A DNA stretch of 34,777 nucleotides from Bacteroidota bacterium. Its GTDB lineage: Bacteria > Bacteroidota > Bacteroidia > Bacteroidales > UBA10428. The notes below the pieces were generated by a model. That model did not search any database and was not told the origin of the DNA. It saw only the letters and a list, made by a program, of their open reading frames with translations. The position numbers were made by a program, and so were the translations under genes. The stretch lies in NCBI GenBank assembly GCA_003252385.1, contig QKEH01000081.1:1-34777 (forward strand). The letters run 5' to 3'. Within the stretch, counting starts at the first letter, position 1; every line of letters starts with the position of its first letter. Positions 1-34,777 of the stretch are shown here, piece by piece.

Positions 1-81
1 TTGGATACTTTCTCGCTCTTGCAGTGCCTCAAGAACTACTTTTGTTTTAAATCCTGAACTGTAGGTTTTTCTTTTTTTCAT
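1..81 (-). CDS. IS3-family transposase OrfA, N-terminal fragment (cut by window edge)
   Basis: Reading leftwards from an ATG at 81, the frame is open to the window edge and encodes 27 residues starting MKKRKTYSSGFK and continuing TKVVLEALQERESIQ. This is the usual start of the small HTH_Tnp_1 (OrfA) protein of IS3-family elements, which binds the element ends and is fused to the DDE OrfB by programmed frameshifting. Only the N-terminus lies in the window, so intactness of the element cannot be judged. The motif match is short but characteristic. A terminal-repeat-like sequence lies just upstream, at about 118-145. Confidence 0.75.
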   Translation of the reverse strand, partial: MKKRKTYSSGFKTKVVLEALQERESIQ

Positions 82-145
82 AGCAACAAGTTTATTAAAA
101 ATTCAAATGATACTTGTTGTCTAGTTTCAGGGGCTAATTATAAAG
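1..145 (-). mobile_element. IS3-family insertion sequence, left end (partial)
   Basis: The orfA start at 81 is preceded, on the minus strand, by a leader of about 60 bases. That leader begins in a segment reading TAGCCCCTGAAACTAGACA (plus-strand positions about 121-139). The CCCC...TAGACA form resembles terminal inverted repeats of the IS150-like group of IS3 elements. The exact outer boundary and the target-site duplication cannot be set because the other end is outside the window. The boundary given is an estimate. Confidence 0.6.
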
Positions 146-444
146 TATGTTCCCAATTATACCTTCAATCAGCTATACATGGCGTTGGTAAAACTGAAAT
201 GAATTCGAACACCAACACATAATATATGTAAGCCGGGCAGTTTAGCCGTTCCTTAAAGGCGCTGTGAAGACGCACCCCTTTATTCCGATGGCATTTTGCC
301 CGCATATGTTAATAATGATTTACGAATTTGTGTTTACAGTATTCCCCTATTTGCCGAAAGTAACCTGACAAGGCTTTTCTTGAAAATCAAAACAAATAAA
401 ATTCAAACTTCCTAACAAACAACAGCTATATTAAGACCCTGCTG
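146..444. other. Intergenic stretch with no recognised gene
   Basis: About 300 bases between the end of the IS3-like element and the stop codon of the beta-helix lipoprotein gene. No plausible coding frame, tRNA or clear terminator was seen. A short inverted pair (GTTGGT near 184 and ACCAAC near 211) is present but weak. The sequence is AT-rich like the neighbouring accessory gene. Confidence 0.5.
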
Positions 445-2148
445 CTAATTGATAATTATCCCATTTGAATTGGCCACATAAATATCCTTACCATTAAGGC
501 TGTTGTTTTGAATAGTTACTGTATTTCCTTTCTCGCTCTCGGTTGCGTTATTCACTTCGTTTACAAATACAGGGTAAAACTGTACATCTATATTATTGTT
601 CTGAACCACAACCGCATCCATTGCACCATTGCTTAAAACAATACCATACGAGAGTTCTTTATGATTGGCAATGGTATTGTTATAAATTTCGGAATTGCGC
701 AAAAGGGCAACGCTTTTAATTCCGGTTACACAATCGAGAATATTGTTTCCAAACACTCTTGTATCGGTATTCCAAAACATTATTCCAGTACTGTGATTAT
801 TTATGACGTTATAGGCTATTTCGTTATTATAAATGGCAGCATTTTCCGAATCCATTCCCCCAAATATGGCAGTCATCTTACGATCTGCTGAGGTTATCGT
901 ATTTTTCAAAATTCTTATACCCGATCCAACGGTATATCCTATCGAATGTTCAGTGCTATTGTTTTCGATGGTCACATCCTCACCTATGGCAACAATGAAT
1001 GCTCCGTTTGCCCCACCCTTTTCAATATTGTTCTTTAAAATAATATCGCGGGCTCTCTGATAATAAATAAGATTCCCCAGCGAATCTTTTTCCCTGTATG
1101 CTTCAATATCAATTCCATAACGTGGCGCAGTTCCTGTAGAATGGGGTGTGTTTATTCCGGCATTTAAAAACTCGTTGCTATCCACCACAATGTCATAACC
1201 ATCGGTAATTGAAAGGTTATTCCGCCGATTACTATCGAAAATACAATTTACAATATTTATTGTATGAGAAGGCTTGTAGGGGTTGAATGCCGGATTATAG
1301 GCAAAACCAAGACTGCTAATTTCTATTCCATCGCCAATCGCATTGGCCAATTTCACATTATCGATCGTTATATTAACTCCCGATTTAATCTCAATACAAT
1401 GACCATACTCATGCGTTGTTGAGTACACACCATTATCCATTACTACCGGAGTATAGTCATGCTCGTTACGGTCGCCAAACAAGTTGCCGTTTCTGATAGT
1501 AACGTTTGATACTTCTCGTATTTTAAACAGCATGTATAAAGCGTGATTATTGGGCTGTACTCTAAGTATCGTATTTTCCGACATTTCCATTGTAAAGTCA
1601 GAGGGTATTCCTATGGCCGCATCGGCGTAATATTCATTGGTAATAGTAAAAAACGCATCCAGGACATCGATTTTAAAAGTTGTTGCCTTAAGATATTTTG
1701 CCTGATCTATTGCCTTTTGCAAATGGTTTTTGTTGACCAATGCTATATTATCCGTTACTTTTCCTTCTGTAATCCCCCATTTGGACGCTGAAAATGTAAA
1801 CGTGGGTTCTTTCAAGGAAACCGTTCCCCCAATATTCAGATCCGGATTTAAAATATCATCATCAATAATCCCATTTTCAAATATTAATGTTCCGTTGATG
1901 ATTATTCCACCGATCGCATTTATAAAAACACCACCGGGCAACGTAATGGTTTGACCATTCAAGTCGTGAACAAACGCAATATTTAAAGTGTCGCTTTCGG
2001 GGGTCGTGTTAAAATCAAAATCAGCAGGTGTAGGCTCAACCATCAACGTGTCCTGGGGCTTGTTTTCATTGTTTGGTTCAATGTTTTCTTTACGACAAGC
2101 AATACATACTATAAAAATTGCTGCTACAAATAGAATTCGTAGGGTCAT
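445..2148 (-). CDS. Parallel beta-helix (pectate-lyase-like) lipoprotein
   Basis: A 567-residue predicted surface lipoprotein. Residues 1-17 form a hydrophobic signal followed by Cys18 (sequence VCIAC) and an Asn/Glu/Pro-rich linker. From about residue 200 onward there are many short turns of the type 'I.NN.I....GI.I' (for example VTIRNGNLFGD, IDNVKLANAIGDGIEI, ILKNNIEKGG, VVQNNNIDV), typical of right-handed parallel beta-helix (PbH1/NosD-like) folds. Such proteins often bind or cleave polysaccharides, but no catalytic residues could be assigned, so the activity is unknown. It lies alone between an IS3-type end and a decayed IS4-type transposase and is visibly more AT-rich than the downstream core genes, which suggests acquisition by transfer. 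Fold call fairly sure; function not. Confidence 0.75.
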   Translation of the reverse strand: MTLRILFVAAIFIVCIACRKENIEPNNENKPQDTLMVEPTPADFDFNTTPESDTLNIAFVHDLNGQTITLPGGVFINAIGGIIINGTLIFENGIIDDDILNPDLNIGGTVSLKEPTFTFSASKWGITEGKVTDNIALVNKNHLQKAIDQAKYLKATTFKIDVLDAFFTITNEYYADAAIGIPSDFTMEMSENTILRVQPNNHALYMLFKIREVSNVTIRNGNLFGDRNEHDYTPVVMDNGVYSTTHEYGHCIEIKSGVNITIDNVKLANAIGDGIEISSLGFAYNPAFNPYKPSHTINIVNCIFDSNRRNNLSITDGYDIVVDSNEFLNAGINTPHSTGTAPRYGIDIEAYREKDSLGNLIYYQRARDIILKNNIEKGGANGAFIVAIGEDVTIENNSTEHSIGYTVGSGIRILKNTITSADRKMTAIFGGMDSENAAIYNNEIAYNVINNHSTGIMFWNTDTRVFGNNILDCVTGIKSVALLRNSEIYNNTIANHKELSYGIVLSNGAMDAVVVQNNNIDVQFYPVFVNEVNNATESEKGNTVTIQNNSLNGKDIYVANSNGIIIN

Positions 2149-2286
2149 AACATCTAAATTTGAATTAAAATAACTTTAAACTGTAATATCAGGGAATCAA
2201 TAACGTCCAAAACGTTTAAAAAAGAGAGAAGGAATTTAAGTATCTCAAATTAACTTTGAGTTGCACAACAAAAAGTACCTTCTCAC

Positions 2287-2932
2287 ATGACAAATTTAAA
2301 TTTATTCTCACAGATTATTTCCAAGTTAGATCGGTCATCGTTCAAAAAACTTACTCAAGAAATGATACCGATAAACATCAGAAGGGATATACCAGTTGGA
2401 CACATGTTATTTCGATGTTGTTTTGCCAGTTTGCCAAAAGCCAATCGGTTCGTGACATCAGTAATGGTTTGCGTTCAGACACAGGTAATTTAAACCATCC
2501 GGGTATTCAAAAAGCACCATTAAAATCAACAGTTAGTTTCCAAAACAAGAACAGAGACTGGACATTATTCCTGGAATACCATTATAAACTATTATCCCAT
2601 TTGGGGCGGCAGGCCGGTTTTAAGCAGGTAAAGTTCAAGATCAAATCGAGGATATTTCGTCCGGATTCATCCACGATAAGCCTCTGTTTATGTTTATTCG
2701 ACTGGGCCAGGTACAAAACAACCGATACTATAAGGTGCTTACAACCTTCCTTTGCTAAAAGGATGTGTTATTGTCGCCGACCGGTTCTATAACAATTTTA
2801 GGTGCTGAATGTATGGGGCAGCAGTGGTGTGTTTTTCGTGGTCCGGCACAAAGAAAACATCAGGTATCGCACCATTAAAGAGCATGTCTTGCCTGATAAG
2901 GTACATGAACGAAACGAGGCTGCCAGAAATTG
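2287..2932 (+). pseudogene. IS4-family (DDE) transposase remnant, multiply frameshifted
   Basis: Fragments of one transposase appear in successive frames. MTNLNLFSQIISKLDRSSFKKL is read from 2287. A second frame follows with YTSWTHVISMLFCQFAKSQS, VRDISNGLRS, QNKNRDWTLF and, around 2660-2715, DSSTISLCLCLFDWARYKTT, the first catalytic-Asp region of IS4-type DDE enzymes. GCVIVADRFYNNF starts at 2761 (second Asp region). VLNVWGSSGVFFVVRHKENI starts at 2802 in yet another frame. Between the first and second Asp regions roughly 40 expected residues are missing. The reading ends at a stop near 2932, before the catalytic Glu region, so the gene cannot make an active enzyme. A 5' leader with IS-like sequence lies at about 2225-2286. 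This is an old, inactive insertion-sequence relic. Confidence 0.85.
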
Positions 2933-2941
2933 ACAGCCTCG
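2915..2941 (-). terminator. Hairpin just downstream of glnN
   Basis: CGAGGCTG (2915-2922) pairs with CAGCCTCG (2934-2941), an 8-bp perfect stem with an 11-base loop, 26 bases past the glnN stop. On the minus strand it is followed by TTTCGTT, a weak U-tract. It is a plausible intrinsic terminator for glnN, and it overlaps the 3' end of the transposase relic. Confidence 0.55.
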
Positions 2942-2967
2942 CTTTGTTATACCTTACCATGTTTTAG

Positions 2968-5157
2968 CTACCTGCAAAACAGCAGCTCCCGGTATTTGGG
3001 CAGCGGCCACAGTTCGTTGTCAGCAATCTCTTCGAGCTTATCGATATGGTAGCGTATCTCTTCAATGAATGGCACAATCTTCTCGCCGTAACCGAACGCC
3101 TTTGTGCGAATGTCATTCTCCTGATTCAATACTTTCCGGGTTTCAACCATTTCGTGTACCTGTGCCTTTATGGTGGTAACATGTACCGAAATCCGTTTAA
3201 TGAGATCCAGACGGGCCGAAGCCATAGTTTTGAACTCAGCTTCCGAAAAGAGTTCTTTAATTCCCTGAACGTTCCCGATCAACTCGGTTTGGTATTTAAT
3301 GGCCATGGGTACAATTTGCCCAATGGCAATATCGGCAATCACACGCGACTCAATTTGTATCTTCTTGGCGTAATTATCCCAACGCACCTCGGTACGAGCT
3401 TCCAACTCCTTCTCGTTAAATACCTTCATGGCTTTAAAGAGGCGTTTCGACTTGGCAGCCAGATACCCGTCAAGGGCTTCCACCACGTTCGACACGTTAG
3501 TCAATCCACGCTTTTTGGCCTCTTTGTGCCAGGCATCGCTATAGCTATTGCCATCAAAGCGGACATTTTTTGAGTCGATAATGTATTCGCGTATGATTTG
3601 AAAAATGGCTTCGTCTTTTTTTACACCCTGGTCAATCAGCGTATCCACATCCTTTTTAAACTGAATCAACTGCTGAGCCACAGCAGTATTCAACACAATC
3701 ATGGGAGCTGCACAATTGGCGGTAGCACCTACGGCACGAAACTCAAAACGGTTTCCGGTAAAAGCAAAGGGCGAGGTACGGTTGCGGTCGGTATTATCGA
3801 GCAGGATACCGGGAATTTTGCCCACATCCAGTTTCAATTCCGTTTTTTCGTCGGGGGTCATCTTTTTGGAAGTAACCCGCACTTCGAGCTCATCGAGCAT
3901 TTCGGATATTTTACTGCCCACAAAAACCGACATAATCAGCGGAGGAGCCTCATTGCCCCCTAAACGCAAAGCATTCCCTGCCGAAACAATGCTGGCCCGC
4001 AACAAATCCTGGTGCGTGTAGACCGCCTTGAGTGTACATACCAGGAAGCTTAAAAACTGCATATTGGTTTTGGGTTTATTCCCCGGCGAGAGCAGGTTTA
4101 CCCCGGTATTGGTCATTAACGACCAATTGTTGTGTTTTCCGGAACCATTGATTCCTTTAAAGGGTTTTTCATGAAACAAAACCACAAAATGATGCCGGCG
4201 GGCAATTTTCTTCATAATGTCCATTAAAAGCACATTATGGTCGATGGCCAGGTTACATTCTTCGAAAAGGGGAGCCACCTCGTATTGATTGGGTGCCACT
4301 TCGTTATGGCGGGTATGGATGGGTATGCCCAGCTTGAGAGCCTCGTACTCAAATTCCCGCATAAAGGATTGTACCCGTTCCGGTATGGATGAAAAGTAGT
4401 GGTCGTCGAGTTGCTGATCCTTTTCCGAAGCATGCCCAACCAGGGTACGTTCGGTCATTACCAAATCGGGGCGGGCAAAATAGAGGGCTTCGTCTACCAG
4501 GAAATATTCCTGCTCCAAACCCACGGTAGAAAATACTTTGGTTACGTTTTTATCGAAATACTCGCACACGGCAGTGGCCGACTTGTCGATCTGATACAAA
4601 GCCTTTAAAAGGGGCGTTTTATGATCCAGGGCTTCGCCGGTATAGGATACAAATATAGTGGGGATGCTGAGGGTATTCCCCACAATAAAGGCCGGTGATG
4701 AGGGATCCCAGGCGGTGTAGCCCCGGGCTTCGAAGGTATTCCGGATCCCTCCGCTGGGAAAACTGCTGGCATCGGGTTCCTGTTGTGCCAGGTGTTCGCC
4801 GGAAAATTTTTCGAAAACCATGCCATTTTCATTGAAATCGATAAAAGCATCGTGCTTCTCGGCCGTACCATCGGTCAAGGGATGAAACCAGTGCGAAAAA
4901 TGGGTGGCACCTTGTTCCAGCGCCCACACCTTCATCCCCACGGCTACCTTATCGGCCAGGCGCCGATCTACTTTCAACCCTTTATCAATGCATTCCATTA
5001 CTCCTTCAAAAGCCTCCTCCGAAAGGTATTTCTGCATTTTTTCCTTACTAAAAACATTGACCCCGAAAAATTCCGATGCCTTCTGCCTGGGCAAATTGGG
5101 TTGAATAAGTTCGCGGTTGTTTGCATCGTGCACTGCCTGAAACCTGATGACGGCCAT
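2968..5157 (-). CDS. glnN: Type III glutamine synthetase (GSIII, GlnN)
   Basis: A 729-residue cytoplasmic glutamine synthetase that makes glutamine from glutamate, ammonia and ATP. The length of about 730 residues is the type III size (GSI is about 450-470). Diagnostic segments include FPSGGIRNTFEARGYTAWDP, the metal-binding EQEYFLVDE (about residue 216), HNEVAPNQYEVAP, the ATP/metal region GINGSGKHNNWS, and the arginine-rich NRTSPFAFTGNRFEFRAVG. The N-terminus MAVIRFQAVHDANNREL matches GSIII proteins, supporting the ATG at 5157. The gene stands alone, with a TAnnTTTG -7 box at 5193-5200 and a hairpin behind it. No GlnB, Amt or glutamate synthase gene is adjacent. GSIII is a common, often main, glutamine synthetase in Bacteroidota. 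Confidence 0.97.
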   Translation of the reverse strand: MAVIRFQAVHDANNRELIQPNLPRQKASEFFGVNVFSKEKMQKYLSEEAFEGVMECIDKGLKVDRRLADKVAVGMKVWALEQGATHFSHWFHPLTDGTAEKHDAFIDFNENGMVFEKFSGEHLAQQEPDASSFPSGGIRNTFEARGYTAWDPSSPAFIVGNTLSIPTIFVSYTGEALDHKTPLLKALYQIDKSATAVCEYFDKNVTKVFSTVGLEQEYFLVDEALYFARPDLVMTERTLVGHASEKDQQLDDHYFSSIPERVQSFMREFEYEALKLGIPIHTRHNEVAPNQYEVAPLFEECNLAIDHNVLLMDIMKKIARRHHFVVLFHEKPFKGINGSGKHNNWSLMTNTGVNLLSPGNKPKTNMQFLSFLVCTLKAVYTHQDLLRASIVSAGNALRLGGNEAPPLIMSVFVGSKISEMLDELEVRVTSKKMTPDEKTELKLDVGKIPGILLDNTDRNRTSPFAFTGNRFEFRAVGATANCAAPMIVLNTAVAQQLIQFKKDVDTLIDQGVKKDEAIFQIIREYIIDSKNVRFDGNSYSDAWHKEAKKRGLTNVSNVVEALDGYLAAKSKRLFKAMKVFNEKELEARTEVRWDNYAKKIQIESRVIADIAIGQIVPMAIKYQTELIGNVQGIKELFSEAEFKTMASARLDLIKRISVHVTTIKAQVHEMVETRKVLNQENDIRTKAFGYGEKIVPFIEEIRYHIDKLEEIADNELWPLPKYRELLFCR

Positions 5158-5192
5158 ACGTTCTATTGTTTAATGTGTTGTTATTGCTGCAA

Positions 5193-5200
5193 CAAAGATA
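5193..5200 (-). promoter_or_regulatory. glnN -7 promoter element (TATCTTTG)
   Basis: On the minus strand TATCTTTG matches the Bacteroidota -7 consensus TAnnTTTG exactly and sits 36 bases upstream of the glnN ATG. No good -33 TTTG was found at the expected distance, so the call rests on the -7 box and its position. Confidence 0.5.
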
Positions 5201-5293
5201 ATTTTTTAGCCATTGCTACTTAGAAATTGTAAGCAACTTTAACGTTTATTGCTACCCTCATAACATTTGGAGGTGAACAAAGTGGTTATAAAC

Positions 5294-6661
5294 TTACTGT
5301 TTCAAAGTATAATAATGATAAAACCACGCTACGGTTTCGATACCCTTGTAGAAATTTTCGAGCGGAAAGTTCTCGTTGGGGGCGTGGATGGCATCCGACT
5401 CCAGCCCAAAACCCAAAAGCACTGCTTTTTGTCCGAGTACCTCTTCAAAGTCGGCGATTACGGGAATGCTTCCCCCGCTGTGATAGGGCAATGGAGACAC
5501 ACCCAATACCTGTTCCATAGCACGCACTGCTGCCTGCACGCCCTTGCCCTGCCAGGGTACTACATAGGCATTGCCGCCATGAAGGGCTTTGAGTTCCCAA
5601 GCTACACCAGGCGCAGCTATCTGGTGCAAATACGAGCGCAAAAGTTCCTCCACCTGCACGGGTTCCTGTCCGGGCACCAGGCGCAGGGATAGTTTTGCCA
5701 TTGCCCTGGCCGGCAATATGGTTTTGGCGCCTTCGCCCGTGTAACCGCCCCAAATTCCATTTACATCGAGCGACGGACGAATACCGAGTTGTTCCACCAC
5801 CGAGTAGCCCGGCTCCCCGGCCAGTGCTGGAACGCCTATCCCTTTGGCAAAAGCAGCCTCATCGAAAGGCAGTTGCCTGAGCTGCTGCAGTTCATCCAAA
5901 TCCGGTTCCTGAATACATTCATAAAAACCGGGGATCCGAATGCGTCCCTCCCGATCCTTAAGTTGCGAAAGGATATGTGCCAGTTCGTTCACCGGATTGG
6001 CTACCGCGCCTCCATAAAGTCCGGAATGCAAATCGCGCTGCGGCCCCCAAACGTGTAACTCAAAATAGGCCAAGCCGCGCAAACCGGTGGTAAGCGTCGG
6101 TTGTTTCAGGGAGTACAAGGCGGTATCCGATACCAGGATCAGGTCGGCCAGGAGCAGCTCCTGATGCTGTTTACAAAAAGCCTTCAGCGATGGGGATCCC
6201 ATCTCTTCTTCGCCCTCAATCAGAAACTTTATATTACAGGGAAGGCACTTTTCGGCCACCATATATTCCAAGGCTTTCAGGTGCATAAACAGCTGCCCTT
6301 TATCATCGTCGGCACCCCGGGCGAAAATTTTATGTTCCCGCACCTCGGGCTCGAAGGGGGGCGATTTCCATTCATCAAGGGGTTCCGGAGGTTGCACATC
6401 GTAATGACCGTAAACCAGTACGGTGGGCCGGTCATCGCCAACCTGCTTTTGCCCAAACACCACAGGCCAGCCCTCGGTTTCCATCACAGTGGCACTATCG
6501 GCCCCTGCCAGAATCAACTGGCCTTTAAAAAAGTCTGCGGCTTGGTACATGGCTGCGGCACCCTTGCTATTGGAGCTTACCGAGGGGATCCGGAGTCCCT
6601 GAAACAGTTCTTCCAGAAACCGTTCTTTATGTTGGGCTACATAGCCCGATACAGAGTGCAT
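5294..6661 (-). CDS. M20 family dipeptidase (carnosinase-like metallopeptidase)
   Basis: A 455-residue cytoplasmic-type metallopeptidase with no signal peptide. The two-zinc centre of the M20A/CNDP group is readable: GHYDVQP with His86, RGADDDKGQ with the bridging Asp119, EGEEEMGSPS with general-base Glu152 and zinc ligand Glu153, LVSDT for the next acidic ligand, and HAPNEN near the C-terminus for the last His. The dimerisation-domain signature HSGLYGGAVANP follows the LVSDT strand. The family hydrolyses dipeptides and small peptides; substrate cannot be told from sequence. It is separated by about 180 bases from the broken gene upstream and runs in the same direction as glnN. The start at 6661 fits the family length. 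Confidence 0.93.
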   Translation of the reverse strand: MHSVSGYVAQHKERFLEELFQGLRIPSVSSNSKGAAAMYQAADFFKGQLILAGADSATVMETEGWPVVFGQKQVGDDRPTVLVYGHYDVQPPEPLDEWKSPPFEPEVREHKIFARGADDDKGQLFMHLKALEYMVAEKCLPCNIKFLIEGEEEMGSPSLKAFCKQHQELLLADLILVSDTALYSLKQPTLTTGLRGLAYFELHVWGPQRDLHSGLYGGAVANPVNELAHILSQLKDREGRIRIPGFYECIQEPDLDELQQLRQLPFDEAAFAKGIGVPALAGEPGYSVVEQLGIRPSLDVNGIWGGYTGEGAKTILPARAMAKLSLRLVPGQEPVQVEELLRSYLHQIAAPGVAWELKALHGGNAYVVPWQGKGVQAAVRAMEQVLGVSPLPYHSGGSIPVIADFEEVLGQKAVLLGFGLESDAIHAPNENFPLENFYKGIETVAWFYHYYTLKQ

Positions 6662-6738
6662 AACGGAAATTTTACGCCGAAATTACAAAACCTGACGCTA
6701 TCCACCATGAATTTGTATGTCCTGCAATGGATAAGCCG

Positions 6739-6787
6739 ACACCCGGCCTCCATTCAAGCCATTTAGGCTCTATAGACGACCGGGTGT
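6739..6787. repeat. Nested inverted repeats between two minus-strand genes
   Basis: ACACCCGG (6739-6746) pairs perfectly with CCGGGTGT (6780-6787). Inside the loop AGCC (6757-6760) pairs with GGCT (6766-6769). There is no T-run on either side, so it does not look like an ordinary terminator. It lies between the end of the broken CsgG-like gene and the start of the M20 dipeptidase gene. Role unknown. Confidence 0.5.
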
Positions 6788-6842
6788 ACTGTCCCATTGT
6801 TGAAAAATAGGAGATTGCGCCTAACACTTGCGCTTAACGAAA

Positions 6843-7934
6843 CTATTTCACCGGTTTTTTCGCTACGTTAAATCCGAAGGACAAGCCTACCACAGTACCT
6901 TCCTTCCGTGGCGACACATACAGATTGACCGGCACATTCAGATAACCCGAGTGGAAGGTTTTTCCCAGCGCTATAATCAAGCCGGTAGAGAGTTCGATAT
7001 GGCCTCTGCTGTCCAGTTCGTTCTGGATCGGATAATCTTCATTTTCGGGCATATCACTGGCAAGGTGCCACTTTCCCTGGTTATCGTAATAACCTTTGGC
7101 ACGTTGAGTAATACGGAACGTTGGCCCTATGCCAAGCTCCCAGCCACTTGAATTAAACCGGAAGCCGTTTAAAAAAGAGAGGGATGGCACCACCGTACCC
7201 GATTCAAGGCCGTTGATTGCCCCAACAAATTCCACAAGAGCCTGAAACTCGCCGGAACTTAAATACTGCACCTCGTACTGGTAGCCAAACATGGAGGTTA
7301 CCGGATAGGCATTGTATCCTCCTTCATCCTTCGGCGCCTGTAAACGAGCGGCTGCAGGACCAAAGGTACTGGTGGCTCCCATACGTGGCCCATTGAGTTT
7401 AACCTTGGTCTTGGGGCTGGTAATAGGCCGTTCGTAGTTTACCAGCAAATCCACCATGTTATCATCCGTTTCCAAATCCAGCAATTTCTGTATGGATATC
7501 TGCACCATGTACTGGATTTCATCCTGTTGATCGAGATATTCCACTACACTGGTTTTTTCAATACTCTCTGTTTTAACATCGATAAGCCTAAGAATAAGTA
7601 CGATTTTATCCCCAAATTTTTCGGCACTACCGGTTAACATTTTGTCAGCCTTCAGAATCTTACCCACTTCAATCAGCCGGTTTTTACCGAAGCACTACGC
7701 TACATCCACATTGTGCTCGTTTATGGCATACGCCACATCGTATTTGTCTTTAACCTCAAAAACATTTGTTTTTTCAAGTTCCAGATGCACCAGACTGGCG
7801 AGAGCGGCATTATCCAGGATCAAATCTTTGGTATCCATGTTAATAATGGCAATACTGGCTTTGTTCTGTGCTCTGAGCAAAGAACCATTTATCAGCATAA
7901 GCAGACATAAAGCTAAAAATTGTGTTTTCATCAT
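6843..7934 (-). pseudogene. CsgG/LpoB-like secreted protein interrupted by one in-frame TAG
   Basis: Two open segments, 7695-7934 and 6843-7694, are in the same frame and separated only by a TAG codon at 7695-7697; together they would give a 363-codon protein. The first part has a signal peptide (MMKTQFLALCLLMLINGSLLRA) and a CsgG-like start: SIAIINMDTKDL, then LASLVHLELEKTNVFEV and a KYDVAYAINEHN helix. Across the stop the text continues naturally with CFGKNRLIEVGKILKADKML and TGSAEKFGDKIVLILRLIDV, the usual next element of this family. The C-terminal half is beta-rich and ends VGLSFGFN, suggesting an outer-membrane-associated domain. The downstream part could start only at an in-frame GTG (7667). 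Nonsense mutation, sequencing error or readthrough are all possible. A promoter box lies at 7957-7964. Confidence 0.75.
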
Positions 7935-7956
7935 CGTTTAATTTTGAATTACAGTT

Positions 7957-7964
7957 CAAAGCTA
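7957..7964 (-). promoter_or_regulatory. -7 promoter element (TAGCTTTG) of the CsgG/LpoB-like gene
   Basis: An exact TAnnTTTG match on the minus strand, 23 bases upstream of the ATG at 7934. A TTTC, one base off the -33 TTTG, lies about 20 bases further upstream. The intact promoter suggests that the broken gene was recently functional or is still transcribed. Confidence 0.5.
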
Positions 7965-8062
7965 CGCCCTAACCCGGACGGGATGAAACGGCTGCATGCG
8001 GAAGCCTTTGAATACGTAGTATGTTCTGCCATTCGGACAGAAACAAACACGGTGCAGGATGT

Positions 8063-8115
8063 GATATTTGCAAATTTTGCAACAGGTATCAGAAAATTAT
8101 GATATTTTGCAAATT
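8063..8115 (+). promoter_or_regulatory. Direct repeat upstream of the HTH regulator gene
   Basis: TGATATTTGCAAATT (8063-8076 plus flank) recurs as TGATATTTTGCAAATT (8100-8115), differing by one inserted T, with start-to-start spacing of about 37 bases. Each copy contains a near match to the -7 consensus (ATATTTG or ATATTTTG). It may be an operator for autoregulation by the adjacent HTH protein, or two promoter-like boxes. Confidence 0.4.
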
Positions 8116-8151
8116 ATTATTCAAGCACAGGGATTAACTGACTATCTTTTT

Positions 8152-9144
8152 ATGACTACAGAACAGGTTCGTATACAGCAGATCCATTTCTTAAAGAAAA
8201 TTGAAGACCTGCTACCGGCTAATACATCGTTGGTGCACGAGTTGGCCGATTTCCTTGAGGTGAGTACCGACAGTGCCTACCGCCGCATGCGAGGCGAGAC
8301 CGCCCTCAGCATTTACGAGGTAATCCAGCTGTGCGAACACTTTAAAGTTTCTTTTGAGAGCATCCAGAGAAACGATACCGGAATTGTTACATTCAGGTAT
8401 ACCCGCATGAACGGGACATTGGATAGTTTTCGGGAATTCCTGTTGGCCTTACTGCACAACCTTCGGCTAATCAGTAGTGCCAAAACCCGCTACATTAAAT
8501 ATGCCAGCGAAGATATTCCCGTGTTTTACAATTATAAGTATCCGGCACTGTCGGCATTTAAAATGTTTTATTGGATGAAGGCCATCATGAATATCGATTG
8601 CTTCGAAGGAAAGAAGTTTTCCACTTCGGTTATTCCCGATGAATTTAAAGAAATCGGGCTCCAGATCGCCCATCAGTTCATGACGATTCCCTCCATTGAA
8701 ATATGGACCGACACCACCATTCTCAGTACCATCAAACAAATCCAATACTATCGCGAATCGGGACAGTTTGAATCGGACGAAGCCTATCGGGAAGTGTGTA
8801 CAGCCTTACGTCAGGCGATTGAGGACATTCAGCGGCAGGCCGAACAGGAAACCAAGCTCAGCACCCAAGCCTCCGAAGCTAAAAACTTTACGCTCTACCA
8901 TAGCGATATTGAAATTGCGAACAATTGCGTATTGGTGTGTATCGGAGAATCCAAGAATGTTTTTTTAGGACATCACACCTTTAACACCATTGACACACCC
9001 AATGCCGAATATTGTGCTGAAACAGAAACCTGGCTCGATAATATCATCCGGAAATCCTCCCTCATCAGCGGGGTATCGGAGAAATACCGTTTCCAGTTCT
9101 TCAACCGGATGTATCAGGAGATGGATCGCTTGCTGGCCCCCTAA
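8152..9144 (+). CDS. HTH (XRE-like) transcriptional regulator with unknown C-terminal domain
   Basis: A 330-residue soluble protein. Residues about 5-70 form a lambda-repressor-like helix-turn-helix: LVHELADFLEVSTDSAYRRM followed by RGETALSIYEVIQLCEHFKV. The remaining 250 residues are mixed alpha/beta without a domain I can name, possibly a sensor domain. Such long one-HTH proteins are common orphan regulators in Bacteroidota. An ATG exists 84 bases upstream in frame, but the intervening residues are unlike the rest and overlap the direct repeat, so 8152 is preferred. The gene is divergent from the CsgG/LpoB-like gene and convergent with the methyltransferase gene (31 bases between stops). 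The divergent neighbour is a possible target; that is inference. Confidence 0.8.
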   Translation: MTTEQVRIQQIHFLKKIEDLLPANTSLVHELADFLEVSTDSAYRRMRGETALSIYEVIQLCEHFKVSFESIQRNDTGIVTFRYTRMNGTLDSFREFLLALLHNLRLISSAKTRYIKYASEDIPVFYNYKYPALSAFKMFYWMKAIMNIDCFEGKKFSTSVIPDEFKEIGLQIAHQFMTIPSIEIWTDTTILSTIKQIQYYRESGQFESDEAYREVCTALRQAIEDIQRQAEQETKLSTQASEAKNFTLYHSDIEIANNCVLVCIGESKNVFLGHHTFNTIDTPNAEYCAETETWLDNIIRKSSLISGVSEKYRFQFFNRMYQEMDRLLAP

Positions 9145-9175
9145 AACACGGCTCTTTTACTGCATTCTTTTTACG

Positions 9176-10066
9176 CTATTGCTCCAATCCCGAGACCACC
9201 TCCACCATTCTGGCAATATGCCGGGGTGTGGTGCCACAGCAACCACCTACAATGTTGGCTCCTGCGGCTATCAGATCGCTGAGTTGCGAGGCCATCTCAT
9301 CGGGGCCTTCGGGGAAACAGGTTTCTCCCTCCTTAAAATAGGGTAACCCTGCATTGGCATGGACCAGCACCGGCACCAGAGGGTCTACCCGGCGTATTTC
9401 TTTAACCACATCAATCATTCCGGCGATTCCATTCCCGCAGTTGGCTCCAATAACATCGGCTCCCGCTGCTTTGAGTACCTCTACGGCATCGGAAGGACTA
9501 ATACCCATCATGGTGCGGTATTCGCCCTGAACGGTTTTCTCGAAGGTTAAGGTACATAGCACTTCCAGTGAGGTATTCTCTTTGGCTGCACGTATGGCTA
9601 TCTGAGCTTCATCCAGATCGCTCAGGGTTTCCACCAGTATCGCATCGACCCCTCCGTCGGCCAGAGCCACTGCCTGCTCTTTAAAAGCCACATACATTTC
9701 TTCGGGGCTTACATCTCCCATCATCAACAACTTTCCGGTAGGCCCCATGGATCCCATAACCAACGCCGTATCGCCAGCTGCTTTACGCGAAATCTGAGCG
9801 GCAGCCTTATTGAGTTCGTATGCCCGATCGGCCAGCCCGTACCCTTCCAGTTTGATCCGACTGCCACCAAAGCTGTTGGTTAGAATCAGATGTGCCCCGG
9901 CATCGATATAGGCTTTTGCAACATTGTATACATCATCCGGGCGGGTAAGATTCCACAATTCAGGAGCTTCGTTGGGTTTCAGTCCTTTCTTGTGCAGAAA
10001 AGTGCCCCATGCTCCATCGGACACCAAGGTTTTCTTTGCACGAAGTGCAGCTAAAATGGATTTCAT
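9176..10066 (-). CDS. Homocysteine S-methyltransferase family protein (BHMT/MetH N-terminal type)
   Basis: A 296-residue zinc-dependent methyltransferase domain. It starts with the family's SDGAWGTFLHKKGL segment. The three zinc cysteines are visible: GANCG (Cys210) and GGCCGTTP (Cys276, Cys277). It is the size of one homocysteine-binding TIM barrel and lacks the folate, cobalamin and reactivation domains of full MetH. The methyl donor is therefore uncertain: it may be betaine or another small donor, or the protein may work with separate cobalamin subunits. The gene follows the DUF3109 and 5-formyl-THF cyclo-ligase genes in the same direction (104 bases from DUF3109), a context that points to one-carbon/methionine metabolism. 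The start at 10066 fits the family. Confidence 0.9.
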   Translation of the reverse strand: MKSILAALRAKKTLVSDGAWGTFLHKKGLKPNEAPELWNLTRPDDVYNVAKAYIDAGAHLILTNSFGGSRIKLEGYGLADRAYELNKAAAQISRKAAGDTALVMGSMGPTGKLLMMGDVSPEEMYVAFKEQAVALADGGVDAILVETLSDLDEAQIAIRAAKENTSLEVLCTLTFEKTVQGEYRTMMGISPSDAVEVLKAAGADVIGANCGNGIAGMIDVVKEIRRVDPLVPVLVHANAGLPYFKEGETCFPEGPDEMASQLSDLIAAGANIVGGCCGTTPRHIARMVEVVSGLEQ

Positions 10067-10170
10067 AAGGTTTTAATTAGTTGTTTACCATATCTGTTTT
10101 ACTTGCCGTGGACGGAACGGTTGCCATAAGATCCCCATCCGTACAACAGCTACTAGTTTCTGTAGAAGCC

Positions 10171-10761
10171 CTACAACTCACCCCGCTCCAGCTCCCTGGC
10201 AGCCAGCGTAAGTTGTTCGTACCACTCGGTTCCGAATCTGCGGATCAAAGCATCTTTTACAAATTCAAACACCTTAACATTCACCTCCTGCCCTTTACTC
10301 AGGGCTCCTTTGCAAATATCCCAACGATCGTAGTTTACGGCAGTAAATTCTTTATACTTCCGGATACGTACCGGATACAAATGACAGGACAGCGGCTTTT
10401 GAAAAGAAATGACTCCCGCATTATAGGCTTTTTCGATTCCGCAATACACAATGCCCCCCTCAAAAATAACATAGGCACACTCGGCTCCCTGTACCAGTGG
10501 GGTAACCGTTTCGCCCTCTTCATCAATCACATGGGTTCCCTGCTCTTCAATGGCAGCAACTCCTTCGGGGCGCAAATAGGGTTTAATGGCTTCGATCAGT
10601 TGCGGCAAAAGAGCTACCTCTTCGGCCGTCATGGGGGCACCGGCATCGCCCTTCACGCAACATATTCCCTTGCAATGTTGTAAATCGCAGCAAAACTTCT
10701 TTTGAAGCAGGTCGCTGCTAATCAGGGTATCGTCTATCTGAAGTAAATTTCCGTAATTCAT
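10171..10761 (-). CDS. DUF3109 family cysteine-cluster protein
   Basis: A 196-residue protein beginning MNYGNLLQIDDTLISSDLL. An N-terminal cysteine cluster (Cys24, Cys25, Cys30, Cys34, Cys35 in KFCCDLQHCKGICC) and further cysteines (GAECAYV, IVYCGIEK, PLSCHLYPV) resemble the YkgJ/DUF3109 group, thought to bind zinc or an iron-sulfur cluster. PLSCHLYPVRI is the most characteristic segment. The biochemical role of the family is not established. The reading frame extends 44 codons upstream into the cyclo-ligase gene, but the conserved start is the ATG at 10759-10761. It is probably co-transcribed with the cyclo-ligase (35 bases upstream) and the downstream methyltransferase. Confidence 0.85.
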   Translation of the reverse strand: MNYGNLLQIDDTLISSDLLQKKFCCDLQHCKGICCVKGDAGAPMTAEEVALLPQLIEAIKPYLRPEGVAAIEEQGTHVIDEEGETVTPLVQGAECAYVIFEGGIVYCGIEKAYNAGVISFQKPLSCHLYPVRIRKYKEFTAVNYDRWDICKGALSKGQEVNVKVFEFVKDALIRRFGTEWYEQLTLAARELERGEL

Positions 10762-10796
10762 AACGCGCCAAAGGTAACTTTTTTTCTGCTGCTGCC

Positions 10797-11333
10797 TTAA
10801 CCGGTAATCACTAAATCCATGGGAATGTCGTAGGATGCGACCGGCAATGTTTCGAGCAACTGAAAATCGAAGCCTACACCAATTTTGAAGCACGATATCT
10901 CTTCCAGAAATCGATCGTAGAATCCCTTGCCTCGGCCCAAACGGCGTTGGTTTTTGTCGAATGCCACCCCGGGAATTATGACCAAATCAACCTGACCTGT
11001 ATATATCTTGCCTGCGGGCTCAGGAATACCGAATCTCGCCTCGGCCTCCATGTTATCCTTTCCTTGAAAAACTTTGAGCTGCAGGGTTTCTCCATACAGT
11101 ACCGGCAGTAAAATGGTTTTGTGTGTAGCGTATTTTTCAATAAATTCCTGGGTAGCCACCTCATCGGGCAGCGCCCAATAAGCCATCACTACGCGGGCAT
11201 CTTGAAATACTGGCAATGCTTCTATCTTCGCAAAAATTCGGTTCGATTGCCGCTGACGTTCAGCGGCGGACAGCTCGCTTTTTTTTTGCTTCATCACCAG
11301 CCGCAGTTCCTTTTTTTCCTGATCTGTATCCAT
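10797..11333 (-). CDS. 5-formyltetrahydrofolate cyclo-ligase
   Basis: A 178-residue cytoplasmic enzyme that converts 5-formyl-THF to 5,10-methenyl-THF with ATP, returning stored folate to the one-carbon pool. Recognisable parts are the basic N-terminus (ELRLVMKQKKSELSAAERQ), YWALPDEVAT, and the ATP/phosphate-binding loop in PGVAFDKNQRRLGRGKGFYD (about residues 121-140) followed by the C-terminal DIPMDLVITG. The length is normal for the family. It follows rmuC by 68 bases and precedes the DUF3109 gene by 35 bases, all on the minus strand, so an operon is likely. Identification is firm. Confidence 0.95.
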   Translation of the reverse strand: MDTDQEKKELRLVMKQKKSELSAAERQRQSNRIFAKIEALPVFQDARVVMAYWALPDEVATQEFIEKYATHKTILLPVLYGETLQLKVFQGKDNMEAEARFGIPEPAGKIYTGQVDLVIIPGVAFDKNQRRLGRGKGFYDRFLEEISCFKIGVGFDFQLLETLPVASYDIPMDLVITG

Positions 11334-11401
11334 ATTTTCAACCTAAGATCACTCCATATTTTCCCTATGCTTCCCTTTCGGCTGCCGGTCTGATCAACCT
11401 A

Positions 11402-12706
11402 TTATTCGTCGGCCTCTTCCTGATTGCCGTCGAGTGCCCGGTCTAAAAGTTTGTCAGGTAGCTGTTTTTTGGTTTTCACTCCCAACTCCCGGATGCCTTC
11501 GGCCCGGCGAACCAGGTTACCCTTGCCGGTACTGAGCTTGGTCATGGCCGTTTCGTAGCCGGCCTGGGTTTGTTTGAGTTTTTTCCCCACCTCAATCAAA
11601 TCCTCCACCAACCCCACAAATTTATCGTAGAGTTCGCCACCCTGACGAGCAATTTCCATCACATTCCGGTTCTGGCGATCCTGTTTCCAAAGGCTGTCAA
11701 CCATTTTAAGTACGGCCACCAGATTGGTAGGGCTGATCAGCAAAATGCGTTTCTCGTATGCATAGCTCCACAACTGGGGTTCGTTCTGTATAGCCAGCAG
11801 GTAGGCGGGCTCCACCGGCATAAACAGAAGCACAAAATCCAGGGTTTTAATTTCTTCAATATCCTGATAATTTTTCGAGGCCAAGGTATTAATATGATTC
11901 TTTACAGATATCAGGTGCGCTTTCAGGGCTGCATCGCGCTCCTCATCGGATTCTGCATGCACATACTGTTCGTAAGCCACCAGTGTAACTTTCGAATCGA
12001 TTACAATGCTGCGTTCGCCCGGATAATGCACAATAACATCGGACTGAAACCGCTTGCTTTCGGCCGTGGTAAACGAATCCTGCACGGTGTATTCGTACCC
12101 TTTGCGCAGCCCTGTGCGCTCCAAAATGCTCTCCAGTACCATCTCGCCCCAGTTGCCCTGAGTTTTTGCTTCGCCTTTAAGTGCCCGGGTAAGCGAGTTG
12201 GCTTCTTTGCTGATCAGTTGATTCAGTTCGGCTAGTTTTTTCACTTCGTTACTCAGCGAAAAGCGTTCTTTGGATTCCTTATCGTAGGTTTCTTCGACAC
12301 GTTTTTCAAAATCGCGGATCTTCTCGCTTAGTGGTTTCAGGAGCTGCCCCAGGTTTTCCTGGTTTTGTTCTGTAAATTTCTTCGATTTTTCCTCCAGTAT
12401 TTCGTTAGCCAACAGGCGAAATTCCTTATTGAGCCTTTCGCCCATTTCCAGCATTTCCTGCCTTTGCTCCTGTAAACGCTGCTGCATATTTCGTAATTCG
12501 GCTTCTTTGGCACTGCACTGTGCGGTAAGTCCAATAAATGCACTCTCCTTTTCCTGCAAAGCCAACTTCAGCTCCTGAATCTGGGTTTCCAACAGGCTAC
12601 CCCTGGCCTCGGAGGCCTGAGTGCTTCCCTGCCATTTCGTTTTTAAAACCAAAAAGGTAGCCACCGCAGCTACCACCAAACCGATGAGTAGAAATACCAA
12701 TTCCAT
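11402..12706 (-). CDS. rmuC: DNA recombination protein RmuC
   Basis: A 434-residue protein: one N-terminal membrane segment (residues 2-21), a long coiled coil (about 30-150), then the RmuC nuclease-like core with KGEAKTQGNWGEMVLESILE, RFQSDVIVHYPGERSIVIDS and KVTLVAYEQYV, and a further helical tail. RmuC proteins limit inversions and rearrangements in E. coli; the core belongs to the PD-(D/E)xK-like fold. An in-frame start 72 bases upstream would add a hydrophobic stretch that overlaps the ferredoxin terminator, so the ATG at 12704-12706, which gives the usual MELVFLLIGL membrane anchor, is chosen. It heads the group with the cyclo-ligase. Confidence 0.93.
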   Translation of the reverse strand: MELVFLLIGLVVAAVATFLVLKTKWQGSTQASEARGSLLETQIQELKLALQEKESAFIGLTAQCSAKEAELRNMQQRLQEQRQEMLEMGERLNKEFRLLANEILEEKSKKFTEQNQENLGQLLKPLSEKIRDFEKRVEETYDKESKERFSLSNEVKKLAELNQLISKEANSLTRALKGEAKTQGNWGEMVLESILERTGLRKGYEYTVQDSFTTAESKRFQSDVIVHYPGERSIVIDSKVTLVAYEQYVHAESDEERDAALKAHLISVKNHINTLASKNYQDIEEIKTLDFVLLFMPVEPAYLLAIQNEPQLWSYAYEKRILLISPTNLVAVLKMVDSLWKQDRQNRNVMEIARQGGELYDKFVGLVEDLIEVGKKLKQTQAGYETAMTKLSTGKGNLVRRAEGIRELGVKTKKQLPDKLLDRALDGNQEEADE

Positions 12707-12759
12707 AGAAACAATTGTGTGTGAGGATATAGAAACTGCAAGGTAATGCATCAAAAAGA

Positions 12760-12793
12760 ACAAACAAAAAAGACCCACTGGATCAGTGAGTCT
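12760..12793 (-). terminator. Intrinsic terminator of the ferredoxin gene
   Basis: On the minus strand AGACTCACTG pairs with CAGTGGGTCT (10-bp stem with one G-T pair, loop ATC), followed directly by TTTTTTGTTTG. It lies 24 bases past the ferredoxin stop, between that gene and rmuC. This is the clearest rho-independent terminator in the window, and it implies that rmuC has its own promoter. Confidence 0.85.
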
Positions 12794-12816
12794 CTGATTG
12801 TTTCGTCAAAAATTCC

Positions 12817-12984
12817 TTATGCAGCAGAAATAGCCTCTACCGGACAAACATCGGCACATGCACCGCAGTCGATACAGGCATCTGCATCAATCACATAGAT
12901 ATCTCCTTCTTTGATTGCTTCAGATGGGCATTCGTCCATGCAAGTGCCGCAAGCAGTGCAATCGTCGCTAATTACGTAAGCCAT
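12817..12984 (-). CDS. Small 2[4Fe-4S] ferredoxin
   Basis: A 55-residue protein with two cluster motifs: CTACGTCMDECP (Cys9, 12, 15, 19) and CIDCGACADVCP (Cys37, 40, 43, 47). In each, CxxCxxCxxxCP gives three ligands to one cluster and one to the other, as in clostridial-type ferredoxins, which carry low-potential electrons in the cytoplasm. It starts MAYVISDDC and ends PVEAISAA. It has its own -7 box (13019-13026) and terminator (12760-12793), so it is monocistronic. This is typical of an abundant electron carrier in organisms with pyruvate:ferredoxin chemistry. Identification is firm. Confidence 0.95.
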   Translation of the reverse strand: MAYVISDDCTACGTCMDECPSEAIKEGDIYVIDADACIDCGACADVCPVEAISAA

Positions 12985-13018
12985 AATACTAAATTTTATT
13001 TTTGATAATTATTGAGAG

Positions 13019-13026
13019 CAAAAGTA
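13019..13026 (-). promoter_or_regulatory. Ferredoxin gene -7 promoter element (TACTTTTG)
   Basis: An exact TAnnTTTG match on the minus strand, 35 bases upstream of the ferredoxin ATG, in a very AT-rich intergenic segment. A TTTC about 20 bases upstream may serve as a degenerate -33 element. Confidence 0.55.
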
Positions 13027-13079
13027 TACTAAAAAAAATTATTTGAAAGCATTTTTTTCACTTCACTTGCCGATGGCTG

Positions 13080-14288
13080 CTATTTAGTTCGAGTTTCAAT
13101 TAGCTGATCCAGCACCAGGGCAGCCATGGTGTTTACCCCCATCTGCAACACTTGGGAATCCAATCTGAAATTGGGCGAATGCAGGGGTGCCGGATGTTCA
13201 ACTCCCGGCTCGGAGCACCCCAGAAAATACATGCACGAGGGTATCTGTTGGGCAAAATAGGCAAAATCTTCCGAGGTCATCACGGCATGAGCGTCCAGGG
13301 TCTGACGCATCCAGGGCAGGATTTGCGAAAGCTCCAGCACCCGGCTGGCCAATACAGCGTCGTTGTTCAGGGCAGGATAGCCATGTTCAAAGCGTACGTT
13401 GCAGCCGGCGCCCATAGATTCGGCCACCCCCGTAGCCAGTTTCCCGATTTTTTCCCAGGCCTGCCGGCGCCAGCTTTCGTCCTGTGTGCGCAAGGTACCT
13501 ACAAGTTTCACTTCTGCCGGAATGACATTATTAGCCCCTTTCCCCTCAATAATACCAAACGAGAGTACTGTGTTGCACCAGGTGGGCGCATTACGGCTGA
13601 CAATTTGCTGCAGTGCTACCACCACATGCGAAGCTACCAGCACGGTATCAACAAGGGTGTCCGGCATGGCTGCATGTCCTCCTCCAGCCTTTATGGTGAT
13701 AAACACCTCATCGGTAGCCGCCATTAGGTTTCCCGGCTTGCAAGCCAGGGTACCCGTAGGAAACCCGGGAAAAACATGTTGGGCCAACAGGGCATCGGGG
13801 CGCCATTTGTCGAACAGTCCTTCGCGAATCATTTGTTGGGCTCCGCCGGGAAGAGTTTCCTCGGCCGGTTGAAAAATAAACAATACCCGACCCGCGAAAA
13901 GGTCGGTAATCGATGCCAACACCCGGGCTACGCCCAGCACAATAGCCATGTGCGCATCGTGTCCGCATGCATGCATCACCCCCTTACAGAGCGAAGTTAC
14001 TTCGTTCGCCCCAAATTCCTGTACCGGCAAAGCATCCATATCAGCGCGCAGGGCAACGATCCGGCTATCGGGGTTTTGTCCTTCCAGCCATGCCAGTATT
14101 CCGTGCTTAGCATAGCCAGCCTGGAACGGTATACCTTGTTTGCGCAGATAGTTCTGGATGTACTCCGATGTATTTTCTTCGTGGAACGACAACTCCGGAT
14201 GCTGATGGAAATAGCGCCAATTCTCTTCAATTTCGGGTAAAAAACTCGCAGTCAGCGTTTCGATCTCGCCTGGTGTAAATCCTTTCAT
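13080..14288 (-). CDS. M20D amidohydrolase (hippurate hydrolase / N-acyl amino acid amidohydrolase type)
   Basis: A 402-residue cytoplasmic metallohydrolase. M20D hallmarks are LRADMDALPVQEF, the metal-binding HACGHDAHMA (Cys108 and His110), the catalytic pair in QPAEETLPGGA (Glu143, Glu144), QHVFPGFPTGT (His171) and the C-terminal LHSPNFRLD His. The family cleaves amide bonds of N-acyl or N-aminoacyl amino acids; the substrate is not readable from sequence. The gene lies 9 bases downstream of the TauE/SafE-like gene in the same direction, so the two are probably co-transcribed. It is only distantly related to the other M20 enzyme in this window (5294-6661). Confidence 0.93.
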   Translation of the reverse strand: MKGFTPGEIETLTASFLPEIEENWRYFHQHPELSFHEENTSEYIQNYLRKQGIPFQAGYAKHGILAWLEGQNPDSRIVALRADMDALPVQEFGANEVTSLCKGVMHACGHDAHMAIVLGVARVLASITDLFAGRVLFIFQPAEETLPGGAQQMIREGLFDKWRPDALLAQHVFPGFPTGTLACKPGNLMAATDEVFITIKAGGGHAAMPDTLVDTVLVASHVVVALQQIVSRNAPTWCNTVLSFGIIEGKGANNVIPAEVKLVGTLRTQDESWRRQAWEKIGKLATGVAESMGAGCNVRFEHGYPALNNDAVLASRVLELSQILPWMRQTLDAHAVMTSEDFAYFAQQIPSCMYFLGCSEPGVEHPAPLHSPNFRLDSQVLQMGVNTMAALVLDQLIETRTK

Positions 14289-14297
14289 TTCAACCCT

Positions 14298-14666
14298 TTA
14301 TTTACCAAATATCATTTTTGCGCCGGCAATGAGCATGAGCACTCCAAACATTTTGCTTAACGTTTTGGCAGGCAATTGCACCGCGAAAAGACCTCCCAAA
14401 TAGCTCCCTAAAAAAAAGGTGATAGCCAGTATGGTGGCAAAACGGTAATTGATAAAGTTATTTTTATGGTAGTGAATAACCGCCAGCAGGCTTATGGGAG
14501 GTAATAAAATTGCCAGACTGGTGCCCTGTGCCTGGTGTTGGGTAAACCCGAACAAAAACACCAATGCCGGAACCAGGATGATACCTCCGCCAACGCCCAT
14601 GCTTCCGGCAACGAAACCGGCCAAGATACCCGTCAGGCACAAGATAATAAGCTGTTGCATATCCAT
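14298..14666 (-). CDS. Half-size TauE/SafE-type membrane permease
   Basis: A 122-residue integral membrane protein with about four hydrophobic segments (residues 4-28, 32-60, 72-96, 100-119). The conserved glycine-rich first helix GFVAGSMGVGGGIILVPAL, followed by a polar loop GFTQHQAQGTS, is that of the TauE/SafE (DUF81) family of sulfite/organosulfur anion exporters. Full-length members have two such repeats (about 250 residues); this has one, so it would need to dimerise. The ATG at 14664-14666 is chosen because an exact TAnnTTTG box lies at 14731-14738, inside the longer possible reading frame. It ends 9 bases before the M20D gene, suggesting a transport-plus-hydrolysis pair. Substrate unknown. 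Confidence 0.85.
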   Translation of the reverse strand: MDMQQLIILCLTGILAGFVAGSMGVGGGIILVPALVFLFGFTQHQAQGTSLAILLPPISLLAVIHYHKNNFINYRFATILAITFFLGSYLGGLFAVQLPAKTLSKMFGVLMLIAGAKMIFGK

Positions 14667-14730
14667 AGTAGATTTGTTTTTTGCCCGTTGTCGTGCCTCA
14701 TGCACATCAACCTCGGGCTCTGTGAAGTGC

Positions 14731-14738
14731 CAAAAGTA
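14731..14738 (-). promoter_or_regulatory. -7 promoter element (TACTTTTG) for the TauE-like/M20D pair
   Basis: An exact TAnnTTTG on the minus strand, 65 bases before the ATG at 14666, with GTTTTC (near TTTG) about 18 bases further upstream. It helps exclude a start at 14744. Confidence 0.45.
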
Positions 14739-14819
14739 CAACAAAACATGCGATCCGAAAACGCACTTTCCAACAACCGGCTCTTTTCGCCGGGACGGAA
14801 CGAGGAAGCCGGAGTTCTT

Positions 14820-17800
14820 TTAAAAATCGAGATTGAGCGACAGGTAGAAAATACGCGGAAGTACCTGCAGGTCGTCAATTCCCCAGGCCCAGTCGAGCCG
14901 TATAAAATATCCGAAAAGTTGCGAACGCACACCAAAGCCGTAACCCGCCACCACCGGATTGCGGTTGGAGTCAATCTCAATGGTAATGTTCGGAGGTTGT
15001 TGAATAATATCGTTATCGTAAGCGTTTTTACGCGCCCAGGGGTGCAACCCCGACCAGGCCGTACCAATATCGAAGAAGCCCACAGCTTGCAAGTTCTCAA
15101 TAAAGGCATTGCTCAGCGGATGATTGACCAGATAGCTGATAATGGGCCAGCGGATTTCGGAATTTATAACCGCAAAATTATTTCCGTTCCGAATATTCTG
15201 CGAGAATCCACGCATGTTGGTAGCCACAGCCTGATAGGCGTAGTTGACATTTTCATCAATCCGTATTTCGGAGAGCGGAATAAAAGTAGGATGCTTGGAA
15301 GGGGTAACATTCGTCCAGTTGTCGACCCCTCCCAGGTAGTATATTAAACGGCTGCTGCCAAAGGATGAACTGGCAGCAAAGCGATTGGCCAATATCAGGT
15401 TGCGGTGCAGTACGGTATAATGGCGAAAATCGCCGCCCAACACCACCAGATTATCATAGCGTCCGTTCACCTGCTGATAAAATTCGGTAAACAGTTTAAA
15501 CCGGGTGCCTCCCATCAAATTAATTCCCAACGAACGGGTATTGTCGAAAATATATTCGGCCTTAGCGCGGCTCCATAAGCGGAAATCATCGGATTGATTC
15601 AAGGCTTCCTGCATGCGGCTTTGTTGACCGGTAATATCGTACAGGTATACATTCCGGTCGTTCCGGAGGGTACCGGTAAATACCACCGAGGTTACCTGAC
15701 TGAAGGGATAACGGTATATGGCCGACAACTCGTTGGTCAGGGTTTTAATATAAAGGGTGCTTTCGTCGCCACCAAAATGCTTAAAGGCTTGCCGGTGGTA
15801 GACATATTGTTTATCCCAGCGTTTTTTGAGGTTTTCGAAACTAATCAGGTATTCGCTGCTTTCAAAATCGAGAGGTATACGAATACCGGCGGTAACCTTG
15901 TAGTCCTCGAATAAATCGTGGGTTCCCACCTTCATCAGGGCATTGGCTCCCGGATTAAAATATACAGCACCCCCTGTAAATGCTTGGTACGATTCACTCA
16001 GGAACCCAAAATCAATTTGGCTGACAATATAATTCTGATAGAACGAAGGCTGATAAATCCGAACCTTCTTTTCCTCATCCTCTATTTTTTCGACTATCCG
16101 CAAGTGGTACCCTTCGTCAGACAACTTGCTGTTGTACAAATTGATCCGTTCAATTTCAAAGGTATAATTATTGATATCAACATCCTGGTATTCAAATTGA
16201 ACGGTATCAGATGCGTATATCAAACGCCCATTTACCACCGAATCGATAGGTACGTACTCCAAATGGATAGCCTGCAGGCTGTCGCGCAGCATTAACCGTT
16301 GGGTGTGCTTTTGGCGAAAAGGGGTAAGCTCCAGATTGTGATCCAAAGGAATTTCCTGCTCGTAAGGACGCGCATACATGTAGTAGCGTCCATCCTGATA
16401 CACCACTTCGGCATATTTGTTGGCATTGGCATTGTAATCCTGTTCCACAATGCTCCTGGGATAATCGGTGAGCGGCGCCGTATGGGCTATGTAGCGGTAA
16501 TGAACCAGGGTATCCACATAGCTTATGGTACTGTCAAAAGCCGAATAGTAACGGTTTACAATCCCGTTTTTATCGCTTAAGGAGATAAATTCGTTTCGCC
16601 CCACCTCATGGGCTGAGGCCTTGCTCACGTAATAATCGTCAGACAGGCGCATGAGCATATCGCTTCGGTTGGCGTAATCGTAAATAAAAAGTTCGCGGGT
16701 AAAGGAAGTTTTGGTATCGATTGCTGCTGCCGAAAGCGAATCCGAACGTCGGTCGGAACTGAAAATAATCTGGTTCGACTTATTGATGAATCGAGGGTCA
16801 AAATCGTTGGCCCGATCGTTGGTTACCTGGAAATTGGAACCGGCAGCAATGGTGTGCACGTAAATATCCGATTGTCCGTTGCGAACAGCCGATAATACCA
16901 TCAGAGTGCCATCGTGCGAGAAGGAATAATCCAATATCTTCTCGTAGTAAAGCATATTCCGCACTTTGAGCTGCTTTTCGCCAAAGGTGTAGTAGTACAT
17001 CTTTAGCCCTCCTTCCTCCTCGGTAATAAAAGTCAGCGTTCGCCCCGACGGATGCCAGGCTAAAACCGGGTAGGAATAATCGGTAATCTGTTCCAGCTTG
17101 TGCTCCTTTTTAAAGATCCGTTCCTTTTTGCCCGTTTCGGTGTTGTAGAGCCAAACCTTATACTGCCCCATCTGATTGGTAACATAGGCCACATAGCGCC
17201 CCAGCGGATTAACCGATACCTGCTGGTAGGTGCGGTGGCGCCGGGGTCGTTTGAGCAACTGCCCCGAAGTGGGACGGGTTTTCGATTCAAACCCGGAGTA
17301 CAGGTCGCGGTAGTAAGCGTTCCAATCGCGCGAAAGTTCCTTTAATGGAGCTCCTACTACGTACAAAAAACCGACATTGGCATTTTTGTTCACCTTGGTC
17401 AGATAGAGTATACTGGGGATAACCGACTCGCCGTACACCTGGGCAATATAGTGCCAAAACGAATGACCGGCATAACGGGCGTCCTCATCAATCAGCCGAC
17501 TGAACTTTTTATACTTGCCACTGAGAATGCCGTCCTTCACAAAGTTTTCCGTCTCAAAATCCCAGCCTTTCGACAGGTATGCCACCAGCCCTTCGATGTA
17601 CCAGTCAGGCAAATTAATTAGGGTGGAACTGGCCACGTTTTGTCGCAGATCCACCCCGTAAATCATTTCGCTGATCAGTACCCTCGCAATGGTGGCCGAA
17701 ATTTGTTCGTCCAGTTTGTGGTAATCTCCCTCAAAATACAGAAAAACCTTGTTGCGGTCTATCTGGGTAATACCGCCGATATTGTTATCAGCCTTTCCGG

Positions 17801-18131
17801 TAACCAAGCCAATATTACTTTGGCGGAAGTCCGAAAGCTTATTATACACAACGAAAATAATGCGTTGATCGAGATTATAGTCGAACATTTGCTCCATGCG
17901 CACCAATTCCTTAGAGGCATATTCGGCTACATAATCGGCAATGGCTTTCCCATATTCGTTAAAATAGGTATCAAAACGGCCGTAGCGTTTGTACGACCAA
18001 TAAAACCCATTGTATTGCACCCGGTTTTTACCAAAGGTCATTTGATGCCCGTTGTAGAACTGCGCCGGAAGTAAAGCAGAACAGAGCAAGAAAATACCGA
18101 GTATACTGGTGCGTAAGCGTTTGCCTGTCAT
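14820..18131 (-). CDS. Pseudo-gluzincin / TolB-like propeller / outer-membrane barrel fusion protein
   Basis: A 1103-residue exported protein. Residues 1-23 are a signal peptide. Residues about 40-290 look like a peptidase-MA (gluzincin) domain: LPDWYIEGLVAYLSKGW (174-190) matches the third-zinc-ligand helix of that fold. The place of the HExxH helix reads ISATIARVLISEMIYG (144-159), with no HExxH, so it is probably inactive. Residues about 300-540 carry PD40/TolB-like propeller strands (LGRYVAYVTN, WHPSGRTLTFITEE, SHDGTLMVLSAVRNGQSDIY, NQIIFSSDRRSDS). The last roughly 400 residues are beta-strand rich and end FYLSLNLDF, with the terminal Phe typical of outer-membrane barrels. Large proteins of this architecture occur in Bacteroidota, without known function. 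Divergent from the DUF1573 gene. Confidence 0.8.
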   Translation of the reverse strand: MTGKRLRTSILGIFLLCSALLPAQFYNGHQMTFGKNRVQYNGFYWSYKRYGRFDTYFNEYGKAIADYVAEYASKELVRMEQMFDYNLDQRIIFVVYNKLSDFRQSNIGLVTGKADNNIGGITQIDRNKVFLYFEGDYHKLDEQISATIARVLISEMIYGVDLRQNVASSTLINLPDWYIEGLVAYLSKGWDFETENFVKDGILSGKYKKFSRLIDEDARYAGHSFWHYIAQVYGESVIPSILYLTKVNKNANVGFLYVVGAPLKELSRDWNAYYRDLYSGFESKTRPTSGQLLKRPRRHRTYQQVSVNPLGRYVAYVTNQMGQYKVWLYNTETGKKERIFKKEHKLEQITDYSYPVLAWHPSGRTLTFITEEEGGLKMYYYTFGEKQLKVRNMLYYEKILDYSFSHDGTLMVLSAVRNGQSDIYVHTIAAGSNFQVTNDRANDFDPRFINKSNQIIFSSDRRSDSLSAAAIDTKTSFTRELFIYDYANRSDMLMRLSDDYYVSKASAHEVGRNEFISLSDKNGIVNRYYSAFDSTISYVDTLVHYRYIAHTAPLTDYPRSIVEQDYNANANKYAEVVYQDGRYYMYARPYEQEIPLDHNLELTPFRQKHTQRLMLRDSLQAIHLEYVPIDSVVNGRLIYASDTVQFEYQDVDINNYTFEIERINLYNSKLSDEGYHLRIVEKIEDEEKKVRIYQPSFYQNYIVSQIDFGFLSESYQAFTGGAVYFNPGANALMKVGTHDLFEDYKVTAGIRIPLDFESSEYLISFENLKKRWDKQYVYHRQAFKHFGGDESTLYIKTLTNELSAIYRYPFSQVTSVVFTGTLRNDRNVYLYDITGQQSRMQEALNQSDDFRLWSRAKAEYIFDNTRSLGINLMGGTRFKLFTEFYQQVNGRYDNLVVLGGDFRHYTVLHRNLILANRFAASSSFGSSRLIYYLGGVDNWTNVTPSKHPTFIPLSEIRIDENVNYAYQAVATNMRGFSQNIRNGNNFAVINSEIRWPIISYLVNHPLSNAFIENLQAVGFFDIGTAWSGLHPWARKNAYDNDIIQQPPNITIEIDSNRNPVVAGYGFGVRSQLFGYFIRLDWAWGIDDLQVLPRIFYLSLNLDF

Positions 18132-18257
18132 GCGTTTTTCCTGTTACTACCTGTTTTAAATCTAAAAATAGTGCAATTAATAGAATTTTTGGGGGCAATA
18201 TTAATGAAATGCAACCGGTTGTTTGCACCCGGTCCGGTATTTTTCATAGCAATATGT

Positions 18258-18265
18258 TAACTTTA
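18258..18265 (+). promoter_or_regulatory. Possible -7 element for the DUF1573 gene (TAACTTTA)
   Basis: Seven of eight positions match TAnnTTTG, 36 bases upstream of the ATG at 18302. No strong -33 element is present. Low-confidence call. Confidence 0.3.
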
Positions 18266-18301
18266 AAGTGTGGTCTGCGTTACCATTCTTAAATCGTCGA
18301 T

Positions 18302-19384
18302 ATGAAACCGGTACTTACGCTTATTCTGTTCACTCTGGTAACTATTTCCCGGTCGCAGGAAATACCCATTGGCATGGTTTCGATTGAGAACAACCATCAC
18401 GATTTTGGCTACGTCATGGAAAACGAAGGCTCGGTGAGCTACCGGTTCAATCTGACCAACACAGGTACGGCTCCCTTCTCCATAAGCCGGGTACGAACCA
18501 TATGCAACTGCACCTCGCCCTCCTGGACTAAAACCCCTATTGCTCCGGGAGAACAAGGCTATGTTGAAATAGCATTTAATCCGGCCGGTTACGATGGTGC
18601 ATTTCACAAAACCATACTCATTCAAAGCACAGCCTCCAATAGTGATATGTTTCTGACCGTAAGCGGAAAAGTGCTTCCAAGCATCCCCAAAGACGAACTC
18701 AACTTCCAATTAGGGAGCCTGAAAGTGAAGAAGAACCAAATCAATATGGGGTATCTGTACAAAGGCACCGATGCAGTTGAACGGATTCCGGTATACAATC
18801 CCACCAACACCGAACTGAAACTGACTTTCGAACAGGTTCCGGAATACATTACCCTTACCACGATACCGGAAACGCTTCAACCCGACCAATTTGGCTATAT
18901 CGAAATAACCTACTGCCCCGGCAAGACCGATCAATGGCATATTGTGGTAGACAGCGTTCTTGCACGAATCAATGGCCAAAAGACAGATCACGATGCCCTC
19001 ACCCTGGTGGCCTGCATCCGGGAAGACTTTCGCGGCATGACTACGGAACAACTTGCGGCTGCCCCTACGGTGCATTACAGCCAGGACACTATACTCTTTC
19101 CCAACATTACCAAAGACCAACCTCAGCCCTGTAGCTTCGATTTAACCAACCAGGGACAATCGGACCTGATCATACGTGCCATCATTCCCAGTTGTGGATG
19201 TACCGTGGCAACCCCGGAGAAACAAGTACTAAAACCGGGCGAATCGGCCAAAATAGAAGCAGTTTACGACCCTCCAACCCGTAAAGGGCTCATGCGCAAC
19301 AGCATTATTGTAATTACCAACGACCCCAAACAAGCGGAGAAACAGCTGTTCATCAATGCTTACGTGAACATTCCACCTCCATAA
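18302..19384 (+). CDS. Exported protein with three DUF1573/ASH-like domains
   Basis: A 360-residue protein with an N-terminal signal (MKPVLTLILFTLVTISRSQ). Three Ig-like modules follow: HDFGYVMENEGSVSYRFNLT to about residue 120 with the CNCT cysteine pair; a middle one (about 140-245, INMGYLYKGTDAVERIPVYN) without the pair; and a third (about 255-355, ILFPNITKDQPQPCSFDLTN) with the SCGCTVA pair. DUF1573 (related to ASH/MSP domains) is abundant in Bacteroidota cell-envelope proteins and may mediate protein contacts; the CxC pairs suggest metal or disulfide chemistry. The gene is divergent from the pseudo-peptidase fusion gene and is followed 58 bases later by meaB, which has its own -7 box. 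Function unknown. Confidence 0.88.
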   Translation: MKPVLTLILFTLVTISRSQEIPIGMVSIENNHHDFGYVMENEGSVSYRFNLTNTGTAPFSISRVRTICNCTSPSWTKTPIAPGEQGYVEIAFNPAGYDGAFHKTILIQSTASNSDMFLTVSGKVLPSIPKDELNFQLGSLKVKKNQINMGYLYKGTDAVERIPVYNPTNTELKLTFEQVPEYITLTTIPETLQPDQFGYIEITYCPGKTDQWHIVVDSVLARINGQKTDHDALTLVACIREDFRGMTTEQLAAAPTVHYSQDTILFPNITKDQPQPCSFDLTNQGQSDLIIRAIIPSCGCTVATPEKQVLKPGESAKIEAVYDPPTRKGLMRNSIIVITNDPKQAEKQLFINAYVNIPPP

Positions 19385-19410
19385 TAAAATCAACCGAGAA
19401 GCATTTTTGT

Positions 19411-19418
19411 TACCTTTG
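19411..19418 (+). promoter_or_regulatory. meaB -7 promoter element (TACCTTTG)
   Basis: An exact TAnnTTTG 24 bases upstream of the ATG at 19443. It lies inside the longer possible meaB frame (start 19407) and so argues for the shorter start. Confidence 0.5.
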
Positions 19419-19442
19419 CCCGAAACTGCACTACCCGCCCCT

Positions 19443-20525
19443 ATGGAAGAGTCAAAACTACCCAACAGTGCCTTGTCGGTTTCAAAGGGAGTTCCCCAGC
19501 CCCCATCCGTGAATCCCCGATTGCAAAAAATTAAACGTCGCCAGCTCTCCACTTCCGACTATATAACCGGAATCCGTAACGGCGACCGCTCCATTCTGGG
19601 GCAGGCTATAACCATAGTGGAAAGCAATCTTCCACAGCATGTTATTGAATCGAGAAGCATTATTGAAGGCTGCCTGCCCTATTCGGGCAATTCCTTACGC
19701 ATAGGCATTACCGGAGTGCCTGGTGTGGGAAAAAGTTCCTTTATCGAATCGATGGGAACCTATATTACCGGTATAGGGAAAAAACTGGCCGTACTGGCCA
19801 TCGACCCCAGCAGCGATCGTTCCAAAGGAAGTATCCTCGGCGACAAAACCCGCATGGAAACCCTGTCGGCCAACGATCGTGCTTTTATTCGCCCTTCACC
19901 ATCGGCAGGCACATTGGGTGGTGTAGCCCGGAAAACCCGCGAATCGATACTCCTCTGCGAAGCTGCCGGCTTCGATGTGGTGTTTGTTGAAACCGTGGGT
20001 GTGGGACAGTCCGAAATTGCCGTTCATTCCATGGTGGATTTTTTTCTGCTTCTCATGCTGGCCGGCGCCGGCGACGAGCTGCAAGGTATCAAGCGCGGCA
20101 TTATGGAAATGGCCGACCTGCTGGCCATTACCAAAGCCGACGGCTCTAACCAGGACAATGCCCAACGTGCCCGTGCCGAATATAGCTCAGCATTGCACCT
20201 GTTCCCCGCCTCCGACTCGGGATGGGTTCCCGAGGTTGTTACCTGTTCCTCGCACCGTAATGAAGGAATGGCTGCCATCTGGGATAAAATGAACGCCTAT
20301 CATGAATTCACAACAGCCAACTGGTATTTTCAGAAGCGAAGAAACAAACAGTCGCTGTACTGGATGAACGAAAGCATTGAAGAAGGTTTAAAGGCGAATT
20401 TCTTCGGCAATTCCGGTGTTAACTCACTTCTGGAAACCTACCGGAATGACGTATTGGACAACAGCATCAGCCCATTCACCGCAGCACAGCGCATTCTGGA
20501 ATTTTACTTTAAAAACCCCCTATAG
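19443..20525 (+). CDS. meaB: Methylmalonyl-CoA mutase-associated GTPase MeaB
   Basis: A 360-residue G3E-type GTPase that protects and reactivates adenosylcobalamin-dependent methylmalonyl-CoA mutase. The P-loop GVPGVGKSS spans residues 91-99. AIDPSSDRSKGSILGDKTRM is the highly conserved MeaB/ArgK segment with the Mg-binding Asp, VVFVETVGVGQSE holds the switch II region, and LLAITKADG is the base-specificity motif. The C-terminal helices (FTAAQRILEFYF) fit the dimerisation arm. The start at 19443 is favoured over 19407 because a promoter box lies between them. The mutase subunits themselves are not in this window. The protein implies a propionate/succinyl-CoA pathway in the organism. Confidence 0.95.
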   Translation: MEESKLPNSALSVSKGVPQPPSVNPRLQKIKRRQLSTSDYITGIRNGDRSILGQAITIVESNLPQHVIESRSIIEGCLPYSGNSLRIGITGVPGVGKSSFIESMGTYITGIGKKLAVLAIDPSSDRSKGSILGDKTRMETLSANDRAFIRPSPSAGTLGGVARKTRESILLCEAAGFDVVFVETVGVGQSEIAVHSMVDFFLLLMLAGAGDELQGIKRGIMEMADLLAITKADGSNQDNAQRARAEYSSALHLFPASDSGWVPEVVTCSSHRNEGMAAIWDKMNAYHEFTTANWYFQKRRNKQSLYWMNESIEEGLKANFFGNSGVNSLLETYRNDVLDNSISPFTAAQRILEFYFKNPL

Positions 20526-20689
20526 GTTCTGTTCAGGCTGACACTCCACAAGAATCCTTGATTTGAACATTACCGGGCGTTCCGAAGTTTATTAGGTTAG
20601 AAATGGATTATTGTAAAGATATCCTGTAAATTTAACCGTGTGAGGCGTGCAAACACCCCGCATGCAATATGATTCAAACAAACTTGTTT

Positions 20690-22081
20690 ATGAAATATGA
20701 TGTACTTGTGATTGGCAGTGGCCCCGGAGGTTATGTAGCTGCCATACGAGCCGCCCAGCTTGGGCTTAAAACCGGCGTAGTGGAAAAAAACGAACTGGGA
20801 GGGGTTTGCCTCAACTGGGGATGTATTCCCACAAAATCCTTACTAAAAAGCGCCCAGGTGTATGATTACCTGCAACATGCATCCGATTACGGTATCGATG
20901 TAAACGGAGCCGTGGCCCCAAATTTTACGGCTATGGTATCGCGCAGCCGCAACGTTGCCGAAGGCATGAGCAAAGGCATTCAGTTTCTTTTCAAGAAAAA
21001 CAAAATTGAAGTTATTCAGGGCTTTGGAAAGCTGAAAAACAATACCACCGTCGAAGTGGTTTCCGATGACGGAAACACCACACTGGTTGAAGCCTCTCAT
21101 ATTATTCTGGCTACCGGAGCACGCTCGCGCGAATTGCCCAATCTGGCACAGGACGGAAAAAAAATTATCGGATACCGAAAAGCAATGACCCTCGAAAAAC
21201 AACCCGAATCGATGGTGGTAGTTGGCTCAGGAGCCATAGGCAGCGAGTTTGCCCATTTTTACAGCACTATTGGCACCCGGGTAACCCTGGTGGAATACCT
21301 GCCCAATATTGTCCCCCTCGAAGACGAAGAAGTATCCAAACAACTGGAACGTTCCTTCAAGAAGTCCGGAATGAAGGTACTGACCAATGCCTCCGTAGAA
21401 TCCGTCGATACATCGGGGGAAAAATGCAAGGTGTACATTACAACCAAAAAGGGCGACGAAATAATCGAAGCCGACGTGGTATTATCGGCAGTAGGCATTA
21501 CCCCCAACCTGGAAAACATTGGACTGGAAGAAACCGGAGTGATGCTGGAGAATGGAAAAATTAAGGTGGACAGCTACTACCGCACATCGGTTGCCGGTGT
21601 TTATGCTATTGGCGATATTGTCCACGGCCCTGCACTGGCACATGTGGCATCGGCCGAAGGCATTACCTGCGTCGAAAAAATTGCCGGTTTAAATCCTGCT
21701 CCCTTAAACTATCAGAACATTCCGGGCTGCACCTACACCCATCCGGAGGTGGCCTCGGTAGGATTAACCGAAAAAGCTGCCAGAGATGCCGGACACGATA
21801 TTAAAATCGGAAAATTCCCCTACTCGGCGTCGGGCAAAGCCAGCGCCGCCGGTCAAAAAGACGGCTTTGTTAAACTGATATTCGACGCCAAATACGGCGA
21901 GCTCTTGGGCGCGCATCTAATTGGAGGCAATGTTACCGAGATGATTGCCGAACTGGTCGTATCGCGTAATTTGGAAACCACCGGACACGAACTGATTAAA
22001 TCCATACATCCGCATCCAACCATGTCAGAAGCCATTATGGAAGCGGCAGCTGCAGCTTACAACGAGGTGATACATTTGTAA
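20690..22081 (+). CDS. lpdA: Dihydrolipoyl dehydrogenase (E3)
   Basis: A 463-residue flavoprotein disulfide reductase that reoxidises dihydrolipoyl groups of 2-oxoacid dehydrogenases or the glycine cleavage system using NAD. Features in order: FAD-binding VIGSGPGGYVAA; redox pair GGVCLNWGCIPTK (Cys40, Cys45); NAD-binding VVGSGAIGSEFAHFY; second FAD motif GVYAIGDIVHGPALAHVA; and the C-terminal catalytic HPHPTMSE (His442, Glu447). The ATG at 20690 gives the usual MKYDVLVIG start; an ATG at 20669 would add seven residues and cannot be excluded. No E1/E2 genes are adjacent, so it may be a stand-alone E3 shared by several complexes. Confidence 0.96.
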   Translation: MKYDVLVIGSGPGGYVAAIRAAQLGLKTGVVEKNELGGVCLNWGCIPTKSLLKSAQVYDYLQHASDYGIDVNGAVAPNFTAMVSRSRNVAEGMSKGIQFLFKKNKIEVIQGFGKLKNNTTVEVVSDDGNTTLVEASHIILATGARSRELPNLAQDGKKIIGYRKAMTLEKQPESMVVVGSGAIGSEFAHFYSTIGTRVTLVEYLPNIVPLEDEEVSKQLERSFKKSGMKVLTNASVESVDTSGEKCKVYITTKKGDEIIEADVVLSAVGITPNLENIGLEETGVMLENGKIKVDSYYRTSVAGVYAIGDIVHGPALAHVASAEGITCVEKIAGLNPAPLNYQNIPGCTYTHPEVASVGLTEKAARDAGHDIKIGKFPYSASGKASAAGQKDGFVKLIFDAKYGELLGAHLIGGNVTEMIAELVVSRNLETTGHELIKSIHPHPTMSEAIMEAAAAAYNEVIHL

Positions 22082-22198
22082 CACGGTTAAATCCTTTTTG
22101 GAGGGTAACATAATACGATTTCTGCTGCATTACTTTGCGTAATATGGTTTCAGAATGAACGTTTATTGTAAGCAACCCCTGTAATACCATAAAACAAC

Positions 22199-22224
22199 AA
22201 GCCCCGATCCAATGATCGGGGCTT
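22199..22224. terminator. Strong hairpin between lpdA and the 68-residue gene
   Basis: AAGCCCCGATC (22199-22209) pairs perfectly with GATCGGGGCTT (22214-22224), an 11-bp stem with a 4-base loop CAAT. On the minus strand it is followed by GTTGTTTT, so it terminates the small gene at 22247. Its position between convergent genes suggests that it also stops lpdA transcripts. Confidence 0.8.
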
Positions 22225-22246
22225 ATAGTATCTGAACCCAATGTCG

Positions 22247-22453
22247 TTAATACGAAAATTGATACTTTTTCCGAAGTTCCTTTTGGTAATTTCGGATTTG
22301 CCCCTCCAAATCCTTGATTTCTCCACGGAGCTGAACGGTACTCTGGCCCTCCATCTCAAGCTCACGAATAAATCTCCGGTTAATGATAATCTTCTTTTGA
22401 CATTCGTAAATACTTGAAATCAAACTCTTAATATTATATTTAACTTCCAACAT
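22247..22453 (-). CDS. Small coiled-coil protein (68 aa), unknown function
   Basis: A 68-residue highly charged protein with no cysteines apart from one near residue 18 and no membrane segment. From residue 25 to 62 the heptad-like pattern (FIRELEMEGQ, QLRGEIKDLEGQIRNYQKEL) predicts a coiled coil. It is judged a real gene because it has a canonical promoter (TTTG, 20-base spacer, TACTTTTA at 22496-22527) and a strong terminator (22199-22224) tightly around it. I do not recognise the family. It might be a small structural or regulatory partner protein. Its 36-base leader lies next to a structured non-coding stretch on the other side. Confidence 0.7.
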   Translation of the reverse strand: MLEVKYNIKSLISSIYECQKKIIINRRFIRELEMEGQSTVQLRGEIKDLEGQIRNYQKELRKKYQFSY

Positions 22454-22495
22454 AGCGATACGTTTAATGCGGGTGAATGATGACTGACTGCTATG

Positions 22496-22527
22496 TAAAA
22501 GTATGGAATGTAGGAGGGGTGGTCAAA
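22496..22527 (-). promoter_or_regulatory. Bacteroidota-type promoter of the 68-residue gene
   Basis: On the minus strand TTTG (plus positions 22524-22527) is followed after 20 bases by TACTTTTA (plus 22496-22503), one base off TAnnTTTG. The spacing is the canonical -33/-7 distance, and the ATG is about 43 bases downstream of the box. Confidence 0.6.
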
Positions 22528-22557
22528 TTATTTAAAATGATGTTGGTTATCATATAA

Positions 22558-22639
22558 AGGTGATTTAAATCAAGACGCATATACTGATTTGATATTCACC
22601 TGTTTGCAACGAACCTCTTGGAACGGTTCGGATTTTTTT
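22558..22639 (+). ncRNA. Candidate small RNA: stem-loop followed by terminator
   Basis: AGGTGA (22558-22563) and AAATCA (22567-22572) pair with TGATTT (22585-22590) and TCACCT (22596-22601), making a 12-bp two-part stem with an internal loop and a 12-base apical loop. Eight bases later CGAACC (22610-22615) pairs with GGTTCG (22625-22630), and a run of seven T's follows at 22633-22639, an intrinsic terminator on the plus strand. No plus-strand gene lies immediately upstream that would need it: the 68-residue gene runs the other way and lpdA is already terminated at 22199-22224. A short independent transcript is the simplest explanation, though no clear promoter was found. No known RNA family was recognised. 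Confidence 0.4.
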
Positions 22640-22676
22640 ATTCTTCCCACATTCTCTTAAACTGAATGCCCCCCTC

Positions 22677-22700
22677 TCAGGAACAAAAAAGCGTTCCTGA
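22677..22700. repeat. Perfect inverted repeat in the leader region of the repeat-protein gene
   Basis: TCAGGAAC (22677-22684) pairs with GTTCCTGA (22693-22700) across an 8-base loop AAAAAAGC. It lies 45 bases upstream of the -7 box at 22745, so it could be an operator or a transcript hairpin. No T-tract follows on the plus strand. Confidence 0.45.
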
Positions 22701-22744
22701 ACGAAGCCCTGGTAAAATTATGATTGGCCTGTAAAATTATTCAT

Positions 22745-22752
22745 TAGATTTG
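22745..22752 (+). promoter_or_regulatory. -7 promoter element (TAGATTTG) of the ten-repeat protein gene
   Basis: An exact TAnnTTTG match 28 bases upstream of the ATG at 22781; an ATTG about 18 bases before it may be a degenerate -33 element. Confidence 0.5.
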
Positions 22753-22780
22753 GTAAACCAAACCAATACCCCTCTTCAGA

Positions 22781-23881
22781 ATGTATCGTTTATGGGTGAT
22801 TCTCTTACTGTTTCTGGGATCCAATTCGTCACCGGCTCAACACCTGGCAGCCTATTCCGATTCAAGAGGGCATTTTTTTGTTTTCGACCACGAAGAACAA
22901 CTCATGATTGAGGAGCTGGCGGTTCGCTCCTTTGAGGTAGGAGGTAACTGCATTCTCTATGTAGACGCAACCGGCCATCTGAAATGTTACTACAACAATT
23001 GGGTAAAACAGCTTGAGCTGGGAGGAATCAGCGAATACCGGGCAACAGATTATCTGGCTGCCTACCTGGCTTATGGTAAACTTTGCCTGGTAGCAGAGGG
23101 CAGTAAAAAAATTCTCAGCTACCGCTGTCCAATGGCTCGCATTGAGGACAGCCTCATTGTTTTCTACGACAAAAACCAGGAAGCCTTGCAGGCATTTTAC
23201 AACGACACTATTCAGGAGATTGAGAATGGAATTATTGGGTTTCCTGCTACCTCCATGGCCAGCAGCGATAATCTGTTTGCATACGTATCGGCACGCACAG
23301 GCAACTTCAACATTTTTTACCGTGGAAAAATTACTACCCTGATTCGCAGTGCGGGCAACTTACGTTATGCCACCGGCCGCGACATTGTGGTTTATATTAA
23401 TCCGGAAAACGGCAGTTTTAACGTTTTTTACAAGGGGCAAATCAGACAACTGGAAACCTTCCCACCCCAATCCTTTAAGGTGGGCGATGGCTTTGTGGCT
23501 TATGTGGATGATATGGGAGCCTTCAATGTTTTTGATGGGGAACAAACTCGCGAACTGTCCTACTATACCCCGGATTCGTATCAAACCGAAGATCAACTCC
23601 TGGTATATGCAACAGATAACTATTTTTATGCCTATTGGGAAACTCAGTCGTATGAGCTGGAATCGTTCATTCCTCTGGATTATAAAATGGATTGGAACAC
23701 ATTGGTTTATCGCGACCAGACCAACCGGATTTGGAGTTTTTCAAAGGGACAGAAGGACTATCTGGTGAACGACCTGCTCGACAACTACACTATATACCGC
23801 GATTTAATTATTCTGGATCCACACATGGAACGTTGCAGGATCTACTATCAGGGAAAAACCCTCAGGGGCTTTGCCTATTAG
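22781..23881 (+). CDS. Secreted protein of about ten 35-residue beta repeats, unknown function
   Basis: A 366-residue exported protein with a signal peptide (MYRLWVILLLFLGSNSSPA, cleavage likely after Ala19). The whole mature chain, from residue 22 to the end, is about ten copies of a 33-38 residue unit. The clearest copies read LFAYVSARTGNFNIFYRGK, IVVYINPENGSFNVFYKGQ, FVAYVDDMGAFNVFDGEQ and LLVYATDNYFYAYWETQ, each followed by a segment of the form '.xLE....P.S[FY]..gd'. The pattern (hydrophobic-x-[AV]-Y-x-D/N, Gly, F-x-V-F-Y-x-G) fits four-strand propeller blades or a solenoid. Weak similarity to TolB/WD40-like propellers is possible, but I cannot name the family. It is convergent with the four-TM gene, one base between stops. 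Confidence 0.75.
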   Translation: MYRLWVILLLFLGSNSSPAQHLAAYSDSRGHFFVFDHEEQLMIEELAVRSFEVGGNCILYVDATGHLKCYYNNWVKQLELGGISEYRATDYLAAYLAYGKLCLVAEGSKKILSYRCPMARIEDSLIVFYDKNQEALQAFYNDTIQEIENGIIGFPATSMASSDNLFAYVSARTGNFNIFYRGKITTLIRSAGNLRYATGRDIVVYINPENGSFNVFYKGQIRQLETFPPQSFKVGDGFVAYVDDMGAFNVFDGEQTRELSYYTPDSYQTEDQLLVYATDNYFYAYWETQSYELESFIPLDYKMDWNTLVYRDQTNRIWSFSKGQKDYLVNDLLDNYTIYRDLIILDPHMERCRIYYQGKTLRGFAY

Positions 23882-23882
23882 G

Positions 23883-24299
23883 CTACAACATAGCCCACTG
23901 ACCCGAAACGATCAGAAACAGCAGGTATAAAAAATACAAGAAATTCACCGAGCTAAAGGCAATATTGTATTCCATCCGTTTCTTCTTCACTCTTCGTCGG
24001 AGCATAATGCCAATATTAGGTAAAAGTATGGACGATAGAAATACTAAAAAATATACATTGAATAACGTGTCGAATCCAGGCTCGCCCTCCTGCGACACCT
24101 TCACCCCAAATAAAAGCAAGTAGGTAAACACGAGCAATGCGGCTAAAAAAAGCAGATAGCTTATTTTTAAAGACATGGTGGAATACTTTCTCCGCTTATG
24201 CACCCTAAAAGGCCTGAGAATAATGATGGACACCACAAAAAGTATCACATAGCATAAAAGAAAAAAGAATTGGAAGATGCCGTGAAAGAAATTTCCCAT
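23883..24299 (-). CDS. Four-TM membrane protein, unknown function
   Basis: A 138-residue integral membrane protein, from the ATG at 24297-24299, with four hydrophobic helices (about residues 5-30, 44-66, 76-98, 112-134). Basic loops RVHKRRKYSTM and RRRVKKKRMEYN suggest cytoplasmic sides between helices 1-2 and 3-4. An in-frame ATG 42 bases upstream would add 14 residues and is possible. I do not recognise the family. It is convergent with the ten-repeat protein gene and lies downstream of rlmD on the same strand, 190 bases away, so co-transcription is uncertain. Confidence 0.65.
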   Translation of the reverse strand: MGNFFHGIFQFFFLLCYVILFVVSIIILRPFRVHKRRKYSTMSLKISYLLFLAALLVFTYLLLFGVKVSQEGEPGFDTLFNVYFLVFLSSILLPNIGIMLRRRVKKKRMEYNIAFSSVNFLYFLYLLFLIVSGQWAML

Positions 24300-24489
24300 A
24301 GCCTGACTGATTTGGTTAACCCAAGGTAACCAAAAATACACAACCTACGCTCGATCAGTTATTAACAGCCACAAGCCCTCCATACCCACTGATACCAACA
24401 AACCCAGGACAGTAGATACGTGCATAACCACAAGCCCATTTATCCGGATGGAATATACCCGGACATCAAGTTTTACATGGTTTTGAGAT

Positions 24490-25917
24490 TCACTCTTGAG
24501 TTCTCACGGAACTTTTCCTTTTTAACAGTACCACATTCTCTACATGGTGCGTGTGAGGAAACATATCGACCGGCTGAACGGCCTTAACTTCGTAATCCGC
24601 ATCCAGCAATTGAAGATCGCGCGCCTGTGTAGCCGGATTACAACTTACATACACTATCCGGTCCGGCGCTGCTTTCAGCAGGGTTTGAACCACCTGGGCA
24701 TGCATGCCGGCTCTTGGGGGGTCGGTCACTATAACATCCGGATGCCCCATCCGTTCAATAAACTCATCGGTCAACACATCTTTGGTGTCGCCGGCAAAAA
24801 AGCAGGTGTTGTAAATATTGTTTATTTCAGAATTGATCCGGGCATCGTCGATGGCAGGAGCCATGTTCTCCACCCCAATCACCTTCGCTGCATTGCGTGC
24901 CAGGTAATTGGCAATGGTACCCGTTCCGGTATACAAATCGTAAACGATTTCCCTTCCTGTAAGAGCAGCAAAATCGCGGGTAATGCGGTACAGCACTTGT
25001 GCCTGACTGCTATTGGTTTGAAAAAACGATTTAGGGCCAATTTTAAATTTTAACCCGTCCAGATCCTCAAAAATATGATCACTTCCGGCATACACCTCCA
25101 CGTCCAGATCAAAAATGGTGTCGTTCAGCTTCGGATTCACCACAAAATTCAGGGACGTAATAAAAGGAAATTGCTCCCGAATAAACCCCATCAAAGCCTC
25201 TATGCGCTCTTCATCGCGGTGTTGAAACACCACAATCACCATCCACTCGTCCAAACTGGTGTTGCGAATGATTAAATTCCGCATCAACCCCTGGTTGGCA
25301 CGCTGATGATAATAGGAATACCCCTGAGCCAGCGTAAAATCGCGAATGGCATTGCGAATAGCGTTAGACCGGTTGTCCTGCAAATAACAATTTGAAATAT
25401 CCATAATCCGGTCGAACCTGCCAGGGACATGGAATCCCAGGGCTCTCCGTTCCTGAATTTCATCGCTGGCAGCAATTTCGTTCGCGGTAAGCCAGCGGCT
25501 TTCCGAAAAGGTAAACTCCAGTTTGTTGCGATAGTGTGTCTGTTCTTTTGCCCCCACAATCGGCAACACTTCCGGCAAGGCAATTTTTCCAATTCGTTCG
25601 AGGTTATCGCACACCTGTTTTTGCTTGAAGTACAATTGCTTCTCGTAAGGCAGGTTTTGCCATTTACAACCTCCACACACGCCAAAATGAGAACAAAAGG
25701 CAGGCACGCGCAGTTCCGATTCCTTTTTTAGGTTAACGACAAAACCCTCCATGTAATTCCGTCGCTTTCTGATAATTTGCACATCGGCCAAATCGCCGGG
25801 TACCACCCCGGGAACAAACACCACCATGTCGTTATATTTACCAATGCTGTTACCTTCAGCAGCCACATCCACAATTTCAAGATCCTCCAAAAGAGGCAAT
25901 TTCTTTCTACTACCCAC
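24490..25917 (-). CDS. rlmD: 23S rRNA (uracil-C5)-methyltransferase RlmD
   Basis: A 475-residue SAM-dependent methyltransferase that makes 5-methyluridine in 23S rRNA (U1939 in E. coli). An N-terminal TRAM-like OB domain (residues 8-65) is followed by the [4Fe-4S] ligands Cys75, Cys81 and Cys84 (CSHFGVCGGCKWQ) and Cys177 (ISNCYLQ). The catalytic domain has FFQTNSSQAQVLY, SAM-binding DLYTGTGTIANYLA, TDPPRAG and the nucleophile Cys426 in YVSCNPAT. No ATG lies near the conserved N-terminus; the GTG at 25915-25917 gives MGSRKKLPLLEDLEIVDVAA, matching the family, and a TAnnTTTG box lies 17 bases upstream, which rules out the longer frame. RlmD and RumA/RlmCD-type members are hard to tell apart in Bacteroidota. 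Divergent from the ABC-F gene. Confidence 0.9.
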   Translation of the reverse strand: MGSRKKLPLLEDLEIVDVAAEGNSIGKYNDMVVFVPGVVPGDLADVQIIRKRRNYMEGFVVNLKKESELRVPAFCSHFGVCGGCKWQNLPYEKQLYFKQKQVCDNLERIGKIALPEVLPIVGAKEQTHYRNKLEFTFSESRWLTANEIAASDEIQERRALGFHVPGRFDRIMDISNCYLQDNRSNAIRNAIRDFTLAQGYSYYHQRANQGLMRNLIIRNTSLDEWMVIVVFQHRDEERIEALMGFIREQFPFITSLNFVVNPKLNDTIFDLDVEVYAGSDHIFEDLDGLKFKIGPKSFFQTNSSQAQVLYRITRDFAALTGREIVYDLYTGTGTIANYLARNAAKVIGVENMAPAIDDARINSEINNIYNTCFFAGDTKDVLTDEFIERMGHPDVIVTDPPRAGMHAQVVQTLLKAAPDRIVYVSCNPATQARDLQLLDADYEVKAVQPVDMFPHTHHVENVVLLKRKSSVRTQE

Positions 25918-25933
25918 AATGTAAAATTTTGCA

Positions 25934-25941
25934 CAAAGATA
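25934..25941 (-). promoter_or_regulatory. rlmD -7 promoter element (TATCTTTG)
   Basis: An exact TAnnTTTG on the minus strand, 17 bases upstream of the GTG start at 25917. It supports that start and rules out earlier ones. Confidence 0.5.
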
Positions 25942-26016
25942 TAAATTGATACAAAAGGTCGCGACCGACACCTTCTTTTCCTGAGAGGATAACCACCGGG
26001 TGTGCATTGAAAATGC

Positions 26017-26024
26017 TATTTTTG
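26017..26024 (+). promoter_or_regulatory. ABC-F gene -7 promoter element (TATTTTTG)
   Basis: An exact TAnnTTTG 15 bases before the ATG at 26039, so the leader would be very short. It lies inside the longer possible frame starting at 26000, which argues for 26039. Confidence 0.5.
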
Positions 26025-26038
26025 CGCAAAACTCTGGC

Positions 26039-27988
26039 ATGATATCTTTTAAGCAGGTTACCCTACAATTTGGCGAACGCAAATTATTCGACGATGTTTC
26101 TTTCCAGGTTAACCCAAAGGACCGCATTGGGCTGGTCGGGAAAAACGGAGCAGGAAAATCGACCCTATTAAAAGGCCTGGTAGGTAAAGTTCATTTCGAT
26201 TCGGGAAGTGCAATAGTTCCCGGCGACACCACATTGGGTTATCTTCCCCAGGAATTGCATTGCACCGATACCCAAAGTGTGCTTGCCGAGACCCTCACTG
26301 CTTTTTCGGAACTGCAACACCTCGAAAAAGAAATTGGCCACCTCAACCAGCAACTCACAGAACGCACCGACTACGAAAGTGCCAGTTATTTGGAACTGGC
26401 CGAAATGGTCGCGGAAAAAAGTGAACGCCTCCACCTGATGAACGCTTCCAGCGTTGAGGCCAGCGCCATAAAAACGCTTAAAGGACTCGGTTTCGAAGAA
26501 AGTGATTTACCCCGGCCTACCAGCGAGTTCAGCGGGGGCTGGCGCATGCGGATCGAACTGGCAAAAATCCTGCTTAAATCACCCGACGTTTTTCTTTTGG
26601 ACGAACCCACCAACCACCTCGATATTGAATCGATACAATGGTTGGAAAATTTCCTTAGCCAGTATCACGGTGCAGTGGTACTCATATCGCACGACCGGGC
26701 ATTTTTGGATAAGGTAACCACGCGCACCCTGGAAATCAGTCTGGGTAAGATTTACGATTATGCGGTTTCGTATTCGCGCTACGTTCTTCTGCGAAAAGAA
26801 CGCAGGGAGCAACAAATGGCAGCTTACCGGAACCAACAGAAATTTATTGAAGATACCCAGGACTTTATTGAACGTTTTCGTTACAAAGCCACCAAAGCTG
26901 TACAGGTTCAATCGCGAATCAAACAACTCGAGAAACTGGAACTTATTGAGGTGGACGAGGAAGACCTCACGGCTATGCACATCAAATTTCCGGCGGCACC
27001 CCGCTCGGGAACCATTGCCGTTAAAATCAAAAACCTGACCAAACGCTACGACGACCATATCGTTTTGGACAGCCTCGAACTGGACGTAGAGCGAGGAGAA
27101 AAGCTGGCCTTTGTTGGCCGCAACGGAGAAGGAAAAACGACCCTCTCGAAAATTATTGTGGGCGACCTGCCCGCCGAAGGGGAATGCACCCTGGGGCATA
27201 ATGTTAACCTGGGTTACTATGCCCAGAACCAGGATGAACTCCTTAACCCGGAATTGACCGTTCTGGAAACCATCGATCAGGTAGCCGTGGGTGATATTCG
27301 CACCAAAATCCGAGATATTCTGGGTGCATTTCTTTTCCGGGGCGAAGATGTGGATAAAAAGGTTAAGGTGCTCTCGGGAGGCGAAAAGTCGCGGCTGTCC
27401 ATGGCCCGGCTTCTGCTGAAACCCTATAACCTGCTGGTACTCGATGAGCCCACCAACCATCTCGATATGCGATCGAAAGACATCCTTAAACAAGCGTTGA
27501 TGGCCTACGACGGGACGCTTATTGTCGTTTCGCACGACCGGGAATTTCTGGACGGACTCACCGACAAGATTTATGAATTCCGGAAAGGAAAAATTAAAGA
27601 ATACCGTTGCGGCATTTTCGAATTTCTGGAGAAAAAACAAATTCAGAATTTCGACGAACTGAATGAACCCAAGAACAATGCCCCCTCCAATAAGATTAAG
27701 AACGATGTATCGGATCAGAAACAACTCTATCTGGAACGTAAAGAATGGGATCGTGAAATTCGAAAAACCAGTGCCGCAATTGCCAAAGTCGAAGAAGAAA
27801 TTGAAGCCACGGAAACCCGCATTGCCGAGATGGACTCCCAGTTTGCAGGGGGAATTGCGGTGAACGACCCCGGATTTTACAGCACCTATGAATCCCAAAA
27901 ACAAGCTCTTACCAGGCACATGGCTCAATGGGAACGTTTGCAGTACGAACTGGATCTGCTCAACGAAAAGAGAAATTCCTTAAATTAG
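26039..27988 (+). CDS. ABC-F family ATP-binding protein
   Basis: A 649-residue soluble protein with two ABC ATPase domains and no membrane segments. Domain 1: Walker A GKNGAGKST (residues 34-42), signature SGGWRMRIELA, Walker B VFLLDEPTNHLD. Domain 2: Walker A GRNGEGKTT, signature SGGEKSRLSMA, Walker B LLVLDEPTNHLD. The linker (P-site tRNA interaction motif region) is RKERREQQMAAYRNQQKFIE and onward, and a C-terminal coiled coil (about 570-649) resembles Uup/EttA-type members. ABC-F proteins bind the ribosomal E site and relieve stalling, or confer antibiotic protection; which applies here is not readable. It heads a run with the GWxTD lipoprotein (19 bases on) and rlmB-like genes. Confidence 0.93.
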   Translation: MISFKQVTLQFGERKLFDDVSFQVNPKDRIGLVGKNGAGKSTLLKGLVGKVHFDSGSAIVPGDTTLGYLPQELHCTDTQSVLAETLTAFSELQHLEKEIGHLNQQLTERTDYESASYLELAEMVAEKSERLHLMNASSVEASAIKTLKGLGFEESDLPRPTSEFSGGWRMRIELAKILLKSPDVFLLDEPTNHLDIESIQWLENFLSQYHGAVVLISHDRAFLDKVTTRTLEISLGKIYDYAVSYSRYVLLRKERREQQMAAYRNQQKFIEDTQDFIERFRYKATKAVQVQSRIKQLEKLELIEVDEEDLTAMHIKFPAAPRSGTIAVKIKNLTKRYDDHIVLDSLELDVERGEKLAFVGRNGEGKTTLSKIIVGDLPAEGECTLGHNVNLGYYAQNQDELLNPELTVLETIDQVAVGDIRTKIRDILGAFLFRGEDVDKKVKVLSGGEKSRLSMARLLLKPYNLLVLDEPTNHLDMRSKDILKQALMAYDGTLIVVSHDREFLDGLTDKIYEFRKGKIKEYRCGIFEFLEKKQIQNFDELNEPKNNAPSNKIKNDVSDQKQLYLERKEWDREIRKTSAAIAKVEEEIEATETRIAEMDSQFAGGIAVNDPGFYSTYESQKQALTRHMAQWERLQYELDLLNEKRNSLN

Positions 27989-28007
27989 ACTAGCAAACTG
28001 AGCCATC

Positions 28008-29294
28008 ATGCAGCCTAAAGGCCACCCAAATATACTTGTTCGCATATCCTCATTGGCATTACTCCTGATTGCTGCATGTTCAGGAATGTATTCCACTCAA
28101 AGCAACCGTTGGAACCTGGCCGCCATTTACAATCCTGCCAGTTCATCGTTTCACCCTTCGTACGCAGTCTATCACTATTCCGATAACGAATCGCTCTTAC
28201 TGGTAAAACTTTTCCCCAGCGAACTACTCTTTAACCAGGCCAATCCCAATGGCGAATTCCTGGCTCAGGTTTCGCTGGAGGTACAAAACTACCTCATGGA
28301 TGGAAAAAAACCTTTTCTGGTCGACAGTTCTAAAATCAATTACACCCTAAACCAGGAAAATGTGGGCCGTCGGTTTCTTGCCCAGGTTCCCTTTAAAGCC
28401 GACACGGGTAAGAACTACCAAATCCGGGTAATCGCGCGCGATTTACTGCGTAAGGATTTCAACCTCCAGTTTATCAACATTAATAAAAAAAGTTTATACT
28501 CATCGCAAAATTTCAGCCTTACCAGCGCACAGGACATTCCGGTATTCAACAACATCATTACTCCTGGTACCGCCTATAAAATCAAACATCGAACGCCGGG
28601 ATACAGCTGGCTGTATGTTGATTATTACCACCCAGAAATCTCCATTCCCAATGCGAATTACCCGACCCCGGGCGACGAAAAGGCATTTACAACTCCCGAT
28701 AGTTCCTATATTATAGCCTACCATCCCGATCTCTTAATCTCCTTTAGCTATCAGGGGCTATATCGGTTTCGCTTCGACACTGCTTCTGACCTGGGGCTCT
28801 ATGTAAGCAACTTTGGACAGGAGTTCCCTAAAATAAAAAGCCCCTGGGAGCTTATCCCCCCACTGGCCTACCTGGCCACCGACAAGGAGTATCAGGATCT
28901 GCTTGGCAGCGACAATCCTAAGCTGGCAGTAGACAACTTCTGGTTAAAACTGGGCGAAACCACGGGCCGTTCGAAGGAATTGATCAGGATCTATTACAAC
29001 CGCATTTACTTTACCAATTACTATTTTTCGGGATCGAAACCGGGTTGGCAAACCGACCGTGGGATGATTTATGTAATTTACGGGCCGCCACACAATATGG
29101 AAAAAACTGCCCAAAACGAAACCTGGATCTACTACCTGCCCGGATCCACCAACAGCTTGCGTTTTACATTCGACTATACTCCTACACCGTACGAGTTAGA
29201 CTGCTATACTCTTAATCATGCCGAAAGCCAAAACTGGCATTGGCGCGAAGCCTACGACGCCTGGCGTTCCGGACATATTTTTTTACAAGACTAA
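28008..29294 (+). CDS. GWxTD-domain lipoprotein
   Basis: A 428-residue predicted lipoprotein: signal segment to residue 23, then Cys24 in LLLIAACSG. The C-terminal portion contains the GWxTD motif (GWQTDRGMIYVIYGPPHN), which names a domain found mainly in Bacteroidota and Acidobacteriota. The central roughly 250 residues are beta-rich. The family has no established function. It starts 19 bases after the ABC-F stop and ends 10 bases before the rlmB-like start codon, so it is most likely in one transcript with both. An envelope protein inside a ribosome-related operon is notable. Confidence 0.88.
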   Translation: MQPKGHPNILVRISSLALLLIAACSGMYSTQSNRWNLAAIYNPASSSFHPSYAVYHYSDNESLLLVKLFPSELLFNQANPNGEFLAQVSLEVQNYLMDGKKPFLVDSSKINYTLNQENVGRRFLAQVPFKADTGKNYQIRVIARDLLRKDFNLQFININKKSLYSSQNFSLTSAQDIPVFNNIITPGTAYKIKHRTPGYSWLYVDYYHPEISIPNANYPTPGDEKAFTTPDSSYIIAYHPDLLISFSYQGLYRFRFDTASDLGLYVSNFGQEFPKIKSPWELIPPLAYLATDKEYQDLLGSDNPKLAVDNFWLKLGETTGRSKELIRIYYNRIYFTNYYFSGSKPGWQTDRGMIYVIYGPPHNMEKTAQNETWIYYLPGSTNSLRFTFDYTPTPYELDCYTLNHAESQNWHWREAYDAWRSGHIFLQD

Positions 29295-29304
29295 AAGACG
29301 AACT

Positions 29305-30051
29305 TTGAAAAAGAACGAACAACTCATTTTTGGGATACACGCTATTGGCGAGGCCATTACAGCTGGAAAAGAAATCAACAAGGTATTTATCCGAAAAGGA
29401 TTAAAAGGTGAACTCTTTCTGGAACTCTTCACAAAAATCCGCGAAACAGGAATACCATTTCAATATGTTCCCATTGAAAAACTCAACCGACTCACCAAGG
29501 GCAATCACCAGGGGGTGGTTGCACAACTCTCGCTGATCGAATATAAAAGTCTGTCCGAAATCATTCAACGGACCTTCGAAGAGGGTCGCGATCCTTTTCT
29601 GATTGTACTGGATCAGATTACCGATGTGCGGAATTTTGGTGCCATTGCCCGCTCGGCAGAATGTGCCGGAGCCGATGCCATTGTGGTGCCGGAAAAAGGT
29701 TCTGTTGCCATCACCCCCGATGCGATTAAAACATCAGCAGGTGCACTTAACCAGGTTGCAGTGTGCCGCAGCAAAGACCTCACTGAAGCGCTAAACTACA
29801 TTAAAGAATGTGGGATTCGTACCGTGGCTGCTACCGAGAAAACCTCCCAATACTACTTTACGGAAGATTTAACCGGCCCGATTGCCCTTCTCATGGGCTC
29901 GGAAGAATTTGGTATCAGCCAACCGCTAATTCAAATGGTGGACAGTCAGGTTAAAATTCCACTTCAGGGTACAATAGGCTCTCTAAACGTTAGTGTAGCC
30001 TGTGGGATTGTTCTTTTCGAAGTACTCCGACAACGGATGCTTCAGAAATAG
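29305..30051 (+). CDS. rlmB: SpoU/TrmH-family RNA 2'-O-methyltransferase (RlmB-like)
   Basis: A 248-residue SPOUT methyltransferase. The N-terminal substrate-binding domain has IFGIHAIGEAITAGKEINKV and PFQYVPIEKLNRLT. The knotted C-terminal domain has LDQITDVRNFGAIARSAECA, LLMGSEEFGIS and the SAM-binding IPLQGTIGSLNVSVACGI. RlmB methylates a ribose of 23S rRNA (G2251 in E. coli); specificity here is inferred from the family. No ATG is near the conserved start. TTG at 29305 gives the usual length and lies 10 bases after the GWxTD stop; an ATG at 29218 would overlap that gene by 77 bases and add an unlike extension. Last gene of the ABC-F run. Confidence 0.88.
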   Translation: MKKNEQLIFGIHAIGEAITAGKEINKVFIRKGLKGELFLELFTKIRETGIPFQYVPIEKLNRLTKGNHQGVVAQLSLIEYKSLSEIIQRTFEEGRDPFLIVLDQITDVRNFGAIARSAECAGADAIVVPEKGSVAITPDAIKTSAGALNQVAVCRSKDLTEALNYIKECGIRTVAATEKTSQYYFTEDLTGPIALLMGSEEFGISQPLIQMVDSQVKIPLQGTIGSLNVSVACGIVLFEVLRQRMLQK

Positions 30052-30133
30052 ATACACCCGGTGCATAATGACGTTATTTTACTTGTGTTTTAAATTTCAT
30101 ATTTTGTAATTTAGCGTCAAACTAACTGACACC

Positions 30134-30709
30134 ATGACCGACTTACAGTATTGGAACGAGCAATGGAAGCTCGTTCAGTTCGCAGGTATTGATCCTGTTG
30201 AAAAGTACCATGTATCCAATTACGGCAGAGTACGCAGGTTTGATTCCATTAAAAAGGAGTGGAAAATTCACAAACCCTCCAATGTTAATGGCTATGCTTA
30301 TTTCTCTTTTCGTACAATCATTCGCGAAAACCAGCGTACCCGAATCACCAAATGCCTGCACCGACTGGTTGCCGAAAACTTCCTGGGCAATCCACCGGAA
30401 GGCTGTAACAACGTAGTTCATAAAGATTTTAACAAATGGAACAACCATGTGGATAATCTGGAGTGGGCCAATCGAGAGACCATGTTTGCCCACAGTCGGC
30501 GAAGCCCCAAAACTGCCATTGCCATTGAAAAACGAAAAGGAGAAATAACCAACTCCAAACTAACCGAAACCGATGTCATTCGATTAAAGAAGAAATTAAA
30601 ACGAGGCAAGAATCCATTGTATAAGATTGCCAAGGAATTCGGCATTACGCATACCCAGCTTAACCGCATCCGTCGGGGCGAAAACTGGGCGCATGTTAAG
30701 ATTGATTAA
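30134..30709 (+). CDS. Stand-alone NUMOD4-HNH endonuclease with C-terminal HTH
   Basis: A 191-residue protein. NUMOD4 motif at residues 11-37 (WKLVQFAGIDPVEKYHVSNY). HNH_3-type core at about 74-112: CLHRLVAENFLGNPPEG, then NNVVHKDFNKWNNHVDNLEW with His76, His96 and Asn108 in the expected places. A small helix-turn-helix at about 143-188 (DVIRLKKKLKRGKNPLYKIA). The domain order is that of phage and group I intron homing endonucleases, but here it is free-standing, with no intron, intein or phage genes visible. Gly is replaced in the usual HxDG turn (HKDFNK), so cleavage activity is uncertain. A near -7 box (TAATTTAG) lies about 20 bases upstream of the ATG. Confidence 0.88.
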   Translation: MTDLQYWNEQWKLVQFAGIDPVEKYHVSNYGRVRRFDSIKKEWKIHKPSNVNGYAYFSFRTIIRENQRTRITKCLHRLVAENFLGNPPEGCNNVVHKDFNKWNNHVDNLEWANRETMFAHSRRSPKTAIAIEKRKGEITNSKLTETDVIRLKKKLKRGKNPLYKIAKEFGITHTQLNRIRRGENWAHVKID

Positions 30710-30789
30710 GCGAGTGTTCCCGGAGCTAAAATTCCGTCGGCAGTATCTCATCCAATACCACCCACTTTTTACCTGTAAATAAAGGCCAC

Positions 30790-32454
30790 TTAGATGGCAT
30801 GCAGCTGTTTACGAAGCATGTCCAGTTCGCGAAGTAATTCTTCTTCGCGACGAGCCGATTGCTCCTGCGTAGCCCGAAGTTCTTCCATATTCTGACGCAT
30901 TTCCTCCTCCTGAGCCGACATTTCCTCAGCTTGTTGCTGCGACTGTTCCAAAAGCTGCGTAGTTTGTATGTTGGCCATTACTGATGATATGGTTGCTGCA
31001 ATGCTTTCTCCAATCCGTTCAATAAACTCCACTTCAAAATCCTGATATTCCGTAAACGATGCAACTTCCATGATCCCAAAGATATTGTCGTTATACGCTA
31101 ATGGGATCAACAATAAGCTCTTGGGATTATGATCCCCCAGACCGGAGGTAATCTTGATATAATCTCCGGGAATTTCGGTTAAATAAATTTTCTCTTTTTC
31201 CTGATAGCAACGTCCTACCAATCCTTCTCCGACTTCAATTTTCTTTTTTAGAAACTTTTGCCGGTCGTATGCATAACAGGCCTTCATCTCCAGCACCACA
31301 TGGGAGGGATCGTTGTCATTCACAATAAAAATACCTCCCTGATTGGAATGGGTGTAGCGAACCATGTTGCTAATCACCTCGTAGGCTAGGGCTTCCAATT
31401 TGTCGTTATTCTGGCGTAGAATATCACTAAAGAGAGCCACTCCTTGAGATGCCCAGTTGCGCTGTGTATTTTCGTCCTGCCGCTTCACCTCTTCCTCCTT
31501 GGCTTTCTGAAGTTCTTCACGCATTTCCAGCAACGAGTACCCCAGCATATCCTCTTCGCTTAAGGGGGTAAAATTCCGATCGAATTTCCCTTTTCCTATA
31601 TCCACTGTAAATTCGGAAACCTCGCGCAACCCCTGCACCAACTGATTGAGCGCTTTAGACATTTGTCCCACTTCATCGCCTCCCTCCTTAAGTTTTTCCT
31701 TGGGCATTACTCCCCGGCTCATCTGCAGAAGTATGTTTTTGGTACGATTAATAGGCGTGGTTAACGACTTAATCAGCACAACCGCAATAACTACGGAAGC
31801 CAGAATCAATATCACGGACATAAAGTAGATAAACTTCTTAAAGCTCCTGAATTGTTCCACCATTTCCACCCTCCCTTGATTCACCACAGCTTCCTGGTTT
31901 TCCTTGAGTTTCTGAATATCCTCGAGAATCCGATTGGTAAGGGTCATTACTTCCCCTCCTTCCTCCGTCATGGGAGTTACTTCAAACACCACAAATGGGT
32001 CGTCGTAACTTTCGAAAGTGCTTAACTGGTTCATAATGTATTGATGCTGAGGAAACAGCGTGTCAGTAACGGTGGTTTTAATTTTCGAAAGCAGCACCTT
32101 ACTTTCGTCCAAAATAACCTTGTTTTCTTCCGAACTCCATTCGGCACTTAGAGCCGTTAAGGTATCCATCAGTTGGGGAAATTCAATACTATGTAAATTT
32201 TTCAGCTTCAGCTTATCGGGGGTGTCGGAAATTTTATCAATATAAACCCAGGATTTAATCAGCATGCGGGAATCGCTGATCTGATTTTGCATCCGGTTAA
32301 TCCATTCCAGTGAAGGGGAATAAATATTGGTGATTTCCTCGTTTACCTCCTGGTTTCGCTGAATGGCGTTTTGTGTCAGAATACTGTTTACCCATACCGC
32401 AATGGTAACCAGGCCAAAGCCAAGAGCAATTTTAGTAGCTATTTTTAATCTCAT
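30790..32454 (-). CDS. Membrane sensor: HAMP + GAF with coiled-coil tail and no output domain
   Basis: A 554-residue inner-membrane protein. TM1 at residues 6-26; a helical periplasmic 4-helix-bundle-like sensor domain (27-205); TM2 about 207-229; HAMP about 230-282; a second helical segment; GAF domain about 345-490 (VVLEMKACYAYDRQKF, GEGLVGRCYQEKEKIYL, LLLIPLAYNDNIFGIMEVAS); then a Glu/Gln-rich coiled coil (about 495-554, EEMRQNMEELRATQEQSARR) that ends the protein. No histidine kinase, methyl-accepting, GGDEF or phosphatase domain follows, so it presumably acts by contacting another protein. Related arrangements in Bacteroidota usually continue into PAS or MCP domains. It is convergent with the HNH gene and has an inverted repeat in its leader. 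Confidence 0.85.
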   Translation of the reverse strand: MRLKIATKIALGFGLVTIAVWVNSILTQNAIQRNQEVNEEITNIYSPSLEWINRMQNQISDSRMLIKSWVYIDKISDTPDKLKLKNLHSIEFPQLMDTLTALSAEWSSEENKVILDESKVLLSKIKTTVTDTLFPQHQYIMNQLSTFESYDDPFVVFEVTPMTEEGGEVMTLTNRILEDIQKLKENQEAVVNQGRVEMVEQFRSFKKFIYFMSVILILASVVIAVVLIKSLTTPINRTKNILLQMSRGVMPKEKLKEGGDEVGQMSKALNQLVQGLREVSEFTVDIGKGKFDRNFTPLSEEDMLGYSLLEMREELQKAKEEEVKRQDENTQRNWASQGVALFSDILRQNNDKLEALAYEVISNMVRYTHSNQGGIFIVNDNDPSHVVLEMKACYAYDRQKFLKKKIEVGEGLVGRCYQEKEKIYLTEIPGDYIKITSGLGDHNPKSLLLIPLAYNDNIFGIMEVASFTEYQDFEVEFIERIGESIAATISSVMANIQTTQLLEQSQQQAEEMSAQEEEMRQNMEELRATQEQSARREEELLRELDMLRKQLHAI

Positions 32455-32461
32455 GATAAAC

Positions 32462-32496
32462 GTATACTTAGAATTCCAAATCCATTTCTAAGATAC
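32462..32496 (-). promoter_or_regulatory. Inverted repeat in the leader of the HAMP-GAF gene
   Basis: GTAT-A-CTTAGAA (32462-32473) pairs with TTCTAAG-ATAC (32486-32496): 11 pairs with a single bulged A and a 12-base loop. A second GTATAC palindrome lies at 32506-32511. The position, 8 bases before the ATG, suggests an operator or an mRNA structure affecting translation. Confidence 0.45.
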
Positions 32497-32537
32497 AAAA
32501 AAATAGTATACACTCGTTTTGATTCTCAAAAACACAG

Positions 32538-33713
32538 CTACAATAAAGGAGTTATTGCCCGGGCAATTTGACTCAGTCCTTGTTCCAGTAAAGACCTTGG
32601 ACAGCCAATATTGATTCTCTGGTAATTGGCTCCATCTTTGCCAAACAAAACCCCATTGCTCAGGGCAACACGTGCGTCATCCAGCAAGATATGCCTCACG
32701 TCATGGTCGGAAATCCGGGTGCCCTTAAAATCCAACCAAATGAGGAAGGTAGCTTCAGGTGGAATGTACCTGACAGCGGGCATTTGGCTGTTAATAAAAT
32801 TCCTGACAAAGGCACAATTTCCTTCCAAATAGGCCAAAAGTTCTTTTAACCACTCGTCGCCATAGGTGTAGGCGGCTTCCATGGCCACATTGCCCAAAAT
32901 GTTTCCCGTATTAATATGCAGTTTCCTAACCTCTGCTTCCATTTTCCGGAACAATTTCGAATTGGAAATGATGTAATACGAAGTCGCCAGCCCAGCGAAA
33001 TTAAAAGTCTTACTGGGCGCCATTAAAGTTATAGTTTGTTCAGCAACCGCTCCCGACAGCATGGCTGTTGGAATATGCTTATTGCCCGAATACACCACGT
33101 CGGCATGAATTTCGTCGGAAACAATCAACAGATTATGCCGGATACAAATATCTGCCAATGCTCGCAATTCGTCGCTTCGCCAAACGTTACCCGCCGGATT
33201 ATGCGGGCTGCACAACAAAATCATTTTTGTTTTGGAATCAATTACGGATTCCAGGTGATTGAGATCCATTTGATACCGATCGTTACACATTTTCAGCGGA
33301 TTCAGCACCAATTCTCTGCCATGCTCGGTAACTGCCGAATAAAATGGGAAGTAGACCGGGGTCTGAATAATAATTTTATCGCCGGGCTCCGTAAATGCTA
33401 GTATGGCCAGGTTTAAAGCGGGTACAACTCCCGGTGTAAACCCCACCCAATTACTTTGAATTTCCCAGCCATGACGACGGTTCACCCATCCTTTAATACT
33501 TTCCACCAGGCTCTCGGACTGAAAACTGTAGCCCAACACCGGATGTTCCAAACGTTCACGAATGGCATCCAGTACAAAATCGGGAGTTCGAAAATCCATA
33601 TCGGCTACCCACATGGGGAGTAAATCATTCCTCATATAGTATTTATCCAACAGATCGTATTTATAACACGAGGTGTTTTTACGTTGAATAATCTCATCGA
33701 AATTGTAAGCCAT
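32538..33713 (-). CDS. patB: PatB/MalY-type pyridoxal-phosphate aminotransferase (C-S beta-lyase)
   Basis: A 391-residue fold type I PLP enzyme. The MalY/PatB-specific N-terminus LLPMWVADMDFRTPDFVLDA is clear. PLP-binding residues include Asn172 in CSPHNPAGNV, Asp200 and His203 in VSDEIHADVVY, and the Schiff-base Lys235 in MAPSKTFNFAG; a late Arg region (NYQRINIGCP) binds the substrate carboxylate. Family members cleave cystathionine or cysteine to release homocysteine/thiol, pyruvate and ammonia, and some act as transaminases. The gene stands alone and is divergent from the lipoprotein gene at 33864. The homocysteine methyltransferase at 9176 is a possible metabolic partner, but is far away. 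Confidence 0.92.
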   Translation of the reverse strand: MAYNFDEIIQRKNTSCYKYDLLDKYYMRNDLLPMWVADMDFRTPDFVLDAIRERLEHPVLGYSFQSESLVESIKGWVNRRHGWEIQSNWVGFTPGVVPALNLAILAFTEPGDKIIIQTPVYFPFYSAVTEHGRELVLNPLKMCNDRYQMDLNHLESVIDSKTKMILLCSPHNPAGNVWRSDELRALADICIRHNLLIVSDEIHADVVYSGNKHIPTAMLSGAVAEQTITLMAPSKTFNFAGLATSYYIISNSKLFRKMEAEVRKLHINTGNILGNVAMEAAYTYGDEWLKELLAYLEGNCAFVRNFINSQMPAVRYIPPEATFLIWLDFKGTRISDHDVRHILLDDARVALSNGVLFGKDGANYQRINIGCPRSLLEQGLSQIARAITPLL

Positions 33714-33863
33714 AACCAGTAATTTTTCCCTGCGAAAATAAAAAAATGATTTTTACGAATTACATCTGCCAATATAAGTCCAAAAAGTGCGTATCTTCAT
33801 AGGACAATTTACTTCCCGGCAGTGTCCTTCCCATTGAATGTTACACTTAAAAACACCACGGCT

Positions 33864-34682
33864 ATGAAAAAGTTGCTTTCGTTGATACTGATCTTTTCCT
33901 TGACAAACCTCTTGTTCATTTCGTGCAACAAAGATCAAAAGGAAGATCCCGGCTCTCCACCGGAACTTCCCCCATACGAATCAATGGCTACAGACTTCAG
34001 TCATTTTACCTCATCGGCAGACAAAGAGAACCCTTTAGTGTCCAATTATCAGTATGCTGCCATAAATGTGGGTGTATTTAACCTGATTCTAACTGTAACA
34101 CTTGCTGTGCCGGTGGCTGCTTTTTACCATTCATTCGGAGTTGATGCCCGTTATCTGGAGGATGCCACCTGGGAATGGGCCAACGACTACGAAGTTCTGA
34201 GTGCCACTTATCATTCACGTCTGACCGGAAAAATAAGTACCGATAGGGTACTTTGGGCAATGTACATCTCCAAAGACGGGATTGGCGCCTTTGAAGAGTT
34301 TGAATGGTACCAAGGATACTCCCTGTTGGATGGCAGTAGCGGTCAATGGACACTCAACCACAGCCAGCAGTACCCCGATGCACTGCTGCGTATTGACTGG
34401 CAAAAAAGCGGTGAAGATATTGGTGAAATCAGCTATACCAACGTACGCGAACACAACAACAATGGCTCAGTCAATACAGCATATGGAAGCTCTATTGTAG
34501 CCGGTAAAACCGAAGGCGAACTGGATGCCTACTACAACATTCATTTATCGGACAGCAACCAGGAAGTTTTTATTGAGTGGAGTACTTCCTCCTATCATGG
34601 GCGGGTGAAAAACGACCAGTACTTCGACACCTCCGGATGGCATTGCTGGGACAGCCTGGGGCACAACATTATTTGCAACTAA
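33864..34682 (+). CDS. Predicted lipoprotein, unknown function
   Basis: A 272-residue protein starting MKKLLSLILIFSLTNLLFIS with Cys21 as the likely lipidation site, followed by an acidic, Pro-rich linker (KDQKEDPGSPPELPPYE). The rest is beta-rich with several Trp and Tyr residues (WEWANDYEVLSATYHSRLTG, SYTNVREHNNNGSVNTAYGS) and a pattern of short repeated strands, like a small beta-sandwich or lipocalin-like fold, though I do not recognise a family. The ATG at 33864 is preferred over one 42 bases upstream because it begins the signal peptide directly. Divergent from patB. Probably anchored in the outer membrane or periplasm. Confidence 0.75.
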   Translation: MKKLLSLILIFSLTNLLFISCNKDQKEDPGSPPELPPYESMATDFSHFTSSADKENPLVSNYQYAAINVGVFNLILTVTLAVPVAAFYHSFGVDARYLEDATWEWANDYEVLSATYHSRLTGKISTDRVLWAMYISKDGIGAFEEFEWYQGYSLLDGSSGQWTLNHSQQYPDALLRIDWQKSGEDIGEISYTNVREHNNNGSVNTAYGSSIVAGKTEGELDAYYNIHLSDSNQEVFIEWSTSSYHGRVKNDQYFDTSGWHCWDSLGHNIICN

Positions 34683-34777
34683 GGACATACCCATTTACCC
34701 ACTTAACGTCATTCAGATATACCCGTGCCGTTTTTGAGAATTCAATAACCAGGCGCAACAAATCGATATTAATAGAT

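Follow-up and report, generated by a model that had tools for sequence, protein, structure and literature searches.

Within the window, meaning the whole 34,777-nucleotide stretch of DNA that was analysed, an open reading frame with an ATG start at 22781–23881 on the forward strand encodes a 366-amino acid protein that is predicted to be exported and to fold as a ten-bladed β-propeller. The features of the gene are given below. The borders of the ten units, taken from the unit table, are cuts made at the strands of the AlphaFold2 model.

22745..22752, + strand: TAGATTTG, which fits the Bacteroidetes -7 promoter consensus TAnnTTTG and lies 36 nt upstream of the ATG (weak when taken alone)
22781..23881, + strand: gene of the putatively exported, predicted ten-bladed propeller protein, 366 aa, Pfam PF21734 10_blade (from the ORF, the Pfam match and the AlphaFold2 model)
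22781..22837, + strand: putative signal peptide, residues 1–19, with probable cleavage before Gln20 (from residues 1–20 of the sequence, the Q column in 45/50 homologues and pLDDT <50 at residues 1–17)
22844..22948, + strand: unit 1, residues 22–56
22949..23056, + strand: unit 2, residues 57–92
23057..23152, + strand: unit 3, residues 93–124
23153..23272, + strand: unit 4, residues 125–164
23273..23383, + strand: unit 5, residues 165–201
23384..23494, + strand: unit 6, residues 202–238
23495..23596, + strand: unit 7, residues 239–272
23597..23698, + strand: unit 8, residues 273–306
23699..23803, + strand: unit 9, residues 307–341
23804..23878, + strand: unit 10, residues 342–366, three strands in the model

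The gene is surrounded by household genes for a MeaB GTPase, a pyridine-nucleotide oxidoreductase, a protein of the tRNA/rRNA uracil methyltransferase type and an ABC protein. Convergent with it at 23883–24341 on the minus strand is a gene for a hydrophobic, probably membrane protein of 152 aa, conserved at 61–69% in three relatives and with no Pfam match above cut-off. Further away, a 1103-aa protein encoded at 14820–18131 on the minus strand matches PD40 propeller repeats and would be the window's second protein of the propeller type. At 30134–30709 on the plus strand, between a SpoU-type methyltransferase gene and a GAF-domain gene, lies a gene for a NUMOD4 / HNH endonuclease; genes of this kind occur in homing elements. 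Searches of the window for Rfam families at gathering scores and for tRNA and tmRNA genes returned nothing.

A comparison with Pfam-A matched the protein to PF21734, named "10_blade" (10-bladed beta propeller domain), with 266.9 bits against a curated cut-off of 27 (E = 4e-79). Residues 19–360 align to positions 4–344 of the 345 in the profile, which is thereby wholly covered, and judged by this match the protein is a member of the family. The original prediction, made from the sequence alone, recognised no known family and was wrong on this point. No NCBIfam model matches the protein at E up to 10. No significant sequence relatives were identified in the PDB; the best E values, 0.73 for the single sequence and 0.34 for a 50-row profile, were both to antibody chains. 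A literature search, from which subscription papers were largely absent, found no paper on PF21734; as far as this search shows, the family is already named and apparently unstudied.

The family has members in 20 of 60 genomes when the own genome is taken together with 59 relatives. Within the order, 34 of 392 genomes are positive with one copy in each, and within the phylum 3 of 296, the own genome being counted in both; none of 14 control genomes has a member. The remaining 358 genomes of the order gave no match, and the same holds for 295 of the 325 better ones; the 50-row profile found no second copy in the own genome at E up to 1. Conservation was assessed in a set of 50 proteins in which duplicates were merged by their last 200 residues, leaving fewer proteins than loci; two of its members, L022 and L023, are nearly identical. 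The other 49 homologues share 16 to 48% identity with the window protein. The mature chain is 339–351 aa long in 48 of the 50 and 358 and 365 aa in the remaining two, a constancy expected for a closed ring. The family is acidic (median pI 4.9) and rich in aromatic residues (median 16.6%). Two residues, G54 and P298, are the only ones shared by all 50 proteins, and the columns D27, F35, D36, G38, Y60, K68, Y70, L92, G107, D123, N164, G182, G199, P229, F251, P264 and Y310 are conserved in at least 90%. The window protein departs from the consensus at a few positions, such as E38 where 45 of the 50 have glycine, and otherwise differs from PF21734 in nothing of note. The most conserved residues (G54, P298, P264 and G199) look structural.

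The repeat region spans residues 22 to 361 and consists of ten diverged units of about 35 residues. Units 1–9 are 35, 36, 32, 40, 37, 37, 34, 34 and 35 residues long, and the last is shorter at 20–25. When the mature chain of 347 aa was compared with itself, peaks were found at offsets of 181 (z 6.8), 69 (z 5.4) and 35 (z 5.4), and none of 1000 shuffles matched the observed maximum in the offset range 25–60. The top five offsets of the 50-protein family profile (181, 250, 216, 69 and 35) are near multiples of 35. Smith-Waterman scores between units averaged 23.0 against 17.05 for shuffled units (sd 0.52, 200 shuffles). The period near 35 residues is real. The original prediction of an exported protein built from ten diverged units of this size is supported, and the unit pattern proposed there agrees in outline. 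Between proteins (10 chosen from the 50), units of the same number score 41.7 and different units 25.6. Since units of the same number are the more alike, the ten units are old and individually fixed, and the ring was complete before the family spread.

The AlphaFold2 calculations used four sequences, the window protein and three homologues of 27–29% identity, two of the four being nearly identical. The model of the window protein (pLDDT 84.4, pTM 0.80) contains 39 strands, four in each of nine sets and three in the last. With the same four sequences, the L021 homologue, which is 29% identical, gave a model of the same ten-blade plan (pLDDT 87.5, pTM 0.83) with 37 strands of at least three residues and two further strands of two residues, one of them behind a short helix. 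Thus both models present ten units of the four-stranded type, the last with three strands. On the PF21734 profile and the two models, the fold is very probably a ten-bladed propeller with short blades, as the original prediction had allowed in naming a propeller with unusual blades. Structural searches returned propeller proteins wherever the titles of the matches listed permit this to be told, at low similarity: Foldseek TM-scores were 0.23–0.35 of the query among the 50 matches listed, and the VIA-align RMSD exceeded 5 Å in all 50 matches listed. A search of viral models gave matches mostly labelled RCC1 or chromosome condensation regulator.

In the model of the window protein, the links between strands 2 and 3 are two residues long in nine of the ten units and four in the other, and those from strand 4 to strand 1 of the next set are 2–4 residues long. 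Strands 1 and 2 are joined by 2–7 residues (mean 4.8; unit 3 has 2) and strands 3 and 4 by 3–9 residues (mean 5.3). The strand 3–4 link is the likeliest crossing from the outer to the inner strand in every unit, and therefore the blade order would be 4-1-2-3, with the mature N-terminus starting on a second strand. Blade one would then be three-stranded and the last blade four-stranded, and no strand would be shared by the two chain ends. Whichever phase applies, the D-x-x-G and E-x-[FY]-x-P-x-S links fall on the same side, opposite the tight turns.

Two other architectures were considered. An open β-solenoid of ten turns, also weighed in the original prediction, would suit units as short as 35 residues, the last of them with only three strands. 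It is rejected by the propeller profile of PF21734 and the four-stranded units of both models; structural matches to propeller proteins and a family length so nearly fixed, which a solenoid does not need, make it most improbable. A ring derived from a duplicated five-bladed half, or in reality a pair of five-bladed rings, might be read from the offset of 181, or five units, which is the strongest peak in the window protein (z 6.8) and reaches z 11.2 in the family profile. However, the likeness between unit i and unit i+5 is not special, as 4040 of 20000 random pairings equal the observed value. On this count the doubling was rejected as very improbable, and the peak is attributed to equal spacing instead of special likeness.

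Ranks 1–8 in VIA-align, the best of the matches listed, are not sortilin but chains of the eIF3b/eIF2A type, an identity that in part we presume, with Z of 13.3–11.4 over 303–325 residues. The propellers of eIF3b and eIF2A are nine-bladed. These proteins are translation factors, with 7–10% identity to the window protein and an RMSD of 6.0 Å or more. The ten-bladed Vps10 domain of sortilin aligned to the window model over 318–333 residues with Z of 8.7–9.7 and an RMSD of 5.6–6.0. For the L021 model, chains of the eIF3 complex again rank first (Z 11.8), and the 50 matches listed do not include sortilin. Absence from a VIA-align or Foldseek list does not exclude a structural family. Vps10 propellers carry a 10CC domain after the propeller, whereas the window protein has no C-terminal domain and no significant sequence match in the PDB. 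The likeness to the Vps10 domain lies in the ten blades, described for sortilin in the accessible part of PMC2716378 and predicted for the window protein. The Asp-box motif, given in the same part of that paper as S-x-D-x-G-x-T-W, sets the two apart, as the pattern [ST]-x-D-x-G-x-x-[WFY] occurs in none of the 50 homologues of the window protein. The blades of about 35 residues are also shorter than the 40–50 residues given as typical of propellers in the portion of PMC6805158 that was available. A 35-residue repeat, WG_beta_rep (PF14903), is present on contig C175 of the same genome. It has the same unit length and, by eye, vaguely similar positions of aromatic residues, glycine and proline; however, PF14903 is not listed for the window protein at E up to 10. 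A relation to WG repeats was rejected when the blade profile reached at best 1.1 bits (E = 0.054) in a small test of two distinct WG proteins after filtering, from 12 loci.

The amino terminus has the appearance of a signal peptide, with pLDDT below 50 for residues 1–17, and the protein is inferred to be exported. Glutamine occupies the probable +1 position of the mature chain in 45 of 50 homologues and matches the Q-rule of Bacteroidetes as set out in the accessible parts of PMC5837995 and PMC10653852. Cysteine occurs at this position in none of the 50 and no lipobox was found at the cleavage site; a lipobox-like pattern is present within the signal region of three homologues, the window protein not among them. 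The propeller fills residues 22–361 of 366, with its last strand ending at residue 361. The window protein has neither a second domain nor a C-terminal signal domain of the type IX kind, the latter also judged from NCBIfam at E up to 10. Because no lipobox, second domain or type IX signal was found when the anatomy was tested, the protein is probably free in the periplasm.

The region upstream was originally described as a structured non-coding stretch, and the gene was said to have its own promoter box. The stretch is partly coding. The gap at 22082–22780 contains a 68-aa open reading frame on the minus strand (22247–22453) that is conserved: the gene is present in eight of nine genomes of the genus, own included, and at 68–82% identity in four of the 43 loci compared. 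Its product, small, charged and by eye coiled-coil-like, has no Pfam match above cut-off, and the genome carries a diverged second copy, 38% identical, on contig C86. A terminator-like hairpin does follow this gene at 22226–22197; it is weak evidence, since the scan found four such sites against 2.5 expected. Nearer the propeller gene, the fold of 22590–22720 is nothing special (z -1.49, with 16 of 200 shuffles as good). Upstream of the 68-aa gene, a conserved block at 22523–22572 contains the palindrome TGATTTAAATCA at 22561–22572, which is identical in four of five aligned genomes, with a single base difference in the other, and which we take to look like a Crp/Fnr-type operator. The promoter claim is plausible: TAnnTTTG is the consensus of the Bacteroidetes -7 box and the match TAGATTTG exists. 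Taken alone it is weak, as the window contains 31 copies of TANNTTTG where 29.2 are expected. Within 100 nt upstream, 11 of 49 homologues have TAnnTTTG (one of the 50 was dropped for want of a Met in range) against a mean of 3.0 and a largest value of 9 in 1000 mononucleotide shuffles. Despite this excess, a conserved promoter was rejected, as the distances are scattered from 10 to 93 nt.

No neighbour of the family is widely conserved. Neighbour clusters were built from ORFs of at least 70 aa joined by BLASTP scores above 60 bits, within at most 7 kb on either side of the gene (more in the window), many of these flanks being truncated by contig ends. The widest cluster other than the propeller itself covers six of 44 loci, all from genus g4; counted by family, clusters reach at most three families, with varying orientation and distance. 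In four loci of two families (f116 and f159) a RidA-type gene lies upstream on the same strand, with a gap of 24, 53 or 11 nt in three loci and of 1891 nt in the other, and the group it belongs to matches PF01042, PF19838, PF01520 and PF02470 (RidA-type, LptD, amidase and MlaD-type, one representative of each being scanned). This group is one weak hint of an envelope role. The type IX system is no predictor of the propeller, as SprA was found in 33 of 34 genomes with it and in 33 of 34 without, both being chosen sets. Neither conserved neighbours, type IX co-occurrence nor the most conserved residues point to a ligand.

Taken as a whole, the data are best explained, with modest confidence, by an exported periplasmic ten-bladed ring that binds a partner without catalysis. 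The protein would be exported by Sec and cleaved by signal peptidase I to a soluble form, and the whole mature chain would fold as one compact propeller of about 35 residues per blade, as the profile match and the models predict. It would most likely stay in the periplasm as a rigid ring. The D-x-x-G and E-x-[FY]-x-P-x-S links on one side of the antiparallel meander would form a loop-rich face, where a partner from the cell envelope, either protein or glycan, may be held. A non-enzymatic binding or scaffold function is itself a tentative assignment.

The same fold could also be that of an enzyme, such as a glycan lyase or hydrolase, whose active site would be in or close to the central tunnel. 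Acids on the loop side are well conserved (E/D at 44 in 50 of 50, E/D at 225 in 49 of 50 and D/N at 130 in 50 of 50), and many Asp-box propellers are glycosidases according to the available part of PMC2716378. However, several units have these acids at the same position, a pattern typical of structural turn residues, and the two residues invariant in all 50 proteins are a glycine and a proline (G54 and P298). Searches of Pfam and NCBIfam up to E = 10 gave no enzyme family, two chance-level Pfam matches aside, and catalysis appears quite unlikely. By analogy the ring might instead serve a fixed envelope-assembly machine, for example as a scaffold in outer-membrane or lipopolysaccharide assembly, as BamB serves the Bam complex in other phyla. 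The four loci in which the gene follows a RidA-type gene and is grouped with LptD, amidase and MlaD-type genes would fit this proposal, which is nonetheless unlikely: the other 40 of 44 loci lack these clusters within flanks of at most 7 kb, often truncated by contig ends, and no core machine depends on a propeller for which 358 of the 392 genomes in the order, and 295 of the 325 better ones, gave no match. A further reading is a second, independently evolved single-chain ten-bladed lineage without Asp-boxes, with unusually short blades and no exchange of end strands, in which a rigid, wide-bore periplasmic ring would hold an envelope component through or over its tunnel; this is possible, if rather doubtful.

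Some interest attaches to the family owing to the rarity of ten-bladed propellers. By 2009 none had been observed besides sortilin, the first, with members of ten repeats suspected in the RCC1 family (PMC2716378, accessible part), and a dimer of a five-bladed WRAP piece did not close into ten (PMC6805158, likewise in part). As a classification the present finding is ordinary; it is mildly interesting as an apparently unstudied ten-bladed lineage that lacks the Asp-boxes of sortilin, and a short, single-domain, secreted ten-bladed ring would make a handy test of how ten blades close.
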